A DNA stretch of 64,000 bases from Nitrospirota bacterium (lineage in GTDB: Bacteria; Nitrospirota; Thermodesulfovibrionia; Thermodesulfovibrionales; UBA1546). Positions 1 through 64,000 of this stretch are shown here, piece after piece. Position numbers and translations under genes: made by a program. Numbering within the stretch: position 1 is the stretch's first letter; each line of letters opens with the position of its first letter. Under the pieces are notes generated by a model. That model was not told the origin of the DNA and searched no databases. It saw only the letters and a program-made list of their open reading frames with translations. Where the stretch lies: the NCBI GenBank assembly GCA_016195565.1, contig JACPZK010000006.1, positions 156,900 through 220,899 on the forward strand, in the 5' to 3' direction.

Positions 1-13
1 GACAGAGGAGGCA

Positions 14-235
14 ATGAATATCCTCAGGATGAAGTCTCTTGCAGCAAAAATCAAGGCAGAACTGCTTACCGACCCATCGTTCTTTATCCCCACACTGGAC
101 GTTATTTATGACGGTAAAGAGATTGTCCTCCGCGGCGTTATACACAATCCTAAAGAACACAAGCGTATTGAAGAAAAGGCAAAACAGCTTGCAGGAGAAG
201 TATCTATAAAATGCGAGTTGCATTACAGGACATAA
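14..235 (+). CDS. Small BON-like domain protein
   Basis: A 73-residue protein with no signal peptide or membrane segment. Residues 20-70 follow the pattern of a BON domain: a short strand, then GKEIVLRGVIHNPKEHKRIE, then a helix and a final strand. BON domains usually bind membranes or lipids, but nothing here shows a partner. The start at 14 is supported by a GAGGAGG Shine-Dalgarno sequence about 4 bases upstream. The window begins just before it, so an upstream operon partner or a longer reading frame cannot be excluded. Family assignment rests on pattern only. Confidence 0.55.
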   Translation: MNILRMKSLAAKIKAELLTDPSFFIPTLDVIYDGKEIVLRGVIHNPKEHKRIEEKAKQLAGEVSIKCELHYRT

Positions 236-432
236 GTTAGGAGTTGAGAGTTAGAAATTGAGAATGCTAAAAAAAGTTTGTTTTGTGTCATTCCCGCGAA
301 AGCGGGAAGCCAGAAGTCTCTGATTTTAAAGAATACTGTATTCCCCGATTAAGTCGGGGAATAACGAATTTGGGACTTTTTCGGGGGTCTCAAATTGAAG
401 AATAGAATTTTTAATTTTCAACTCTTAATTTT
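236..432. repeat. Composite repeat: period-7 arms around a GTCATTCCCG palindrome
   Basis: The left arm (236-262) is a run of G-rich heptamers of the GAGTTGA type. The right arm (about 402-432) is a run of complementary AATTTTC/AACTCTT heptamers. Between them lies TGTCATTCCCGCG with its complement (286-316) and a second hairpin CCCCGATTAAGTCGGGG (342-358). The right arm also encodes the last residues of the minus-strand gene that ends at 418. Confidence 0.75.
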
Positions 433-990
433 CATCACCTTCCGCACATGATAAATCCTCTGAAAAACCGTCACATGCGTAAGGACAAACATTACCAAGA
501 GAATCGGCGTAAACCATCCGGTCAGCAAAGCGAATATCAGAAGGATTATCCTCTCCGGTCTTTCCATGATGCCTGTCTTGCACTCTTCCCCTAACCCCTC
601 TGCCCTTGCCCTTGCATAGCTGATTAAAAATGCGCCAACCAATGTGCCAAGGCTGAGGAAGGCAGCGTTATGCTCACCTTTTGAAGCAAGATACCATGCA
701 ACAGAAAGAAAGAGAAACGCATCTGAATATCTGTCAAGCACTGAATCAAGAAAAGCTCCAAACTTTGTAACTTTATTGTTCACCCTCGCAGAAATTCCGT
801 CAAGCATGTCAAGCAATCCGCCGATGAGAATAAGCAAGCCTCCGAGCTTTATGTTATAAGGGATAACTAAAGCGGCAATGGCTGTGATTATAAAACCTGC
901 TATCGTAAAAATATTTGGATGGATTCTGATTCTTTTGAGGATTGGGCTGAGAGGAGCGTCTAAGAAATGGCCGAGTTTGGCGCCAATCAT
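418..990 (-). CDS. CDP-alcohol phosphatidyltransferase, probably phosphatidylinositol-phosphate synthase
   Basis: A 190-residue integral membrane enzyme that joins a CDP-activated lipid to an alcohol phosphate. The full family signature is visible at residues 61-86: D61xxD64G65xxA68R69, G78, D82 and D86, which bind the metal and the CDP group. About six hydrophobic segments follow the family pattern. It overlaps the end of the inositol-phosphate synthase gene by 4 bases, so the likely acceptor is inositol 1-phosphate, giving phosphatidylinositol phosphate (inference from context; glycerol phosphate or archaetidyl analogues are alternatives). The last codons (KIKS) lie in a repeat array, so the natural C-terminus may have been altered. 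Confidence 0.8.
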   Translation of the reverse strand: MIGAKLGHFLDAPLSPILKRIRIHPNIFTIAGFIITAIAALVIPYNIKLGGLLILIGGLLDMLDGISARVNNKVTKFGAFLDSVLDRYSDAFLFLSVAWYLASKGEHNAAFLSLGTLVGAFLISYARARAEGLGEECKTGIMERPERIILLIFALLTGWFTPILLVMFVLTHVTVFQRIYHVRKVMKIKS

Positions 991-2102
991 CTATCTCTTT
1001 TTCCGGCAATAAATTCTTCCAGCATATTGCGCGCCTGTTCGTCGGAGAATTGCTTCATCGGATGCTTCATGAAATACGCCGATGGAGAAACAAGCGCACC
1101 GCCTGTCTTTCTGTCACGCGCAATCTTACAGCACCTTATGGCGTCTATGACAACGCCTGCGCTGTTTGGAGAATCTTCAACAGAAAGCCTTAGTTCAAAA
1201 TTAACAGGGATATTTCCGAAACCCCTCCCTTCCATCCTTAAAAAGCAGACCTTGTTATCATTCAGCCATGGGATATAATCAGAGGGGCCTATATGAATAT
1301 TATCCGCATTAAGGGGATTGGTAAGCTGCGACTGAACAGCCTCTGTCTTTGATATCTTCTTGGATTTCAGCCTTGTATGATTCAGCATATTCAGAAAATC
1401 GGTATTGCCGCCGACATTCAACTGATATGTATTGTCAACCTTAACGCCCCTGTCAATGAACAGCTTTGTAAGCATCCTGTGTATTATTGTTGCGCCTATC
1501 TGGCTCTTGACGTCATCTCCTATAATTGGGATGTTCCTTTCTTCAAAGCGCTTTGCCCACGACCTGCTGGATGCTATAAAGACAGGCACACAGTTAACTA
1601 AACTCACGCCGGTTTTCAGGCACGCCTCTGCATAAAAGGCAGTTGCCTTCTCAGAGCCTACAGGCAGATAGTTTAAGAGCATCTCTGCTCCGCTCTGCTT
1701 TAAAACTCTTGCGACATCACACGGTTTTTTATCCGCAGCAAGAAATCTTCGTTTCTCAGGATAATCTTTCATGTGCTGCGATATCCCGTCCAGTATTTCT
1801 CCCATCTTAACAATGACAGGATAATCATTGAGCTTCTTATTGAATACCTTTGTGCAATTTGGCTCCGCAAACACAGCCTCTTCCAGCGCTCTGCCAACTT
1901 TTCTCCTGTCAATGTCAAATGCGGCAACTATGTCCATATCTGCAGGCTTGTATCCTCCGAGGTTATAATGCATCAAGCCCAACGACTTGTCAGGATGCCT
2001 GTCCCCCAATCCTTTATAATATCCAATCCCCTGTATCAGAGAGCTTGCACAGTTTCCGACTCCGGCAATCGCAATGCGTATCTTACCTTTCATCTTTTTC
2101 AA
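987..2102 (-). CDS. ino1: Myo-inositol-1-phosphate synthase
   Basis: A 371-residue cytosolic enzyme that converts glucose 6-phosphate to inositol 1-phosphate with NAD. The N-terminal dinucleotide site reads [12 protein letters not shown], as in the actinobacterial/archaeal form of the family. Other family blocks seen are PVFIASS and [12 protein letters not shown], followed by [12 protein letters not shown]. The reading frame opens at a TTG (2102) with GGAGG close upstream; an ATG at 2093 is an alternative start. It is the first gene of a two-gene operon with the CDP-alcohol transferase (4-base overlap), so its product probably feeds an inositol phospholipid. Confidence 0.9.
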
Positions 2103-2129
2103 GAACCTCCATTCATCTCTCTATGTTTT

Positions 2130-2206
2130 TGGTCGGGGCGACCCGATTTGAACGGGCGACCACTCGCACCCCAAGCGAGTGCGCTACCAGGCTGCGCTAC
2201 GCCCCG
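2130..2206 (-). tRNA. tRNA-Pro (anticodon GGG)
   Basis: On the minus strand a full cloverleaf can be drawn. The acceptor stem is CGGGGCG with CGCCCCG. The anticodon stem CTCGC/GCGAG closes a TTGGGGT loop giving anticodon GGG. The T arm contains GTTCAAATC. CCA is encoded in the DNA after discriminator A, followed by a run of T. It sits between ino1 and the MerR-type gene. Confidence 0.95.
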
Positions 2207-2212
2207 ATTATA

Positions 2213-2276
2213 GAAGTTAAGAGTTTAGAGTTAAGAGTTCCAAAACTTTTCACTTTCAACTTTTAACTAAAAACTA
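2213..2276. repeat. Period-7 inverted array
   Basis: Left heptamers of the GAGTTAA/GAGTTTA type face right heptamers of the AACTTTT/CACTTTC/AACTTTT type. The region could form a long AT-rich hairpin between the tRNA and the MerR-type gene, whose stop codon lies at its edge. Confidence 0.7.
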
Positions 2277-2650
2277 CTTAGTATTTCCTTGAGCCTTTTC
2301 CTTACATGCCCCAGGATTTTATCCGCCGGCGGGGTATCAGCCGCTTTAGACTCTGCGGCATGCCTGACATAGGAGGTGTTTTCTCCAAACCTTTTCCTGA
2401 CGCCTTCAATAGTGTATCTCTCCTGATAAAGAAGCCTTTTTATCTCCAGAATAAGTTCAAGGTCTTTTTTAACATATACCCTCTGGCCGGACTTATTCTT
2501 TCTCGGTTTTAAAAAAGCAAATTCGGTCTCCCAGTATCTCAGCACATAAGGCTCAATCTCCGCAATCCTGCTTACCTCTCCTATCTTATAAAAGAGCTTA
2601 TCCGGAATAGGATTCCGGGCTTCAACTCTTTTAACAGAAGGTTTATACAT
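2267..2650 (-). CDS. MerR-type transcriptional regulator
   Basis: A 127-residue DNA-binding protein. Residues 18-85 form the MerR winged helix: LFYKIGEVSRIAEIEPYVLR, then RYWETEF, then an SGQRVY wing. There is no long effector domain and no conserved cysteine, so it is not a metal sensor of the MerR/CueR kind. The start lies 3 bases beyond the ihfA stop, so the two are cotranscribed; this ihfA-merR-like pairing is common in related bacteria. Target genes cannot be told from the sequence. Confidence 0.85.
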   Translation of the reverse strand: MYKPSVKRVEARNPIPDKLFYKIGEVSRIAEIEPYVLRYWETEFAFLKPRKNKSGQRVYVKKDLELILEIKRLLYQERYTIEGVRKRFGENTSYVRHAAESKAADTPPADKILGHVRKRLKEILSSF

Positions 2651-2653
2651 GCC

Positions 2654-2926
2654 TTACTCTATTATTAACTTTAACTTGTTGCTGGCCCTGAAGGTAATTA
2701 CCTTGCGCGGCGATATCTCAAGGTCTTCGCCGGTTTTAGGATTTCTTCCCCTCCTTGCAGCCTTCTTCCGGACATGGAAAGTCCCAAAACCTGAAACCTT
2801 AACAGACTCGCCTTCTTTAAACGTCTGCTTGAGTGTGTCAAATATTATTTCAATTATGTCCTGCGCCTCTTTTTTAGAGAGGCCTACCTTTTCAAATATC
2901 GAATCTGCAATGTCAGCTTTTGTCAT
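2654..2926 (-). CDS. ihfA: Integration host factor / HU-family DNA-bending protein
   Basis: A 90-residue protein covering the whole HU/IHF fold: MTKADIADSIFEKVGLSK at the N-terminus, GFGTFHVRKKAARRGRNPKT in the beta arm, and a final helix. The arm carries the RNPKTGE motif whose proline intercalates into DNA. The N-terminal sequence and MerR-type neighbour favour IHF alpha over HU. An IHF beta partner is not in this window. It is probably the first gene of the ihfA-regulator operon; an AT-rich leader of about 145 bases precedes it. Confidence 0.9.
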   Translation of the reverse strand: MTKADIADSIFEKVGLSKKEAQDIIEIIFDTLKQTFKEGESVKVSGFGTFHVRKKAARRGRNPKTGEDLEISPRKVITFRASNKLKLIIE

Positions 2927-3071
2927 ATTTACTCCTTAAATCACATGTTATTTAGAATACTATTTTTCTTAATTATATTAAGGAGATAGCTCCTTGTCAA
3001 GAAGAAATTAGTTTAAATCTTAAAATAGCCAAGAATCCGGCCTCTGTGCTATTATAACAACAAGGAATTTT

Positions 3072-4535
3072 ATGGCATACACTGACCTGAGGAATTTTAT
3101 AAATCTTCTTGAAAAAAGGGGACTTTTGCACCGCATAAAGGCAGAAGTTGACCCCTTGCTTGAGATATCCGAGATTACAGACAGGATGTCGAAGAGTCCA
3201 GACGGCGGAAAGGCATTGCTGTTTGAAAATGTAAAAGGCTCTTCTTTTCCTGTTGCCGCAAACCTCTTCGGCTCATTTGAAAGGATGTGCCTCGCACTTG
3301 AAGTAAGCAAGCTTGATGACATAGCAAAGCGTATAGAGGACTTGCTTAATCAAGCGCCTCCAAAGACATTTCTTGAAAAAATTGCAATGCTTCCGAAGCT
3401 GATTGAGCTTTCAAAATATCTTCCTAAATATGTTAAAAGCGCGCCATGTCAGGAGGTCATAGAAAAAGACAACCCCGACCTTTCAAAATTTCCAATAATA
3501 AAATGCTGGCCTCATGACGGGCAGGCAGAAGACGAAGGAAGATTCATTACGCTTCCGATGGTCTTCACAAAAGACCCTGAGACAGAAAGACCCAACTGCG
3601 GGATGTACCGCATCCATATATACGATAAGAAAACAACAGGGATGCACTGGCATATACATAAGGACGGAGCACGGCATTATGAAAAATACAAAAAATCAGG
3701 CACGCGTATGCCTGCCGCAATTGCCGTTGGAGGCGACCCTGCTGTAATTTATTCTGCAAGCGCGCCTTTGCCGGAGGCTATAGACGAGATGCTCTTTGCA
3801 GGTTTTCTGAGAAAGGCTCCGGTAGAAATGGTGAAGTGCTTAACAAGTGATATTCAAGTCCCTGCAAACAGCGAGATGGTAATTGAAGGCTATCTTGAAC
3901 CCGGAGAGACACGCATCGAGGGGCCCTTCGGAGACCACACAGGTTTTTACTCTCCTGCAGAACCCTACCCTGTCTTTCATGTGACATGTATCACGCACAG
4001 GAAAGACATGATATACCCTGCAACGCTTGTAGGGAAACCTCCGATGGAAGACTGCTATATGGGAAAGGCAACAGAGCGGATATTTCTTCCATTACTAAGG
4101 CTGGATTTCCCTGAGATAAAAGACATAAATCTTCCGATGGAAGGCGTATTCCATAACTTCGCCCTTATATCCATAAAAAAGAGTTATCCGGGCCATGCAA
4201 AAAAGATAATACATGGGTTATGGGGAAAGGGACAGATGATGTTTGCAAAATTACTGATTGTTGTTGATGACGACGTTGATGTTCAGAACCTGTCATATAC
4301 GGCATGGAGAGTGCTTAACAATGTTGACTGGAGGAGGGATGTTGTGCTTTCAGAAGGCCCCCTGGATGCGCTTGACCATGCTGCAAACTGGCCAAGATAC
4401 GGGGCAAAGATGGGCATAGATGCAACAAGGAAGACGCGTGAAGAGGGGATGATGCGTGACTGGCCCGAAGAGATTCATATGACGGAAGAAATTAAGAAAC
4501 TTGTTGATAGAAGATGGAAAGAGTATGGATTTTAA
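3072..4535 (+). CDS. ubiD: UbiD family decarboxylase
   Basis: A 487-residue cytosolic (de)carboxylase of the prenyl-FMN dependent UbiD family, full length. Family blocks seen are the NCGMYRIHIYDKKTTGMHWH segment of the cofactor domain, the EGPFGDHTGFYS block, and the C-terminal DHAANWPRYGAKMGIDAT stretch. UbiD enzymes act in ubiquinone or menaquinone synthesis or on aromatic acids. The organism is probably an anaerobe, so a menaquinone or aromatic role is more likely than ubiquinone, but the substrate cannot be read from sequence. No ubiX (prenyl-FMN synthase) is nearby. It stands alone and divergent from ihfA. Confidence 0.88.
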   Translation: MAYTDLRNFINLLEKRGLLHRIKAEVDPLLEISEITDRMSKSPDGGKALLFENVKGSSFPVAANLFGSFERMCLALEVSKLDDIAKRIEDLLNQAPPKTFLEKIAMLPKLIELSKYLPKYVKSAPCQEVIEKDNPDLSKFPIIKCWPHDGQAEDEGRFITLPMVFTKDPETERPNCGMYRIHIYDKKTTGMHWHIHKDGARHYEKYKKSGTRMPAAIAVGGDPAVIYSASAPLPEAIDEMLFAGFLRKAPVEMVKCLTSDIQVPANSEMVIEGYLEPGETRIEGPFGDHTGFYSPAEPYPVFHVTCITHRKDMIYPATLVGKPPMEDCYMGKATERIFLPLLRLDFPEIKDINLPMEGVFHNFALISIKKSYPGHAKKIIHGLWGKGQMMFAKLLIVVDDDVDVQNLSYTAWRVLNNVDWRRDVVLSEGPLDALDHAANWPRYGAKMGIDATRKTREEGMMRDWPEEIHMTEEIKKLVDRRWKEYGF

Positions 4536-4542
4536 CCTTTTT

Positions 4543-4650
4543 TGTCATTGCGAGGAAGTCGAAACGACTGACGAAGCAATCTCTCTCAAAAGCTGATAGC
4601 TGTCAGCTTACAGCTAAGGCTAAGATTGCCACGCTGCGCTCGCAATGACA
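4543..4650. repeat. TGTCATTGCGAG element
   Basis: Starts TGTCATTGCGAGGAAG and ends CTCGCAATGACA, with GAAGCAATCTC and GATTGCCACG inside. The centre holds a period-7 stretch of the AGCTGAT/AGCTGTC type (4586-4620). It separates ubiD from the holin-like gene. Confidence 0.8.
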
Positions 4651-4690
4651 GAAAAAACCAAAGAACAGATACGAGGTAGCAATAAACCAT

Positions 4691-5077
4691 ATGACCAAAA
4701 TTTTCATAACATGGCTCATAAACACAATAGCGATAATGCTTGCTATTAAATTCGTTCCGGGAATTACCTTTTCCGGTGAATGGTGGGGTATTCTGCTCAC
4801 AGGCGTTGTCTTCGGCATTGTGAATACATTCATACGCCCTCTCGTTAAGTTCTTTACCCTGCCGCTTCTTATATTCTCACTTGGACTCTTTACATTTGTG
4901 ATAAATGCCGCAATGCTCGGCGTCACTTCATGGGTATCGGAAAGAATGCATCTGGGTTTTCACGTTGATGGTTTTAAGCCTGCTTTCATAGGAGCGTTTC
5001 TAATCAGCATCGTAAGCATGGCGCTCTCTTGCCTCGTTCACCCCGTTACTCCCCGCCCTGAAGGGCGAGAGAATTAA
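4691..5077 (+). CDS. Phage-holin superfamily IV / YvlD-like membrane protein
   Basis: A 128-residue protein with four hydrophobic segments (about residues 4-24, 30-50, 58-82, 98-118). The NTFIRPLVKFFTLPL block between segments two and three is typical of the four-helix YvlD/holin IV family. These chromosomal proteins are not phage holins in any proven sense, and their function is unknown. There is no phage gene nearby. The last residues (TPRPEGREN) are encoded inside an inverted repeat, so the C-terminus may be an addition. Confidence 0.75.
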   Translation: MTKIFITWLINTIAIMLAIKFVPGITFSGEWWGILLTGVVFGIVNTFIRPLVKFFTLPLLIFSLGLFTFVINAAMLGVTSWVSERMHLGFHVDGFKPAFIGAFLISIVSMALSCLVHPVTPRPEGREN

Positions 5078-5108
5078 TGGGCTGAGGGTTGGGCTTTGTG
5101 GAGTAACG
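5043..5108 (+). other. Stem-loop in the kup leader
   Basis: CGTTACTCC (5043-5051) can pair perfectly with GGAGTAACG (5100-5108), enclosing a smaller CGCCC-TGAA-GGGCG hairpin. It spans the end of the holin-like gene and the 156-base leader of kup, and is followed by GGGGGAACGGAGGAAAC. It may be a repeat or a leader structure. It does not match a known riboswitch well enough to name. Confidence 0.35.
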
Positions 5109-5233
5109 AGGGGGAACGGAGGAAACAGAAAACGGCATCCGGAAAGCTGAGAATTTTCGTATATTTTTCTCTTGTTTACTCTGTCCGGCAGGTATAAAAT
5201 ATAAAACTCAGAGAAGCAGCAAAGACAATCACA

Positions 5234-7045
5234 ATGGAAAAACAATCACAGATAAAGGGCATAATCAGGTCTCTCGGTCTTGTCTTCGGCGACATCGGCA
5301 CAAGTCCGATATATACAATTACAGTCGTATTTCTCCTCATGAAACCCACGCATGACAATGTTATCGGCGTCCTGTCTTTGATAGTCTGGACACTTTTAAC
5401 CCTTGTCACAGTGCAGTATGCCTGGCTTGCCATGAGCCTGAGCAGAAGAGGCGAAGGCGGCACAATAGTTTTAAAAGAGATACTGACATCTCTTCTTTCC
5501 TCTAAAAGAAGTGCAGGCATTGTCCTTATGATTTCAATCGTAGGGATTTCTCTTCTTATCGGAGACAGCGTAATCACGCCTGCGATAAGCATACTGAGCG
5601 CTGTTGAGGGTTCTCTCCTCATCCCCGGGCTTGGAGGGCTTTCAAAAACAACACTTGTCATCATTGCAGCAATAATCGCAATAATATTATTCGTATTCCA
5701 GAGCAAAGGGACAGAGAAAATTGCAGGCGCATTCGGGCCTATAATGGTTTTATGGTTTGCGTCTCTTGCTTTTATTGGAATCGTATTTATCTTTGAAGCT
5801 CCGGAGGTTTTAAAGGCATTAAATCCATACTGGGGATTGAAATTCCTTTCGGAAAACGGGATAAGCGGATTTATAGCCCTCGGAGAGATAATCCTGTGCG
5901 CAACAGGCGGAGAGGCTTTATACGCAGACATGGGGCATCTTGGCGGCAAACCCATAAGGCAGGCATGGTGTGGAGTCTTTGCTGCATTAGTCCTGAATTA
6001 TTTAGGACAGGGCGCATTCCTGTTAAAGCATCCGGAGGCAAAGAACATACTCTTTGAGATGGTATTTCACCAGGCAGGTTTAGTCTATATCCCATTCCTT
6101 CTATTGAGCATCACCGCAACAGTAATTGCATCTCAGGCAATGATAAGCGGAATGTTCTCAATAGTCTATCAGGGGATAAACACGAGACTGATGCCCATGT
6201 TCAAAGTGGACTACACATCCATTGAGAGAAGGTCACAGATATACTTAGGTTCTGTAAACTGGTTCCTTCTTATTTCAGTGCTTTTCATAATGTTTGAATT
6301 CCAGGAATCAAGCAGCCTTGCTGCCGCCTATGGTCTTGCCGTCACAGGTACCATGTCACTCACCGGCATAATAATGACATGGATATTCTACCTCAACAAA
6401 AAACCACTGCTCTCATTTATCTCTCTTATTATCACCCTCATAGATATGTCATATCTCATTGCAAACTTCTATAAGATACCTCACGGCGGTTACTGGTCTC
6501 TGATACTTGCCTCTATTCCGCTTGCCATGATAATACTTTATACAAAAGGGCAGAAAAGGCTTTACAGGAATATGAACTTCATGCCGTTAGAAGAATTCCT
6601 CCACAAATTCACCAGAGTATACGAGACTACAGAAAAGATTAAAGGTACAGCATTATTTCTTATAAGAGATGCAAAGGAAATTCCCTTCTATATAACACAA
6701 ACAATGTTCTATCACGGCATCATGTATGAAGATAATATATTTGTATCCATAATCAAGAGAGACGACCCTTTCGGCGTTACAGGTTTCTTTAAAGAAGACG
6801 TCGCAAAAGGCCTTAGGGTGTTTGAGATACAGATGGGATATATGGAGGTGGTTGACATAGAGGAGATATTAAGAGAAGCAGGCGTAGAGGAGAGGTCTGT
6901 CTTTTACGGCGTTGAAGAAATAACAACAAGCAATCCAATCTGGAAGGCATTCTATTTCATCAAGAGAAATACTTCAACGTTTATTCGTTTCTACCAGTTT
7001 CCGCCAAAAAAACTTCACGGCGTTCTTACAAAGGTGGAGTTATAG
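5234..7045 (+). CDS. kup: Kup-type potassium uptake transporter
   Basis: A 603-residue inner-membrane potassium/proton symporter of the KUP/HAK/KT family. The N-terminus has the family signature LGLVFGDIGTSPIYT. About twelve hydrophobic segments follow up to residue 440, including GGEALYADMGHLG. The soluble C-terminal domain (about 450-603) is present, so the protein is full length. Expression could be controlled by the 156-base leader with its stem-loop. The downstream zinc-ribbon gene starts 1 base after its stop codon, so the two are probably cotranscribed. Confidence 0.93.
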   Translation: MEKQSQIKGIIRSLGLVFGDIGTSPIYTITVVFLLMKPTHDNVIGVLSLIVWTLLTLVTVQYAWLAMSLSRRGEGGTIVLKEILTSLLSSKRSAGIVLMISIVGISLLIGDSVITPAISILSAVEGSLLIPGLGGLSKTTLVIIAAIIAIILFVFQSKGTEKIAGAFGPIMVLWFASLAFIGIVFIFEAPEVLKALNPYWGLKFLSENGISGFIALGEIILCATGGEALYADMGHLGGKPIRQAWCGVFAALVLNYLGQGAFLLKHPEAKNILFEMVFHQAGLVYIPFLLLSITATVIASQAMISGMFSIVYQGINTRLMPMFKVDYTSIERRSQIYLGSVNWFLLISVLFIMFEFQESSSLAAAYGLAVTGTMSLTGIIMTWIFYLNKKPLLSFISLIITLIDMSYLIANFYKIPHGGYWSLILASIPLAMIILYTKGQKRLYRNMNFMPLEEFLHKFTRVYETTEKIKGTALFLIRDAKEIPFYITQTMFYHGIMYEDNIFVSIIKRDDPFGVTGFFKEDVAKGLRVFEIQMGYMEVVDIEEILREAGVEERSVFYGVEEITTSNPIWKAFYFIKRNTSTFIRFYQFPPKKLHGVLTKVEL

Positions 7046-7046
7046 T

Positions 7047-7277
7047 ATGCGCGATAAATGCGGCGGCGCGGCAAATCTGAGAACACCTACGCTTAAGGTA
7101 AAGAAGTGTCCCGAATGTGATGCCGATGTGGAAATCTTTTCAACCGAAATTGAGACAAAATGCGGCAAATGCGGATTTATCATATACAATGAGATTGAGT
7201 CATGCATCCAGTGGTGCAAATACGCAAAAGAATGTGTTGGAGAGGAACTTTATAAGAAATTGAAAAGACAGGATTAA
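7047..7277 (+). CDS. Small zinc-ribbon protein
   Basis: A 76-residue protein with seven cysteines. CPECDADVE (near residue 21) and CGKCGF (near residue 39) form a rubredoxin-like zinc knuckle pair. A third group, CIQWCKYAKEC (from residue 53), could bind another metal. No signal peptide. It starts directly after kup and its end overlaps the end of dsrN on the other strand by 4 bases. Homologues of this kind are found as uncharacterised proteins; no reaction can be assigned. Confidence 0.65.
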   Translation: MRDKCGGAANLRTPTLKVKKCPECDADVEIFSTEIETKCGKCGFIIYNEIESCIQWCKYAKECVGEELYKKLKRQD

Positions 7278-8722
7278 CTGCGGTTCTTTTTGTGTTCTGC
7301 TGCTTTTTTAATCATCCCGCTTGTCCACTCTGGCGTTCCGAGGGCGTGGGTATGCGTATACGTTGCGAGGACATTTTTATAACACAGGCCGTCCATTTTG
7401 TTGATTATCCCTTCGCCACGCTTCATTCTGAAGGCAAAATAGATATTCCCTGCATTGAATTCTGAGGCTGCTTCCGAGTTAATGACGCGGGAATAATGGA
7501 ACTCATGCCCTTTGAGCACAGCGCCCTCCGGATAAAAGGGATTGGCTTTCTGCACCTCTGCTATTGAATACCCGTGAGCCTGCGGTTTCTTCTCAAGAGA
7601 AAAACTGAATGGGAAAATTCCTGTCATTGGATATGTCCTGCCGTCTATAACCAGGGATTCGCCTAAATACATCAGCCCTCCGCATTCAGCATAAACAGGA
7701 AGCCCTTTTTCAATGGCTTTCTTCAGGGAATCTCTGAAATCACTGTTTTCAGCAAGGGCTATTGCATGTGTCTCGGGAAACCCTCCGCCGATATAAAGCG
7801 CATCAATATCAGGAAGCAATCTTTCCTTCAATGAGCTTATTCCTATTATTTCTGCTCCCATTGCTTCAAGCTCTTCAAAGTTTTCAGGATAATAAAACTG
7901 AAAAGCAGAATCCCGTATAACGCCAATCCGCAATCCCCCCATCCCCCCTTTAGCAAAGGGGGGCAAGGGGGGATTTTTTAATTGCTGATTGCTGACCGCT
8001 GACCGCTGACCGCTGACTTCAAGCTGACATGCCTCTTTTGCAATCTTTAAAACTGTATCAACATCAATGTATTTCTCAGTTATCTCAAGCGCTTTATCAA
8101 TCGCCTGCTGCGCCCCTATATGTTCCTGAAAAGGCACAAGCCCCATATGCCTCTCAGGAAAATTTTCTTCCTTCATTCTGGGAAATGCTCCAAGGACAGG
8201 AATATTGCAGTATTTCTCTATGGAGTTCCTGATGATGGATTCATGCCTGCTTCCTGCGATATAGTTCAGGATAACGCCCTTTATTTCAACACCTGTATCA
8301 AACTTCTGAATGCCTGATATTATCGCCGCAATCGTCCTTGTTGCCTTTGTGCAGTCAACGATAAGCAGGACAGGCGATTTAAGCCTCTTTGCAAGCTCTG
8401 CTGTGCTGTGAGTGCCTTGCTCGTCCATCCCGTCATAAAATCCCCTGTTGCCCTCTATAACAGCGATATCAGCAGATTTCGCATGATTCACAAACGAAGG
8501 GATAATCCGCGATTCGCTGATTAGAAATGTATCAAGGTTATAGCATGGGCTTCCCGCTGCCGTTGAAAGCCAGCCGCCATCAATATAATCAGGGCCCTTT
8601 TTGAAAGGGATAACTTTCATGCCTTTCTTTCTGAATGCAGCTATCAGCCCCAGTGAAAGAGTTGTCTTGCCCGAGCCGCCTTTCAAACCCGCAATAATAA
8701 TTCTTGGATATTTTGATTTCAT
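7274..8722 (-). CDS. cobB/dsrN: Cobyrinate a,c-diamide synthase / DsrN-type siroheme amidase
   Basis: A 482-residue glutamine-dependent amidase of the CobB/CbiA family. The N-terminal half is a dethiobiotin-synthetase-like ATPase domain with a P-loop GLKGGSGKTTLS at residues 13-24. The C-terminal half is a class I glutamine amidotransferase with the nucleophile in YAECGGLMYLGE and a GHEFHYS block. Its place behind dsrABD matches dsrN, which is thought to amidate siroheme for sulfite reductase; a role in cobalamin synthesis is possible, but no other cob/cbi genes are in the window. A terminator separates it from dsrD. The linker between domains contains repeat-derived residues (see the repeat at 7925). 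Confidence 0.88.
   Translation of the reverse strand: MKSKYPRIIIAGLKGGSGKTTLSLGLIAAFRKKGMKVIPFKKGPDYIDGGWLSTAAGSPCYNLDTFLISESRIIPSFVNHAKSADIAVIEGNRGFYDGMDEQGTHSTAELAKRLKSPVLLIVDCTKATRTIAAIISGIQKFDTGVEIKGVILNYIAGSRHESIIRNSIEKYCNIPVLGAFPRMKEENFPERHMGLVPFQEHIGAQQAIDKALEITEKYIDVDTVLKIAKEACQLEVSGQRSAVSNQQLKNPPLPPFAKGGMGGLRIGVIRDSAFQFYYPENFEELEAMGAEIIGISSLKERLLPDIDALYIGGGFPETHAIALAENSDFRDSLKKAIEKGLPVYAECGGLMYLGESLVIDGRTYPMTGIFPFSFSLEKKPQAHGYSIAEVQKANPFYPEGAVLKGHEFHYSRVINSEAASEFNAGNIYFAFRMKRGEGIINKMDGLCYKNVLATYTHTHALGTPEWTSGMIKKAAEHKKNRS
7925..8022. repeat. In-frame repeat insertion inside dsrN
   Basis: Contains a G/C hairpin, CCCCCCTTTAGCAAAGGGGG, followed by a period-7 array GCTGATT-GCTGACC-GCTGACC-GCTGACC-GCTGACT. 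On the minus strand it is translated as SGQRSAVSNQQ and NPPLPPFAKGGMGG. It falls in the linker between the ATPase and amidotransferase domains, so the frame and both domains stay intact. Confidence 0.85.
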
Positions 8723-8794
8723 ATAAAAATTATAGCTGAGGAAAGAAGTTATTATAAAGCATTATTAAATCAATTCCGTTATACATAAAAGAAA

Positions 8795-8821
8795 AAGGAC
8801 AAAGGAAAACCCTTTGTCCTT
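8795..8821 (-). terminator. Intrinsic terminator after dsrD
   Basis: A near-perfect 11-base stem (AAGGACAAAGG with CCTTTGTCCTT) around a TTTT loop, followed on the minus strand by a T-rich run. It lies between dsrD and dsrN and should end most transcripts of the dsrABD operon. Confidence 0.85.
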
Positions 8822-8849
8822 CAGTTTTTGAAAAATAAAAAAACTAAAC

Positions 8850-9098
8850 TTATTTTATCAGTCCTTTTTCCCTGAGATACTCTTCGCTCGGAATCTCCAC
8901 TGAGCTTGCGCCGCCGCCATAGGAATACATAAGCCTTCCTACATCAATCATCCCTCTCATGGCCTTCTTGACAACATCCATCTCTATCCCGGTCTCGGCA
9001 TTGATGCCTTTGATGATATCTTTTTCTTTCAGTTTCTTCTTGCCTTTTGCTGCCTCTACGAAGGCAAAAATTTTGTCTTGAAGTTCAGCTGTTTCCAT
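8850..9098 (-). CDS. dsrD: Dissimilatory sulfite reductase associated protein DsrD
   Basis: An 82-residue winged-helix protein matching DsrD along its length, with the typical KKLKEKDIIKGINAETG block and a C-terminal PSEEYLREKGLIK. DsrD is known to activate DsrAB allosterically and is a marker of the reductive sulfite pathway; oxidative sulfur bacteria usually lack it. It is the third gene of the dsrA-dsrB-dsrD operon, 97 bases after dsrB, with a period-7 repeat in the gap. A terminator follows it. Confidence 0.93.
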   Translation of the reverse strand: METAELQDKIFAFVEAAKGKKKLKEKDIIKGINAETGIEMDVVKKAMRGMIDVGRLMYSYGGGASSVEIPSEEYLREKGLIK

Positions 9099-9116
9099 AT
9101 ACCTTACCCCCTTTTT

Positions 9117-9193
9117 ATTTGGGATTGGGGATTAGGGTTTGGGATTTAGCGCTTTTACTAACCCCTAACACCTAACCCCTAACACCTAATTAT
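9117..9193. repeat. Telomere-like period-7 inverted array between dsrB and dsrD
   Basis: The left arm is GGGATTG-GGGATTA-GGGTTTG-GGATTT and the right arm is CCTAACA-CCTAACC-CCTAACA-CCTAATT. The two arms are near complements. This could fold in the dsr transcript between dsrB and dsrD. Confidence 0.8.
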
Positions 9194-9195
9194 TG

Positions 9196-10266
9196 TTACC
9201 ACTTGAATGTTGCTGATGTCCTCATTGTATCGCGCATGAATGTAAAGTCGTCAATTGACTGGAATGTGAACTCAATGCCTGTAAGAGAGAAGAATCTCTC
9301 CCAGCCTATCCTCTCTATCCACTCTCCAACCCTCTCATGCTTCCTCGCATTCTTGGCGTATACTTCAATAATATGTTTTATTGCTGCAACAGCTTTAGGC
9401 CATCTCGGCGGCTCGTTTGAGATGTAAGGAATAACGAGCTTTGAGAACTTCGGATTGCTTCTAAGGCTGTTTACCTTCCCTCCGACAACTATTGCAACTC
9501 CGTCGCGCTCAGGGTCTTTGATGCTGATTGGCGGACAGACTGTAAAACAGTTTCCGCAGTACATACACTTTTCAGCGTTAATCTTAACGCTTTTCTTTGC
9601 AGGATCAGGGCTGATAGCGCGCGTCGGACAGGACCCGATAACAGTCGGGAGTTCGCACATATTCTTGAAGTTGTCGTGGGCAATTGTAGGAACCTTTGTA
9701 TGAACTGCAACAACAGCTATGTCTGAGCAGTGAACAGCGCCGCACATGTTAACGCAGCATGCAACTGCAAGCCTTACCTTGTTAGGAAGCTTCTTTGATT
9801 CAAAATACCCATAGAGTTCATCCATCATTGCCTTAACAAGGCCTGATGCGTCTGTACATGCGCTGTGGCAGTGAACCCATCCCTGTGTATGGACAACATT
9901 TGTGATGTGAGGACCGATTCCGCCCATCTTGAAGCCTCTGTCTTTAAGCTCCTTCTTCAGCGGCTCAAGTTTCTTCTCCTCTGAGACGAGGAATTCCACA
10001 TTGTTTCTTGTTGTGTACCTTAGGTATCCGTCGCAATACTTTTCTGCCATATCGCACTGCTCACGGATTGTCGCAGTGGACAAAAGCCTCGGAGATGCAA
10101 CCCTGACTGTCCAGAGCTTGTCTCCGCTCTCTCCAACATGAACCATTGTCCCCGGAGTCAGGACCTCATGGTATTTCCACTTGCCGTAATTCTTCTGTAT
10201 AACAGGCGGCAAGAACTGTTTATAATTAGGCGGCCCGATGTCTGTTTTTCTCTGTGGTAATGCCAT
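9196..10266 (-). CDS. dsrB: Dissimilatory sulfite reductase beta subunit
   Basis: A 356-residue subunit of the cytoplasmic siroheme enzyme that reduces sulfite with electrons delivered through DsrC. The siroheme-[4Fe-4S] binding region reads CCVNMCGAVHCSD. A ferredoxin insert follows with CMYCGNCFTVCPP. The N-terminus and length are normal for DsrB. It follows dsrA after 27 bases, forming the alpha2beta2 core enzyme. dsrC and dsrMKJOP, which are needed for the complete pathway, are not in this window. Confidence 0.97.
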   Translation of the reverse strand: MALPQRKTDIGPPNYKQFLPPVIQKNYGKWKYHEVLTPGTMVHVGESGDKLWTVRVASPRLLSTATIREQCDMAEKYCDGYLRYTTRNNVEFLVSEEKKLEPLKKELKDRGFKMGGIGPHITNVVHTQGWVHCHSACTDASGLVKAMMDELYGYFESKKLPNKVRLAVACCVNMCGAVHCSDIAVVAVHTKVPTIAHDNFKNMCELPTVIGSCPTRAISPDPAKKSVKINAEKCMYCGNCFTVCPPISIKDPERDGVAIVVGGKVNSLRSNPKFSKLVIPYISNEPPRWPKAVAAIKHIIEVYAKNARKHERVGEWIERIGWERFFSLTGIEFTFQSIDDFTFMRDTMRTSATFKW

Positions 10267-10293
10267 CTTAAATATCCTCCTTACTAAATTTTA

Positions 10294-11526
10294 TTAAAAT
10301 TTGTATTTACCTGTTTTCTTTTCTTCGGCTTCCTTAGCCTTGTATGCAGCGATGTCATCTTCTGTATAGAACATGAATGGGTCTTTTCTTGGTTCCTTTA
10401 TCTGCTGCGGCTGAGGAGGAACGCCTATTGCCTCAAGAAATGACCTCATGCCCTTCATCTCTATAACTTCACCGATTCTTTCTCTCGGCTTTGCATTTTC
10501 ATCCCACCAGTCCCATATTTTTCTGATCATGTCTTTGACCTCAGTGTATGGCGGCTCTACCTTAATAAACGGCACGATGACCCATGAAAGCAGTGAACCT
10601 ACAACGATAGGAGCTTTACTTCCTATGCAGATTGTTGCTCCTCTTTCACCGCTCGCCTTTAATGCCTTTGTCATTTTTGTTATGCAGTGCATGCACCTGC
10701 TGCATTCAGCGTTGTTAATTTTCATCGCCTTTCCGTCATAGCTTATGCACTGCGTCGGACACATATTGACGATCTCGGCGTTTATATCCATTCCTTTCTT
10801 CGCATAATTCTGGACTTCGGCCTGGTCTATTAATATGTCGCCCTTCCATGTCCCGATGATGGACATGTCTGCACGGGCAATAGCTGCAACGCAGTCACAA
10901 GCGCAACCAGAAGACTTTATCTTGAATTTATATGAAAATGCCGGTCTGTGCATCTCATCCTGAAATTCCTGTGTGAGCGCGTATGTGAGATCGAGCGTAT
11001 CATAGTTTGTCCACTCGCAACGGCCAGGTCCGATGCAGCAACTCGGGGTTCTCAATGCAGAACCTGAACTGCCAAGATCCCATCCGCGGGAGGAATATTC
11101 AGCGAATATCGCCTCAAGTGATTCTGTCCTGCAACCCAGAAGAACCAAGTCTCCGGTTGAACCGTGCATATTCGTCAAACCGCTTCCGTATTTATCCCAT
11201 ATATCGCATATTTCTTTCAGCGCCTTGCTTGTGTAGAAAAATCCGCTCGGCTGGTTTAATCTGACGGTATGGAAGTGCGCTACTCCGGGGAATTCATTGC
11301 CTAATTCTGAATACCTTCCGATAACTCCGCCTCCATAGCCGAGAACGCCGACTATACCGCCGTGTTTCCAGTATCCAACCTTGGTGCTGTAACATTTTTC
11401 AAGATGACCGACAGCGTCATTAGCCATCTCATTGGTCTTGGCAGCTTTTTTCATCTCAGTGACAAAGCTTGGCCACGGACCCTTCTCAAGGTCGTCAATT
11501 AAGGGCGTATTATACTTCTTCATCAA
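10294..11526 (-). CDS. dsrA: Dissimilatory sulfite reductase alpha subunit
   Basis: A 410-residue catalytic-type subunit partner of DsrB. Typical DsrA motifs seen are HGSTGDLVLLGCRTE, the cysteine cluster CCIGPGRCEW, the second cluster SSGCACDC, and a ferredoxin domain with CSRCMHC. The C-terminal GVPPQPQQIKEPRKDPFMFY stretch is the usual DsrA tail. It is the first gene of dsrABD; the 115-base leader upstream is AT-rich and should contain the promoter. Sequence type and dsrD linkage point to the reductive direction. Confidence 0.97.
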   Translation of the reverse strand: MMKKYNTPLIDDLEKGPWPSFVTEMKKAAKTNEMANDAVGHLEKCYSTKVGYWKHGGIVGVLGYGGGVIGRYSELGNEFPGVAHFHTVRLNQPSGFFYTSKALKEICDIWDKYGSGLTNMHGSTGDLVLLGCRTESLEAIFAEYSSRGWDLGSSGSALRTPSCCIGPGRCEWTNYDTLDLTYALTQEFQDEMHRPAFSYKFKIKSSGCACDCVAAIARADMSIIGTWKGDILIDQAEVQNYAKKGMDINAEIVNMCPTQCISYDGKAMKINNAECSRCMHCITKMTKALKASGERGATICIGSKAPIVVGSLLSWVIVPFIKVEPPYTEVKDMIRKIWDWWDENAKPRERIGEVIEMKGMRSFLEAIGVPPQPQQIKEPRKDPFMFYTEDDIAAYKAKEAEEKKTGKYKF

Positions 11527-11641
11527 ATTCCTCCTTTGTGTGATTTTTATAGCCTAATTTTCGTGAAAAAATGTAAGCTACACAGATTAAAACACCTTTT
11601 ATCTAATGGTCAAATAAAAAAAACTAATCTATAAATCATAA

Positions 11642-12169
11642 TTATTTATTATCGCTGAGAAATCTTATGGCTTCTTTCACCTTCTCTAAATCTACCTGAG
11701 TATTGAGGCAGGGGCCAAAAGGCCGCTCGTTTGGAATGCCAAGCACAGGCAGCGGATAGGTATCAACAATCCCGCTGCTAAGGTCTGTTTCGCATGCAAC
11801 AGCAACTATTGCATCGGGCCTTAAATCTTTTATAAGCCTCCTTGCAAGCGTACCGCCTGTAGCGACAGAAAGGTTAAGCTTATTCTCATCAGCAATCTGG
11901 ATGAGGTCTTTTATCTCGCACTTGCCGCATCTCTCACAATTATAAATGTTATGCGTAAGCCTGATTGTGCATTCATCTATCTGAAGGCAGTGCGGTAAGA
12001 GGAGCAATATCTTCTTTGTCTTCGGATTTTCAGCCCTGACAAGTTTATTGTTAAGGTTTATGATAAACTGCTGAAGCTGTTCTTTCTTATCCTTTCTGAA
12101 AGAGCCGATAACCATAAGCATGGGATACAAAAACCTCAACACCAATCCCCTTATCCACCTACGCTTCAT
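11642..12169 (-). CDS. DUF116 family protein
   Basis: A 175-residue protein matching the DUF116 family: an N-terminal hydrophobic stretch (residues 8-22), then a domain with LLLLPHCLQ, a cysteine group CERCGKCEI, and VAVACETDLSSGI. The cysteines could bind a metal or an iron-sulfur cluster. It overlaps the end of fmt by 11 bases and ends the def-fmt-DUF116 run. In many bacteria DUF116 genes neighbour fmt, but no activity is known to me. Confidence 0.8.
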   Translation of the reverse strand: MKRRWIRGLVLRFLYPMLMVIGSFRKDKKEQLQQFIINLNNKLVRAENPKTKKILLLLPHCLQIDECTIRLTHNIYNCERCGKCEIKDLIQIADENKLNLSVATGGTLARRLIKDLRPDAIVAVACETDLSSGIVDTYPLPVLGIPNERPFGPCLNTQVDLEKVKEAIRFLSDNK

Positions 12170-13085
12170 CGAAATACATCCCTTCGTTTATGTTTCTTCC
12201 CTGAAGAAAGGCGCTTGCCGGCATCACTTTTTTGTTCTGCGGCTGAAGTTCAACAATAGAAAGCAGCCCGCTGCCTGTGCCTGCAATAAACTCACCGTTA
12301 TGCGCTTTTTCTATACGCCCGGTCATTCCCGAACCGGCAATAGACTTAACACCAATAAGTTTAATCATTTCCCCATTCAAATAACAATACGCCCCGGGCC
12401 ATGGGTGCATTCCCCTCACAAAATTGGACAGTTCTACTGCTGTTTTTGACCAGTTGACCAGGCCATCCTCTTTTTTGATAATAGGCGCATGAGTGACTCC
12501 GCCCTTCTGGGGTATGGGCTTTACTGAACCATCCTTAATCCCCTTTATTGTCTTGAGCAACAGCGATGCTCCAAGTTCAGACAACCTGAGGCTCAGGGTT
12601 TCTGTTGTATCCTCATCGCTAATCTCAAGCTCTTCCTGAAGCAGAATATCGCCGGTGTCAAGCCCTTTATCCATAAGCATTGTCGTAATGCCTGTCTTTT
12701 TCTCGCCGTTTATTATCGCCCATGCAATCGGTGCCGCGCCCCTATATTTTGGAAGAAGCGATGCATGGACATTTATGCAGCCCAGCGCAGGAAGCCTGAG
12801 TATCTCCTCCGTAAGAATCTTTCCGTAAGCCACAACCGCTATAAGCTCAGGCTTAATTGACGAAAGTTTATCCAGAAAAGCGGCATCATTCATTTTCTCG
12901 GGCTGAAGCACGTTTATCCCGTTTTTTACAGCAAGTTCTTTCACAGGTGACTGCGAAAGCAGATGCCCCCTTCCTTTTTTTCTGTCAGGTTGTGTTACGA
13001 CTGCAGAGATTTCTTCTCCAGCCTGAATTAGCGCTTTAAGCGACGGGACTGCAAATAAAGGGGTACCGAAAAAGACTATACGCAT
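12159..13085 (-). CDS. fmt: Methionyl-tRNA formyltransferase
   Basis: A 308-residue cytosolic enzyme that formylates initiator methionyl-tRNA. The N-terminal Rossmann domain starts MRIVFFGTPLFAVPSLKALI. The catalytic region has NVHASLLPKYRGAAPIAWAI and the GDTG-like GLDTGDILLQ. The C-terminal OB-like domain with MHPWPGAYC is complete. It follows def with a 39-base gap that contains a short period-7 stretch, the usual gene pair for starting and finishing N-formylmethionine handling. Confidence 0.95.
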   Translation of the reverse strand: MRIVFFGTPLFAVPSLKALIQAGEEISAVVTQPDRKKGRGHLLSQSPVKELAVKNGINVLQPEKMNDAAFLDKLSSIKPELIAVVAYGKILTEEILRLPALGCINVHASLLPKYRGAAPIAWAIINGEKKTGITTMLMDKGLDTGDILLQEELEISDEDTTETLSLRLSELGASLLLKTIKGIKDGSVKPIPQKGGVTHAPIIKKEDGLVNWSKTAVELSNFVRGMHPWPGAYCYLNGEMIKLIGVKSIAGSGMTGRIEKAHNGEFIAGTGSGLLSIVELQPQNKKVMPASAFLQGRNINEGMYFDEA

Positions 13086-13124
13086 TTATCTCCGGGTTTA
13101 AAATTAAAAGTTAAGAGTTAAAAG

Positions 13125-13643
13125 TTATGATTTCTTAGATTTTTCACTTAAAATTTTTTTATAGCGTTTCTTAAAAAACTCTCTTTTGATGGGGCTCAAT
13201 CTGTCAATGAAGAGTAATCCGTCAAGATGGTCTATCTCATGCTGAAGCGCTCTTGCAAGAAGGTCTCCGCCCGCTATCTCTATGGGTTTGCCTTTTCTGT
13301 CTAAACCCTTTACCAGAACCTCCTCTGCCCTTTTTACTTTTGCCCTGTACTCATGGATGCTCAGGCACCCCTCTTCATCTTCAACACTGCCTTTTTTCTC
13401 AACAATCTCCGGATTTATTAGCACTATAAGAGGGGTCTTTTCATCAGCCGCGCTTACATCTATCACGCATAACCTCTTTGAAACTCCAACCTGATTAGCT
13501 GCAAGGCCAACCCCTTTCGCCGCATACATTGTTTCTATCATGTCATCTATCAATCTCTGGATGCTGCTGTTTATATCAACAACAGGAGCAGTTTTTTCCT
13601 TTAAGATCTTTTCAGGATATTTTTTAATTTCAAGCAGCGCCAT
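13125..13643 (-). CDS. def: Peptide deformylase
   Basis: A 172-residue metalloenzyme that removes the formyl group from new proteins. All three family motifs are visible: GVGLAANQVG, EGCLS (metal cysteine) and HEIDHLDG (two metal histidines and the catalytic glutamate). Length is normal. It is the first gene of the def-fmt-DUF116 group and reads away from the HD-domain gene on the other strand; the shared upstream region is 93 bases. Confidence 0.95.
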   Translation of the reverse strand: MALLEIKKYPEKILKEKTAPVVDINSSIQRLIDDMIETMYAAKGVGLAANQVGVSKRLCVIDVSAADEKTPLIVLINPEIVEKKGSVEDEEGCLSIHEYRAKVKRAEEVLVKGLDRKGKPIEIAGGDLLARALQHEIDHLDGLLFIDRLSPIKREFFKKRYKKILSEKSKKS

Positions 13644-13736
13644 TCTTTATTATAAACCATTTTAAGGTAAGTGAAGAAATGATAATAACAGGAATAAGGA
13701 AAATGTCTCCCTTATTCAAATCTGTTAGAATATTAT

Positions 13737-14285
13737 ATGCATCCGATAGAGATAATCAGGAAATACTACAATCCAGAATCCGAGGCTTATAGTTTCCTTG
13801 TTCAGCACAGCAGGATGGTGGCAAAAAAGGCAGTTGAAGTTGCTGAGAGGGTCAAGCAGCTGAATCCTGATATAAAATTTATTGAAGAGGCAGCAATGCT
13901 GCATGACATAGGAATATTCCTCACGCACGCGCCTCAAATCGGCTGTCATGGAGACAAGCCGTACATCTGTCACGGCTATCTCGGCAGAGAACTTCTGGAG
14001 AGAGAGGGATTCCCAAAACACGCAATCGTATGCGAGACACATATAGGTGCCGGGCTTACAAGCGCAGATATAGAAAAAAACAATTTCCCGCTGCCAAGAA
14101 GGGACATGATGCCAAAAACTCTGGAAGAACAGATTATATGCTTTGCAGACAAGTTTTTTTCGAAAGACAATGAACCGCTCAAAGAAAAACCGATTTCAAA
14201 AGCAAGAGAATTCATAGCGAAATTCGGAGACGATAAACTTAAGCTGTTTGACGAGTGGCTGAAGTTGTTTGGAGAAACAGAGTAA
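13737..14285 (+). CDS. HD-domain phosphohydrolase
   Basis: A 182-residue protein with an HD metal-dependent phosphohydrolase domain. The key HD pair is in AAMLHDIGIF (near residue 58), with an upstream His in LVQHSRMV and later conserved HGYLGRELL and CFADKFFSKD. No signal peptide or second domain. Many relatives are annotated only as HDIG proteins; the substrate (nucleotide or phosphate ester) is unknown. It ends 2 bases before the end of thiC on the other strand. Confidence 0.8.
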   Translation: MHPIEIIRKYYNPESEAYSFLVQHSRMVAKKAVEVAERVKQLNPDIKFIEEAAMLHDIGIFLTHAPQIGCHGDKPYICHGYLGRELLEREGFPKHAIVCETHIGAGLTSADIEKNNFPLPRRDMMPKTLEEQIICFADKFFSKDNEPLKEKPISKAREFIAKFGDDKLKLFDEWLKLFGETE

Positions 14286-14287
14286 CT

Positions 14288-15571
14288 TTACTTTTTCTTC
14301 AACGCCCTTTCCACTGTTCTTATTGCACAGAACTCTCCGCACATGCTGCACACTTCGCTTTCAGTTGGAGGAATCTCTGCCCTCCATTCCCTTACCTTCT
14401 CAGGATTAAGGCTCAAGGCAATCTGGCCGTTCCAGTCAAGCGCCTTTCTGCACTTTGCCATCTGAATATCTTTATCAATAGCTCCTTTTATGCCCTTTGC
14501 TATGTCAGCGGCATGTGCAGCGAGCTTTGATACGATAACTCCTTCTTTCACGTCTTCTATGGTAGGAAGCCTTATATGCTCTGAAGGAGTAACATAACAG
14601 AGGAAATCAGCTCCGGCTGCTCCTGCAATCGCTCCTCCTATAGCTGCTGTTATGTGGTCATAACCCATTCCTATGTCTGTCACCAATGGCCCCAGAACAT
14701 AAAACGGCGCGCCCTTGCAAATCTCCTTTTCGAGCCTTACATTCAGCTCAACCTGATTCAAAGGAACATGGCCCGGCCCTTCGATAATAACCTGAATATT
14801 TTTCTCTACAGCCAGATCCCTTAATTCTCCGAGTGTGAGGAGTTCCTCTATCTGAGTCCTGTCTGTTGCATCTGCAAGGCATCCCGGACGCATCCCGTCT
14901 CCGAGGCTCAGGGTCATGTCATATTTACAGGCAATCTCAAGAAGCCTGTCATACTGCTCATAAAGAGGATTTTCTTTCTGATTGTATATCATCCATTCAA
15001 GGAGAAACGAGCCTCCTCTGCTTACTATGTCGAGAATCCTTCCTTCTTTTTTCAATCTCTCGACCGCCCTCATTGTGAGTCCCGAATGAACAGTAATGAA
15101 GTCGACGCCCTCTTCCGCATGTTCTTCTATTACTTTAAAAAGGTCGTCTGCTGTCATTTTTGCTATTGCGCCTTTCTTTTCAGCGGCACGAACAGCAGCC
15201 TCATAGATTGGAACTGTTCCAACTGCAACAGGAGATTTTTCAATCATCATCTTCCTGAGTTCTTTTATAGGCCCTCCTGTTGAAAGATCCATCACGGCAT
15301 CAGCGCCGTATTTAACAAGGACTTCAAGTTTTTCCATCTCATCGTCCACTGAAATCCTGTCTTTTGAGGTGCCGATATTGGCATTTATTTTTGTGCGCAT
15401 GTTCTTCCCGATACCCATAGGCTTTATTTTGTGGTTTATGTTTATCGGAATAACGCTCACGCCTGATGCAATATCTACCGAAAGCTGTTCGGGCGTTAAC
15501 CCCTCTTCAGAGGCAACAAGCTTTACCTCATCTGTGATAATCCCCTTTTTTGCCAGTTCTATTCTTGTCAT
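14288..15571 (-). CDS. thiC: Phosphomethylpyrimidine synthase
   Basis: A 427-residue radical SAM enzyme that turns aminoimidazole ribotide into the pyrimidine part of thiamine. The C-terminal cluster motif CSMCGEFC is complete, and central blocks such as GDGMRPGCLADATD, IEGPGHVPLNQ and GMGYDHITAAIGGA match ThiC. The frame is open 14 codons further upstream, but those codons lie in a repeat; the ATG at 15571 has a GGAG site 11 bases upstream and is the better start. It is the last gene of the thiS-thiG-thiE-thiC group. Confidence 0.95.
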   Translation of the reverse strand: MTRIELAKKGIITDEVKLVASEEGLTPEQLSVDIASGVSVIPININHKIKPMGIGKNMRTKINANIGTSKDRISVDDEMEKLEVLVKYGADAVMDLSTGGPIKELRKMMIEKSPVAVGTVPIYEAAVRAAEKKGAIAKMTADDLFKVIEEHAEEGVDFITVHSGLTMRAVERLKKEGRILDIVSRGGSFLLEWMIYNQKENPLYEQYDRLLEIACKYDMTLSLGDGMRPGCLADATDRTQIEELLTLGELRDLAVEKNIQVIIEGPGHVPLNQVELNVRLEKEICKGAPFYVLGPLVTDIGMGYDHITAAIGGAIAGAAGADFLCYVTPSEHIRLPTIEDVKEGVIVSKLAAHAADIAKGIKGAIDKDIQMAKCRKALDWNGQIALSLNPEKVREWRAEIPPTESEVCSMCGEFCAIRTVERALKKK

Positions 15572-15588
15572 TTTGCTATTCTCCAATT

Positions 15589-15682
15589 TGTCATTGCGAG
15601 TGAAACGAAGCAATCTCGTCTTTTGAGTTTGTTGCGGCTGATCTTAACCAAGATTGCCACGGGCTTCGCCCTCGCAATGACA
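15589..15682. repeat. TGTCATTGCGAG element between thiE and thiC
   Basis: Begins TGTCATTGCGAGTGAAACG and ends GGGCTTCGCCCTCGCAATGACA. It overlaps the last 39 bases of thiE, so the ThiE tail CHCEGEARGNLG is translated repeat. Confidence 0.85.
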
Positions 15683-16321
15683 TTTCAACCTTAGAAAACT
15701 CAAATATTTTTCTGTTTCCCCTTTAATCTTTTTAGCCCCTAAAATTCCACTTATCAATGCAATGCCATCAGCGCCTGCATCCATAACCTCTTTAATCTTA
15801 TTCTCTTTAATTCCGCCAATAGCAAAAACCGGAATTGAAATCTCAGCCTTTGTTTTTCTGATAATATCAACTCCGAGAGGCTGGCCATATTTCAGTTTTG
15901 ACGGTGTTTTATAAACAGGGCCCAGTGTTATAAAATCAGCGCCTTCCTTCTCTGCCTGTTTTGCCTCTTCGATGCTGTGCGCTGATACGCCTATCATAAA
16001 TTTATCTTTGACAATTTTTCTTACAGCATAAGCAGGCATGCTCTTCTGCCCAAGATGAACACCATCAGCCTCAACAGACAGTGCAATATCAACCCTGTCA
16101 TTAATAAATAATTTCGCCCTGTATTTATCTGCTATTTCCCTCATTCTGTATGCCATATCAAGCAATTCCCTTGTACCTAAATCCTTTTCTCTTAACTGCA
16201 CTGCTTTCACACCGCCCTTTAACGCCGCCCTAACAGCAGGGATTAGGGCTTGGGGATTAGGGATTAGTTTTCTATCTGTTATTAAATAAAGTTTAAAATT
16301 AAGTACGTCTTTTCTTTTCAC
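15644..16321 (-). CDS. thiE: Thiamine-phosphate synthase
   Basis: A 225-residue TIM-barrel enzyme that joins the pyrimidine and thiazole units of thiamine. Core motifs are present: VQLREKDL, FINDRVDIAL, DGVHLGQ, GVSAHS and LGPVYKTPSK, then AIGGI. Two parts are repeat-derived. Near residues 19-28 the loop KLIPNPQALIP is encoded by a G-rich period-7 array, and the last 12 residues come from a TGTCATTGCGAG element. Neither touches the motif residues. It lies between the damaged thiG and thiC in the riboswitch-controlled operon. Confidence 0.92.
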   Translation of the reverse strand: MKRKDVLNFKLYLITDRKLIPNPQALIPAVRAALKGGVKAVQLREKDLGTRELLDMAYRMREIADKYRAKLFINDRVDIALSVEADGVHLGQKSMPAYAVRKIVKDKFMIGVSAHSIEEAKQAEKEGADFITLGPVYKTPSKLKYGQPLGVDIIRKTKAEISIPVFAIGGIKENKIKEVMDAGADGIALISGILGAKKIKGETEKYLSFLRLKCHCEGEARGNLG

Positions 16322-16347
16322 TAATCCCTGACCCCTAATCCCTGCTG
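16234..16347. repeat. Period-7 inverted array in the thiE start and thiG-thiE gap
   Basis: The left arm (16234-16269) repeats GGGATTA/GGGCTTG and lies inside thiE. The right arm (about 16318-16347) repeats CTAATCC/CTGACCC and lies upstream of the thiE start. The first 20 or so ThiE codons sit between the arms. Confidence 0.8.
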
Positions 16348-16899
16348 TTAAAGCATTCCCTCAATCGGACTGCTCGCAGCAGCATAAAGTTTTTTAGGAA
16401 TCCTTCCTGCCTTATACGCAAGCCTGCCCGCAATCACCGCATGCTTCATAGCGCTTGCCATTGCAATCGGATCTTTTGCCCCTGCAATCGCAGTGTTAAG
16501 AAGCACCGCATCACAGCCTAATTCCATCGCAACAGCAACATCAGACGCAGTTCCTACACCAGCGTCCACAATAACCGGCGCCTTCACTGTCTCTAAAATA
16601 ATCCTGATATTGTATGGGTTCCTTATTCCAAGTCCAGAGCCTATTGGAGCAGCCAACTCCTCAACATTGTAACAGCCGGCAGTATTCGGAAGAATCTTGT
16701 ATTTCCTGGGATCAATATAGTCAAACAGGTTTTCGGATTTCCTGTCTATGATATTCACCCTTCTTACAGCAACAGTGACAACATCAGCGCCTGACGCCTC
16801 AATAGCCTTCTTTGTCTCCTCAAAGTCCTTATACTTCCCTGTCCCAACCCAGAGACGGGATTTAAACTCTATCCCTTTAATTATAAACTTATCCTCCAT
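16348..16899 (-). CDS. thiG: Thiazole synthase with a large internal deletion
   Basis: Residues 1-79 match the first part of ThiG ([39 protein letters not shown]). Then the sequence jumps directly to [20 protein letters not shown] and continues to the normal end IEGML. Family members are about 255 residues; this one is 183. About 70 residues are missing in frame, including the MIKVEVIG region whose lysine forms the Schiff base with deoxyxylulose phosphate. It is probably not active as a thiazole synthase, unless the deletion is an assembly error. The start at 16899 has an AAGGAG site; the frame also opens at a GTG 6 bases earlier. Confidence 0.85.
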
Positions 16900-16950
16900 A
16901 TACACTCCTTTTAACCTGATTTATTCACAAATATAAGCAGGAATGGTTTG

Positions 16951-17107
16951 AGCGACATTCGAGATTTTTCGGTAATAGTTCTTGGCGAATTGGAGCGTCT
17001 ACAGCCTCGACTGTTTGAGTTTCCCGAATATTTCGGGAAACGAGTTTCGAGGATGTAGCGTAAAGAGCCTTAGAACTGTCGAGAAATATCGGCAGAAAGC
17101 GAATGCC
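16951..17107. repeat. Long imperfect palindrome between thiS and thiG
   Basis: A region of about 157 bases. The centre TTTCCCGAATATTTCGGGAAA is flanked by CTACAGCCTCGA and its near complement TCGAGGATGTAG. The outer arms CATTCGAGA...AGTTCT and AGAACTGTCGAG...CGAATG also pair in part. It has no gene and looks like a small non-coding mobile or structured element inside the thiamine operon. Confidence 0.6.
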
Positions 17108-17121
17108 ATTTCTGCTTATTA

Positions 17122-17328
17122 TCATCTGTTTCCTCCTCCCACAAAATTCACAATCTCAATCCTGTCCCCATCTTTCAGCCTGCAACTGCCATAATCGGAC
17201 TTCTTTATTATTGAAAGGTTTACCTCAACAGCAACCCTCTCAGGCTTAACGCAAAGCTCTCCAAGAAGCTCCTGAAGAGTCTCAGCCTTTGATACTTCTA
17301 AATCTTCTCCGTTTATAACCAGCCTCAT
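17122..17328 (-). CDS. thiS: Sulfur carrier protein ThiS
   Basis: A ubiquitin-like protein of 68 residues from the ATG at 17328. It supplies sulfur for the thiazole ring. The fold pattern (MRLVINGEDLEV, TLQELLGEL, VAVEVNLSIIKKSDY, LKDGDRIEIVNFVGGG) is clear. The carrier normally ends in GG, which is adenylated; here the sequence ends GGGNR, two residues past the glycines. The frame also opens at 17346, but that ATG is inside the riboswitch terminator. No good ribosome site precedes 17328, since the bases upstream are the terminator T-run. Confidence 0.82.
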   Translation of the reverse strand: MRLVINGEDLEVSKAETLQELLGELCVKPERVAVEVNLSIIKKSDYGSCRLKDGDRIEIVNFVGGGNR

Positions 17329-17329
17329 A

Positions 17330-17364
17330 AAAATAAAAAACCGCATCCCTCGAAAAGGATACGG
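17330..17364 (-). terminator. Riboswitch-controlled terminator of the thi operon
   Basis: The stem CCGTATCC/GGATGCGG is followed by TTTTTTATTTTT on the minus strand. It comes a few bases after the TPP aptamer and directly before thiS, so it is a transcription attenuator. Confidence 0.82.
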
Positions 17365-17367
17365 CCT

Positions 17368-17460
17368 GCCTTCCCATCCCTACGCCGGCATTATCCGTAT
17401 CAGGTTCATGGGGTCTCCCGATAAAATCGGGACTCTCAGGCTCTCGCCTCCCCCAGGGGT
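17368..17460 (-). promoter_or_regulatory. TPP riboswitch aptamer
   Basis: On the minus strand the THI-box core is read in order: GGGGGAGGC, GCCTGAGAG, a P3 stem of CCCGAT/ATCGGG, ACCCC, GAACCTGAT, GGATAATGCC, and GGCGTAGGGA. It should bind thiamine pyrophosphate and shut off the thiS-thiG-thiE-thiC operon through the downstream terminator. Confidence 0.95.
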
Positions 17461-17508
17461 TGATTTAAGTATAGATTAGTTTTTTAACCAATGTCAAACT
17501 TAGATAGA

Positions 17509-18243
17509 CTAAAGCGTATTTATCTTATGCGCGAGGCATCCTGCGCCAAAACCATTGTCCACGTTCATGACAGCAATTCCGGGCACACATGAATTGAGCA
17601 TTGCAAAGAGCGCAGTTAATCCGCCGAGGCTCGTGCCGTATCCTGTTGATGTAGGCACAGCAATGATAGGCTTGTCTGTTAATCCCCCAACAACCGATGG
17701 AAGCGCGCCCTCCATTCCTGCAATAACAATGATAACCCTGGCGTCCTTAATATATTTCTTATTGTCCATAAGCCTGTGAAGCCCGGCAACTCCGACATCA
17801 TAAAGAGTAGTTACCTTGCTTCCAAGAAACGAGGCTGTAACCGCTGCTTCCTCTGCAACGGGGATGTCTGATGTTCCTGCTGTAAGAACAAGAACATTCC
17901 CGGTTTTTTTATTTTCTCCTCCTATTGAAATAATTCCTGATGCAGGATGAAAAACAGCGCCTTTGACCTTAAGGGCATTATGAATATCTTTAGCGGCTTT
18001 AGTAATGAGGAATCTTTTGCTTTTTTTATACATTGCCTTTGCAATGCTCATTACCTGTTCCTTTGTCTTTCCTGACGCAAAGATAACCTCAGGCACTCCC
18101 TGCCTCAGATGCCTGTGATGGTCCACCTTTGCAAATGAGATGTCTTCGTATGGAAGGTGTTTAAGCTTATTTACCGCGCCTTCAACAGAGATGCCGCCGC
18201 TTCTCACTGACGAGAGAATCTTCTTTATCTTGTCGTTATTCAT
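17509..18243 (-). CDS. larB: Nickel-pincer cofactor biosynthesis protein LarB
   Basis: A 244-residue protein matching LarB, an AIR-carboxylase-like enzyme that carboxylates and hydrolyses nicotinic acid adenine dinucleotide. The C-terminal PurE-like domain has TAGTSDIPVAEEAAVTA, the GVAGLHRLMDN block, IAGMEGALPSVVGGL and PTSTGYG. LarC and LarE are not in this window, so the cofactor pathway is not shown here. It is 8 bases after gpsA and probably cotranscribed with it. Confidence 0.9.
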   Translation of the reverse strand: MNNDKIKKILSSVRSGGISVEGAVNKLKHLPYEDISFAKVDHHRHLRQGVPEVIFASGKTKEQVMSIAKAMYKKSKRFLITKAAKDIHNALKVKGAVFHPASGIISIGGENKKTGNVLVLTAGTSDIPVAEEAAVTASFLGSKVTTLYDVGVAGLHRLMDNKKYIKDARVIIVIAGMEGALPSVVGGLTDKPIIAVPTSTGYGTSLGGLTALFAMLNSCVPGIAVMNVDNGFGAGCLAHKINTL

Positions 18244-18251
18244 CTTTGAAA

Positions 18252-19241
18252 TTAAAACTCAGACTTTAATGCGCGGTTCATGAGGTCATTGACAGCCTCT
18301 GCGGGGCTTTTGTCCTCGTAGAGGACTTTGTATACCTGCTCCACAATAGGCATCTCAACATTATATTTTTTTGAAAGGTGATAGGCTGATTCAGCGGTAT
18401 CCACACCCTCTGCAACCGCCCTTGTCTGCGAGAGAATATCAGCGAGTTTCATGCCTTGAGCGAGTTTAACTCCTGTCGTGTGATTCCTTGAGATTACGCT
18501 TGTGCATGTCAGCACCAGATCACCAAGCCCGCTTAATCCGGAAAAAGTCTCCTCTTTTGCGCCCATCGCAAGGCCAAGCCTCCTCATTTCGGCAAGCCCT
18601 CTTGTTATCATCGCTGCGCGCGCGTTGCTGCCCAGTCCGAGGCCGTCAGATATTCCTGATGCGATGGCCATCACATTTTTCAAGGCTCCGCCAAGTTCAA
18701 CGCCGATTAAGTCATTGTTCGTATAAACCCTGAAATGATTTGTATTTAAAATTTCCTGAAGCAGCAAGCCTGTGTCCGTGTCTTCTGTTGCAAGCGTTAC
18801 TGCCGTAGGTTTTTTCATTATCGCCTCTTTTGCAAAGCTGGGGCCTGAAAGCACAGCGATCTTATGCCCAGTGATTTCTTTGAATATAGAAGAAACTGTC
18901 AGAAGGGTTCCGCGTTCTATCCCCTTTGATGCGCTTATGATTACTGCTTCATCGGGAATATAAAAATCCGCCTTTTTGAATACTGCTCTTGTATATTGTG
19001 TCGGTATAGCGCTCACAACATATCTGGCCTGTTTTACGGCTTCATCTAATTTATGCGTGATTCTTATGTTGTCGGGGATAGCAATATCAGGCAGGTAAAT
19101 ACTGTTTATTCTTGTGTTCCTTATCTCTTCGGCAAGAGATTCCTCATATACCCATAGAGAAATGTCAAAGCCCTTCTCGGATAAAATACACGCAAGGGTG
19201 GTCCCCCAGCTTCCTGCGCCTATGACTGCAATATAGCCCAT
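18252..19241 (-). CDS. gpsA: Glycerol-3-phosphate dehydrogenase [NAD(P)+]
   Basis: A 329-residue cytosolic enzyme that makes sn-glycerol 3-phosphate for phospholipids. The N-terminal dinucleotide site is VIGAGSWGTTLA, followed by SASKGIE, SGPSFAKE and the catalytic lysine region GVELGGALKNVMAIA-SG. Length is normal. It lies downstream of the fabH group, separated by a 109-base gap with period-7 repeats, which fits a lipid-synthesis neighbourhood. Confidence 0.95.
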   Translation of the reverse strand: MGYIAVIGAGSWGTTLACILSEKGFDISLWVYEESLAEEIRNTRINSIYLPDIAIPDNIRITHKLDEAVKQARYVVSAIPTQYTRAVFKKADFYIPDEAVIISASKGIERGTLLTVSSIFKEITGHKIAVLSGPSFAKEAIMKKPTAVTLATEDTDTGLLLQEILNTNHFRVYTNNDLIGVELGGALKNVMAIASGISDGLGLGSNARAAMITRGLAEMRRLGLAMGAKEETFSGLSGLGDLVLTCTSVISRNHTTGVKLAQGMKLADILSQTRAVAEGVDTAESAYHLSKKYNVEMPIVEQVYKVLYEDKSPAEAVNDLMNRALKSEF

Positions 19242-19246
19242 AAAAA

Positions 19247-19348
19247 AAGTTGAAAGTTGAAAGTTGAAAGTTGAAAGTTAATGATTAAAAATCTCCTTGT
19301 CATCTTAGTTCATAGCTGAGAGCTATTAGCTGATAGCTGACAGCTAAA
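19247..19348. repeat. Period-7 arrays between fabH and gpsA
   Basis: First block: four exact copies of GTTGAAA followed by GTTAATG. Second block: AGCTGAG-AGCTATT-AGCTGAT-AGCTGAC-AGCTAAA. Both keep the 7-base register. Confidence 0.85.
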
Positions 19349-19350
19349 AA

Positions 19351-20331
19351 TCACCATTTTATCAATGCCGAGGCCCATGTAAGCCCGCCGCCGAAAGCCT
19401 CAAGAAGAACATAATCTCCGTCTCTTACCCTGCCCTGCCTTACGGCCTCATCAAGCGCAATAGGGATAGAGGCGGCAGAGGTATTCCCATATTTATCAAT
19501 ATTGACAAAGGCCTTTTCCATCGGAATATTAAGCCGTTCAGCAGTTGCCTGTATGATTCTCATATTTGCCTGATGAGGAATAATCAGGGAAAGCTGGGAT
19601 GCCTTGAGCTTATTTTCTTCGAGGGTTCTTGACACAAGATTTTCAAGCGTCCTTACAGCAACCTTGAAGGTCTCGTTGCCTTTCATCTTAAGATAGTGCA
19701 TCTTCTTTTTCAGTGATTCCTTAGAGGGAGGATTAATCGAGCCTCCGCCCGGCATGTGCAGGAGTTCCCACAGCGCTCCGTCAGACCTTATATGTGTAGA
19801 AACTATTCCCCTGTCTTCATCTGTGGCTTCCAGTATTACGGCTCCGGCGCCGTCGCCGAAAAGCACGCAAGTGGTCCTGTCTTCCCAGTCGGTAAATCTG
19901 GAAAGGACTTCTGTGCCGACAAGCAGTATTCTTTTATAAGCGCCGCTTTTTATAAAGCTGTCTGCTATCGAAAGCCCGTAAAGAAAACCTGAACATGCGG
20001 CATTTACATCAAAGGCAGCAGCTTTTTTTATGCCAAGCTTATGCTGAAGATGACAGGCAGTTGCAGGCATAGGCATGTCTCCTGTGACTGTTGCAACAAT
20101 TATCAATTCAATATCTTTTGGTTTTATATCAGCTCTTTTCAGCGCCGCCTTTGCCGCCTCATACGCAAGATCAGATGCCGCCTCTTTCTCGCTTGCTATC
20201 CGCCTTTCCCTTATGCCTGACCTCTCCATGATCCATTCATCAGAGGTATCAACCATCTTTTCAAGGTCTAAATTGGTAAGCACACGCTCCGGCACATAAG
20301 AGCCTGTTGCGATAATCTTAGCCCTTAACAA
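19351..20331 (-). CDS. fabH: Beta-ketoacyl-ACP synthase III
   Basis: A 326-residue condensing enzyme that starts fatty acid synthesis from acetyl-CoA and malonyl-ACP. The catalytic triad is visible: cysteine in DVNAACSGFLYG, histidine in IPHQANMRII, asparagine in YGNTSAASIP. Length is normal. Its start overlaps the end of plsX by 14 bases, giving the usual rpmF-plsX-fabH order. Confidence 0.95.
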   Translation of the reverse strand: MLRAKIIATGSYVPERVLTNLDLEKMVDTSDEWIMERSGIRERRIASEKEAASDLAYEAAKAALKRADIKPKDIELIIVATVTGDMPMPATACHLQHKLGIKKAAAFDVNAACSGFLYGLSIADSFIKSGAYKRILLVGTEVLSRFTDWEDRTTCVLFGDGAGAVILEATDEDRGIVSTHIRSDGALWELLHMPGGGSINPPSKESLKKKMHYLKMKGNETFKVAVRTLENLVSRTLEENKLKASQLSLIIPHQANMRIIQATAERLNIPMEKAFVNIDKYGNTSAASIPIALDEAVRQGRVRDGDYVLLEAFGGGLTWASALIKW

Positions 20332-21340
20332 CAGCCTTCTCCTTTGCGCGAAGATTCAATATCTCCTCTGAGATAATCTCATGCACTTTCTTTCTGGAAA
20401 ACTCTGATGCAACCCTGATTGCATTTCTTACTGCGCGCGATGAAGATCTCCCGTGGCTTATTATGCATGTGCCGTTTATTCCGAGCAGGGGCGCGCCGCC
20501 ATATTCGGCATAGTCTGTTTTCTTTCTGAAGTTCTTCAGCGCAGGCTTCATAAAAAGATACCCGACCCTTCCTGCTGCCATTCCTGCAATCTCCCTTTTG
20601 AGCATTTTTATTATCATATCAGCAAGACCTTCACTGGTTTTCAAGACTACATTCCCTATAAACCCGTCGCAGACCACCACATCAGCATCGCCTGAAAAAA
20701 TATCTTTCCCCTCTATATTTCCTATAAAATTCAGATTTGTGCCTTTAAGAAGCTTGAATGCCTCTCTGGTAAGTTCGTTGCCCTTCACATCTTCCTCGCC
20801 TATGCTCAGAAGCGCCACCTTCGGCTCGCGTTTGCCGAAAATCGCCTTGCAATATGAGCTGCCCATCAATCCAAACTGAAGCAGATTCTCTGCCTTGCAG
20901 TCAACATTTGCACCCGCATCTATCAGAACAAACAGGCCTTTGAGTGTAGGTATTGTCGCCGCAATTGCGGGCCTGTCAACGCCTTTTGATTTCCCGAGAA
21001 CAAAGAGCGCCGAAGCCATTGCAACGCCTGAATTGCCTGCGCTCACCACTGCGTCAGCTTCTTTATTTTTCACGGCGTCAACAGCGCGCCTGATAGAGGA
21101 ATCCTTTTTTTTTCTGAGAGCGGTAACTGGAGACTCATGCATTCCTATGACCTGAGATGTGTGCCTGATTTGAATGCGGTTGGAGGTGCAGCGCCTGTCC
21201 TTCAGTTCTTTCTTGAGCTGTGCCTCGTCCCCGAAAAGTATGACCTCAAGGTCGTCGTATTCGCTTACACTCTCAACCGCGCCCTCTACCGTAACAGCAG
21301 GGGCATAATCGCCCCCCATGGCATCAAGGGCAATCCTCAT
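20318..21340 (-). CDS. plsX: Phosphate acyltransferase PlsX
   Basis: A 340-residue peripheral membrane enzyme that makes acyl phosphate from acyl-ACP for phospholipid synthesis. The N-terminus MRIALDAMGGDYAP and blocks VSAGNSGVAMA, VVCDGFIGNVVLK and EYGGAPLLGING are family hallmarks. Start at 21340 overlaps the rpmF stop by 4 bases; the end overlaps fabH. This is a translationally coupled operon. Confidence 0.95.
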   Translation of the reverse strand: MRIALDAMGGDYAPAVTVEGAVESVSEYDDLEVILFGDEAQLKKELKDRRCTSNRIQIRHTSQVIGMHESPVTALRKKKDSSIRRAVDAVKNKEADAVVSAGNSGVAMASALFVLGKSKGVDRPAIAATIPTLKGLFVLIDAGANVDCKAENLLQFGLMGSSYCKAIFGKREPKVALLSIGEEDVKGNELTREAFKLLKGTNLNFIGNIEGKDIFSGDADVVVCDGFIGNVVLKTSEGLADMIIKMLKREIAGMAAGRVGYLFMKPALKNFRKKTDYAEYGGAPLLGINGTCIISHGRSSSRAVRNAIRVASEFSRKKVHEIISEEILNLRAKEKAVVKG

Positions 21341-21525
21341 GCTTCCTTTTCAACTGTTTCAAGAACCTTGTTGCCGTTGTACGAACCGCAGCTTGGGCAT
21401 GCCCTGTGCGACAGCTTTAATTCCTTACATTCAGGGCACGAGCTTAGATTGGGCGACTGTCCCTTCCAGTTTGCCCTGCGTTTGTCTCTTCTGGTCCTCG
21501 TATGTCTATGCGTCGGATTAGCCAT
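21337..21525 (-). CDS. rpmF: 50S ribosomal protein L32
   Basis: A 62-residue ribosomal protein. It has the basic N-terminus MANPTHRHTRTRRDKRR and a zinc-binding pair of CPEC and CPSCG. The order yceD-rpmF-plsX-fabH is conserved in many bacteria. It starts 4 bases after the yceD stop. Confidence 0.95.
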   Translation of the reverse strand: MANPTHRHTRTRRDKRRANWKGQSPNLSSCPECKELKLSHRACPSCGSYNGNKVLETVEKEA

Positions 21526-21529
21526 TTTT

Positions 21530-22045
21530 TTACTCCCTTCTTAATAATTCTTTTAATTCTTTAAGTCCCTCAAGTCTTGAGTCTGTTCTATCTAAACTGC
21601 ATTTGCATTTATTTACATTTAAGTCTGTCCCGCATTTCGGGCATATTCCCTTGCAGGTTTCACTGCACAGCGGTTTCATGGAAACATTCAAAAGTATCTG
21701 CTCTTTCAGCAGTTCCGTGAGATCAAGCTCATCCCCGAAATAAAATCCTGTCTCCAGTTCATCTTCCCTGATCTCGCGCTTGCCCTCTGCCTTTAATTCC
21801 CCGGCAGGGTGGTAAGTTACAATAATTGGAGCGCTTATTTCAGATGTATAGTTTTTCAGGCATCTGCTGCATTCAAACTCTGCGCTTGCCGTTATCTCAC
21901 CCTGTATTACAACCTCGGGCATTATCTTACTTATGCTTAACTGCCCTTTTACAGGAGAAACCAGTTTTATAACATCTGACTGAAGCGTCTCATCAATTGT
22001 AAGTTCCAGACCCTCATCAGGTATCTCTGAAATCAATATCTTCAT
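21530..22045 (-). CDS. yceD: YceD/DUF177 family protein
   Basis: A 171-residue protein of the YceD family, linked in other bacteria to 23S rRNA accumulation. The central region has FECSRCLKNYTSEI and the C-terminal part has CSETCKGICPKCGTDLNVNKC, giving two cysteine groups that could bind zinc. It is the first gene of the yceD-rpmF-plsX-fabH operon. The start at 22045 is the only reasonable ATG. Confidence 0.88.
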   Translation of the reverse strand: MKILISEIPDEGLELTIDETLQSDVIKLVSPVKGQLSISKIMPEVVIQGEITASAEFECSRCLKNYTSEISAPIIVTYHPAGELKAEGKREIREDELETGFYFGDELDLTELLKEQILLNVSMKPLCSETCKGICPKCGTDLNVNKCKCSLDRTDSRLEGLKELKELLRRE

Positions 22046-22352
22046 CTTTGCGTACCAATAGAGAAAAGTGTTTAATTATAAAGAATGCATTAAAAACATG
22101 TCAAGGAAACCGAATGTGAAATTTACCTTGACCAACATTTTGGTATCTTATATCATTGCTAACATGGGGATAGAGAATATACTAATACGGTCATTAGTAA
22201 GGACACATAAAAAAAGTCCGTCATGCCCGCAGGTTGTAAGCGGGCATCCAGTGTCTTTTCTGGATTCCTGCCTTCGCAGGAATGACAATCGTGTAGTCTT
22301 ACTTATGAACTCCTTAGTAAAACAAAAAAACTGCTGTCCCGAATTGTGGTTT
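22046..22352. repeat. Gene-free spacer with a GTCATGCCCGC element
   Basis: A 307-base gap between divergent yceD and the TPR gene. From 22217 to 22289 it holds GTCATGCCCGC, GCGGGCATCCAG, then TCTGGATTCCTGCC and TTCGCAGGAATGAC, a member of the GTCATTCCCG repeat family. An open frame runs through it, but the peptide it encodes is translated repeat and has no support. The rest shows no recognisable site beyond AT-rich promoter-like sequence. Confidence 0.7.
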
Positions 22353-23582
22353 ATGCGGAGGTTTAATATAAGACATATTTTTACAATTATGATTGCTGCT
22401 CTTTTTTTGTTTTATCCATCGCATGGTTTTACAGCGGTTAAGGAGATTGTTTCAGAAGGGGCATACAATATGGGCGATGGCGAAACCCCGACTGTTGCAG
22501 AAAGCAGGGCATTGCTTAATGCAAAGCGGGTTGCCCTTGAACAGGCAGGGACTTATGTGGAGAGTTATACAAAGGTGGAGAGTTTTCAATTAACAAAAGA
22601 CGAGATACAGGTTCTGGCGTCAGGGATTATGGAAGTGGAGATACTTGATAAGAAAAGGACTATTGTCGGCGACGGCTTTCGCTTTTGGGTAAAGATAAAG
22701 GCAAAGGTCAATCCTGACAGGATTCAGGAGATGGCAAATAAAGTTAAAGACAAATCAGTTGTTGAGGATTATAAAAAGATTCAGGAGGCTTATGACAGAA
22801 GCCAGAAAGAGATTGGGGAATTAAAGAAACAATTAGCACAGACAAAGGATAAGAAGGAGAAGAAACAGGTAGAGGCAAAGATTTCTGATGAGGAGAGCTT
22901 GTTTCAGGCAAATGAGTGGTTTGCTAAAGGATACCAGCATAATTTAAATAACGAACTTGATAAGGCAATAGAGGCATATACAAGTGCAATTGCCCTGAAT
23001 CCGAATTATGTTGAGGCTTATAACAATCGTGGGATTGCCTATTATAATAAAGGTCTTTATCACAGTGACAAAAGTCAACTTGACAGGGCAATTGAAGATT
23101 TTAATAAGGTAGTTATATTAAATCCGAATAGTTACTCGGCTTACTTTGCTCAAGGGGCGACGTATCTTTATAAAGAACAGTACGATAAAGCGATTGAGGA
23201 ATTCAATAAAGCAATTGTCTTAAACCCGAATAGCGATTTGGCCTACGTGGGCCGTGGATTTGCCTATGATAAGCAGAAAGAATTTGAGCGAGCGATTGAA
23301 GATTATAATAAAGCGATCCAATTGGGGGGCTATTGGCAGGCCATGGCATATAGCAACAGGGGGCTTATCCGTGCAAATAAAAAACAATACAATATGGCGA
23401 TTGAGGATATCGGTAAAGCGATTACGTTGGCTCCGAATAATGCCAAGTACTACAGCGTGCGCGGTTTCGCTTATGCACTATCAGGCAATATGGGGAGAGC
23501 TATTTCTGATTTTCAAAAGTCTTGTGATATGGGGGATAAAATCGGGTGTGATCTTCTGCAGAAGGTTTTACAAAACAGATAA
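22353..23582 (+). CDS. Secreted TPR-repeat protein
   Basis: A 409-residue protein from the ATG at 22353. Residues 1-28 form a signal peptide (MRRFNIRHIFTIMIAALFLF, then SHGFTA). Residues 30-125 (VAESRALLNAKRVALEQAG, then VEILDKKRTI) resemble the N-terminal domain of FlgT-like and LPP20-like proteins. A charged coiled-coil (about 130-185) leads to five or six TPR units with the AYNNRGIAYYNKG type. The frame extends upstream to 22068, but that part is repeat sequence. It is a likely periplasmic scaffold; the partner is unknown. Confidence 0.75.
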   Translation: MRRFNIRHIFTIMIAALFLFYPSHGFTAVKEIVSEGAYNMGDGETPTVAESRALLNAKRVALEQAGTYVESYTKVESFQLTKDEIQVLASGIMEVEILDKKRTIVGDGFRFWVKIKAKVNPDRIQEMANKVKDKSVVEDYKKIQEAYDRSQKEIGELKKQLAQTKDKKEKKQVEAKISDEESLFQANEWFAKGYQHNLNNELDKAIEAYTSAIALNPNYVEAYNNRGIAYYNKGLYHSDKSQLDRAIEDFNKVVILNPNSYSAYFAQGATYLYKEQYDKAIEEFNKAIVLNPNSDLAYVGRGFAYDKQKEFERAIEDYNKAIQLGGYWQAMAYSNRGLIRANKKQYNMAIEDIGKAITLAPNNAKYYSVRGFAYALSGNMGRAISDFQKSCDMGDKIGCDLLQKVLQNR

Positions 23583-23736
23583 TCAAAAAATGGATGCGGA
23601 CAGCTGATAGCCGCAGATGATTTCAGGCGTCCTACTTATAAACCTCTCCCCATCCATACCGTGAAAGTCTCTTATATACAGACCAGCCGTATTTTTTTCT
23701 GGAATGTTTGTCTGCTGATTTGGTAGTCTTTCCAAT

Positions 23737-25008
23737 ATGAAAGGACAACCGGTCACTTCCCGCAACCCTTGGGTGTTCGTGCCCACGCTCTATTTCGCCG
23801 AAGGCCTTCCTTACATCATCATCAACACCGTCTCGGTCATCCTATATAAAAAGATGGGTATCGACAATGCCAGCATCGCATTCTGGACAAGCTGGCTCTA
23901 CCTGCCATGGGTCGTCAAGATGTTCTGGGGGCCGCTCGTGGACATCTACTCAACGAAGAGAAGGTGGATTATCTCCACGCAGTTCAGCATGGCTGTCTGT
24001 CTATTCGTTACAGCGTATGTGCTGAACACAGAGGGATATTTCTTCCTTTCTCTCTCAGCCTTTGCAGTTGGCGCATTTGTTTCTGCAACACATGACATTG
24101 CCACAGACGGGTTTTACATGCTTGCTCTCAGCAAGGAGGAGCAGGCGCTATTCGTTGGTATCCGTGCCACGTTCTACCGGCTTGCCATGATCTTCGGCTC
24201 AGGCCTGCTCGTGTATACGGCGGGCAGGATCGAGACTCTCACAGGCAGCATTCCATTGAGTTGGACAGCTGTCATCGGTGCGTCAGGTTTTGTATTCGTT
24301 CTTGTGCCGCTGTATCACACGTTTGTGCTTCCCTTTCCAGCGAACGACAGTAAACGTTCACCACGGGACGCTGCAGGTGATGTTTCTTTTCTTGAAATAT
24401 TTCGTTCTTATTTCAAACAGGAAAAGATCGGGGCGATCATTGCCTTTATTCTGCTTTACCGTTTCGCCGAAGCAATGCTCCTGAAGCTGGCCCCGCCTTT
24501 TTTACTGGACCCCAAAGGTGCGGGCGGTCTGGGACTTTCTACCTCACAGGTCGGGCTCGCGTACGGCACGGTGGGCATGATCTGTCTGGTTGCGGGAGGA
24601 ATCCTCGGCGGATGGCTCATATCCCGGTTCGGGCTTAAGAAGTGTATTTGGCCCATGGCGATTACGCTCCACTTCCCTGATATTTTCTATGTATATATGG
24701 CCTATGTGCAGCCTGAAATCGGGCTTGCCTATGTCCTCGTTGCCTTGGAACAGTTCGGATACGGCTTGGGATTCACGGCATTCATGGTGTATCTCATGCA
24801 CATTGCACGGGGCAGGTACAAAACGTCCCACTTCGCTATTTCTACAGGCATTATGGCTCTGGGCATGATGCTGCCGGGATTCATCAGCGGGTATCTCCAA
24901 GAGGCAGTTGGATACCGGATGTTCTTTGTCATCGTCTGCGTCCTTGCTATTCCGGGCGTCCTGACCATTCTATTCATTCCTAAAGACGAAAAACAGGAGT
25001 ACGAGTGA
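23737..25008 (+). CDS. AmpG-like major facilitator transporter
   Basis: A 423-residue protein with about twelve membrane segments. The N-terminus VPTLYFAEGLPYIIINTVSV and the loop KMFWGPLVDIYSTKRRW match the AmpG branch of the MFS, which carries muropeptides or related sugars into the cytoplasm. Base use is more GC-rich than in the flanking genes, and no clear ribosome site precedes the ATG. It stands alone, so acquisition by transfer is possible. Substrate uncertain. Confidence 0.8.
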   Translation: MKGQPVTSRNPWVFVPTLYFAEGLPYIIINTVSVILYKKMGIDNASIAFWTSWLYLPWVVKMFWGPLVDIYSTKRRWIISTQFSMAVCLFVTAYVLNTEGYFFLSLSAFAVGAFVSATHDIATDGFYMLALSKEEQALFVGIRATFYRLAMIFGSGLLVYTAGRIETLTGSIPLSWTAVIGASGFVFVLVPLYHTFVLPFPANDSKRSPRDAAGDVSFLEIFRSYFKQEKIGAIIAFILLYRFAEAMLLKLAPPFLLDPKGAGGLGLSTSQVGLAYGTVGMICLVAGGILGGWLISRFGLKKCIWPMAITLHFPDIFYVYMAYVQPEIGLAYVLVALEQFGYGLGFTAFMVYLMHIARGRYKTSHFAISTGIMALGMMLPGFISGYLQEAVGYRMFFVIVCVLAIPGVLTILFIPKDEKQEYE

Positions 25009-25095
25009 TGTTCTCCAGTGCTCAAAGACCCGACAGTATCCCAATCCCGATAATATCGGGACAAGCTCATGGGTTGATAGCACAGAGGGAATTTT

Positions 25096-25368
25096 TTACT
25101 TCAAGGAACTATTCTTAGCACGGCTACTGAACCGCTCTTGTTCGCTTCTGAACTCAGGATATTTGCTTACTGCAAAAAGAATTGATACAAGCAGTAAAAC
25201 AGCGGCTATAATGCGTGTCTTCTTTTGGCTGAAGATTGCAGGGAAGGCAGCAAAAAGCGCTGCAAGCACAAAAAGAGCAAATGCTCCTGACGGAGACATT
25301 ATAAGCAATCCAACAAACAATAAGATTGCCGCAAACCATGCAAGCGCATTAGCTGATTCTTTTTTCAT
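25096..25368 (-). CDS. Small membrane protein, function unknown
   Basis: A 90-residue protein with two or three hydrophobic segments (about residues 8-44 and 52-66) and a charged tail. I do not recognise the family. It lies downstream of metK, separated by a repeat element, and reads in the same direction. Confidence 0.5.
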   Translation of the reverse strand: MKKESANALAWFAAILLFVGLLIMSPSGAFALFVLAALFAAFPAIFSQKKTRIIAAVLLLVSILFAVSKYPEFRSEQERFSSRAKNSSLK

Positions 25369-25386
25369 CTGAAAATACCTCTATCC

Positions 25387-25513
25387 TGTCATTGCGAACC
25401 AAAGGTGAAGCAATCTCGCTTTATCGATTGCCACGCGGAGTTTATCCTGAGCGTAAAAACAAGATTGCTTCGCTTTGCTCGCAATGACAGAAAGCGAAGG
25501 GCTCGCAATGACA
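25387..25513. repeat. TGTCATTGCGAG element downstream of metK
   Basis: Starts TGTCATTGCGAACC and ends CTCGCAATGACA twice in succession (about 25480-25490 and 25503-25513). GAAGCAATCTCGC and GATTGCCACGC lie inside. It is one of six similar elements in the window. Confidence 0.8.
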
Positions 25514-25528
25514 ACATTGAAACTCTAA

Positions 25529-26731
25529 TTAACATACAGGATATTTCCCTCTGCTTAAATCCATACAGAATTTATTTATCTCTGAAAACTCTCTCTCAAA
25601 TATCTCCTCTGCCGTCTTTGCTATCTCGCCAATCTTTCTTCCCCTTTCCAGCAAAACCTGCGCAGTAGCAACCTGCGGTTCATCTATCGGAGTGCCTATC
25701 CTGCTTAAAAGAAGGACATAGACTTCTTTAATTCCTTCTACCTTTTCGTAAATCTCCTTCGCAATCTTATGCGCAAGAACATTGTAAATCTTTCCGACAT
25801 GGCTTACAGGATTCTTTCCTGCTGCTGCCTCTGTGCCTAACGGCCTGTTCAGAGATATCAGCCCATTCACACGATTGCCTCTTCCAACCTGCCCTGAATC
25901 TGCATCCTCTGCTGAAGTTCCCAAAAGACTGAGATATACGCCTCCAAGCCCCCTTCCCTTTTCATCAAGAGTATTAAAATACACATTTCTTTTTTTAAAC
26001 CCCTCAAAGCGTTCAAGAAAACTCTCCATCACATCATGTATGGCTTGTTTTCTCTCAAAATAGTCGTTCTCTGATTTTATGTAATCTGCAAGCAAAGGCA
26101 TGGCAACTGTTAAATCCAGAACATTTTCCCTTCTCAGCCCCATCACCTTTATATCCTCGCCTGTCTCCGGATATTTTTGTTTGAATTTTTTTGAATTGAG
26201 AAACTGTTCAAGCTCAAGAACAATTTTTTCCGTGGGGCTTAAAGGATAATATCCCACAGCTGCTGATGTGTCATTTGCGGGCAGCACTCTTCCTTTCCTC
26301 AAAAAAATGTCCGTAAGTTCTTCTGAACCGGGCGCAAGCACAATGCGGTATTTTAAATGCCTCTCAGGGTCAACAAACCTCAAATTTCTCTTCAACCACT
26401 TTTTCGCAGCACTAACTGCAATATCAGCCACAGGTATTTCTTTATTGCCTGCCCTGAAAGTCGCCCTGTCACCTATCGTAAGCTCCATCGGCTTAAGAAC
26501 TCTGCCGCCTCCAAAATATTTCTTAACCCTGCCCGCGGCAAGCAGGCCTTTGTCTATGTTGTGGTGAAGAATTGTGCCGAACTGTTTGATATATTCCTTT
26601 GACAATGCCACTGATATTGCATCCATCATCGAATCGCACATGTAATCAGGATGCCCGATGCCCTTCCTCTCAACAATCTCAACCCGATGCTCTGTTATTG
26701 ACTTGCCCTTATATGTTTCGATTACGATCAT
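25529..26731 (-). CDS. S-adenosylmethionine synthetase, archaeal type
   Basis: A 400-residue enzyme that makes AdoMet from methionine and ATP. It matches the archaeal MAT family, not bacterial MetK: VERKGIGHPDYMCDSMMDAI, GGGRVLKPMELTIGDRA, GRGNRVNGLISLNRP and AAGKNPVSHVGKIYN. The frame opens at a GTG at 26749, but the ATG at 26731 with GGAAGG upstream is preferred; it lies 3 bases after pgi. It is probably the last gene of hemL-atpZ-atpI-pgi-mat. Archaeal-type MAT is found in a limited set of bacteria. Confidence 0.9.
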   Translation of the reverse strand: MIVIETYKGKSITEHRVEIVERKGIGHPDYMCDSMMDAISVALSKEYIKQFGTILHHNIDKGLLAAGRVKKYFGGGRVLKPMELTIGDRATFRAGNKEIPVADIAVSAAKKWLKRNLRFVDPERHLKYRIVLAPGSEELTDIFLRKGRVLPANDTSAAVGYYPLSPTEKIVLELEQFLNSKKFKQKYPETGEDIKVMGLRRENVLDLTVAMPLLADYIKSENDYFERKQAIHDVMESFLERFEGFKKRNVYFNTLDEKGRGLGGVYLSLLGTSAEDADSGQVGRGNRVNGLISLNRPLGTEAAAGKNPVSHVGKIYNVLAHKIAKEIYEKVEGIKEVYVLLLSRIGTPIDEPQVATAQVLLERGRKIGEIAKTAEEIFEREFSEINKFCMDLSRGKYPVC

Positions 26732-26733
26732 CT

Positions 26734-28071
26734 TCACACCTTCCAGCACATCTTCTTCGCCTTTGCCTTCTCCACCTCTTCTTTTTTTGCCTCGTATCCC
26801 TTTTTCCCCATCATGCCGTAAGTGAAGTTCTTGCCCTCCTCAACACCGGGCTGGTTAAAGGGATTCACGCCGTATAAAAAACCTGTGAACGCTGTCGCCA
26901 TCTCAAAGAAATGGAATAACTGCCCCATGTGGTACGCATCTATCTTCGGAATGCTTATTGTCATATTCGGCCTTTTAATCTTTGACAGGGCAAGCTCTGT
27001 TGATTCCTGCTCTGCCTTAATAAGCTCTGAAAGCGTATGCCCTCCGAGATAGCTCGTTCCTTCCACATCCTTAAAAACTTTCGGGATTTCAAAGTCAACC
27101 CCATAATCATCAACTTTTATAAATACGACAACTTTATCCTCAGGGCCTTCCATCCATAACTGAAGCTGGGAATGCTGGTCTGTTGTGCCGAGTGACGGAT
27201 ATGGCGTAAGCCCTGACCCAGATTTCCCGAGGCTCTCTGCCCATAACTGACAGAACCATTCTGCTGTTGGTTTCAGTCCGTCAGCATAAGGAATCAAAAC
27301 ATTTATGTTTCTCTTTTCCTCCCTTTCCATGAGATAAAGCAATGTCCCGAAAAGATATGCTGGGTTTTTCCATATCTCTGCATCCGAGCATTTACTGTGA
27401 ATATCCCTTGCGCCTTTAAGCATTTCATCTGCATCAACGCCTGCAACCTCGGCGCAAAGCAAACCCACAGGGCTAAGGACAGAATATCTTCCTACAACAC
27501 CCTGCGGAATTGAGAGTGTCCTGAATCCTTTTTCATCTACAATCATTCTCAGGCTGCCTTTTTCAGGGTCAGTTGTCGCAATAAAATTTTTTGCTGAATC
27601 AGAAACAGCGCTGTTCATCTTATCCCACAGTATCATGAAAGACGCCATTGTCTCGGCAGTGCTTCCTGATTTTGTGATGACATTAACCGCTGTTTTTTTA
27701 ATGCCTGCCAGAGATAAAATCCGCTGAAGCGTCCTCGGATCGACATTATCATAAACAAACACCCTTGGCTTCTTGTCAAGGTTGTGGAAAGGGCTCAGCG
27801 CCTCCAGTATCGCCCTCGGGCCAAGTGCAGAGCCGCCGATACCGAGGATTAAGAAGTTCTCAAATTTTTTCCTGACATCTGATGCGATTTTTTTAATCTC
27901 TGACGTGTCCTGCTCAAGAAGGCCTATAAATGCGAGTTCAGGCCTTTCTTTTGCCTTTATTCGTTTATCAATTTCATATACGACTGCCTTTATACCCTCA
28001 ATCTGTCTCTCAGAGATGCCCTTCTCTCCTATCACATCCCCCATCATATTTGAAAAATTGAGCTCAAGCAT
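26734..28071 (-). CDS. pgi: Glucose-6-phosphate isomerase
   Basis: A 445-residue glycolytic enzyme that interconverts glucose 6-phosphate and fructose 6-phosphate. The first SIS domain has ILGIGGSALGPRAILEAL and ITKSGSTAETMA. The signature PYADGLKPTAEWFCQLWAES and the LGTTDQHSQLQLWMEG block with the catalytic histidine are present. Glucose 6-phosphate is also the substrate of Ino1 in this window. It follows the small ATP synthase accessory genes, an unusual position. Confidence 0.93.
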   Translation of the reverse strand: MLELNFSNMMGDVIGEKGISERQIEGIKAVVYEIDKRIKAKERPELAFIGLLEQDTSEIKKIASDVRKKFENFLILGIGGSALGPRAILEALSPFHNLDKKPRVFVYDNVDPRTLQRILSLAGIKKTAVNVITKSGSTAETMASFMILWDKMNSAVSDSAKNFIATTDPEKGSLRMIVDEKGFRTLSIPQGVVGRYSVLSPVGLLCAEVAGVDADEMLKGARDIHSKCSDAEIWKNPAYLFGTLLYLMEREEKRNINVLIPYADGLKPTAEWFCQLWAESLGKSGSGLTPYPSLGTTDQHSQLQLWMEGPEDKVVVFIKVDDYGVDFEIPKVFKDVEGTSYLGGHTLSELIKAEQESTELALSKIKRPNMTISIPKIDAYHMGQLFHFFEMATAFTGFLYGVNPFNQPGVEEGKNFTYGMMGKKGYEAKKEEVEKAKAKKMCWKV

Positions 28072-28088
28072 AATATTCCTCCATGGAT

Positions 28089-28451
28089 TCAGGCTTCCTT
28101 TGCCGCCTTGAATCCCACTGTAAGAAGCACAATTAGAACTGTTGTAATCCCCACAAAAATCCCGGCTATATTTATGACCTTAAGCCACATGAGTATAATC
28201 AGAATTACGAAAAGAATAAAAAGTCTTATAAGGCTGAAGAATACCAGTTTTCCGCTTACCTGCTCTCCTGTGCCGACCAGACCTCCGATGCCCCATGCAA
28301 GCCCCTTGAGATTTGCAAGGGCAAGTATCCCGCCAATCAGGATGCTCAGAGGAAGCCTCTTCCACTCAATTACAGCCGAGATTATTGCAATAGGAATCAG
28401 CGAAAAAACAGACTGCCTATATACCCTTTTTATTATTTCCGTCATCCCCAT
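28089..28451 (-). CDS. atpI: AtpI-like ATP synthase accessory membrane protein
   Basis: A 120-residue protein with four hydrophobic segments and the GILALANLKGLAWGI block typical of ATP synthase subunit I proteins. These help assemble the c-ring. It overlaps the end of atpZ by 35 bases, which indicates tight coupling. The genes atpB and atpE, which usually come next, are absent; pgi follows instead. Confidence 0.7.
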   Translation of the reverse strand: MGMTEIIKRVYRQSVFSLIPIAIISAVIEWKRLPLSILIGGILALANLKGLAWGIGGLVGTGEQVSGKLVFFSLIRLFILFVILIILMWLKVINIAGIFVGITTVLIVLLTVGFKAAKEA

Positions 28452-28674
28452 CGTATGTCTTCCTCGCCATTCTTATGAGTTCGCGAAAACCTGCAATTAT
28501 CCCGATTATTAAAAAAATAATTGTAAGCCATGGATATGTTATTACACCGAGGTATTTATCGAAGAGATAATCAAGCCCGTATCCCATAGCAAGCCCGACA
28601 AAAGTCGCAAGCACAAGGTTAAGCCCTATCGTGCTTGCCTCAAGAAGCTGCCTGAATAAGGGTTTTTCTGCCAT
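28417..28674 (-). CDS. atpZ: AtpZ/AtpI family protein
   Basis: An 85-residue protein with two membrane segments (residues 16-38 and 46-66). The GYGLDYLFDKYLG motif between them is the hallmark of the AtpZ family, which acts with AtpI as a c-ring assembly and possibly magnesium or calcium transport unit. It is the first of the atpZ-atpI-pgi-mat group and is separated from hemL by a repeat region. Confidence 0.82.
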   Translation of the reverse strand: MAEKPLFRQLLEASTIGLNLVLATFVGLAMGYGLDYLFDKYLGVITYPWLTIIFLIIGIIAGFRELIRMARKTYDGDDGNNKKGI

Positions 28675-28678
28675 AAAA

Positions 28679-28862
28679 GTTAAGAACGAAAGTTAAAAGT
28701 TTTCCCTCTTTCGTATTTATGTTGAAAAATCCAAACTGGATACTCCGGTCAAGCCGGAGTATGACAGAATAAGAAGTCATTCCCCGACTTGATCGGGGAA
28801 TCCAGAAGGTTTGTCATTTGTATAACTTTCAACTTCTGTTTCTTAACTCTCAACTTTCTTTT
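28679..28862. repeat. Composite repeat between hemL and atpZ
   Basis: Period-7 arms (AAGTTAA types at 28679-28700 and AACTTTC/AACTCTC types at 28823-28862) enclose GGATACTCCGG and CCGGAGTATGAC, then GTCATTCCCCGACTTGATCG with GGGGAATCCAG. It is the same nested architecture as at 236-432. The right arm contains the last three codons of hemL. Confidence 0.78.
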
Positions 28863-30163
28863 AAAGACTCGTAAGCTGCTTTTACTGTTTTCTCTATGTC
28901 CTTTTCCGTATGCGCAAGCGACATAAAACCTGCTTCGAACTGGGAAGGCGCAATATTAACTCCTCTCTTAAGCATCCCCGTAAAGAATCTTGCAAACTTT
29001 GCGGTGTCAGATGTCTTTGCAGTGTTGTAATCAAAAATATCCTTATCAGTGAAATATGTGCAGAACATAGCGCCTGCCCTGTAAAATCTGGTTTTTACGC
29101 CAGCCTTCTTTGCCGCATCAACCAGCCCCTCTTCAAGTATTGCACAGAGTTTTTCGAGTTTTTTATAGGTCCCTTTGCCTGATAGAATCTTGAGGGTTTC
29201 AATGCCTGCCGTCATGGCAAGCGGATTTCCTGAAAGCGTGCCTGCCTGATAAACAGGTCCCTCCGGCGACACCATTGACATAATCTCTTTTTTGCCTCCG
29301 TATGCTCCGACTGGAAGCCCGCCTCCTATCACCTTGCCAAGACATGTCATGTCTGGCTTTATCTTAAAATATTCCTGAGCGCCTCCATACGCAACCCTGA
29401 AACCTGTCATAACCTCATCAAATATCAGGATGATTCCGTATTTTTTTGTTAGCTCTCTAAGCGCCTCAAGGAATCCCGGGCGCGGAAGAACGCATCCGAT
29501 ATTTCCCACAACAGGCTCAACTATGACGCAGGCTGCTGATTTCCATTCTCTTTCAATCACTGTCTTTAATGCACCTAAATCATTAAACGGAAGAGTTATA
29601 GTATTCTGAGCATAGGACTTCGGAACTCCGGGGCTGTCAGGGACTCCGAATGTCATTGCGCCTGAACCTGCCTTAACAAGCAGGCCGTTTGCATGGCCGT
29701 GATAACATCCCTCAAATTTTATAATCTTATCCCTCTTTGTAAATCCCCTCGCAACCCTTATTGCGCTCATCGCTGCCTCTGTCCCTGAATTCACCATCCT
29801 AACCTTATCTATGGACGGATATGCCTTAATAACAAGGTTTGCGAGTTCAATCTCAAGAAGGGTTGGAGCGCCATAGCTCGTTCCTCTTTCTATCGCTGAT
29901 TTCAGCGCCTTAACTACTTTTGGGTGTGCATGCCCGAGTATGAGAGGCCCCCATGAAAGCACATAATCAATATAAGAATTGCCGTCTACATCATATATCT
30001 TTGAGCCTTTTGCCCTTTTGATGAAAATAGGATTTCCGCCCACAGCCTTAAACGCCCTGACAGGACTGTTCACGCCTCCCGGCATCACAGCCTTTGCCTG
30101 ATTAAAATATTTCTGAGATTTCCGATAGGTTTTCATCTTCTGAAAGTGCTCAAAGTCTATCAT
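28850..30163 (-). CDS. hemL: Glutamate-1-semialdehyde 2,1-aminomutase
   Basis: A 437-residue PLP enzyme that forms 5-aminolevulinate for tetrapyrroles. The PLP lysine is in [17 protein letters not shown], the phosphate and aspartate region in [15 protein letters not shown], and the N-terminal [12 protein letters not shown] block is typical. Tetrapyrrole supply fits the siroheme enzyme DsrAB and cytochromes in this window. The start may be the ATG at 30136 rather than 30163. Confidence 0.95.
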
Positions 30164-30251
30164 GAAAATATTTTATATGTCAAACATCTTCTGAATCAGC
30201 ACAGAGAGACGATTATTTGACTTTACGCATTTTTTTTGGTTATTCTTCATT

Positions 30252-30506
30252 ATGGATTGGCTCATAAAATCTGCCATTGTTACAGGCCTTTTTGCCCTAA
30301 CGTTCATGCTTAACATGCCTTTTGGTTACCTGCGGGGAAAAACAAAAAGATTTTCATTGAAGTGGTTTCTTTATATACACCTGCCGATACCTTTTGTCCT
30401 GCTTGCAAGAATACTATCGAATATTGATATAACATATATCCCCTTGTTTGTATTAGCCGCAGTCATAGGCCAGGTCTGGGGCGGAAAACTGGAGTTTAAA
30501 TCTTGA
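30252..30506 (+). CDS. Small membrane protein next to alcohol dehydrogenase
   Basis: An 84-residue protein with two or three hydrophobic segments and the loop MPFGYLRGKTKRFSLKWFLY. The last codons overlap the TTG start of the following dehydrogenase (TTGA overlap). I recognise it only as a conserved hypothetical membrane protein. Coupling to the dehydrogenase suggests a shared role. Confidence 0.6.
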   Translation: MDWLIKSAIVTGLFALTFMLNMPFGYLRGKTKRFSLKWFLYIHLPIPFVLLARILSNIDITYIPLFVLAAVIGQVWGGKLEFKS

Positions 30507-31519
30507 AAGCTAATATCCTCGTAAGCCCCCGCAAGATAGAGCTTCGTGAGTTGAAAGTTCCGGAACCCTCTCGCGGAGAAATCCTTGTAAAAATCAAGGC
30601 AGCGCTTACCTGCGGAACAGACCTTAAGGCTTTCAGCAGGGGACATCATATAATTCCGATGCCCGGAGTCTTCGGACATGAATTCTCCGGAATAATTGCG
30701 GCAGCAGGTAAAGGAGTAAAAAAATTCAGAAAAGGCAATGAGATAATGGCAGTCCACAGCGCTCCCTGCCTTAAGTGCAGATACTGCAAGAGAGGGCTTT
30801 TTAATATCTGCGAAAATATAATGGAGACCAAAGTCCTCGGAGCATTCGCAGAGTATATTCTGCTTCCGGAGCATATTGTGAAACAGAATGTATTTCGCAA
30901 ACCTAAAAACCTGACATTTGAAGAGGCTGCATTCCTTGAGCCGCTGTCATGCGTTATACACGGAATGCAGGGACTGCAAATAAAAAAAGGTGACAGGGCC
31001 TTGATAATAGGCGCGGGGCCCATCGGGCTTCTCCATCTTCTTTTACTGAAAAATAAAGGCGCTGATGTGATAATTTCAGGCTTTGAGAAAAGGCGCCTTG
31101 CGCTTGCAAAGAAACTCGGCGCTGCGTCAGCAGTAACACCCGATAGCATTGAATCCAATGTAGAAAGTTTTACCGGGGGGTTAGGCGTTGACTATGTATT
31201 TGAGTGCACAGGCCAGCCTTCCGTATGGCAGTCAGCGGTATATTATGTCAGAAGGGGCGGAACAGTTATTTTATTCGGAGGATGCAAGACAGGCACAACA
31301 GTGACTTATGATACGAGCAGGCTTCACTATGATGAGATAACATTAAAGGGAGTATTCCATTTCACGCCTGCTGATGTTAAAGAGGCGTATAACCTCCTGA
31401 AAAAACGGCAGATACCTGTATCAAAGCTGATATCAGGGCAATATCTCCTGACCGATACTGAAAAGGCATTTTTGAAACTCATGGAAGGCGAAGGGATAAA
31501 ATATGCGATTATTCCCTGA
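30503..31519 (+). CDS. Zinc-dependent alcohol dehydrogenase (threonine/sorbitol dehydrogenase-like)
   Basis: A 338-residue medium-chain dehydrogenase. The catalytic zinc site is around LTCGTDLKAF and GHEFSG; the structural zinc site is CLKCRYCKRGLFNIC. The NAD site is IIGAGPIGLLHLLLL. It starts at TTG 30503 with GGAG upstream and overlaps the preceding small gene. Substrate cannot be assigned; the family includes sugar-alcohol, threonine and aryl alcohol enzymes. It is the first of a broken tandem dehydrogenase array. Confidence 0.85.
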   Translation: MKANILVSPRKIELRELKVPEPSRGEILVKIKAALTCGTDLKAFSRGHHIIPMPGVFGHEFSGIIAAAGKGVKKFRKGNEIMAVHSAPCLKCRYCKRGLFNICENIMETKVLGAFAEYILLPEHIVKQNVFRKPKNLTFEEAAFLEPLSCVIHGMQGLQIKKGDRALIIGAGPIGLLHLLLLKNKGADVIISGFEKRRLALAKKLGAASAVTPDSIESNVESFTGGLGVDYVFECTGQPSVWQSAVYYVRRGGTVILFGGCKTGTTVTYDTSRLHYDEITLKGVFHFTPADVKEAYNLLKKRQIPVSKLISGQYLLTDTEKAFLKLMEGEGIKYAIIP

Positions 31520-31594
31520 AGCTGTTCCATCACCTCTGAGCCCCTATCTTCACTCATCTATGATAAAATAGTTCACAGCAAGAAGGAGGTTGTT

Positions 31595-31834
31595 ATGCCC
31601 AAGACAATAGAAGCTATATATGAAGACGGAGTTTTCAAGCCATTAAAAAAGATACGGCTAACTGAGCATCAAAAAGTGGAGTTAAATATCTTTACAAAAG
31701 ACGAGATTGATAATATAACAAAAACGGCCCTCGATATTATAGGAATCGGCAAAAGCACATTCAAAGATACCGCACAAAAACATGATGAATATCTTTATGG
31801 TAAAAAACGCCACCTCTTAAAGAAAGTCCAATGA
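31595..31834 (+). CDS. DUF104-type antitoxin
   Basis: A 79-residue protein with the DUF104/AF2212-like N-terminus [19 protein letters not shown], known from antitoxins of PIN toxins. A strong AAGGAGG site precedes the ATG. It overlaps the toxin start by 4 bases (ATGA), the usual antitoxin-first order. Confidence 0.82.
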
Positions 31835-32235
31835 TAGTATTTGTTGATACAAGCGCATGGGTTGCGATTGCAGACAAAAATGACCAGTATGCAGCAGAAG
31901 CAAGCAACCTTTATAAAGACCTTATCTTTAAACGAGAGCAACTTACCACTTCTGATTTCGTTCTTGTAGAAACCTACAATCTCCTTTCGCAAACCATAGG
32001 AAGCAAAGCCACAGTAAGTTTTGGCAATAAACTAAAGGCTATCCCTTTTTTAAAATTAATTTCAATAACTCTCAGTGATTGGGAAAGAGCATGGGAAATC
32101 CTTGACAAGTATGGGGATAAGAATTTTTCTTTTACAGATTGCACAAGCTTTGCTTTAATGGAACGATTAAAACTTAGAGATGCTTTTACTTTTGACGCTC
32201 ACTTCACTCGGTATGGGTTTAGTCGAATCCCATAA
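31831..32235 (+). CDS. PIN-domain ribonuclease toxin (VapC-like)
   Basis: A 134-residue PIN toxin. Acidic residues of the nuclease centre are visible in [33 protein letters not shown] and TFDAHF. VapC toxins cut tRNA or rRNA and are held inactive by the cognate antitoxin. The pair sits between two alcohol dehydrogenase genes that read in the same direction, with 9 bases to the second one, so it looks inserted into a tandem array. Confidence 0.85.
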
Positions 32236-32244
32236 ATTTTAACA

Positions 32245-33270
32245 ATGAAAGTTGCTAAACTCTACAGTTTTAATGATATCAGGATTGAGGATATTCCAAT
32301 TCCGGAAATTGGTCTTGGAGACGCCCTCATAAAGACACATGCCTGCGGCATATGTTCCGGCGATGTGATGCCGTGGTATATAGAGAAAAAGGCTCCGGTT
32401 GTCATCGGGCATGAGCCCACAGGCGAGATAGTGGAAGTCGGCAAAGACGTTACTTCATTTAAACCCGACAGCAGGGTGTTCACGCATCACCATGCACCGT
32501 GTTTTACATGCAGGTTCTGCAGGCGCGGTGATTATGTCCAGTGCGAGACATGGAAAAACACAAAGATAATTCCCGGAGGGATTTCAGAATATATTCTCAT
32601 ACCTCAGATTAATCTTGAAAATGATACACTGCGCCTTCCTGATACGCTCAGCTACGAAGACGGCACTTTGATAGAGCCAACTGCATGTGTTGTTAAAGCT
32701 CTGAAAAGAGTCGCCATAAGAAGAGGAGATACTGTCCTTGTTATAGGGCTTGGCTTCATGGGACAGTTAAATGTCCTGCTTGCAAGGAAATACGGCGCAG
32801 GCAGAATCATCGGAGCTGACATGGTTCAGTTCAGGCTTAATAAGGCAAAGGAACTCGGCGCAGACGAGGTGATTGATGTTTCAAAAGACAAGCTCATTGA
32901 TGCCCTTAAAGAATTAACTGAAGGAGAGATGGTGGATGTGGTTGTGGTCGGGCCGAACAGCGCCGAAGCAATGAAACAGGGAATTGAATGCACAGGCGCA
33001 GGAGGAAAAGTCTTATTCTTTACGCCTGCAAAGCCTGATGAGAAACTTATAATTGACCCGAATGAACTCTATTTCAAAGATATAAATATTGTTACAAGTT
33101 ACTCCTGCGGCCCTACAGACACAGTGGATGCGCTTGAAATAATAGAGAACGGAATTGTAAGCGCTGAAAAGCTTGTTACGCACAGATTCCCGATAGAAAA
33201 AACTGCCGAGGCATTCAGATTAACGGCAGAGGCAAAGGATTCGCTAAAGAGCGTTATTGTGTTTGAATAG
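32245..33270 (+). CDS. Zinc-dependent alcohol dehydrogenase, second copy
   Basis: A 341-residue medium-chain dehydrogenase related to, but clearly different from, the one at 30503. Zinc motifs are HACGICSGDVMPW, IGHEPTGEI and CFTCRFCRRGDYVQC. The NAD site is VIGLGFMGQLNVLLA. The C-terminus LTAEAKDSLKSVIVFE is almost the same as a 17-codon remnant at 34269, which shows a third gene once followed. Substrate unknown. Confidence 0.85.
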   Translation: MKVAKLYSFNDIRIEDIPIPEIGLGDALIKTHACGICSGDVMPWYIEKKAPVVIGHEPTGEIVEVGKDVTSFKPDSRVFTHHHAPCFTCRFCRRGDYVQCETWKNTKIIPGGISEYILIPQINLENDTLRLPDTLSYEDGTLIEPTACVVKALKRVAIRRGDTVLVIGLGFMGQLNVLLARKYGAGRIIGADMVQFRLNKAKELGADEVIDVSKDKLIDALKELTEGEMVDVVVVGPNSAEAMKQGIECTGAGGKVLFFTPAKPDEKLIIDPNELYFKDINIVTSYSCGPTDTVDALEIIENGIVSAEKLVTHRFPIEKTAEAFRLTAEAKDSLKSVIVFE

Positions 33271-33343
33271 AAGAATTTGACCCCTTTCCCCCCACAGTTT
33301 AGCCTTCCGCCCTTCCCGCCCTTGACAAAAGCATCGGTTATAA

Positions 33344-33383
33344 TTACCATATATTATGGTTATATTACCAACTATTATGGTAA
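33344..33383 (+). promoter_or_regulatory. Two operator-like palindromes
   Basis: TTACCATATATTATGGTTA (33344-33362) and TTACCAACTATTATGGTAA (33365-33383) share the arms ACCA and TGGT. Their centres are 21 bases apart, two helical turns. They lie just upstream of the winged-helix gene and could be its own binding sites. Confidence 0.55.
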
Positions 33384-33394
33384 GAGAGGTTTGA

Positions 33395-33724
33395 ATGCTG
33401 GAAGGATTGTTCGGGAATGTAATAATTGAGAAAATTCTGTTCTTTCTCTATGTATATGGCGAGGGGTATCCCATGGGCATGGCAAGGGTCTTTGGAGTGC
33501 CGGTAAACAGAATCCAGCAACAGCTTAAACGGCTTGAGAACGGCGGGGTTGTCGCAAGCCGGCTTGTCGGAAAGGTAAGGCTCTATACATTTAACCCGAG
33601 ATTCCCTCTTCTGAAGGAACTAAAGGAGTTGACGGCAAGGGCTTATGAATTTGTTCCTAAAAATGAAAAAGACAGATATTTCACTATGCGCAGAAGGCCG
33701 AGAAGGGCAGGAAAACCATTGTGA
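33395..33724 (+). CDS. Winged-helix DNA-binding protein paired with a nucleotidyltransferase
   Basis: A 109-residue protein with a winged helix-turn-helix (residues 5-75: IIEKILFFLYVYGEGYPMGM, then VPVNRIQQQLKRLENGGVV, then a wing VRLYTFNPR). Proteins of this type occur directly before nucleotidyltransferase genes in toxin-antitoxin-like pairs. Its stop overlaps the GTG start of the next (broken) gene. Two palindromes lie upstream. Confidence 0.72.
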   Translation: MLEGLFGNVIIEKILFFLYVYGEGYPMGMARVFGVPVNRIQQQLKRLENGGVVASRLVGKVRLYTFNPRFPLLKELKELTARAYEFVPKNEKDRYFTMRRRPRRAGKPL

Positions 33725-34261
33725 AAACCGATTGGGAAAATATAGGAATTAAAGAACTCGCTTCTATCATATCCAGCAAGCTCAATGAGAAAGGGATTGA
33801 TGCAATTCTTGTAGGCGGCGCCTGCGTTTCTATACTATACAAAGAATAAATATCTTTCTATTGACCTTGATTTTGTATCTTCCGCCACAATAAAAGAAAT
33901 TTCTCCGGCGCTTTCAGAACTGGGGTTTGAGAGAAAAAGCTCTCGTCATTTTGAAAGAGAAGACTGCCCTTTCTTCATAGAATTTGTCTCTCCTCCCGCA
34001 GCCATTGGCAGCGAACCCATTAGAGGAAAAACCGTTCTACAAACAAGGCGCGGGAGCATTTTCCTGCTCACACCAACCGACAGCGTTAAAGACAGGCTTG
34101 CCGCATATTATCACTGGAATGACCCTCAGGCGCTGGAGCAGGCATTAATGCTTGCAAAGGCGCAAAAAATTAATCTGCAAGAAGTAAAACGCTGGTCAGA
34201 GAAAGAAGGGCATAAAGATAAATATAATTTTTTCCTGAAGGGGCTGAAGAAAAGCAAATAA
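33721..34261 (+). pseudogene. Frameshifted nucleotidyltransferase (AbiEii/MNT-like)
   Basis: From the GTG at 33721 the frame reads VKTDWENIG and later GIDAILVGGACVSILYKE, then stops at 33847. Shifting by one base from 33845 continues NKYLSIDLDFVSSATIKEIS and runs to a TAA at 34259-34261. Removing one base (such as the G at 33844) restores YKNKYLSIDLDF, a typical nucleotidyltransferase active-site stretch with VGGA and the DLD acid pair. The toxin or enzyme half of the pair is therefore broken, or the base is a sequencing error. Confidence 0.85.
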
Positions 34262-34268
34262 TTTTCCA

Positions 34269-34319
34269 TTAACATCCGAGGCAAAAGACACGCTGAAGAG
34301 TGTGACTGTGTTTGAGTAA
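34269..34319 (+). pseudogene. C-terminal remnant of an alcohol dehydrogenase
   Basis: Seventeen codons read LTSEAKDTLKSVTVFE and stop. The dehydrogenase ending at 33270 finishes LTAEAKDSLKSVIVFE. The DNA is similar but not identical, so this is the end of a separate, related gene whose body is gone. The winged-helix/nucleotidyltransferase pair occupies the place of the missing part. Confidence 0.85.
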
Positions 34320-34373
34320 TCTTTTTATGCTATGAAACTAAGATTAAATACCCCGTTGCCTTTTTAGTTTTAC

Positions 34374-35210
34374 TTAATCCATCCAGTAATACAAAACTTT
34401 TTTAGTTTCGCTGAGTTTTTTGCCATCAAATAATCGCATTTCATATGAAACTTCATAAGCGCTATTGTTGTAAGTAACTAAAACTTCGTATACCCCGTTT
34501 TGGTCTAAGTCAACAATCCCAATAATTGATGATATTTTTTTAGTTTTTGTTAAAAGTTTTGATTTTTTTTCGTCGGTAATAAACAAAAAAGATGTCCATT
34601 CATCATCCTTATCCCCTTCGGTTTTAAATCTCTCTATATTATGATGCACTACACTTAAAAAATCATACTTTGTTTTTGAATTAGGCAAGGAGATATTTAT
34701 AGCTTCATCAATATAAAATGTCTCACCTGATGACAAATGTTTTCTAATACTTTCAGAATATTTATTTGCATAATCTTTCGGTAGCTTTTTAATGGAGCCC
34801 ACCGAGTCTGCCGAAGGATATTTAGCTCTCACACCAAGCAATGAGTCAGAAGCACCATCAAATCCAATTTTTTTATTCAGGCGAAGCAGGGCACAAGAGA
34901 CTTCATTCGCATAGCCACACGCTTCTAAAATTTGTGTAACAGTTCCTTTAACTATTCCAGAAGACGCGGTAATTATAAAAATTTCATCTCCTAATTTGAC
35001 GCTGTCTTGATCATTTTCTTGGGGAATAATAGCCACCGCCCCTTCACCTTCTAATTTGCCTTCGTGGAATTCCGCACCAAGATAATCTATTGAGCGAATT
35101 AAAAGGTAATGATCAAAAATAGTTTTTTCTTCAGCAACAGAAATATGAAATCTACCAAAACTAATAAACAAAACTATCAGCACTACGAAAAGTTTGGCGC
35201 CACAACTCAT
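34374..35210 (-). CDS. Secreted protein of unknown function
   Basis: A protein of about 278 residues from the ATG at 35210 (a nearby ATG at 35219 and further upstream frame to 35336 are alternatives). The N-terminus MSCGAKLFVVLIVLFISFGR ending in VAEE is a signal peptide. A region near the C-terminus, GIVDLDQNGVYEVLVTY, resembles a calcium-binding or FG-GAP-like repeat. DNA is more AT-rich than neighbouring genes. No family recognised; it lies in a region of inserted gene pairs. Confidence 0.6.
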   Translation of the reverse strand: MSCGAKLFVVLIVLFISFGRFHISVAEEKTIFDHYLLIRSIDYLGAEFHEGKLEGEGAVAIIPQENDQDSVKLGDEIFIITASSGIVKGTVTQILEACGYANEVSCALLRLNKKIGFDGASDSLLGVRAKYPSADSVGSIKKLPKDYANKYSESIRKHLSSGETFYIDEAINISLPNSKTKYDFLSVVHHNIERFKTEGDKDDEWTSFLFITDEKKSKLLTKTKKISSIIGIVDLDQNGVYEVLVTYNNSAYEVSYEMRLFDGKKLSETKKVLYYWMD

Positions 35211-35418
35211 ATTTCCCATACCCTTCTTAATTTTAAAATTCCCCTTTCCAATCCTGCCAGCATTATAACAAAAAAAGAAAAAATGGTGAATAGACTGACA
35301 ATTTGATAGAATGCATCGAATGGTTACGCTCGGCAAAAAAACTCAAAATAGAAAAATAAATCATGCAGACAGCAAACTATGGACAGCGACCGGTTTTTTA
35401 CAGCAGGAAAATCATCTA

Positions 35419-35820
35419 TCAATCAAACAATGCTTCAAAGTCCCTTGGAGTGATGATTTTGACGCCTCTAAAGTTTTTCAGCACAAGCAGATCAGCATCT
35501 CCTGTTACAAGATACGCCGCCTTAGCCGCGAGAGCGCAGGCGAGGACGTTGTCGTCATCGGCATCCCTGCAAATGTCCGTAATTTTGACGTTGTGCTTAA
35601 TGACATGGTCAATAGCCTCGCTGACAGGCTCCATTGCTGAAGCTGTTTCATCATGTGAAAGGCGAAATTTCTTTGAGAGGATGCGCCGGATTTCGGCCAT
35701 AATGAACGGGCATGAGACGAGCGAAAATTCCCGGCTGCGGGCCCTGTGCAATAATTTTGCGCAAACCCCTTCTGTGATGATTGCCGCAATGAGCACATTA
35801 GTGTCAAATACGGCAATCAT
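35419..35820 (-). CDS. PIN-domain toxin
   Basis: A 133-residue PIN protein of the putative toxin family with AVFDTNVLIAAI at the start, an acidic residue in FIMAEIRRIL, DADDDNVLACALAAKA and VTGDADLL. These are the expected metal-binding acids of a ribonuclease. Its start overlaps the antitoxin stop by 4 bases. Confidence 0.85.
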   Translation of the reverse strand: MIAVFDTNVLIAAIITEGVCAKLLHRARSREFSLVSCPFIMAEIRRILSKKFRLSHDETASAMEPVSEAIDHVIKHNVKITDICRDADDDNVLACALAAKAAYLVTGDADLLVLKNFRGVKIITPRDFEALFD

Positions 35821-36035
35821 GATATCGCTTTAAAAACATCCTCTTCACTGACGATGCCGAGTTTCTTTGCCTTTGGGCCGAGCTTTTTCTGCACTGCCCT
35901 GAGCTTTGTTTCCCACAGGAACAGACTTAGAGACTCCTTTACGATGTCGCTCTTGTTGCGCCCTGTGCCTTTTGCAAACCTATCGAGTTCCTCGGACATG
36001 TTTTCAGGCAGGCTGACAGATAATACTGTTCTCAT
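35817..36035 (-). CDS. Ribbon-helix-helix antitoxin
   Basis: A 72-residue CopG/RHH-type DNA-binding protein: a beta strand TVLSVSLPENM, a helix EELDRFAKGTG, and RNKSDIVKESLSLFL. A C-terminal tail LGIVSEEDVFKAIS probably binds the toxin. It is the first gene of the pair. The AGGAGGT ribosome site touches a perfect palindrome upstream, which suggests self-repression. Confidence 0.85.
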   Translation of the reverse strand: MRTVLSVSLPENMSEELDRFAKGTGRNKSDIVKESLSLFLWETKLRAVQKKLGPKAKKLGIVSEEDVFKAIS

Positions 36036-36046
36036 AAAGCACCTCC

Positions 36047-36060
36047 TGTATTACAATACA
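36047..36060 (-). promoter_or_regulatory. Operator palindrome of the RHH/PIN pair
   Basis: TGTATTACAATACA has 6-base arms around a 2-base centre and lies just before the AGGAGGT ribosome site of the antitoxin gene. RHH antitoxins bind short palindromes like this one. Confidence 0.6.
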
Positions 36061-36174
36061 CTACAATTGCAGCGATTGCAAGGCCTCATTCGGTTGCTTT
36101 CTTCGCGATAGTGACATAGAACAGCAGCGCCAACCACCAAAATCAAACTTTAAAACATGTTAAACTATTTCATT

Positions 36175-36651
36175 ATGACTAAGAAGAAAACTCCGATATC
36201 ATGCGACTGGATAGCTGGGCATATGCCTGTTAAAGGGAAAAAGACCAACAAGAGCAGACTCTACAAACACAGCGGCAAATTCAGATGGCAGGGGATAAAG
36301 GCCGAGAAATATAAGCTGATCAGTGGAGACTGGGCAGATATTGCGAGACAGACATTAATCGGAAATAAAGAGGAGACAGCTAAGTTTCATGTCAGGTATT
36401 TTGAGATAGCGCCCGGCGGCTGCAGCAGTTTTGAGAGGCATAAGCACGAGCATGTGGTTATATGCGTGAGAGGCAAAGGCAAGGCTATTGCCGGAAAGAA
36501 AAGTCATATCCTGAACTTTCTTGATACGCTTTACATGTCTCCAAACACACCGCATCAATTAAGGAATCCGTTTAAAGCGCCATTCGGATTTTTCTGCATA
36601 GTCAACGCAAGAAGAGACAAGCCGAAGACATTGAAACATAAATGTGCTTGA
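36175..36651 (+). CDS. Cupin-domain protein
   Basis: A protein of about 158 residues (start 36175; 36157 is also possible). The second half is a cupin barrel: FEIAPGGCSSFERHKHEHVV gives three histidines and glutamates for a metal, and YMSPNTPHQLRNP gives the second motif with its histidine. The basic N-terminus (GKKTNKSRLYKHSGKFRWQG) is unusual. Likely a metal-bound enzyme or sensor; the substrate is unknown. It stands alone. Confidence 0.78.
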   Translation: MTKKKTPISCDWIAGHMPVKGKKTNKSRLYKHSGKFRWQGIKAEKYKLISGDWADIARQTLIGNKEETAKFHVRYFEIAPGGCSSFERHKHEHVVICVRGKGKAIAGKKSHILNFLDTLYMSPNTPHQLRNPFKAPFGFFCIVNARRDKPKTLKHKCA

Positions 36652-36663
36652 TTTATTATTCAT

Positions 36664-37002
36664 ATGAAATCGTATAATACTTTTATGCAGTCAATCCTTT
36701 TCAGACCTGCTGCTTTAATAATCTTGATTGCAGCCGTTCTTATGTTTACAGGTCTGCCTGAATATGTCTTCGCTGCGCCTGCTGAAAAGCCTTGCTGCGA
36801 TGACTGTAATAAAGGCGCGAACCCAAATTCTGTTGATTGTTCCACTCCAGATTGTCCGCATTTCTTGTGCCTTTCAATTAAGACTGTTTCACCCTTTATA
36901 TTATCTGTTTCAGCAGAAGGTGTTTATATTCCTCGATTCGCAGAGGAACTGTCTTTAAAATCAATTCCCAGACCTATCTTTCATCCTCCTACAATTAGTT
37001 GA
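36664..37002 (+). CDS. Small secreted cysteine-rich protein
   Basis: A 112-residue protein with a signal peptide ending near VFAAPAE (residue 38). The mature part begins with KPCCDDCNKG and contains CSTPDCPHFLCLS, six or seven cysteines, then ends with IPRPIFHPPTIS. The gene at 42628 has the same plan (CDDC, then CPLCF, then a proline-rich end). I read both as related periplasmic metal-related proteins, but no family is named. Confidence 0.6.
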   Translation: MKSYNTFMQSILFRPAALIILIAAVLMFTGLPEYVFAAPAEKPCCDDCNKGANPNSVDCSTPDCPHFLCLSIKTVSPFILSVSAEGVYIPRFAEELSLKSIPRPIFHPPTIS

Positions 37003-37026
37003 CCTGAAATTTGAAGCTTCACACAA

Positions 37027-37098
37027 TGTCATTGCGAGGAGCGGAGCGGCGAAGCAATCCCGTTTTTTAGATTGCCACGCCTTCGGCTCGCAATGACA
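37027..37098. repeat. TGTCATTGCGAG element
   Basis: A compact 72-base copy: TGTCATTGCGAGGAGCGG, GAAGCAATCCCG, GATTGCCACGCC, GGCTCGCAATGACA. It separates the secreted cysteine-rich gene from the ABC transporter group. Confidence 0.85.
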
Positions 37099-37160
37099 AA
37101 AGTGAAGAGCATCGCACTACACTAACAGGATATGTTGAATTTAAATCTTAGGAGGTCATC

Positions 37161-37556
37161 ATGAAAAAGTATATCTTTGTCGTTATGGCAATTATTCTCA
37201 TAGCAGGAATTGTCTTTGTGAGCTTAAGTAATGGAAAGACTAAAGCAATAAAGAAAGACGGGATATTGAGTGTCAACGATATTCAGGCAGACCCCACGGC
37301 TTATAAAGGTACCGTTACCATCACAGGAGTCGTTGCGGCAAGGCCTCCGTCTGATCCAAAAATCTTCGCCATAATAGAGACAACAGAGGCAAAAATCTGC
37401 AAACAGACAGGCTGTGCAAGGTTTTATCTCCCTGTAAAGTACGAAGGCGAGACCCCGAAGGTGTGGGATGAGGTGAATGTTACGGGGAGCTTTGCTGAAG
37501 GCAAATTGCTCTTTTTAGCCACAAAGGCGGATGTCCTGAGACATCTTACCTTTTAA
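37161..37556 (+). CDS. Membrane-anchored OB-fold-like protein
   Basis: A 131-residue protein with an N-terminal membrane anchor (residues 3-24). The rest reads as a small beta barrel: GTVTITGVVAARPPSDPKIF, KICKQTGCARFYLPVKYEG, VWDEVNVTGSF. The two cysteines in CKQTGC could bind metal. AGGAGGT precedes the ATG. It starts 10 bases before the ABC permease and is probably the substrate-side partner of that transporter, but this is inferred from position only. Confidence 0.65.
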   Translation: MKKYIFVVMAIILIAGIVFVSLSNGKTKAIKKDGILSVNDIQADPTAYKGTVTITGVVAARPPSDPKIFAIIETTEAKICKQTGCARFYLPVKYEGETPKVWDEVNVTGSFAEGKLLFLATKADVLRHLTF

Positions 37557-37566
37557 GGAGTAAAAA

Positions 37567-38730
37567 ATGAATATCACAAAACTCGTATTAAAGAATATCA
37601 CACGCAGAAAGGGAAGGTTTATCTTCACACTTCTCGGAATAACCATCGGGATAGCCTCTTTTGTAACCCTCTTATCCCTTGGAGGTAGTCTAAAAAACGA
37701 GATTAAAAAACAGGCAAGTGAACTTGGTGCAAATCTTATCGTAACACCCAAGGGCTGGTGCGCCTATGAGCAGGTCTCGGTCTTAACAGGGGAGCAGCTG
37801 CCTGAGGCAATACCTTTTGATGTAGTGAAAAAGATATCTGCCATAAAAGGGCTGAAAGCGGTCCCCTATCTTACAGAGAGGACAGCAATAAAAAACAATC
37901 CTGTCCCTGTAATCGGCATCCTTCCTGATGAGATGAAGGCATTTAAGGGATGGGATATAGAGAAAGGCGAATACTTCTCTTCAAAGGATGAAAAGGCCGT
38001 TATCATTGGCTCAGGCATCGCACAGCAGTTCAAATTGAATCCTATGAATGAGTTAACAATTAGGGGAGAGAAATTTCCTGTGAAGGGAGTTCTTAAAGAA
38101 ACAGGGAGTAAGGATGACATTGCTATATTCATGCCCCTTTCGGTTGCACAGAGACTTTACAGTGCGGGTGATAAAGTCTCATTTATAGCGGTAAAGGTGG
38201 ATGATATTTCAAAGACGGATGAGTATATACTGAGGATTCAGGAAACCTCCAATGTCGCCGTGGTCTCTGATAAACAACTCCTTAAATCTGTGCTTTCTAT
38301 TGTAGGCACTGTCAGCCTTACCCTTCAGCTTATTGCAGCGGTTGCCATTCTTGCCGCAGCCTTTGGGATCATAAATACTATGATGACTACAATTTACGAG
38401 AGAAAGCGTGAGATAGGGATTCTCCAAGCCATCGGAGCAAAGAAGGTCACAATCTTTAAGGTCTTTCTCCTTGAGTCAGGTTTCTATGGCCTTCTTGGAG
38501 GCATCATTGGAGTGGCTTCAGGTCTTGTCTTTTCTTCCATCGCCTCTCCTTATATATCCCAGAATGAGTTTACTGCCTTCTTAAAAGGTTCAGAGGTTGC
38601 TGTAGCCTTTGATTTAAGACTTGTCCTTTGGTCATTGATTTTCTCCCTTTTTGTCTCTCTCGTCTCAGGGCTTTACCCTGCATGGAGGGCGTCAAGACTC
38701 ACACCAGTGGAGGCGATAAGCTATGAATGA
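37567..38730 (+). CDS. ABC transporter permease, FtsX/MacB/LolC type
   Basis: A 387-residue permease with the four-helix FtsX-type layout: one segment near residue 20 (FIFTLLGITIGIASFVTLLS), a large periplasmic domain with GWCAYEQVSVLTGEQ, and three segments at the end (from about 245), including RKREIGILQAIGAKK. The end overlaps the ATPase start by 8 bases. Such systems export lipoproteins, peptides or metals-linked cargo; the cargo is unknown. Confidence 0.85.
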   Translation: MNITKLVLKNITRRKGRFIFTLLGITIGIASFVTLLSLGGSLKNEIKKQASELGANLIVTPKGWCAYEQVSVLTGEQLPEAIPFDVVKKISAIKGLKAVPYLTERTAIKNNPVPVIGILPDEMKAFKGWDIEKGEYFSSKDEKAVIIGSGIAQQFKLNPMNELTIRGEKFPVKGVLKETGSKDDIAIFMPLSVAQRLYSAGDKVSFIAVKVDDISKTDEYILRIQETSNVAVVSDKQLLKSVLSIVGTVSLTLQLIAAVAILAAAFGIINTMMTTIYERKREIGILQAIGAKKVTIFKVFLLESGFYGLLGGIIGVASGLVFSSIASPYISQNEFTAFLKGSEVAVAFDLRLVLWSLIFSLFVSLVSGLYPAWRASRLTPVEAISYE

Positions 38731-39394
38731 TATGATCATCAAAACAGAAAATCTGATCAAAACCTACAACTCCGGCAAGGTGAAAACTTCTGCACTGAAG
38801 GGCATCAGCCTTGAGATACCGAGGGGAACATTTTCATGCATTATAGGGCCATCAGGTCATGGAAAAAGTACATTGATGCATCTTTTAGGCGGGCTTGACA
38901 GACCGACAGATGGTCGTGTCTTTGTTGAGGGCATGGATATTACAAGATTGAGCAACAGCAAGCTTGCGGATTTGAGGGCAGAAAAGATAGGATTTGTCTT
39001 TCAGTTCTTCAACCTCCTCCAAAACCTCACAGCAGAGGAGAATGTGGAGACTGCCATGATGTTTTCAAAAAATAGGAACAAATATAAGGAAAAGGCCTCA
39101 GGGCTTTTATCATTAGTCGGTCTTTCAGACAAGCTTGATGCAAAGCCATCTGAATTATCAGGCGGGCAGCAGCAGAGGGTTGCCATTGCACGGGCACTTG
39201 CAAACGACCCCGATATATTGTTAATGGATGAACCAACAGGAAACCTCGACTCAGAATCCGAGACAGAGGTCATTGGTCACATTTCCGAGTTGCATAAAAA
39301 AGGGAAGACCATTGTTATCGTTACCCACAATGGAGAAATAGCAAAAAAGGCAGAGATGGTTTTCAATATCAGGGACGGAAAGCTTAAGGGGTAG
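38723..39394 (+). CDS. ABC transporter ATP-binding protein, LolD/MacB type
   Basis: A 223-residue ATPase with Walker A IIGPSGHGKSTLMH, Q-loop FVFQFFNLL, signature LSGGQQQRVAIARAL and Walker B ILLMDEPTGNLDS. It is the partner of the permease it overlaps. Walker A has GHGKS where GSGKS is more usual, a tolerated change. Confidence 0.92.
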   Translation: MNDMIIKTENLIKTYNSGKVKTSALKGISLEIPRGTFSCIIGPSGHGKSTLMHLLGGLDRPTDGRVFVEGMDITRLSNSKLADLRAEKIGFVFQFFNLLQNLTAEENVETAMMFSKNRNKYKEKASGLLSLVGLSDKLDAKPSELSGGQQQRVAIARALANDPDILLMDEPTGNLDSESETEVIGHISELHKKGKTIVIVTHNGEIAKKAEMVFNIRDGKLKG

Positions 39395-39494
39395 TATCTT
39401 GACCATGCCGCATATCTCGGAAGAGAGCTTGAGAAGGCATATCTCTCCATAATTTATGGTTTTAAATATACCCAGGACAGCGCATAGTTTCTTC

Positions 39495-39526
39495 TTGACC
39501 TTCTATCTAAGTGGAAGGTTTATAAT
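39495..39526 (+). promoter_or_regulatory. MerR-type promoter upstream of the first merR-like gene
   Basis: TTGACC and TATAAT are separated by 20 bases that hold an inverted repeat, ACCTTC...GAAGGT. A 19-20-base spacer with a central palindrome is the mark of promoters that MerR-family activators untwist. Confidence 0.75.
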
Positions 39527-39533
39527 TATTACC

Positions 39534-39938
39534 ATGAAAAGATTCTTTATCGGAGATATAGCGAAGAAGTTTGGATTGAATCCACGCACCATCAGGTATT
39601 ATGAAGCGATTGGAATTCTTCCAAAGGCAACAAGGACAGAAAGCGGCTACAGGGTTTATACTGATGAGACTATTGAAAGATTGGAGTTTATCCTCAAAGC
39701 CAAAACCCTCGGCCTCAAGCTCAGCGAGATAAAAGAAATAGTGCTGCTCCATGAGAAAGGCGAAGTTCCGTGTGAATGCACAAAGGAGTTTATCAGAAAT
39801 AAAATCTCAGAGATTGAAGATAAGATTAACAACCTGACAGAGTTGAAAGAAAGACTCGCCAAACTTTTAAAACTTAAAAAATACAAGTCTCTCCCCAAAT
39901 TCATCTGTCCAATTATTGAATCAGAAAAAACCTCTTGA
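39534..39938 (+). CDS. MerR-family metal-responsive regulator
   Basis: A 134-residue regulator from the ATG at 39534 (the frame opens further up, through the promoter). The DNA-binding domain is FFIGDIAKKFGLNPRTIRYY, EAIGIL and SGYRVYTDE. The effector helix has cysteines in EVPCECTKEF and a late FICPIIESE, which could coordinate a soft metal. It is preceded by its own MerR-type promoter, and a second such promoter overlaps its stop codon and drives the small peptide gene. Confidence 0.85.
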   Translation: MKRFFIGDIAKKFGLNPRTIRYYEAIGILPKATRTESGYRVYTDETIERLEFILKAKTLGLKLSEIKEIVLLHEKGEVPCECTKEFIRNKISEIEDKINNLTELKERLAKLLKLKKYKSLPKFICPIIESEKTS

Positions 39939-39966
39939 CTCTCCATCCCACTGGATAGTTTACGCT
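39935..39966 (+). promoter_or_regulatory. MerR-type promoter of the small cysteine-rich peptide
   Basis: TTGACT (39935-39940) and TACGCT (39961-39966) are exactly 20 bases apart, with TCCATCCCACTGGA in the spacer. It overlaps the end of the upstream regulator gene. Confidence 0.7.
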
Positions 39967-39991
39967 GTAATTAGAAGGGAGGTGAGTAATA

Positions 39992-40120
39992 ATGAAAAAG
40001 TTATTATTTATTCTCACGCTGATAGTTGCGCTCGGACTGAGTTCTTTAGGGTTAGCTGGGGACTGTCCTCTGGAGGGAACTCCACAGTGCCCGAAGATAC
40101 CACCATGCTGTCAGCAGTAA
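39992..40120 (+). CDS. 42-residue secreted cysteine-rich peptide
   Basis: A short gene with a strong GGAGGTGAG ribosome site 8 bases before its ATG. Residues 1-22 form a signal peptide (MKKLLFILTLIVALGLSSLG-LA). The mature part of about 20 residues begins GDCPLEGTPQCPKIPPCCQQ and contains four cysteines and four prolines. It lies directly behind a MerR-type promoter, so it is probably made under metal stress. The family is not known to me; a periplasmic metal-binding peptide is the simplest reading. Confidence 0.65.
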   Translation: MKKLLFILTLIVALGLSSLGLAGDCPLEGTPQCPKIPPCCQQ

Positions 40121-40137
40121 CAGCGAAGTAAGGGGAT

Positions 40138-40166
40138 TTCATAAGGGGGACTTTGTCTCCCTTATG
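40138..40166 (+). terminator. Stem-loop after the peptide gene
   Basis: CATAAGGG and CCCTTATG pair around GGACTTTGTCT. There is no T-run after it, so it may be an RNA-stabilising or weak terminating hairpin rather than a full terminator. Confidence 0.4.
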
Positions 40167-40180
40167 CCCCAGGGGAAGTG

Positions 40181-40450
40181 ATGGAGATGTCAAAAAAGAG
40201 AAAAGTTGAGGTCTTTATAGCAGGATGTCCGCTCTGCGATGAGACAGTGAATCTCGTAAAAAAGCTTTCCTGTCCGAGCTGCGATGTGACGGTCTATGAC
40301 CTGAGAAAGGAAGGGATGGATAAGGCGAAGAAATATGGAGTTAATTCTGTGCCTTCGGTAGTTGTGGATGGAAAGATTCTTGATTGCTGCAAAAGGAGAA
40401 AGCCCATAGAGGCTGACCTTAAAGCAGCAGGCATAGGGACTTCACTTTAA
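40181..40450 (+). CDS. Thioredoxin/glutaredoxin-like protein
   Basis: An 89-residue cytosolic thioredoxin-fold protein. The active-site region is FIAGCPLCDETVNLVKK with a CPLC dithiol; a further CPSCD follows. SVPSVVVDGK supplies the cis-proline region, and DCCKRRKP adds another cysteine pair. Similar proteins are found in mercury and arsenic loci. Start could be 40178 (GTG), 40181 or 40187. It is probably cotranscribed with the cysteine-rich peptide. Confidence 0.75.
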   Translation: MEMSKKRKVEVFIAGCPLCDETVNLVKKLSCPSCDVTVYDLRKEGMDKAKKYGVNSVPSVVVDGKILDCCKRRKPIEADLKAAGIGTSL

Positions 40451-40483
40451 GAGAGATATTTCTTGATCTCCTGAAAAAAGTTC

Positions 40484-40515
40484 TTGACCCTGGAGTATAC
40501 TCCATGGTTTATACT
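40484..40515 (+). promoter_or_regulatory. MerR-type promoter with a perfect palindrome
   Basis: TTGACC and TATACT are separated by 20 bases. The spacer contains TGGAGTATACTCCA, a perfect 14-base palindrome. This is a clear operator/promoter for MerR and drives merR, the CopZ-MerT fusion and merP. Confidence 0.85.
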
Positions 40516-40538
40516 TTAAATATAAGCGAGGCTGGAGG

Positions 40539-40955
40539 ATGAAATATTTGACCATAGGGCAACTGGCAAAGAAGGCAGGTGTGAATATTGATACCATCCG
40601 CTATTATGAAAAGCAGGGACTTATCCCAAAGCCATCACGGCGTGAGTCCGGCTATCGGCAGTATTCTCAGGATTCGGTCAAACGCATACTTTTCATAAAG
40701 CGGGCAAAGGATCTCGGTTTCTCTCTCAAGGAAATCTTTGAACTCCTCTCTTTGCGCCTTGACTCCAGAACAAAATGCGGAGATGTAAAGAAACGGGCAG
40801 ATATTAAAATTGCTGAAATAGAAGGAAAGATCCAGACCCTCCGGCGGATGAATGCAGCGCTTGTAAAGTTAGTAAAGGCATGTGAGGAAAATAAACAGGC
40901 CGGTGAGTGCCCTATACTGGAAGCACTGGATATGAATGGAGGAGAAAACTTATGA
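40539..40955 (+). CDS. merR: Mercuric resistance regulator MerR
   Basis: A 138-residue MerR. The helix-turn-helix is LTIGQLAKKAGVNIDTIRYY, then EKQGLI and ESGYRQYSQ. The three mercury ligands are in the right positions: TKCGDV, VKACEEN and AGECPILEAL. It is therefore a mercury sensor more than a general MerR protein. Its stop overlaps the CopZ-MerT start (ATGA), and a perfect-palindrome promoter precedes it. Unlike classic Gram-negative mer loci, merR is the first gene of the operon instead of divergent. Confidence 0.9.
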   Translation: MKYLTIGQLAKKAGVNIDTIRYYEKQGLIPKPSRRESGYRQYSQDSVKRILFIKRAKDLGFSLKEIFELLSLRLDSRTKCGDVKKRADIKIAEIEGKIQTLRRMNAALVKLVKACEENKQAGECPILEALDMNGGENL

Positions 40956-41863
40956 TCCCAATTGAAATTAGTCCACAGAAAAGTAGTGTGTTCCGATGCC
41001 CGTCCTGCGGCAATAATGGCAAGGCTGTTAAGACAACCACTCTTTACTCACTCATCAAGAAGGAAAGGCAGGACAGTATTACTGACTCCCGTTATTTTTT
41101 CTGCGACTCAAAAGGGTGTGATGTAGTTTACTTTACAGAAAACGGGAACCAGACCTTTCACAAACAAGACCTGGTTGTCAGGGTTGGAGTCAAGGAAGAT
41201 TCTCCCCCGCGACCGGTCTGTTACTGCTTCAATCACACTGTTGAAGAGATATTTGATGAGATTCAACTGACCGGTAAAAGCACGGTCATGGATGACATAA
41301 AGTTACATATGAAAAAAGGTGGTTGCTCCTGTGAGACCAGAAACCCACAAGGTTCATGCTGCATGGGAACTGTGGAATATTTTGTAAAAGAGGCATTTCG
41401 CCAGTTTGGGAAAACTGAGAGAGGAGGTGAGTTTATGAAAGAAAATTTGCACAGAATAGCAGAGGATTACTGCTGTTCTAAAGTGGAGAAAGGTTCTATG
41501 GAAGGTGTGAGGAAGACAAACCGTTTTGCTTACTTAGGACCTTTAGGGGGTATTATATCAGCTATATTAGCTTCTCTTTGCTGCGTTGGGCCTTTTGTCC
41601 TTGTAATGTTGGGAGCCAGCGGCGCATGGGTCGGAAATTTAAGGGCCTTTGAGCCATACCGCCCAATTTTTATCCTGTTCACTATGGGTTTTTTAGGTGC
41701 AGGATTTTACAATGTCTATAAAAAACCCAAGGATGACTGCAAGCCGGGGAGCCTTTGTGCTGTCCCGCAGACAAAAAAGGTAGGGAAGATTGTCCTCTGG
41801 ATAGCCGCAATCCTTGTGGTATTTCTGCTGCTTCTTCCTTACCTGATTGGTCTTCTGGTGTAG
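40952..41863 (+). CDS. merT: CopZ-type iron-sulfur metallochaperone fused to mercuric transporter MerT
   Basis: A 303-residue protein. Residues 1-150 match the N-terminal domain of archaeal CopZ: zinc ligands C16/C19 and C51/C56, and [2Fe-2S] ligand region C90/C92 plus C125/C127 and C136/C137. Residues 190-303 are MerT, with LGGIISAILASLCCVGPFVL (C210/C211), GASGAWVGNL, EPYRPIF and a second pair C263/C269, in three membrane helices. The linker holds C174/C175. An internal ATG at 41435 (residue 162) has a perfect AGGAGGTGA site, so a separate MerT of 142 residues could also be made. It imports mercury to the cytoplasm. Confidence 0.88.
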   Translation: MIPIEISPQKSSVFRCPSCGNNGKAVKTTTLYSLIKKERQDSITDSRYFFCDSKGCDVVYFTENGNQTFHKQDLVVRVGVKEDSPPRPVCYCFNHTVEEIFDEIQLTGKSTVMDDIKLHMKKGGCSCETRNPQGSCCMGTVEYFVKEAFRQFGKTERGGEFMKENLHRIAEDYCCSKVEKGSMEGVRKTNRFAYLGPLGGIISAILASLCCVGPFVLVMLGASGAWVGNLRAFEPYRPIFILFTMGFLGAGFYNVYKKPKDDCKPGSLCAVPQTKKVGKIVLWIAAILVVFLLLLPYLIGLLV

Positions 41864-41917
41864 CAAAACAATTGCCGTTATAAAACCTTATGCAAAGTTA
41901 AAAAGGAGGATTTTGTT

Positions 41918-42244
41918 ATGAAGAATGCATTTAAGATTTACAGAATGGTCATTTCAGCTTTTGTCCTGATGGGACTGGTTTTCTTTACCATTTCCATGGA
42001 CAATGCATGGAGCGCTGAGGGAAATTTAAAGCAGGTAACGCTTAAGGTTGAAGGCATGACATGCGCTGCATGTCCAGCGGCTGTCAAGGCAGCATTGAAA
42101 AGACTTCCGGGTGTAGTCAATGCGGATGTGAGTTTCAAAGAGGCAAAGGCAACGGTAAGTTATTATGAAGGTAATGCGACCGTTGAACAGATGATAAAGG
42201 CAATTGAAGACGCCGGATACAGCGCCCATAAAGAACCTCTTTGA
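41918..42244 (+). CDS. merP: Periplasmic mercury-binding protein MerP
   Basis: A 108-residue protein with a signal peptide ending near AWSAEG (residue 34) and one heavy-metal-associated domain. The metal loop is GMTCAACPAAVKAAL, followed by LPGVVNADVSFKEAKATVSY, as in MerP. It picks up mercury in the periplasm and hands it to MerT. An AAAGGAGG site precedes the ATG. It lies 54 bases after merT. No merA follows. Confidence 0.92.
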   Translation: MKNAFKIYRMVISAFVLMGLVFFTISMDNAWSAEGNLKQVTLKVEGMTCAACPAAVKAALKRLPGVVNADVSFKEAKATVSYYEGNATVEQMIKAIEDAGYSAHKEPL

Positions 42245-42333
42245 GGGGGGTTAAGACATGTAGAGGAGAGATAAGGTTTATTTATTTTTTGCTTAAAGTT
42301 GAATGGTTGTTCAATTATGGAAAGGAGAAGGAT

Positions 42334-42585
42334 ATGATGCGCAATTGGATGGGAGGAGACTGGATGTGTGGATACAGTATGGGCTGGGGATGGTTTGGTC
42401 TTATCTTTATGATAGCCTTCTGGGCGCTGGTAATCTTAGGGATTGTCTACCTTGTGAAAACACTTGCCGGTAGAGGCTCAGCACCTACAAAAGAAGAAAC
42501 ACCTCTTGATATTCTCAAGAAGAGATATGCAAAAGGTGAAATTGATCAGGAAGAGTTTATCAAAAGGAAAAAGGATTTAGAGTAG
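42334..42585 (+). CDS. Small SHOCT-domain membrane protein
   Basis: A protein of 83 or 84 residues (ATG at 42334 or 42337, behind AAGGAGAAGG). The tryptophan- and glycine-rich start MRNWMGGDWMCGYSMGWGW leads into one membrane helix (residues 18-42). The C-terminus DILKKRYAKGEIDQEEFIKR is a SHOCT motif. Such proteins are frequent in metal-resistance regions but have no proven role. It is cotranscribed with merP by position. Confidence 0.8.
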   Translation: MMRNWMGGDWMCGYSMGWGWFGLIFMIAFWALVILGIVYLVKTLAGRGSAPTKEETPLDILKKRYAKGEIDQEEFIKRKKDLE

Positions 42586-42627
42586 AGGGTTGATTTAGAC
42601 ATGAAAATTCGGGTAATATGAGAGGAC

Positions 42628-42915
42628 ATGAAAAATTTCAATAAAACAGCAAAAGGTTTGCTTATCTTATTCGTCCTGGCAGCCTTTTTAATCATTCCAT
42701 TTGTTGACAGTATCGCCTGTGATGACTGCATGTCTCCGTCCACAGGGAAAGGTGCTGATGTTAAGCATCTCTGTCCATTATGCTTTAATGCTACTGCTGA
42801 TGTTAATTTTCACGACTACAGCCCTACTTTTGAAACTGCATCATCAGTCCATGAGGCAAAATCTATAGCCTTTTTAGAACCTACATTTTCAATCAACAAA
42901 CCGCCTCAGAATTAA
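42628..42915 (+). CDS. Small secreted cysteine-containing protein
   Basis: A 95-residue protein with a signal peptide (residues 9-28, LLILFVLAAFLIIPFVDS). The mature start is ACDDCMSPS, then LCPLCFN, four cysteines, a histidine-bearing middle, and a proline-rich end. It resembles the gene at 36664 in plan (CDDC, CP-x-CF/L, proline end). Probably periplasmic; likely metal-related by context only. Confidence 0.6.
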   Translation: MKNFNKTAKGLLILFVLAAFLIIPFVDSIACDDCMSPSTGKGADVKHLCPLCFNATADVNFHDYSPTFETASSVHEAKSIAFLEPTFSINKPPQN

Positions 42916-42996
42916 TCGTTAATCAAATCTGACAGCAGCCTTAACTTCTGTGTGTTTTAGATTGTTAGAATATTATTGTAAATTTGGAGTTAATCA

Positions 42997-44190
42997 ATGT
43001 TGAAACTCTCTTTTTTATATATACTGATGCCGTTAACCATGTTATTCCCACCCGTCATTCATGGCCAGGCATATGGCCAAACAAGGACGCTCAATATTAT
43101 CTATACAGGCGGCGTAAATGGCGAGCTTGAACCATGCGGTTGTTCTCCAAAAACAGATTTTGGAGGTGTTGCAAGACGCGCAGGTTACCTTGCCGAACAT
43201 CGAAAGACGCTTTCTCCTTATATTCTCATTGATGCCGGGAATTTTTTAGATAAGGATACCCCTCAGGGGAAGCTCAAGGCCGAGGCAATGCTGAAAGCCT
43301 TCAGCATTATGAAATATGATGCAGTCGCTTTTTTAAAAATGGAAAAGGAATTCCCTTACAGCTTCTTTTCCGGTCTTTTAAAAAAATATAAAATCCCTGT
43401 TATCTCTGATATGCCCCAATATAAACAGTCTATCTCAATTAAACGTGATGCTTTTGTTGTTAATGTCAGCGTAAACCCGATGAATTATCAAAAGGGCAGA
43501 TTGAATGTCCTTCTTACAGACCAGCCTATTCCCGAGATTAAACACCTGAAGGGATGGAATGTCATAATACTCTCATCAGGAGAAATACTTGAAGAGCCTA
43601 TCAAGGCAAATGGAACGATTATTGTAAGCGGTTATCCAAAAGGAGAGAGATTGGGCATCCTGACACTGCAGTTTGACAGCGGTGGAGAGGTCTTAGAATC
43701 TAAACACAAGTGGCAGGCCCTTGGCAAAGATATAAAAGAAGATATAAATGTCCGAAAGGTTCTAAAGAAATATGATGCAAAGATTGCAAAACTTTTAAAA
43801 GATGACTACAAACCACCAGCAGATACACCTTACCTTGGTGTTTCTAAATGTGGAGAGTGCCATCAGCCTTTTGTTGAGAGCTGGAAGAAGACACGACATG
43901 CCGGCGCCTTTTCTTCGCTTGAGCGGGTGGGCAAGTCAGCAGACCCTGAGTGCATAAAGTGTCATACTGCAGGCTTTGGTGAGAAAGGAGGTTTTTACAG
44001 CGCTAAAACAACGCCAATGCTGACAAATGTTCAGTGTGAGGCGTGTCATGGATCAGGGAGAGAGCACCTTCTGAACCTTTCGAAGCCGATGCAGCCGGTG
44101 GCGGAATCTCTCTGTCTAAAATGCCATACAAAGAGCGCAAGTCCTGATTTTAATTATCCGGTTTATATGGAGAAGATCAAACACAAATAA
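42997..44190 (+). CDS. Tetraheme cytochrome c fused to a UshA-like domain
   Basis: A 397-residue exported protein. After a signal peptide (to about residue 28), residues 32-245 resemble the metallophosphatase/5'-nucleotidase N-domain, with IIYTGGVNGELEPCGCSPK, GGVARRAGYL and ILIDAGNFLD. The C-terminal third has four heme sites: CGECH, CIKCH, CEACH and CLKCH, with extra histidines (TRHAGAF) as ligands, like the cytochrome c554 group. It is matured by the ResB/CcsA system nearby. Its redox partner is unknown; it may serve respiration or thiol chemistry. Confidence 0.82.
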   Translation: MLKLSFLYILMPLTMLFPPVIHGQAYGQTRTLNIIYTGGVNGELEPCGCSPKTDFGGVARRAGYLAEHRKTLSPYILIDAGNFLDKDTPQGKLKAEAMLKAFSIMKYDAVAFLKMEKEFPYSFFSGLLKKYKIPVISDMPQYKQSISIKRDAFVVNVSVNPMNYQKGRLNVLLTDQPIPEIKHLKGWNVIILSSGEILEEPIKANGTIIVSGYPKGERLGILTLQFDSGGEVLESKHKWQALGKDIKEDINVRKVLKKYDAKIAKLLKDDYKPPADTPYLGVSKCGECHQPFVESWKKTRHAGAFSSLERVGKSADPECIKCHTAGFGEKGGFYSAKTTPMLTNVQCEACHGSGREHLLNLSKPMQPVAESLCLKCHTKSASPDFNYPVYMEKIKHK

Positions 44191-44202
44191 TTGGAAAATA
44201 AA

Positions 44203-44278
44203 GAAAGATTCAATGTTCAAGATTCAATATTCAAGACTTAAAATCGAATTTTGAATGTTAAATTTTGAATGTTAAAGA
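44203..44278. repeat. Period-7 inverted array upstream of the DsbA-like gene
   Basis: Left heptamers ATTCAAT-GTTCAAG-ATTCAAT-ATTCAAG face right heptamers TTTTGAA/TGTTAAA. The arms can pair around ACTTAAAATCG. Confidence 0.78.
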
Positions 44279-44287
44279 AGGAGGAAC

Positions 44288-44914
44288 ATGATGTTTAAAA
44301 AAATGCTTTTAGTGTTACCGTTGTTAGCCGTGGCGTTTTCGCCTTTAAGTGCAGAGGCCGAGATTTTTATAAAAGGTGTCTATACCAAACTACCGGTGCA
44401 TCAATTTAAATTTGATGGGAAAACAGTCGAGGTAATAGAATTTATGAGCTTCTACTGTGACGGTTGTTATTCCTTTGAAAAGGCAATCCCTGCTATCAAA
44501 GGAAACTTCCCAAAAAAGATTAAATGGAAGACCGTACCAATCTACTGGGGCAAGGGTTCTCCAAAACCGGGAGAGGCGTATTTTCTTGCGGAGGAGGCCG
44601 GCAAAGGAGAAAAGATGAAGGAAGCCCTTTTCCGTGCCCACTTCGTTGAAAAAAAGAACATAGGCGATGTAAAAGTTCTTGAGGAGATAGGGAAAAAAAT
44701 AGGGCTTGGCCTTGATTTTAGCAAAAGACTGAGAGCGGGGGATAAGGCAAGAGACGTCCAGAAGGCGCTGGATATGGCTGGTGCGTACGGCGTCGAGGAA
44801 ACCCCTACTTTAATCATCGCCGGTAATATTATGACAAATCCCCATGCGTTTAATCATAATATTGAAGCCTTCAGGGAAAATGTTATGATGATTCTCGGGA
44901 GTATACTTAAATGA
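44288..44914 (+). CDS. DsbA-like thiol:disulfide oxidoreductase
   Basis: A 208-residue periplasmic protein with a signal peptide ending AEAEIF (about residue 24). The thioredoxin fold has FMSFYCDGCYSFEKA with a CDGC active site and a helical insertion, and GVEETPTLIIAG provides the cis-proline. This is the DsbA plan, with unusual active-site middle residues. It overlaps the TlpA-like gene by 4 bases. It could keep cysteines of the nearby cysteine-rich proteins or cytochromes in the right state. Confidence 0.85.
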   Translation: MMFKKMLLVLPLLAVAFSPLSAEAEIFIKGVYTKLPVHQFKFDGKTVEVIEFMSFYCDGCYSFEKAIPAIKGNFPKKIKWKTVPIYWGKGSPKPGEAYFLAEEAGKGEKMKEALFRAHFVEKKNIGDVKVLEEIGKKIGLGLDFSKRLRAGDKARDVQKALDMAGAYGVEETPTLIIAGNIMTNPHAFNHNIEAFRENVMMILGSILK

Positions 44915-45447
44915 AAAAGATGATAATAATCTTGATGCTTATTATTGCTGGATTAGCGCTTTTCTTTTTTATGCCAAAAGAAATAGAGAGGGTACACAGG
45001 GCTATGGCTGCAGTCGGCCTTAAAGCGCCTGACTTTGAGTTGCCGGAATTAGACACCGGCAGCAAGGGTTCGTCTATGATATGGAGGCTCTCGGAGTTAA
45101 GGGGTAAGGTTGTATTTATAAACTTCTGGGCCTCCTGGTGTGATGAATGCAAAAAGGAAAAGCCTGCTATGCAGAGGCTTTATGAGAAGATGCAGGGCAG
45201 GCCTTTCCAGATGCTCACAATCATTTACAGGGATGATGCAAAAAAGGCTGTCGATTACATGAAGATAAATGGCTATCCCATGCCTGTGCTTCTTGATTAC
45301 GACATGAAGGTTGCCAGAAACTATTGGGTCAGAGGGGTGCCCGAAACATTTATCATTGATAAAGAAGGCATTGTAAGAGAGAAGATAATCGGTCGAAGGC
45401 AATGGGACAGTCCTGAAGCTATAGGGCTCATTGAGAAGCGGCTATAG
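44911..45447 (+). CDS. TlpA/ResA-like membrane-anchored thioredoxin
   Basis: A 178-residue protein anchored by an N-terminal helix (residues 3-20). The TlpA-type domain has APDFELPELD, VVFINFWASWCDECKKEKPA with a CDEC site, and VRGVPETFIIDKEG with the cis-proline. ResA-type proteins reduce apocytochrome cysteines before heme attachment, which fits the cytochrome upstream and resB-ccsA downstream. Start overlaps the DsbA-like stop. Confidence 0.87.
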   Translation: MKKMIIILMLIIAGLALFFFMPKEIERVHRAMAAVGLKAPDFELPELDTGSKGSSMIWRLSELRGKVVFINFWASWCDECKKEKPAMQRLYEKMQGRPFQMLTIIYRDDAKKAVDYMKINGYPMPVLLDYDMKVARNYWVRGVPETFIIDKEGIVREKIIGRRQWDSPEAIGLIEKRL

Positions 45448-45484
45448 TGACTTCTTGCGAAGATATGGAATGAGGAAACCGTTT

Positions 45485-47806
45485 ATGAATCCAGATAGAG
45501 AAAAGATATTTACCATAAAGGGTATGGACTGTGCTGACTGTGCCATGAAGATTGAAAAGGCAGTCTCTAAGATTCCCGGCGTAAAACTTGCCCATATCTC
45601 TTTTGCTACCGAAAAACTAAAGGTGGTTTCTGAGACTCAATTAGATGAAATGCAGATATTGGATGTTATCAAGAGAATGGGTTACTCTGCCCAGGCGGAA
45701 GAACCATATAGGGCTATAACCTTGAATATAGAGGGGATGGACTGTGCTGATGAACAGGAAGTTATCGAGAAGAAGATGAGGGCATTAAATGGCAGTAAGG
45801 ATTTTGATATCTATCTTATGACTCAGCAGCTCAAGGTATCTTATGACCCGGCGCTTATTTCAGTTCAGGATATTATTAAATCAATTGCTGAAACTGGGAT
45901 GAAGGCGTCTCTGGTAAGGGATAAAAAAGAGAAAGGAAAGTCCTGGTGGAAAGAAAAAAGGCAGATGCAGTTACTCATTATCTGCGGCCTCTTAATAGTC
46001 ATTGCCTTTCTTCTGGAGCGTTTTGGACTTTCTCATGATAAGGCAAAAGTCGTATATGGATTTGCAATACTCACTGGCGCCTACTATCCGGCAAGGATGG
46101 GGCTTTCCGCCTTGAAGACTTTGACACTCAATATAAGACTCCTGATGGTGATAGGCGCAGCAGGGGCTGTTGCGCTGGGCCTGTGGGAAGAGTCCGCCCT
46201 CCTTGTCTTTATTTATTCTCTTGGCGATGTCCTTGAAGCCTATGCTGTTGATAAAGCACGGGGAGCGATCAGGGCCTTGATGGAACTCGTTCCGAAAGAG
46301 GCGCTTGTGCGCAGAAATGGCAATGAGATTGTCCTTCCCACCGAAGAGATCAATGTTGGTGATATAGTTATCGTGAGGCCGGGCGAGAAGATTCCTATGG
46401 ATGGCAAGGTGATAGCCGGCGCCTCCTTTGTGGATCAGTCTCCAATCACAGGGGAATCAATCCATGTAGAAAAAAAGATCGGTGACAAGGTTTTTGCCGC
46501 CACGATCAACCAGAGAGGCTTCCTTGAAGTGAGAGTGACGAAGAGGGTAACAGATACAACACTTGCAAAGATTATCCACTCTGTTGAAGAGTCTCAGGCA
46601 AGAAAGTCTAAGTATCAGCGTTTCGGGGAAAGATTCGGGAAATACTACACACCGGCGATGTTCGCCTTAGGTATTGGAATAGCATTTATCCCCCCTTTAT
46701 TCTTTGGAGGAGATTGGCAATCCTTTATATATCGCGGCCTGGTGGTCTTTGTGGTCTCCTGTTCCTGCGGCCTTGCCTTATCAGTTCCAATATCTGTTGT
46801 GGCTGCGATCGCAAATGCCGCGCGAAACGGTGTCCTATTTAAGGGCGGCGCTTATCTGGAGGTCGCAGAAAAACTCAGAGCCATCGCCTTTGACAAGACA
46901 GGAACCCTTACCATTGGAAGGCCTGCGGTTACTGATATAAGCGTTCACAATAATCTCTCTGAAAAAGAGGTTCTTTCTATAGCAGGCAGCATAGAGTCCC
47001 GTTCTGAACATCCTATAGCAGAGGCAATCGTAAGAAAAGCAAAAGAGGCAGAAGTTACCCTGCTACCAATCGAAGGATTTGAGGCGATGGTAGGATTGGG
47101 GGTAAAGGCACGGCTTAATGGTGACATATATTTCATCGGAAGCAGGCGACTCTTTTTAGAAAAAGGTATTTCATTAACTCAGGCACAAAACGAAGAGGTA
47201 TCTCGCCTTGAAAACGAAGGGAAGACTGTTTTGCTCTTAGGCAGTGAACACAACCTATTAGGCATGTTGGCAGTAGCTGACAAATTAAGAACTGACGCAG
47301 AAGAGACTGTAGCAATATTAAGAAGATCAGGAATAAAGGTAGTCATGCTCACCGGTGATAATGAGGAGACAGCAAAGGCGATCGCCCATCAGGCAGGGGT
47401 GGATGAGTATCTGGCTCAACTCTTACCCGAAGATAAAGTCGAGACGGTAAAAAAGCTTAAACACAGGTATGGCAGAGTTGCAATGGTTGGAGATGGCGTG
47501 AATGACGCCCCTGCCATGGCTGTCTCTGATATCGGAATAGCAATGGGAGCAGCAGGAACGGATGTGGCTATGGAAACCGGAGACATTGTTCTGATGTCTG
47601 ATGATCTCTCTAAAATCCCTTATGCCCTAAGGTTAAGCCAGAGATCAATTAAAAACATCCGTCAGAATATAATTGCCTCTTTAGCCATCGTGGCCTTCTT
47701 GATCCCGGCAGCCTTGATTGGATGGATCGGCCTACTGCCCGGACTGCTTCTTAATGAGATTAGCGCCCTAATAGTAATTGTTAATGGCCTCAGGTTACTG
47801 AAATGA
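45485..47806 (+). CDS. P1B-type heavy-metal ATPase with a CSC membrane motif
   Basis: About 773 residues from the ATG at 45485, which has GAGG upstream; the frame opens earlier at 45431. A first metal domain has GMDCADCAMKIEKAV; a second has GMDCADEQEV, with one metal cysteine lost. The motor is complete: TGES, DKTGTLT (aspartate near residue 470), SEHPIAEAI and GDGVNDAPAM. In the sixth helix the usual CPC is CSC (residues 426-428), in VVSCSCGLALSVP. It exports soft metal ions such as zinc, cadmium, lead or mercury; specificity is not clear because of the CSC. Confidence 0.9.
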   Translation: MNPDREKIFTIKGMDCADCAMKIEKAVSKIPGVKLAHISFATEKLKVVSETQLDEMQILDVIKRMGYSAQAEEPYRAITLNIEGMDCADEQEVIEKKMRALNGSKDFDIYLMTQQLKVSYDPALISVQDIIKSIAETGMKASLVRDKKEKGKSWWKEKRQMQLLIICGLLIVIAFLLERFGLSHDKAKVVYGFAILTGAYYPARMGLSALKTLTLNIRLLMVIGAAGAVALGLWEESALLVFIYSLGDVLEAYAVDKARGAIRALMELVPKEALVRRNGNEIVLPTEEINVGDIVIVRPGEKIPMDGKVIAGASFVDQSPITGESIHVEKKIGDKVFAATINQRGFLEVRVTKRVTDTTLAKIIHSVEESQARKSKYQRFGERFGKYYTPAMFALGIGIAFIPPLFFGGDWQSFIYRGLVVFVVSCSCGLALSVPISVVAAIANAARNGVLFKGGAYLEVAEKLRAIAFDKTGTLTIGRPAVTDISVHNNLSEKEVLSIAGSIESRSEHPIAEAIVRKAKEAEVTLLPIEGFEAMVGLGVKARLNGDIYFIGSRRLFLEKGISLTQAQNEEVSRLENEGKTVLLLGSEHNLLGMLAVADKLRTDAEETVAILRRSGIKVVMLTGDNEETAKAIAHQAGVDEYLAQLLPEDKVETVKKLKHRYGRVAMVGDGVNDAPAMAVSDIGIAMGAAGTDVAMETGDIVLMSDDLSKIPYALRLSQRSIKNIRQNIIASLAIVAFLIPAALIGWIGLLPGLLLNEISALIVIVNGLRLLK

Positions 47807-47901
47807 AGGTATATTTACATTGCTTGTTTAAGACAAAAAATTTTATTATATAAAAATCAAAAATTCAGCCAATGGCTCGTAGAGTAGAGGAGAATATCTA
47901 A

Positions 47902-49488
47902 GTGGAAGAAAAAAAGAATCAAACTCTTACAGACAAAATCTGGGATTTCTTTTCGTCAATAAAATTTGCTGTCGTGATTTTCGCACTTATCGCCCTTACC
48001 TCAATAATAGGCACCATCATAGAGCAGAATGCAGCGTCTGAAAAAAACATCAAGCTGATTGGTAAACTCTTTGGAGATTCAATTGCCCCGGCGCTGTACA
48101 AGGCATTTGATTTTTTAGGCTTCATGGATATGTACCACTCATGGTGGTTTGTTGCGCTGCTTATGCTCTTTGCCGCAAATCTCACGGTTTGTTCCATTGA
48201 CAGGCTTCCGCGGATATGGAAACTCGTAAAGGAGCCTGTTAAGCCGTTGACCGCTGAACAGTTCAAAAATCTCGGCAAAAAAGAAACAACTCTTAAAGGC
48301 AAGACTGAAAAGATAAAAGAGGCAGCCGGAGCCGCAATAAAAAAAGCAGGTTTTAAGTTCCTTGAAACAAAAGAAACTGACGGTTATCAGCTATATTCAG
48401 AGAAAGGCAACTATACACGGCTCGGCGTTTACATAACACACTTAAGCATACTTCTGATATTAATCGGCGCAATCATAGGAATATTCTTCGGCTTCAAAGG
48501 ATTTTTAAACCTGCCCGAGGGCAAGACATACTCGGTTGCTTTTGCACAAACAGGGAATTTAAGTCCTGCTCAAGAATCAGAAATGGAAACTATTATAGCG
48601 GCGTTGCAGTCAGTGGAAGGCAGCAGTTTAAAGGCAGCACAGAAATTAGGCCTGGAGGAACAATCGCTAAAGTTAAAGATGAAGAGATACGGGATTTGGC
48701 CCCTCGGTTTCAGCATCACGTGCAATGATTTCAATGCGGACTTCTATAGTAACAGTGATATGCCAAAGACTTATAAAAGCTGGCTTACAATCACAGAGAA
48801 TGGTACACCTGTCAAGATAGATGGTAAGGAAATACAGGAAATAGAGGTTAATACACCCTTGAAATACAAAGGGGTAACATTCTATCAGTCAAGTTATGGG
48901 CTTACCCCCGGAGGCGGTGAAAACAGCGTGTTTAAATTCAGAATAACGCCCAAGGACGGCAAGACAGAAGATATTGAATCCAGATTTGAAGGCGCATTCA
49001 GCATCCCCGGAACAAATCTCACAGGTAAGATTGAAGACTTCTCGCCTGCCTTAGGCTTTGACCAGTCTACCGGCAGGCCGTTTACCTACGCGGAACAGAT
49101 GAATAACCCGGCTGTCTTTGTAAGTTTCTATGAAAACAACAATAAAAAATACGGAGGATGGATACTAAAGAGATACCCTGAAACATGGAAACTGCCTGAA
49201 GGGCATATTGTGGAGTTTGTTGATCTCTGGGGAATCCAGTACACAGGGCTGCAAGTCAGAGACGACCCCGGAGTATGGGTTGTTTACCTTGGATGTATAC
49301 TAATGAGCATAGGCCTTTATATCGCCTTCTTTATGAGTCATAAAAAAATATGGCTTAGGCTTATTGAAGAAAAAAACAGCACGAGGATAATAGTTGCCAT
49401 GACTGCAAACAAGAACAGACAGGGATTTGAAAGGAAGATTGATAATATGTTTGCCCTTCTGAGCAAATCGGTAGAGGGAGGAAAATAA
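47902..49488 (+). CDS. resB: Cytochrome c biogenesis protein ResB (Ccs1)
   Basis: A 528-residue membrane protein of System II cytochrome c maturation, with a GTG start. Helices near residues 20-38 ([20 protein letters not shown]), 82-96, 178-198 and 458-475 surround a large periplasmic domain with [10 protein letters not shown]. It works with CcsA to deliver heme to apocytochromes. Its stop overlaps the ccsA start by 1 base. The tetraheme protein upstream is a likely client. Confidence 0.92.
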
Positions 49489-51020
49489 TGGACAGTTCCA
49501 CACTATTCGGCATATCCACAATGGCTTACATACTGGCAATGATAATCTACATCGCATATCTTGCCTTTAGAAATTCACAGACAGGCACAGCAGCAACAGC
49601 GCTTACGATAACAGGCTTTATCTCCCAGACATTAGCAATCGCGGTAAGGTGGTCTGAGTCTTATGCGCAGTGGACAACTCTGATGCCTGAGAGCACATTT
49701 ATAATGTCTCTGCTGAGAAGCGCTCCCCTGAGGAATCTCTATGAATCTCTGGTATTCTTTGTCTGGTGCCTTATACTGGGGTATCTGATAATAGAGTTCA
49801 AATACAAAAACCGCTCTTTCGGCGCATTCATAACCCCTGTGGCAGGCATCGCGCTTGCATTTATCGGACTGTCAGGCATGTCAAAAGATATATCGCCATT
49901 GGTCCCTGCACTACAGAGCAACTGGCTTCTCGCACATGTGACAATGAGCTTCATTGCTTATGCGACATTTGCAATCTCATTCAGCACAGGATTGATGTAT
50001 CTCATAGCCACATCAGAAAGACAGGAAAAAAGACATCTCTTCTGGGCTGTATTTTCTGCCTTTGCAATACTGCTTGCGCTTATCTCCCAGAGTCCGGATA
50101 CAATTATTCTGTGGATACTAAGCTTTGCCTTTGTCATAGCAGTGGACATAAAGCAGAACATAGACATTGCCAGGCGCATATCCTCAAAGAAATCCGCCTC
50201 AGGCGGAGGCAATTCAGGAGGCGCCTTAAAGACATTACTGACTGTAATCGGCCTTTCGCTTGTCAGCATAGCGGCAATATTGATATTCATACAGCTTGTT
50301 AAGCTTCAGATTATAAAGGCGGACGATGCGGCAAAGCTAAGACATCTTGAGACCGCTGCGCTGGCATCTTCATTCACAGGAAATATTATGGGGATTGTCG
50401 GTTTCATATTCTTCATTTGCATTGTATTGATAAAATATCTGATGCTGAAAAAAGAATACTATCTCTTCTGGACTTTAACCTCAGGAATATTCGTATTCGT
50501 GCTTATGGCTATGGGCCTTGATTTCCTGATGTTCAGGGTTATGGAAACAATGCCTGCTCAGGATGGCAGCATAGGTCTGAGAGCTACCCTGCTCAGCCAT
50601 TCTCCTGTTATTGCGGTGGCCAGTTATGCGTCACTAACAGCCTTTCTGTATGTGATATGGCATTACGGCCATATCTTAAAAAAGATAATTTCCGGCATTA
50701 ACATTTCTACGGACTTTCTTGATGAGATTACATACAAGAGCATATCTATCGGCTTTCCTGTTTTCACGCTCGGAGGACTGATATTCGGCGCCATTTGGGC
50801 TGACCAGGCCTGGGGAACATACTGGGGCTGGGACCCGAAAGAGACCTGGTCGCTCATAACATGGTTTGTCTATGCCTTTTTCCTTCACAGCCGCATGCTC
50901 AGAGGATGGAAAGGCAAAAAAGTTGCAATCGTCGCAGTTGTAGGTTTTATCATTGTGATATTTACTTACCTTGGAGTAAACCTGCTTCTTTCAGGCCTCC
51001 ACGCATATGGAACCAATTGA
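49488..51020 (+). CDS. ccsA: Cytochrome c biogenesis protein CcsA (ResC)
   Basis: A 510-residue heme-handling membrane protein. The tryptophan-rich WWD-type motif is [19 protein letters not shown] near residue 440. The N-terminal half has extra helices (about residues 5-210), more than in the shortest CcsA proteins. Conserved histidines lie in [10 protein letters not shown] and FFLHSRM. It is translationally coupled to resB. Confidence 0.92.
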
Positions 51021-51027
51021 ATAGGAC

Positions 51028-51161
51028 AAATCCCGATTTAGAAATTGTCATTGCGAGTGAAACGAAGCAATCTCAAGCGTTTGCAGAAAGATTGCCACGA
51101 ACCCTTCGGGTTCTCGCAATGACAGCAAAGACAAGCCGTTAGCAAGTCTAAATCGGGATTT
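51028..51161. repeat. TGTCATTGCGAG element with its own terminal inverted repeats
   Basis: AAATCCCGATTTAGA (51028-51042) and its perfect complement TCTAAATCGGGATTT (51147-51161) enclose a standard TGTCATTGCGAG core (51046-51124). Total 134 bases. It fills most of the ccsA-htpX gap. Confidence 0.85.
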
Positions 51162-51242
51162 GGGAATAGGACTGCGCTTGAAGCTCTATTCTGGGTTGCG
51201 CTATAATAGTTAAAAGTGAAACTTAAACTACGGAGGAGATAA

Positions 51243-52082
51243 ATGAATAACATAAAGACAATGTTTTTGCTTGTAACCTTAACGCTTATACTTGTATGGG
51301 CAGGCGGCGCATTCGGCGGAAAGAATGGAATGACCATAGCCCTTATCATTGCGTTGGGGCTGAACCTCTTTGCCTACTGGTTCAGCGATAAGCTTGTGCT
51401 GAGAATGTACGGCGCGCGGGAGGTGACAGAGGCAGAAGCCCCTGAACTCTACGGCATCGTAAGAAGGCTTAGCCAGAAGGCGCAGATGCCTATGCCAAAG
51501 GTTTACATGATAGAGGAAGACCAGCCAAATGCCTTTGCAACAGGCAGGAACCCGAAACACGCTGCTGTTGCCGTGACAACAGGAATTATGCGTATCCTGA
51601 GCCGTGATGAGCTCACTGGAGTAATCGGACACGAGCTCGCGCACATCAGCCACAGAGACATACTGATAAGCACGATTGCCGCTACCATTGCAGGAGCCAT
51701 AAGTTATCTCGCGCAGATGGCGCAATGGGCAGCTATCTTCGGAGGCAGGAGCAACGACGACGAAGGTGGCAGTCCTGTTGCATCTCTTGTGATGATGATA
51801 GTGGGCCCGATAGCCGCGCTTATTATCCAGATGGCAATCTCACGCTCAAGGGAATATGTTGCTGATGAAGGCGGCGCACGGCTTGCAGGCAATCCAAGAT
51901 ACCTTTCAAGCGCCCTGAGAAAACTTCATATGGCATCGCAGCAGATACCAATGCACGCCAGCCCTGCAACATCTCACATGTTCATAGTCAACCCTCTAAG
52001 CGGAGGAGGACTTTTAAAACTCTTCAGCACCCATCCTCCGATGGAGGAAAGAATAGCACGGCTGGAATCCCTGAGCCTGTGA
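51243..52082 (+). CDS. htpX: HtpX-family membrane zinc protease
   Basis: A 279-residue membrane metalloprotease. The zinc motif is [11 protein letters not shown], with the third ligand in [17 protein letters not shown]. Two N-terminal helices (residues 5-40) and a later hydrophobic pair (about 150-195) anchor it. The end [20 protein letters not shown] is the usual HtpX tail. It degrades misfolded membrane proteins. A GGAGGAG site precedes the ATG. Confidence 0.93.
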
Positions 52083-52089
52083 AGAACAG

Positions 52090-52187
52090 ACAGTTGGGAG
52101 TTGAGAGTTGGAAGTTAAAAGTTTTTAAAGACTCAATCATTAACTTTCAACTCTCAACTTTTAATTTTCAACTTTCAACTCTTGCTA
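52090..52187. repeat. Period-7 inverted array between htpX and cerR
   Basis: Left arm GAGTTGA-GAGTTGG-AAGTTAA-AAGTT; right arm AACTTTC-AACTCTC-AACTTTT-AATTTTC-AACTTTC-AACTCTT. This is the clearest paired example in the window. Confidence 0.85.
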
Positions 52188-52238
52188 TCTTCGCATACTT
52201 GACTCTTAATCCTTATAACTGCAAAAATATTGCTGAAC

Positions 52239-53201
52239 ATGAAGACCCTTGTAACAGGAGCCACCGGTTTCATCGGAAGCCACCTCGTTGAAGAACTTTT
52301 AAAAAGAGGACACAGCATCACCTGTCTTGTAAGAAAAACCTCTAATCTTCAATGGATAGACGGGCTCAATGTCAGATTAATATACGGAGACTGCGCAATA
52401 AAAGAATCCCTCCTCAATGCAGTCGCTGATTTTGATTATATCTTTCACCTTGCAGGACTCACAAAGGCATGTTCGGAAGATGACTATTATAATGCCAATG
52501 TCAAAGGGACAGAGAATATAGTAAAGGCAACTATTGAAAACAATCCCGGCATTAAAAGATTTTTCTATCTGAGCAGTTTGGCAGCAGCAGGGCCGAGCTG
52601 CGATGGTAAGCCTCTTAATGAAGATTGCGAGCAAAGGCCCGTATCTCTTTATGGCAAGACAAAACTGGAAGGAGAGAAAATAGTATACGGGAATAAAAAA
52701 AATCTGCCCATAACTATTATCAGGCCCCCTGCAGTTTATGGGCCGAGGGACAAGGATTTGCTGGTATTCTTTAAAATGGTAAAATCAGGGGTAGTGCCTT
52801 ATTGGGGCAAATGCTATTACTCTTTTCTGTATGTGTATGATCTGATAAATGGTATAATACTCGCTACGCTGAGCAAAGAAGCAGTAGGAGAGATTTTTTT
52901 TATGACCGATGGCAATATTTATTCGAGTGATGATATTATTGAGGCGATATCGGATGCTCTTCAGAAGAGGCCGATGAAGCTGAATATCCCTAAGTTTGTT
53001 ATGCCTGCGCTCGGGTTTATAGCCGAAAAAGCAAAAGGATTGAGTATAATAAGCGCTGACAGACTTAGGGATATAATGTATTCTCACTGGATTTGCGATA
53101 CACATAAAGCAAATGTCCTGCTAAAATATGAGCCTAACGTAGGAATAAAGGAAGGTATAAAATGGACAGCGGATTGGTACAGGATACATCAGTGGCTGTA
53201 A
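52239..53201 (+). CDS. cerR: Extended SDR dehydrogenase, probable ceramide reductase CerR
   Basis: A 320-residue NAD-dependent epimerase/dehydratase-like protein. The nucleotide site is [18 protein letters not shown], followed by a catalytic YxxxK in [12 protein letters not shown] and [14 protein letters not shown]. In known bacterial ceramide synthesis an SDR of this kind reduces the 3-keto group after acylation. Its position just ahead of an Spt-like gene and a bCerS-like gene supports that role; sequence alone would only say SDR. Start at 52239 is preferred over 52230. It overlaps spt by 40 bases. Confidence 0.78.
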
Positions 53202-54391
53202 ACAAATCACCCGATATCTTTGAAAAATGCCTTAAGTTTACAAAGGCAAAGGAATTGATATCTTGCGGACTCTATCCTTATTTCAGAGTCATAGAGAGCG
53301 CCCAGGACCCTGAAGTTACAATGAGCGGCAGAAGAATGATTATGGTGGGCTCAAACAATTATCTGGGACTCACAAATCATCCAAAGGTAAAAGAGGCTGC
53401 AATAGAGGCAATAAAGAAATACGGCTCAGGATGCGCAGGCTCACGTTTTTTGAACGGAACTCTGGATATTCATGTCGAGCTTGAAGCTAAACTTGCGCGG
53501 TTTATGCGAAAAGACGCGGCGCTTATTTTTTCAACAGGGTTTCAGGTCAATCTTGGAGTCATCTCTGCCCTCATAGGAAAGGACGATATTGTAATCATAG
53601 ATAAGATGGACCACGCAAGTATAATTGACGGATGCAGGCTCTCTTATGGAGAAATAAAAAAATTCAGGCACAATGATATGGCTGACCTGAAAAGGGCGCT
53701 GGAAGAAAATAAAGATAAAGGCAAATTAATCATTGTTGACGGCGTATTCAGCATGGAAGGAGACATAGCAAAGCTGCCTGATATCGTGGAACTCGCAAAA
53801 AAATATGATGCGCGGCTGATGGTTGATGATGCCCACGGCATCGGAGTGCTCGGCAAAACAGGCAGAGGCACAGCAGAACATTTCGGGCTTGAAGATGAAG
53901 TTGATCTCATCATGGGGACCTACAGCAAGTCACTCGCCTCCATAGGAGGCTTCATCTCCGGAGACTCTGACATAGTCCATTACATAAAACACTTTGCGCG
54001 CGCTCTGATATTCAGCGCAAGCCCGCCCCCTGCTTCAATTGCTGCCGTAAGCGCAGCAGTGGATATCATAGAAAATGAACCGGAAAGAAGAGAAAGGCTC
54101 TGGAAAAATACAAACAGAATGTTAAAAGAACTCAGAAGGCTTGGATTTGAGACAGGCCCGAGCGAAACACCGATTATTCCTGTAATAGTCGGGGAAAATG
54201 AACTGGCGTTTAAGATGGCGCTCATGCTGCAGGAAGAAAGGGTATTTGCAAATGTTGCCGTAAGCCCTGCGGTGCCAAACGGAAAGGCGCTCATAAGAAC
54301 AAGTTATATGGCTACCCATACAGATAAACACCTTGATATAGTCCTCAGCGCTTTTGAAAAAGTCGGCAGGGCCTTAGGGCTGATAAAGTAA
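53162..54391 (+). CDS. spt: Serine palmitoyltransferase-like PLP enzyme
   Basis: A 409-residue alpha-oxoamine synthase. The PLP lysine is in [13 protein letters not shown]; the [10 protein letters not shown] block supplies the aspartate and histidine. [21 protein letters not shown] and SFSTGFQVN-like [10 protein letters not shown] are family blocks. The family also has KBL and BioF; no biotin or threonine genes are nearby, and the SDR and GNAT neighbours make Spt the best choice. It would join serine and an acyl thioester to give 3-ketodihydrosphingosine. Confidence 0.82.
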
Positions 54392-54405
54392 CTTGAAGAC
54401 AAATC

Positions 54406-55518
54406 TTGCGCTCAATAAAGATCATAGAGGTCAAAACCGATAAGCGCCTTGATGCATTTATAAAATTTCCATTTTCTTTATATTCTGAAAATCCTTTTTA
54501 TGTCCCGCCCCTGACAAAGGAACTCAAGGAACAATTTTCAGATAAAAATCCATTCTTCAATCACGCAAAGGCCAGATATTTCATCGCTGAGAAAGACGGG
54601 AAATGCGCCGGCAGGGTAATCTCGATAGTGAACCAGAGACATGTCCGGTTTCATAACGAAAAGGCAGGGTTCTTCGGCTTTTTTGAATGCGTCAATGACA
54701 CTGGAGTTTCATCAGCGCTGTTGGATAAGACAGCAGAAGAACTTAAAAGAGAAGGCATGGAGATAATCAGGGGGCCGATGAATTTTTCAACCAACGAAGA
54801 ATGCGGATTTCTCATTAATGGCTTTGAGGAGCATCCGATGCTGATGACTCCCTACAACATGCCCTACTACTCCGATTTAATGGAAAGCTATGGTATGGGT
54901 AAGGCAAAAGACCTTTATGCCTACATCTATGACGTAAAAGACACTCTTCCTGAAAAAGTTCTCAGGGTTGCGGCAATAGCAGAGAAACGCGGCATCACTG
55001 TGCGGCCTGTGAATAAGAAAAGATTCTCAGACGAGATGAAGGCATTCAAAGAGATTTACAATTCTGCATGGGAAAATAACTGGGGCTTTATACCGCTTAC
55101 GGACGATGAGATTGACTGCATGGGCAACAGGCTTAGGCAGATAGTTGTTCCGGAACTTACGCTGATTGCGGAAGACAACGGCAATCCAGTCGGTTTTCTG
55201 GGGCTTCTTCCTGATTTCAACCGCGTCCTCAGGCATATGAACGGCAGGCTCAACCCGATAACAATAGTGAAGGCTTTGTATTACTCAAAAAAGATAAAAG
55301 ACCTAAGGCTGCTGCTCCTTGGCATAAAAAAAGATTACAGGAATAAAGGCGTGGATGCAATTCTCTTCAGAGAGGGATTCAAAGGCATAAAAAAAGGCAG
55401 CTATAAAAAGGTTGAGTTTTCATGGATACTTGAGGATAATATTCCTGTGCAGAGGATTGTTGAGATGACAGGCGGAAAGCTATACAAGCAATACCGCATA
55501 TATGAAAAAAAATTATAG
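54406..55518 (+). CDS. bcerS: GNAT-fold acyltransferase, probable bacterial ceramide synthase
   Basis: A 370-residue protein starting at TTG 54406. The N-terminal part has YSENPFYVPPLTKELKEQF, KNPFFNHAKARYFIAEKDGK and CAGRVISIVNQRH, a pattern of the large GNAT-like group that includes the Caulobacter ceramide synthase bCerS. Another conserved stretch is GPMNFSTNEECGFL, and the C-terminal half contains GLLPDFN and RNKGVDAILF. It lies 15 bases after spt. It should acylate the sphingoid base. No other small-molecule acetyltransferase role is indicated. Confidence 0.75.
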   Translation: MRSIKIIEVKTDKRLDAFIKFPFSLYSENPFYVPPLTKELKEQFSDKNPFFNHAKARYFIAEKDGKCAGRVISIVNQRHVRFHNEKAGFFGFFECVNDTGVSSALLDKTAEELKREGMEIIRGPMNFSTNEECGFLINGFEEHPMLMTPYNMPYYSDLMESYGMGKAKDLYAYIYDVKDTLPEKVLRVAAIAEKRGITVRPVNKKRFSDEMKAFKEIYNSAWENNWGFIPLTDDEIDCMGNRLRQIVVPELTLIAEDNGNPVGFLGLLPDFNRVLRHMNGRLNPITIVKALYYSKKIKDLRLLLLGIKKDYRNKGVDAILFREGFKGIKKGSYKKVEFSWILEDNIPVQRIVEMTGGKLYKQYRIYEKKL

Positions 55519-55524
55519 TATAAT

Positions 55525-55656
55525 GAGGCTCTTGCAAAAGTCTTTAAAAGCTGGATTGCTTCGCTTCGCTCGCAATGACAAATGACGTGTTTACTGTCAT
55601 TGCGAGGAGTGGAGCGACGAAGCAATCTCTAAAAGTCTGACTTTTGCAAGAGGCTC
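55525..55656. repeat. MITE-like TGTCATTGCGAG element
   Basis: Terminal inverted repeats GAGGCTCTTGCAAAAGTC and GACTTTTGCAAGAGGCTC match at 17 of 18 positions. They enclose two hairpin halves with GGATTGCTTCGC...CTCGCAATGACA and TGTCATTGCGAG...GAAGCAATCTC. TAAT directly flanks both ends, a possible target duplication. Total 132 bases. Confidence 0.85.
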
Positions 55657-55673
55657 TAATGTGAATTACTTTC

Positions 55674-55701
55674 TTGACAAATAGCAAAACCATGTGATAA
55701 T
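55674..55701 (+). promoter_or_regulatory. Sigma-70-like promoter of gcvH-lpd
   Basis: TTGACA and GATAAT are 16 bases apart, about 37 bases before the gcvH start. An AGAGGAGG site follows at 55728. It is the best consensus promoter seen in this region. Confidence 0.65.
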
Positions 55702-55737
55702 TAATTCACATTATCAAAAACCGAAAGAGGAGGAAAA

Positions 55738-56124
55738 ATGTACCCGGAAGATCTTAAATACCACAAAGAACACACATGGGTCAGAGTATCAGGCAAAAAA
55801 GCAACCATCGGCATAACGGATTATGCACAGGACGCTCTGGGAGATATTGTATATATCGACATGCCGGAAACTGATACTACTATTGAAGCAAACAGCGAAC
55901 TCGCAGAAATTGAGTCCACAAAGGCAACCTCATCTGTTATCAGCCCTGTGAACGGCACTGTCATTGAAGTTAATGACGACCTGTCAGAATCTCCGGAGAT
56001 AATCAATGAGGAGCCATACGGAAAAGGCTGGATAGCCGTCATTGAGATGGATGACAATTCTGAAGTTGACGACCTCATGGAGTCAGCGGACTACGCTAAG
56101 TACGTTGAAGAGGAAGCAAAATGA
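55738..56124 (+). CDS. gcvH: Glycine cleavage system H protein
   Basis: A 128-residue lipoyl carrier. The lipoyl lysine is in ELAEIESTKATSSV; YHKEHTWVRVSGKKATIGIT at the start and SADYAKYVEEEAK at the end are typical. In some sulfite-reducing bacteria GcvH-like proteins serve other sulfur pathways, but the normal sequence and the lpd neighbour suggest glycine cleavage or its reverse. GcvP and GcvT are not in the window. Ends overlapping lpd by 4 bases. Confidence 0.93.
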   Translation: MYPEDLKYHKEHTWVRVSGKKATIGITDYAQDALGDIVYIDMPETDTTIEANSELAEIESTKATSSVISPVNGTVIEVNDDLSESPEIINEEPYGKGWIAVIEMDDNSEVDDLMESADYAKYVEEEAK

Positions 56125-57509
56125 GAGTTGCTATACTTGGCGCAGGGCCCGGCGGATATGTTGCGGCGCTCAAGGCCGCACAGTTAGGAGCGCAGGTTAC
56201 CGTCATAGAAGACATAGAGGTGGGAGGAACATGCCTTAACAGAGGATGCATACCTACAAAGGCGCTTGTCGCATCAGCAGAGGCATATTCCAAAGCAAAA
56301 GGCCTTGAAGAATTCGGCATAGAACTCAGGGGTGAACTTATCCCCAATCTCCAGAAAATCAATGAGAGAAAAAACAAGATAGTAAGCGTTCAGGTAAAAG
56401 GAATCAGAGGGTTATTCAAAAATTGGGGGGTAACTTTAAAAGAAGGCAGAGGCGCCCTGCTCTCGCAGAAGGAGATTGAGGTAAGGGGCAAGGACGGCTC
56501 AACTGAAAAGATTGAGGCAGACAAAATAATAATAGCAACAGGTTCGCGGCCTGCGCAGATACCTTCTTTCATCTTTGACGGGAAAAAAATACTCTCAAGC
56601 GATGATGCGCTAAACCTGACAGAGCTGCCAAAATCCATGCTTATCATAGGCGCCGGAGTTATAGGATGCGAGTTTGCCTGCATCTATAAAGAACTCGGAG
56701 CTGATGTGACGATGGTGGAGATGATGCCCCGTGCGGTTGTCACCGAAGATATGGAAATATCCGGGCTTCTGGAAAAGGAACTGAAGAAGAAAAAGATAAA
56801 ACTTTATACTAATGTTAAGGTGGAAAAAGTTGAGGTAAAGGAAGACGGCGTTCACGCCTTTCTGTCAGACGGTAAAGAGATTATCGCTGAAAAAGTTCTC
56901 GTATCAATCGGAAGGGCGCTTAACAGCGATGGCATCGGGCTTGAAAACACCGGCATTCAAAAAGGCAAAAGGGGAGAGATACCTGTAAATGAAAAAATTG
57001 AGACAAATGTTCCTGATATTTATGCGATAGGTGATGTAACGGGAGGAATGCTTCTTGCGCATACCGCCTCAACTCAGGGAATTGTCGCGGCAAAAAATAT
57101 CATGGGGCATAATGAGAAAATGGATTACAGCACTGTGCCGGCAGCGATATTCACATCTCCTGAGATTGCATCAGTAGGATTGAGAGAGCACCAGGCAGAA
57201 GAAAAAGGCGTCAGGATACGAACAGGCCATTTTCAGTTCAGAGGCCTGGGCAAGGCTCATGCAATGGGAGAGATAGCGGGTTTCATAAAGGTAATTGCGG
57301 ATGAAGCCACCGACAAACTCCTCGGAATGCACATCATAGGGCCGCATGCATCCGACCTTATTCATGAGGGAGCAGTTGCAATGAAGGCAGGGCTGAAGGT
57401 CAGAGACATTGCAAATACGATACACGCGCACCCTACTCTCTCAGAGGGAATCATGGAAGCTTCGGAAGACGTTCACAACGAGGCGGTGCATATACCGCCC
57501 AAGAAATAG
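56121..57509 (+). CDS. lpd: Dihydrolipoamide dehydrogenase
   Basis: A 462-residue flavoenzyme that reoxidises lipoyl groups. It has the FAD site VAILGAGPGGYVAALKA, the redox disulfide GGTCLNRGCIPTKAL, the NAD site IIGAGVIGCEFACIY, and the C-terminal His-Glu region IHAHPTLSEGIME. It is translationally coupled to gcvH, so it is the L protein of the glycine system. Confidence 0.95.
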   Translation: MRVAILGAGPGGYVAALKAAQLGAQVTVIEDIEVGGTCLNRGCIPTKALVASAEAYSKAKGLEEFGIELRGELIPNLQKINERKNKIVSVQVKGIRGLFKNWGVTLKEGRGALLSQKEIEVRGKDGSTEKIEADKIIIATGSRPAQIPSFIFDGKKILSSDDALNLTELPKSMLIIGAGVIGCEFACIYKELGADVTMVEMMPRAVVTEDMEISGLLEKELKKKKIKLYTNVKVEKVEVKEDGVHAFLSDGKEIIAEKVLVSIGRALNSDGIGLENTGIQKGKRGEIPVNEKIETNVPDIYAIGDVTGGMLLAHTASTQGIVAAKNIMGHNEKMDYSTVPAAIFTSPEIASVGLREHQAEEKGVRIRTGHFQFRGLGKAHAMGEIAGFIKVIADEATDKLLGMHIIGPHASDLIHEGAVAMKAGLKVRDIANTIHAHPTLSEGIMEASEDVHNEAVHIPPKK

Positions 57510-57512
57510 GAG

Positions 57513-58493
57513 ATGCTTTTAGTTGACTCTGTCCATGGGATAAAAATGCTAATGAAAAATTTGGTCAGTCTATATACTGCCATACTCATTGCCGCCTTTC
57601 TTTCTGGGCAAGCTTTTGCTGATGAAAACGCGATAATCAGACTTCTCTCCCTCCCCGAAGAAAAAATTGATGTGGGAAAAACTGCCTTGATAATCGCAAA
57701 GGACATATATCCAGAAATTGATGTAAATGCATATTCTGCAAAAATTGATGCGATGGTATCTAATGTAAGAATTCTCACGAAAGGCAGTTCAGACCCTGAT
57801 TACAGAATAAGAGCTTTGAATACATACCTTTACAAGATTGTTGGAATAAAATACGATTTTTCAGATCCTTTTGGTAAAAATACAAAGAATCGTTATATAA
57901 ACGGAGTTCTTGATAGCAAAAGAGGCAACTGTGTCTCTATTCCAATTCTTTACCTTGCAATTGCCCAACGCCTCGGTTATCCAGTGTATGCAGTAGCAGC
58001 GCCAGAGCATCTTTTCCTGCGATATGTGGACCCAATATTTAAAGATCAGAACATTGAAGCAACCGGAGGAGGGGGTTATTCGTCAGACAAAGAATACATA
58101 AAAAATTTTCAGATTTCCAAGGCTGGAATCAAAAGTGGAACATACCTGAAAACGATGTCTCACCGTGCGCTCGTTGCTGATATGGTTTCACAGCTTGCTG
58201 GATACTGGATTGAAAAAGGAGATTTTAGGAGGGCTATCAGGTATCTTGAAAAGTGTGTTAAGATAAGTCCGAACTCGGCGGAAATCAATTCTAATTTGGG
58301 AAAAAGTTATTGGTTATATGGGAAGACTATGCGGTTGGATGAAGCCTATGAGTATTTTAGAAAAGGAGATTTTTATTTTAAAAAAGGAAAAGCTTTGGGG
58401 TTAGTGAAACTGCCACAGGAAGATTATATAGCGGAAGTAAAAAGGAAGGCTATGGCGGAAGCTATTAGGAATAAGGGAGGAAACAATGAATAA
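57513..58493 (+). CDS. Secreted transglutaminase-like protein with TPR
   Basis: A 326-residue protein (ATG 57513; 57552 would give a cleaner signal peptide, [20 protein letters not shown], with cleavage near AFADE). The middle is a SirB1-like transglutaminase domain: the cysteine is in [20 protein letters not shown] and the histidine in [10 protein letters not shown]. Two TPR units follow (residues 225-290). It starts 3 bases after lpd but is unrelated in function. Its end overlaps the Rhs-tip gene by 8 bases, which couples it to that pair. Confidence 0.75.
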
Positions 58494-59085
58494 GAACTTA
58501 ATTCTTGTTCTCGTTGCGCTTTTATCGGTGTTCATGTATACCGTCTCCGAAGCCCGCTGGTATGACCCTGAGAGCGGAAGATTTCTCAGCGAAGATCCGA
58601 TTGGTTTTGAAGGTGGCGATGTAAACCTGTACAGATATGTCGGAAATAATCCAGTGAATTGGATTGACCCATTTGGTTTGATAGCACTTTCACCTGATGA
58701 GATAGCAACGCTTGTTGCTGCCAACAATAAGTCGGGACTGAGCAATGAATTGATCATGTGTATCATCTGGACTGAGAGTGGTTTTGATCCCGATGTTTCA
58801 CACGGCTCCCAAACGGAAACAGGACTTATGGGTATGACAAAAAATGCCGCTAAGGATGCTGGTTATACATTGGCAGATATGAAAGACAATTCAAAGAATG
58901 TTGCTGCTGGATCAGCATATCTTAAAATTAGGATTAACAGAGCAAAGGGCGACCAGGAAAAAGGCATACGCGGTTTCGGTACCGGAGCAACGTACCAAAT
59001 TAATAAAATACTTGAATGTGAGAAGTGTTTACAAAAAAATCCTTGTAATGATAAACAGTCTTGTTTAAATAATATTCATAAATAA
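58486..59085 (+). CDS. Exported Rhs-tip protein with a lysozyme-like C-terminal domain
   Basis: A 199-residue protein in three parts. Residues 1-22 are a signal peptide. Residues 24-64 are the end of an Rhs core: [20 protein letters not shown], then [19 protein letters not shown], where Rhs toxins are cut. Residues 65-165 resemble lytic transglycosylase/lysozyme folds: the likely catalytic E97 is in [20 protein letters not shown], then [14 protein letters not shown], and [14 protein letters not shown]. The tail has five cysteines. No full Rhs gene exists here. It is probably a periplasmic wall-cutting enzyme or a displaced Rhs toxin. Confidence 0.75.
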
Positions 59086-59087
59086 GA

Positions 59088-59726
59088 ATGACTAAACTTC
59101 TAAAAATTATCTTTTGGGTATTCACGTCTTTGCATTGTTTTTTCAATGCACATGTATATGCAACTGAATACGATGGATCTACATTCATTCAAATTAACGA
59201 AACAAAGGCAACTAAATACGAATCAATAATAAAGCAATCTGGCTTGCTTGCTATGCAATATGTTGATTCCGAGAAGAAATTGCTGGTCACTGTAACTAAA
59301 GAAGACAGTAAAGATAAATTTCCTTTTCGCTGTCTGGCATTTTATAAGCGGTTAAAGGGGACCGACTTCAAGAAAATTTCTGAATATCGGACACCTGATT
59401 CCTTTAATACCGCATACACTTCAATAGATAGCGATCGACTATTCACAGTTTGGTCAACAGGAAGTGCTTTTAGGCTCGCTGTTTTCTCAATAAATAATAA
59501 TGAAGCAATCAATGTAGTCTTATATGTAGGCTGGAAAGGGAGTTACGAACTTGTTCATTTAACACCCAATATTGATTGGGATATAATCATTCCTGTTGGT
59601 TGGATTCCAGGGAAAGGGCCTCAATTTGCAGAAGTATATAAATGGGATGTCGACAAGTATATTAGGATTTGTTCCATCCCATGGGATGATAGATTTAATT
59701 GCAAATTGATAAACGGAAAGAAATAA
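59088..59726 (+). CDS. Secreted protein, candidate immunity partner
   Basis: A 212-residue protein with a signal peptide (residues 1-25, ending AHVYATEY). The rest is beta-rich with many aromatic residues and ends with CSIPWDDRFNCKLI, a possible disulfide. No family recognised. It starts 2 bases after the Rhs-tip gene. Toxins that cut peptidoglycan need a periplasmic inhibitor, so its signal peptide fits an immunity role, but this is inference from position only. Confidence 0.6.
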   Translation: MTKLLKIIFWVFTSLHCFFNAHVYATEYDGSTFIQINETKATKYESIIKQSGLLAMQYVDSEKKLLVTVTKEDSKDKFPFRCLAFYKRLKGTDFKKISEYRTPDSFNTAYTSIDSDRLFTVWSTGSAFRLAVFSINNNEAINVVLYVGWKGSYELVHLTPNIDWDIIIPVGWIPGKGPQFAEVYKWDVDKYIRICSIPWDDRFNCKLINGKK

Positions 59727-59771
59727 GAGTTATACTCTTTCCAAGAGAATACAGAAAACGGGGAGGCATTT

Positions 59772-61055
59772 ATGGGATTAATTACAGACGTACATGCGCG
59801 CGAGATAATTGATTCAAGGGGAAATCCGACAGTTGAGGTTGAGGTGTTTCTCAGCAGCGGAGTGTCCGGCAGTGCAGCAGTGCCGTCAGGCGCATCAACA
59901 GGCACAAGAGAAGCGCTTGAACTCAGAGACGGCGGCAAAAGATTCCACGGCAAAGGCGTCACAAACGCTGTCAGAAATGTTCTCAAAGGGATTGCGCCTC
60001 AGCTCAGAGGAATAGATTCCTGCGACCAGACTTACATAGATAATCTGATGATAGAGATTGACGGAACCAAAAATAAAAGCAGGCTTGGCGCAAATGCAAT
60101 ACTCGGGGTCTCGCTCGCCGTATGCAAGGCCTCAGCAGAAGAGGCAGGGATGCCGCTTTACAGATATATCGGCGGATGCAATGCAAAGGAACTTCCTGTT
60201 CCGATGATGAATATCCTTAACGGAGGCGCGCATGCTGACAACAATCTTGACATTCAGGAGTTCATGATAATGCCTGCCGGATTTAAGGATTTCGCCTCTG
60301 CGCTGAGGGCAGGCGTTGAGGTATTTCATAATCTTAAAAATATTCTCAAGAAAAAAAGGCTGAGCACCTCTGTCGGAGATGAAGGCGGATTCGCTCCTGA
60401 CCTCAAGGGCAATGAAGAGGCAATCATGCTCGTAATGGACGCAATAAAAATGTCAGGCTATAAACCCGGCAAAGATATTTATATTGCGCTTGATGCGGCG
60501 GCATCAGAATTCGCAGACCCTTCAGGCAAGGGATATAATTTTGAAGGCAGGAATGTATCATCAGACAGAATGGTTGCGTACTATGAAAACCTCACAGCCA
60601 AATATCCGATACTTTCCATTGAGGACGGTTTATCGGAAAACGACTGGGCCGGATGGAAAATCCTCACTAAGAGACTTGGCAAAAAAGTGCAGCTTGTTGG
60701 AGACGATGTGTTCGTCACAAATACGGAAATCCTTAAAAAAGGGATTAAGGAGGGAATAGCCAATTCCATCCTAATCAAGCTTAACCAGATAGGCACACTG
60801 ACCGAGACCCTTGACGCCATAGAGATGGCAAAGAGGGCCGGTTATACGGCTGTCGTCTCTCACAGGTCAGGCGAGACCGAGGACACCACAATAGCAGACC
60901 TCGCAGTTGCATGCAACACAGGGTTTATCAAAACAGGCTCGCTTGCGCGAAGCGAGAGAGTGGCAAAATACAACAGGCTGCTCAGGATTGAAGAAGAACT
61001 TGCTGATTCTGCTATATACAAAGGCATTGAAACATTCTATAATCTAAGCAAATGA
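59772..61055 (+). CDS. eno: Enolase
   Basis: A 427-residue glycolytic enzyme. Motifs include [59 protein letters not shown], and the catalytic lysine region LIKLNQIGT, then [18 protein letters not shown] site lies 6 bases before the ATG. It is followed by ftsB with a 4-base overlap, a common gene pair. Confidence 0.97.
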
Positions 61056-61375
61056 ATTCGGATAACCTTTTAAGAAAACAGGTTGTATCTGAGATTAAAA
61101 AAAAGAGGCTTATCACCTTTATCCTCATAATACTGAGTTTCATCTATCTTGCAACAAATCTTCTTGTGGGAGACGCCGGACTGTTGAAATACGGAGAACT
61201 TTCAAACAAAAAGCTCAGCCTTCAAAAGGAAATAACTGAGCTTGAAAAAGAAAACACCCGCATTAAAACCCAGATAAAATCCCTGAAAGAAAATCCGTTC
61301 TACGCGGAAAAATACGCGCGGGAAGAGTTCGGCTTAGCAAGACCTGACGAATACATCTTTCAGTATGACAGATAA
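61052..61375 (+). CDS. ftsB: FtsB/DivIC-type septum formation protein
   Basis: A 107-residue single-pass membrane protein. The helix is at residues 18-37 ([20 protein letters not shown]), followed by a coiled coil ([20 protein letters not shown]) and [20 protein letters not shown], the family end motif. FtsB links FtsL and FtsQ in the division complex. It overlaps eno and the GH57 gene at both ends. Confidence 0.9.
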
Positions 61376-63539
61376 TCCGCTTTACATTGCCTTCCTTTGG
61401 CACATGCATCAGCCTTATTACAAAGACCCTTTCACGGGGATATACAGGCTCCCGTGGGTGAGGCTTCACGGCACAAAAGACTATCTTGATATGGTTGAAA
61501 TACTTGAGGATTTTCCGGAAATAAAACAGACATTTAACCTTGTGCCGTCTCTGCTCGAACAGCTAAGGGATTATACTGAGAACAATGCAACGGACATCTA
61601 TCTCAGCCTTACCATGAAAAATCCACGGGATCTGACAGACGCCGACAAAATATTCATGCTTGAGAACTTCTTCCTCGCAAACTGGGACAACATGATAAAG
61701 CCATTCCCGAGATATTACGAACTGCTTGTCAAAAGGGGAGTGCGATTTTTAAAGGTAGAATTAGCAAGGACAATAAAATATTTTACCGTACACGACTTTC
61801 TTGACCTTCAGGTGCTGTTTAACCTCAGCTGGATAGACCCGATGTACAGGCGGAAAGATCCTTTCCTGAGCGAACTCGTAAAAAAAGGCAAGGGATACAC
61901 CGAGGATGAAAAAAAACTTCTGATAGAGAAACAGTTTGAAATTCTGAAACAAATAATTCCAAAGTATAAAGAACTCAATGCGAAAGGACAGATAGAATTA
62001 TCCGCATCTCCATTCTACCACCCTATCCTGCCGCTCTTATGGGATACGGATTTATCAAAAATCGCCATGCCGCATGTCAGACTGCCGCAGAAAAGATTCT
62101 CAAACCCTGAAGATGCGGTAAAGCAGATAAAAGATGCTGTAGGGTATTTTGAGAAAACATTCGGGTACAAACCCGCGGGCATGTGGCCGTCGGAAGGCTC
62201 TGTAAGCGAAGACGTAATAAGAGCTGTTCATGCTGAGGGTATAAAATGGGTTGCCACAGACGAAGGCATACTGGCAAATTCGCTTGATATAAGACTGAGA
62301 GATTATTCAGGCAGCGTAACAGAGCCGTCACGCTTTTACAGGCCTTACAGCTTCTCTGACGTCTCGATAATATTCAGGGATCATAAGCTCTCAGACCTGA
62401 TAGGGTTTGTGTATTCTGAGTGGGAACCTGAAAATGCGGCAGATGACCTTATTAACAGGCTATTGAATATCCGTTCCTCGCTTCCTCACGACAGGCCATA
62501 CATTGTTCCGATAATTTTAGACGGTGAAAACGCATGGGAACATTTCAAAAATGACGGGCATGATTTCCTGAGCTGCCTTTACGATCGGCTTTCAAATGAA
62601 AAGAGATTAAAGGCTGTCACAGTGTCGGAATTTCTCAAACACGACTCCGGCGAGAAACTCGGCAAGCTTCATGCCGGTTCATGGATAAATGCAAATTACA
62701 GTATCTGGATAGGCCACGAGGAAGACAATATAGCATGGGATTATCTGAATGATACAAGAACTGACCTTGAGGCCTTTACAAAACTTAATCCCGGCAAACC
62801 TGTTGATGAAGCCTGGCAGGCCATATATGTCGCTGAGGGCAGCGACTGGAACTGGTGGTATGGCGATGAACATCAGACAGAGACTCAGGAAGAATTTGAT
62901 GAACTTTTCAGATTAAACCTTATGAAGGTATACAGGGTAATGGGAAAAGAGACGCCGCCAAGCCTCTTTGTCCCTGTGCTCAGAGAAAACCGGGCAATCT
63001 CCCCTGAAGTAATAATAAGAGGATTCATAAATCCTAAAATAGACGGTATGGTTACAAGCTATTATGAGTGGTATCAGGGCGCACACATTGCAGTCGGGAA
63101 ATCAGGCGGCAGTATGCATAAAGCAGAAAGCCTCGTATCATACATCTATTACGGTTTTAACCAGAGCACACTGTTTTTGAGGATAGACCCCAAGACATCA
63201 TTTAATGACTTTCCGCCTGATACAACATTTTCCATAAATATTGCAAAGCCGTTTGCATTCAGAATCAATGTGGCATACAGAAATGGATTAGTACAACCCG
63301 AACTTTTTGAAAAGAAAAATGGAGAATGGGAAAAGATAAAAGATATAACTGAAGCGGCAATGCAGGACATACTGGAAATAGCCATACCCTTCAAAGACAT
63401 AAAAGCCAAAGCAGAGGATGAACTCAACCTCTTTATCACCGCTTACAGAGGCAATGAAGAGATTGAGCGTTGTCCATGGAGGGGGAATATAAGCGTGACA
63501 GTCCCCACGCCTGATTTTGAGGCGACTATGTGGTATTGA
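61365..63539 (+). CDS. Glycoside hydrolase family 57 protein
   Basis: A 724-residue enzyme. Family 57 motifs are present in order: FLWHMHQPYYKDP, the nucleophile region GYKPAGMWPSEGSVS, WVATDEGIL with the acid/base aspartate, and DGENAWEHF. The C-terminal part (residues 540-724) is a beta-rich domain of the DUF/CBM-like type found in alpha-glucan enzymes. It probably acts on glycogen or alpha-glucans, with pgi and eno in the same carbon flow. No signal peptide, so it is cytosolic. It overlaps ftsB by 11 bases. Confidence 0.88.
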   Translation: MTDNPLYIAFLWHMHQPYYKDPFTGIYRLPWVRLHGTKDYLDMVEILEDFPEIKQTFNLVPSLLEQLRDYTENNATDIYLSLTMKNPRDLTDADKIFMLENFFLANWDNMIKPFPRYYELLVKRGVRFLKVELARTIKYFTVHDFLDLQVLFNLSWIDPMYRRKDPFLSELVKKGKGYTEDEKKLLIEKQFEILKQIIPKYKELNAKGQIELSASPFYHPILPLLWDTDLSKIAMPHVRLPQKRFSNPEDAVKQIKDAVGYFEKTFGYKPAGMWPSEGSVSEDVIRAVHAEGIKWVATDEGILANSLDIRLRDYSGSVTEPSRFYRPYSFSDVSIIFRDHKLSDLIGFVYSEWEPENAADDLINRLLNIRSSLPHDRPYIVPIILDGENAWEHFKNDGHDFLSCLYDRLSNEKRLKAVTVSEFLKHDSGEKLGKLHAGSWINANYSIWIGHEEDNIAWDYLNDTRTDLEAFTKLNPGKPVDEAWQAIYVAEGSDWNWWYGDEHQTETQEEFDELFRLNLMKVYRVMGKETPPSLFVPVLRENRAISPEVIIRGFINPKIDGMVTSYYEWYQGAHIAVGKSGGSMHKAESLVSYIYYGFNQSTLFLRIDPKTSFNDFPPDTTFSINIAKPFAFRINVAYRNGLVQPELFEKKNGEWEKIKDITEAAMQDILEIAIPFKDIKAKAEDELNLFITAYRGNEEIERCPWRGNISVTVPTPDFEATMWY

Positions 63540-63612
63540 TATTAGCCGGTAGCTGTTAGCCTGTCCCAAACTTTTTATTGACCGCACAGCATCAATAGAT
63601 TAAAATTAGCAT

Positions 63613-64000
63613 GTGCTGAAAACATATTTTAAACGGCTATTTGATGTCGCAAAAAGAGGGGACGCAAGAGAGGAAAGTTATTATTCCTCGCTCGAAGAAC
63701 TCCTTAAAAACTACGCTGCGTCTATCAATAAAAAACAAGTCCACATTACCACTCTGCCTAAAAAGACTGATGCGGGAAATCCTGACTTCAGGATATGGGA
63801 TGGAAAGCAGCAGATTATCGGCTACATAGAAGCCAAAGCGCCGACAACCGAATATTTAGACCAGATAGAAACATCGGGCCAGTTAAAACGGTATTTACAT
63901 ATCTTCCCGAATTTATTATTAACCAATTTCTTTGAATTCAGGCTTTACCGCAACGGCGTTTTAGTTGACAAAGTTTTGACAGGCAGGCCATACGTTATTC
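63613..64000 (+). CDS. Type IIG-like restriction-modification enzyme, N-terminus only
   Basis: A gene beginning at GTG 63613 and running off the window with no stop, giving at least 129 residues. The start reads MLKTYFKRLFDVAKRGDARE, followed by a PD-(D/E)xK nuclease site: NPDFRIWDGKQ then IIGYIEAKAPT. EQ/SGQLKRYLHIFPNLLLT-like residues and FFEFRLYRNG follow. This layout is the N-terminus of large single-chain restriction-methylation proteins with a later N6-adenine methylase domain. That later part would lie past 64000. A frame overlapping it on the same strand (63641-63829) is not a gene. Confidence 0.78.
   Translation, partial: MLKTYFKRLFDVAKRGDAREESYYSSLEELLKNYAASINKKQVHITTLPKKTDAGNPDFRIWDGKQQIIGYIEAKAPTTEYLDQIETSGQLKRYLHIFPNLLLTNFFEFRLYRNGVLVDKVLTGRPYVI

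Follow-up and report, generated by a model that had tools for sequence, protein, structure and literature searches.

A recent in-frame deletion has probably inactivated the only thiG gene in the assembled genome of a Nitrospirota bacterium

The window, a stretch of 64,000 nucleotides from a Nitrospirota bacterium (GenBank assembly GCA_016195565.1, contig JACPZK010000006.1, here C6), carries a thi operon with the gene order thiS-thiG-thiE-thiC and a TPP riboswitch at its head (Table 1). It belongs to a genome of 2.3 Mb in 33 contigs that is 99.1% complete. In this genome, the operon-leading riboswitch is the only TPP riboswitch found; a second one, e.g. on a transporter gene, was not detected. 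ThiS has residues beyond its Gly-Gly end (GGGNR), and the proteins of relatives terminate in GGGQWKIS, GGGCLK or GGGM or stop at GGG. Such a tail would have to be trimmed before thiocarboxylate formation.

Table 1. Coordinates of the thi operon features in the window
Feature	Position	Strand	Evidence and remarks
TPP riboswitch, head of thi operon	17360..17464	-	Rfam RF00059, 62.9 bits
thiS, sulfur carrier, intact, C-terminus GGGNR	17122..17346	-	TIGR01683, 78.6 bits
thiS-thiG spacer with dispersed element of ~190 bp (16925-17110)	16906..17121	-	14 matching places in genome, itself included
thiG with 219-bp internal in-frame deletion	16348..16905	-	185 aa vs 256 aa full length in relatives; ORF, Pfam ThiG in two blocks, alignment to relatives
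Deletion junction between GTTGAGGA and GTTGGCTG, coding strand	16657..16658	-	DNA alignment to G001, G003, G004, G005
thiE, thiamine phosphate synthase, intact	15644..16321	-	TIGR00693, 217 bits
thiC, HMP-P synthase, intact	14288..15613	-	PF01964, 644 bits; TIGR00190, 627 bits

ThiG, the enzyme for the thiazole half of vitamin B1, synthesizes carboxythiazole phosphate from DXP, the ThiS thiocarboxylate and dehydroglycine, and its K96 (B. subtilis numbering) forms a Schiff base with deoxyxylulose phosphate. In the window, the Pfam ThiG profile (PF05690, 247 positions) is matched within a single frame in two blocks, 2-77 and 151-247; profile positions 78-150 are the part of ThiG that is gone. 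The two blocks together score 230 bits, the family cut-off being 23. The locus is covered by four genomes of the same genus (G001, G003, G004 and G005), and compared with each of them the gap measures exactly 219 bp (73 codons). Each of these homologues encodes 256 aa, and the retained thiG DNA is 93-95% identical to them. The segment absent from the window protein comprises residues 81-153 of G001 ThiG, which aligns without gaps to B. subtilis ThiG (1TYG) with an offset of three. K99 and E101 of G001, aligned with B. subtilis K96 and E98, both lie inside this segment. This means, the equivalent of the Schiff-base lysine is missing, and D182 (B. subtilis numbering; D185 in G001) is retained in the VIVDAGVG block. 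The original prediction had claimed an in-frame loss of about 70 residues at 16640-16670, including the Schiff-base lysine, between conserved flanks. All of this is borne out by the two Pfam blocks in one ORF and by the alignments to 1TYG and the congeners: the exact size is 73 residues, and the breakpoint at 16657/16658 falls inside the claimed site.

In both flanks, the window gene resembles the known ThiG thiazole synthases (PF05690; 1TYG, 1XM3, 1WV2, 5Z9Y), but it differs from them in the absence of profile positions 78-150 with the K96 and E98 equivalents. Instead of a full (beta/alpha)8 barrel of about 250 residues, 185 aa are left. In a predicted model of the full-length protein, three strands and three helices of the barrel fall within the missing segment. 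In the predicted model of the short ThiG, the confidence is below 50 from residue 76 to residue 93, a stretch that includes the junction, and a structure search with this model returned ThiG and other TIM-barrel enzymes and nothing new. From sequence and models, the window ThiG should be a dead thiazole synthase.

The dispersed element in the thiS-thiG spacer, whose other genomic copies are 66-86% identical to it, was considered as the cause of the deletion. It was rejected because some relatives with an intact thiG also carry inserted sequence in the same spacer. Elsewhere in the window, at 3024-4535, lies a gene whose product we take to be a UbiD-like decarboxylase; its G001 homologue contains a 14-aa insertion, apparently a piece of a short dispersed repeat.

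Relatives in the genus, the family and the order keep the full ThiG barrel. A profile search in the window's own genome and 60 relatives (61 genomes in total) found ThiG matches in 58, most of them with a single match over essentially the whole profile. In G041, the match is split across two neighbouring pieces, and the only match in G024 is weak and probably represents another protein. Partial ThiG occurs in three genomes: the window's own, G006, where it lies at a contig end, and G014. A degenerate pattern search for the junction in 150 genomes of the class detected it in the window's own genome and in none of the 149 others, so that a chance effect of the alignment can be dismissed. Within the genus, G002 keeps the larB-gpsA-fabH order and has no thi genes beside larB (L194, G002:C7:18000-34000); neither ThiC nor ThiG was found in its assembly, which is 74% complete. 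A pathway loss within the genus is plausible from G002, although the incompleteness of this assembly makes it a weak case. By contrast, G007 was rejected as an independent thi loss: larB is missing there, too, so that the absence of the thi genes may reflect incompleteness.

Comparison of the 183 retained thiG codons with the four congeners gave a count of nine private changes, all of them synonymous. This pattern indicates that purifying selection acted on thiG along almost the whole of its branch. In the absence of any private non-synonymous change, the deletion would therefore have to be either very young or not real. Of two features typical of a pseudogene, one, a lesion in a gene that is intact in close relatives, is present, and the other, relaxed selection on the remainder, is not seen. 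The latter would be expected if the lesion were very recent.

Is the deletion real? The exact breakpoints share zero bases, and the only nearby repeat noted is the hexamer GATGCC. Slipped mispairing between the GATGCC hexamers was rejected: it would have removed 215 bp and shifted the frame, and a further TGCC is absent from the observed junction. Since no bases are shared at the breakpoints, a collapse of a repeat or k-mer by the assembler is disfavoured as well. Furthermore, 300 kb of contig C6 were compared with G001 by global alignment of ORF pairs. No Ns are present in this part of the contig, and among 317 reciprocal-best ORF pairs with more than 70% identity, no highly conserved protein other than ThiG has a large gap. 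Besides thiG, large gaps occur in just one gene, which encodes a repetitive protein with several of them. This protein, at C6:282596-285076 outside the window, shows unit-sized gaps compared to G001 (827 vs 1071 aa), probably due to variation in repeat number.

With repeat collapse disfavoured, what is left of the collapsed gap offered as one option by the original prediction are other artefacts of assembly or sampling: The organism might have a full-length thiG, and the gap might originate from a chimeric read, an error in gap filling or a deletion in a minority strain. We regard this as less likely than a real deletion, but as a possibility to be taken seriously. It agrees with the pristine state of the retained codons, with an otherwise complete operon including its riboswitch, with the full length of thiG in all congeners covering the locus and with the occurrence of the deletion in one genome only. 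Also in its favour, the salvage genes searched for (Thi4, a ThiM-type kinase, a second TPP riboswitch) were not found. However, the breakpoints contain no collapsible repeat, the compared part of C6 is free of Ns, and apart from the one repetitive protein, the other genes compared display no similar gap. Moreover, the frame is exactly kept, which chance would achieve in one of three cases, and the missing DNA was not left on another contig.

If the deletion is real, ThiG might have been replaced by another enzyme encoded elsewhere in the genome, either a second ThiG or one of the Thi4 type. The original prediction had named the use of another ThiG as an option and had proposed both a search for a second thiG and a comparison with thiG of close relatives. 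The comparison found thiG intact in all four congeners covering the locus, and the search found no second gene: In the whole assembly, PF05690 matches the window thiG alone, and the missing 219-bp segment was not detected elsewhere at the DNA level. An intact Thi4 (PF01946) was not found in the genome either, the matches covering just 36-66 of 235 profile positions. They are all located near the N-terminal end, mostly inside larger reading frames, as expected of a dinucleotide-binding fold in other enzymes. About 1% of the genome is lacking from the assembly, which leaves room for an unassembled gene; nevertheless, a replacement enzyme is highly improbable. Alternatively, the short ThiG could be a working or repurposed protein under selection, for instance a partner, a regulator or a part of a non-canonical thiazole synthase. 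The conserved frame, the intact operon and a retained part devoid of private amino-acid changes speak for such a role. Yet the relatives in genus, family and order maintain the full barrel, the class survey yielded no second case of the junction, the equivalents of both the Schiff-base lysine and the glutamate close to it have been lost, and the model has low confidence at the junction. In addition, a brief interval since the deletion would suffice to account for pristine codons. Repurposing is, hence, very unlikely, and there is scarcely any chance that the truncated ThiG functions in a thiazole route, or in some other role, for which the Schiff-base lysine is dispensable.

The reading we prefer, with a probability of roughly 60%, is that a recent, inactivating in-frame deletion of 219 bp struck the one thiG of this genome. 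Loss of function is also the leading one among the options of the original prediction, which had considered that thiazole is not made by the ThiG route; the lysine is gone and no second ThiG was found. As the reading frame is kept, the downstream genes thiE and thiC should be unaffected. The 185-aa product would lack three beta/alpha units and the Schiff-base lysine and, for this reason, would not synthesize carboxythiazole phosphate. Such a cell would depend on an external supply of thiamine, thiamine phosphate or a usable thiazole. We infer for the sequenced genotype a loss of ThiG activity and a thiazole or thiamine auxotrophy. A plausible pathway loss in the genus, as in G002, would fit inactivation. 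Against it, the rest of the operon and the riboswitch look fully maintained, the retained codons are as pristine as one would expect had the enzyme remained in use to the present, and the deletion is present in one assembly only. Furthermore, no salvage route is evident among ThiM-type kinase, Thi4 and further TPP riboswitches: the genome has no match to the ThiM-type thiazole kinase profile (PF02110). ThiH was dropped as a marker of the pathway state. None of the 16 genomes searched from the order has a ThiH match above cut-off and, therefore, the absence of ThiH is uninformative on the thiG lesion.

Inactivated or missing thiG genes are already known from other bacteria (PMC3091646, PMC11346370). 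In Sodalis glossinidius, thiG is a pseudogene in an otherwise recognisable thiamine pathway (PMC3091646). Inactivation of thiG would be common to both organisms, but in S. glossinidius, several further thi genes, including thiS, thiE and thiC, are listed as pseudogenes, whereas in the window genome thiG alone is affected, and in frame. For S. glossinidius, a salvage route with thiM has been proposed (PMC3091646), while a match to a ThiM-type kinase is lacking here. An E. coli thiG deletion mutant depends on exogenous thiamine or carboxythiazole, and ThiM has been linked to the use of carboxythiazole (PMC5899164). E. coli possesses ThiM, in contrast to the window genome without a PF02110 match. 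The window thiG deletion adds a further case to a familiar type of event. In profile-based presence/absence calls, this genome would count as thiG-positive (230 bits) despite the lost active-site lysine, which is a warning for such surveys. If real, the deletion would show the loss of thiamine prototrophy caught at its first step, with one enzyme out and the rest of the operon untouched.

Follow-up and report, generated by a model that had tools for sequence, protein, structure and literature searches.

The window, that is, the whole stretch of 64,000 nucleotides of Nitrospirota DNA analysed here, carries a merR-(copZ-merT)-merP gene set on its forward strand. A MerR-type promoter/operator (40484-40515), read from the sequence, precedes the genes. 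It consists of TTGACC (40484-40489), the dyad TGGAGTATACTCCA (40491-40504) and TATACT (40510-40515) with a 20-base spacer, and is conserved upstream of merR in two related loci (L002 and L030). The merR-like regulator (40539-40955) scored 150.6 bits against TIGR02051, just under the cut-off of 150.85; its best solved relatives are the Hg-MerR structures 4ua1 and 5crl, with three cysteines in register. The merP-like gene (41918-42244) encodes an exported HMA protein (HMA, 63.8 bits; TIGR02052, 72.0 bits, under the cut-off of 92.55). Linked merR and merP are present by Pfam domains and gene order, both under the NCBIfam cut-offs. Further downstream, 42997-44190 encodes a cytochrome c554-type multihaem region with a short UshA-like stretch at its N-terminal end, and genes of the DsbA and TlpA types stand in the same run. 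A P-type metal ATPase (45431-47806) has two HMA domains and the membrane metal motif SCSCGL where CPC is usual.

Between merR and merP lies a single ORF of 303 residues (40952-41863). Its ATG at 40952 overlaps the merR stop codon as ATGA (40952-40955) and is preceded by the Shine-Dalgarno (SD) sequence GGAGGAG (40938-40944; -9.3 kcal/mol). The frame closes at 41861-41863. Residues 10-146 (40979-41389) form a CopZ-type Zn/[2Fe-2S] domain with cysteines 16, 19, 51, 56, 90, 92, 127, 136 and 137. Residues 10-141 matched the NCBIfam family NF047645, 'putative iron-sulfur cluster-binding metallochaperone', with 128.7 bits (cut-off 100), and residues 15-74 matched Pfam zf_CopZ (PF18423; 71.6 bits, cut-off 28.4), while Pfam Fer2_BFD at residues 89-142 reached 22.2 bits, under its cut-off of 26. 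The solved structure of the Archaeoglobus fulgidus CopZ N-terminal domain (2hu9; E 8e-18) can be aligned to this part, all nine cysteines being in register. With cysteines present at the putative metal sites, the domain is predicted to bind Zn and a [2Fe-2S] cluster. Residues 198-301 matched Pfam MerT (PF02411; 118.3 bits, cut-off 32.9). The fusion missed the cut-off of the NCBIfam MerT equivalog NF010314 (110.6 versus 150 bits), and the Pfam search returned no HMA domain in it. Thus, the fusion proposed in the initial annotation is present at exactly the coordinates given there, with no internal stop and with both domains above cut-off (NF047645 and PF02411).

The MerT part carries an invariant Cys210-Cys211 pair in the first transmembrane helix (TM1) and Cys263 and Cys269 in a loop, within KKPKDDCKPGSLC. 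Hydropathy detected two of the three transmembrane helices expected of MerT, and three long helices appeared in a low-confidence structure model; this AlphaFold model (pLDDT 57, pTM 0.33, 10 sequences) is too poor for judging domain contacts. The second MerT loop is positively charged, in keeping with a position of CopZ on the cytosolic side. Searched at full length, the fusion matched only itself in its own genome and had no relatives in viral contigs.

A second ATG, at 41435, lies in frame with the fusion and corresponds to residue 162. It is preceded by the SD sequence AGGAGGTGA (41422-41430), which occurs once in the 64 kb and pairs with the anti-SD of the 16S tail at -16.3 kcal/mol. Of the window's internal in-frame ATGs (374 in total), none has a better site (runner-up, -12.0 kcal/mol), and the 57 starts of longest ORFs all have weaker ones (best, -12.1). 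This exceeds chance. In four relatives (L003, L004, L030 and L031), merT starts at the position homologous to residue 162, or within two residues of it, with SDs of -15.2 to -16.3 kcal/mol. Since unfused relatives start merT at the homologous site with a similarly strong SD, ATG 41435 is merT's own start, kept inside the fused frame. Translation from it would yield a MerT of 142 residues (41435-41863) with an N-terminal Cys174-Cys175 pair in addition to the TM1 pair and the loop cysteines Cys263 and Cys269. As in internal-start two-product genes, a strong in-frame ribosome binding site and a start codon sit together at the domain border, and the gene probably has two products, the full fusion and the free 142-residue MerT. 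The initial annotation had noticed this second start; its rank among the internal ATGs and the merT starts of the relatives now back it.

We compared the locus with related loci carrying copZ and merT in different arrangements. The two are separate genes in G032 (L004), 15 bases apart, and in G031 (L006), 14 bases apart. Read-through or selenocysteine insertion at the TGA in G032 was considered and rejected, since the first gene ends at an ordinary stop and the second has its own SD and ATG. In G222 (L030), which shares 89% (merR) and 82% (merT) DNA identity with the window, copZ is absent exactly between the end of merR and the SD of merT. The ATG homologous to 41435 is the merT start there, behind an SD of equal strength. 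In the window, the block missing there is bounded by GGGAAAACT (41408-41416) and its near-repeat GGAGAAAACT (40941-40950). A genome of the same order but a different family (G387; L002), assembled independently, has the same operon with CopZ and MerT fused in frame, at 92% (CopZ part) and 86% (MerT part) DNA identity to the window. Its fusion has 265 residues. The linker with the SD, the ATG and a Cys-Cys pair is deleted, and no comparable internal start is present. The window thus holds a gene fusion that keeps the start of the second gene, and a relative has since lost that start.

Between the window and G387, dN/dS was 0.26 for CopZ and 0.20 for MerT. A merR+merT tree grouped G387 with the unfused L030 at a support of 95 and placed the window outside; note that it comprises five sequences and that recombination is possible, dS being 0.21 in copZ and 0.41 in merT. 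From this grouping, the copZ block seems to be the older state, with a loss in L030. MerT was absent from all genomes examined of the same genus (7) and the same family (8), and the block was therefore probably acquired horizontally.

The database search for further such fusions that had been proposed initially retrieved, besides G387, a protein of 411 residues on the Planctomycetes plasmid pK2D_1 (QDV81057.1; L061 4001-5236, CP036351.1). It has the same CopZ-MerT order in one chain, but differs from the window fusion in an extra C-terminal HMA domain, an identity of about 37% and the lack of a strong internal start. This protein is annotated 'Mercuric reductase', yet is without a reductase domain. 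Another Nitrospirota genome (G332; L034 1051-1794) encodes a MerF-CopZ fusion of 247 residues. In this mirror image of the window fusion, Met88 stands at the start of CopZ behind a moderate SD (-8.0). MerT is N-in/C-out, and both ends of MerF are cytosolic. Given this topology, CopZ would be cytosolic in all three orders (CopZ-MerT, CopZ-MerT-HMA and MerF-CopZ), and the HMA domain would be periplasmic.

The CopZ part was also used to collect 16 Nitrospirota loci (L031, L033-L046 and L052, of which L039 and L040 look identical). A merF or merT gene lies within 1.5 kb of CopZ in 14 of them, several overlapping by four bases. CopZ of the NF047645 type is thus regularly tied to mercury importers in Nitrospirota. 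Fusion and neighbourhood together thus link a little-studied Zn/[2Fe-2S] 'CopZ' family to mercury import. Some of these loci also encode MerB-MerT fusions with an alkylmercury-lyase domain N-terminal of MerT (L039 1844-3100, L035 1796-3139 and L040 318-1574); these genes are preceded by merF and copZ genes that overlap each other.

Among known systems, A. fulgidus CopZ (2hu9) shares the Zn/[2Fe-2S] N-terminal domain with the window fusion. It is soluble, and according to its published description the domain is followed by an HMA copper domain, whereas in the window the domain is followed by the membrane importer MerT; with no C-terminal HMA in its chain, the window fusion does not qualify as an A. 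fulgidus-type CopZ as a whole protein. The NF047645 family (CopZ_Nterm_CC) comprises the stand-alone domain, often encoded beside merF or merT, in contrast to the fused copy in the window. The MerTP fusion (NF033556) and the MerT/CopZ fusion-like selenoprotein (NF045683) likewise join MerT to a metal-binding domain, but there MerT comes first with a C-terminal HMA, whereas the window has an unrelated Zn/[2Fe-2S] domain ahead of MerT; the window fusion missed both cut-offs (NF045683, 84.1 versus 375 bits). The locus has the merR-merT-merP order of the canonical mer operon, from which it differs in that copZ is fused to merT and no merA was found in the genome. Among the papers covered by our literature search, none was found to describe a CopZ-MerT fusion. 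To this extent the view in the initial annotation that the architecture is undescribed holds, but by sequence comparison it is not unique to the window and occurs elsewhere too, as the same fusion in G387, the CopZ-MerT-HMA protein of pK2D_1 and the MerF-CopZ protein of Nitrospirota indicate.

We searched the genome for the enzymes that act on mercury. No MerA match above the TIGR02053 cut-off was obtained in it, three relatives being positive as controls, or in G387. The best match in the genome (56121-57509; 349 bits) is a dihydrolipoamide-dehydrogenase-like ORF adjoining a GcvH-like ORF and was rejected as a MerA candidate. MerB gave no match, but the control genomes gave none either. Without MerA, an importer alone would not detoxify mercury, which counts against reading the locus as a Hg(II) importer, as do the NCBIfam equivalog cut-offs missed by MerR, MerP and MerT. 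Mercury is favoured by the type of the MerR, by the MerT/MerP setting and by the relatives that carry merA.

On balance, we consider it reasonably likely that merR-(copZ-merT)-merP is a Hg(II) import operon, in which the fusion provides a tethered cytosolic CopZ acceptor and free MerT is made in addition from 41435. MerP would pass Hg(II) to the MerT cysteine pairs, which would carry the metal through the inner membrane. On the cytosolic side, the CopZ-type domain tethered at the N-terminus would then take the metal over from MerT, serving as its first acceptor or buffer in the cytosol. The full fusion would be translated from 40952, coupled to merR via the ATGA overlap, and the 142-residue MerT from 41435. 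The identity of the metal, the membrane topology, the metal handoff and the use of both starts are what we infer from the sequences. The loss of the internal start in G387 indicates that free MerT is dispensable there and counts against two products. A fusion of this kind would be a natural single-chain system for the passage of metal from an importer to a cytosolic acceptor.

Two alternatives concern the gene itself. The window organism might have adjacent copZ and merT genes, their frames joined by an assembly or sequencing indel in the A4 run at 41411-41414. One additional A would create a copZ stop (TGA) just before the SD, and one A fewer a TGA overlapping the merT ATG; moreover, the species is represented by one genome. 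The initial annotation had named relatives with two separate genes and a missed stop as grounds for dismissing the fusion. Such relatives exist (L004 and L006), but G387, from an independent assembly, is fused in frame whatever reads of the window show, so that the architecture is not simply an error. The CopZ tail is, furthermore, shorter in the window and G387 than in L004 and L006, and the fusion is therefore not simply the same gene pair minus a stop. Four-base homopolymers are also seldom miscalled by short reads, and we regard an indel as rather improbable. Alternatively, only the fusion might be functional, with an internal SD and ATG that persist as a little-used relic of an unfused merT. 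In line with this, G387 dropped linker, SD and ATG while both domains are still under purifying selection, and the pK2D_1 fusion has no strong internal start. The site in the window is, however, still complete and the strongest there, and the merR+merT tree (95; few sequences) puts the unfused L030 inside the fused lineage, where the merT start would need to have remained usable. A mere relic is possible but unlikely.

Two further alternatives concern function. The operon could serve a thiophilic metal other than Hg(II), with Cu(I), Cd(II), Zn(II) and Pb(II) as candidates. This would fit the absence of MerA, the sub-threshold mercury scores of MerR and MerP, the role of A. fulgidus CopZ as a copper chaperone, the P-type metal ATPase downstream (45431-47806) and the operator, which resembles that of zntA. 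Against it, MerR is nearest to Hg-MerR in both family and structure searches with three cysteines aligned, the nearest MerT relatives adjoin merP and merA, and CopZ adjoins merF, merT and MerB-MerT in the phylum; we therefore find a different metal doubtful. The [2Fe-2S] domain might also stand in for MerA, acting as a redox partner in the reduction of the Hg(II) that is imported. Every cluster-site cysteine is kept, neither the own genome nor G387 has a MerA above cut-off, and A. fulgidus CopZ is reportedly a Cu(II) reducer. CopZ and MerA occur together in G031 and G032, however, and CopZ is thus not simply a replacement for MerA, leaving such a role very improbable. Import of Hg(II) with CopZ as acceptor remains our preferred reading.

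Finally, the contig that carries the fusion also encodes HgcA, about 54 kb upstream (389 bits, cut-off 275; motif NVWCAAGK), with hgcB adjoining. The pair (G000:C6:143020-143994; L069 1477-2574 and 1156-1461) lies about 14 kb before the start of the window. G387 has hgcAB as well, on another contig than its fusion. The presence of hgcAB in two of two fused genomes is suggestive, though weak, evidence of a link to the fusion. An association of MerT with HgcA across the order was unsupported: HgcA occurs in 63 of 177 genomes of the order and in 6 of the 18 with MerT, and hence shows no enrichment. Hg(II) transport into methylators has been called poorly understood (PMC12915048), and a genome in which hgcAB occurs with a MerT importer but no MerA was found bears on this uptake. 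It is conceivable, but a long shot, that such a MerA-less methylator uses MerP together with the MerT-CopZ fusion as a dedicated route of uptake and handover that supplies intracellular Hg(II) to HgcAB.
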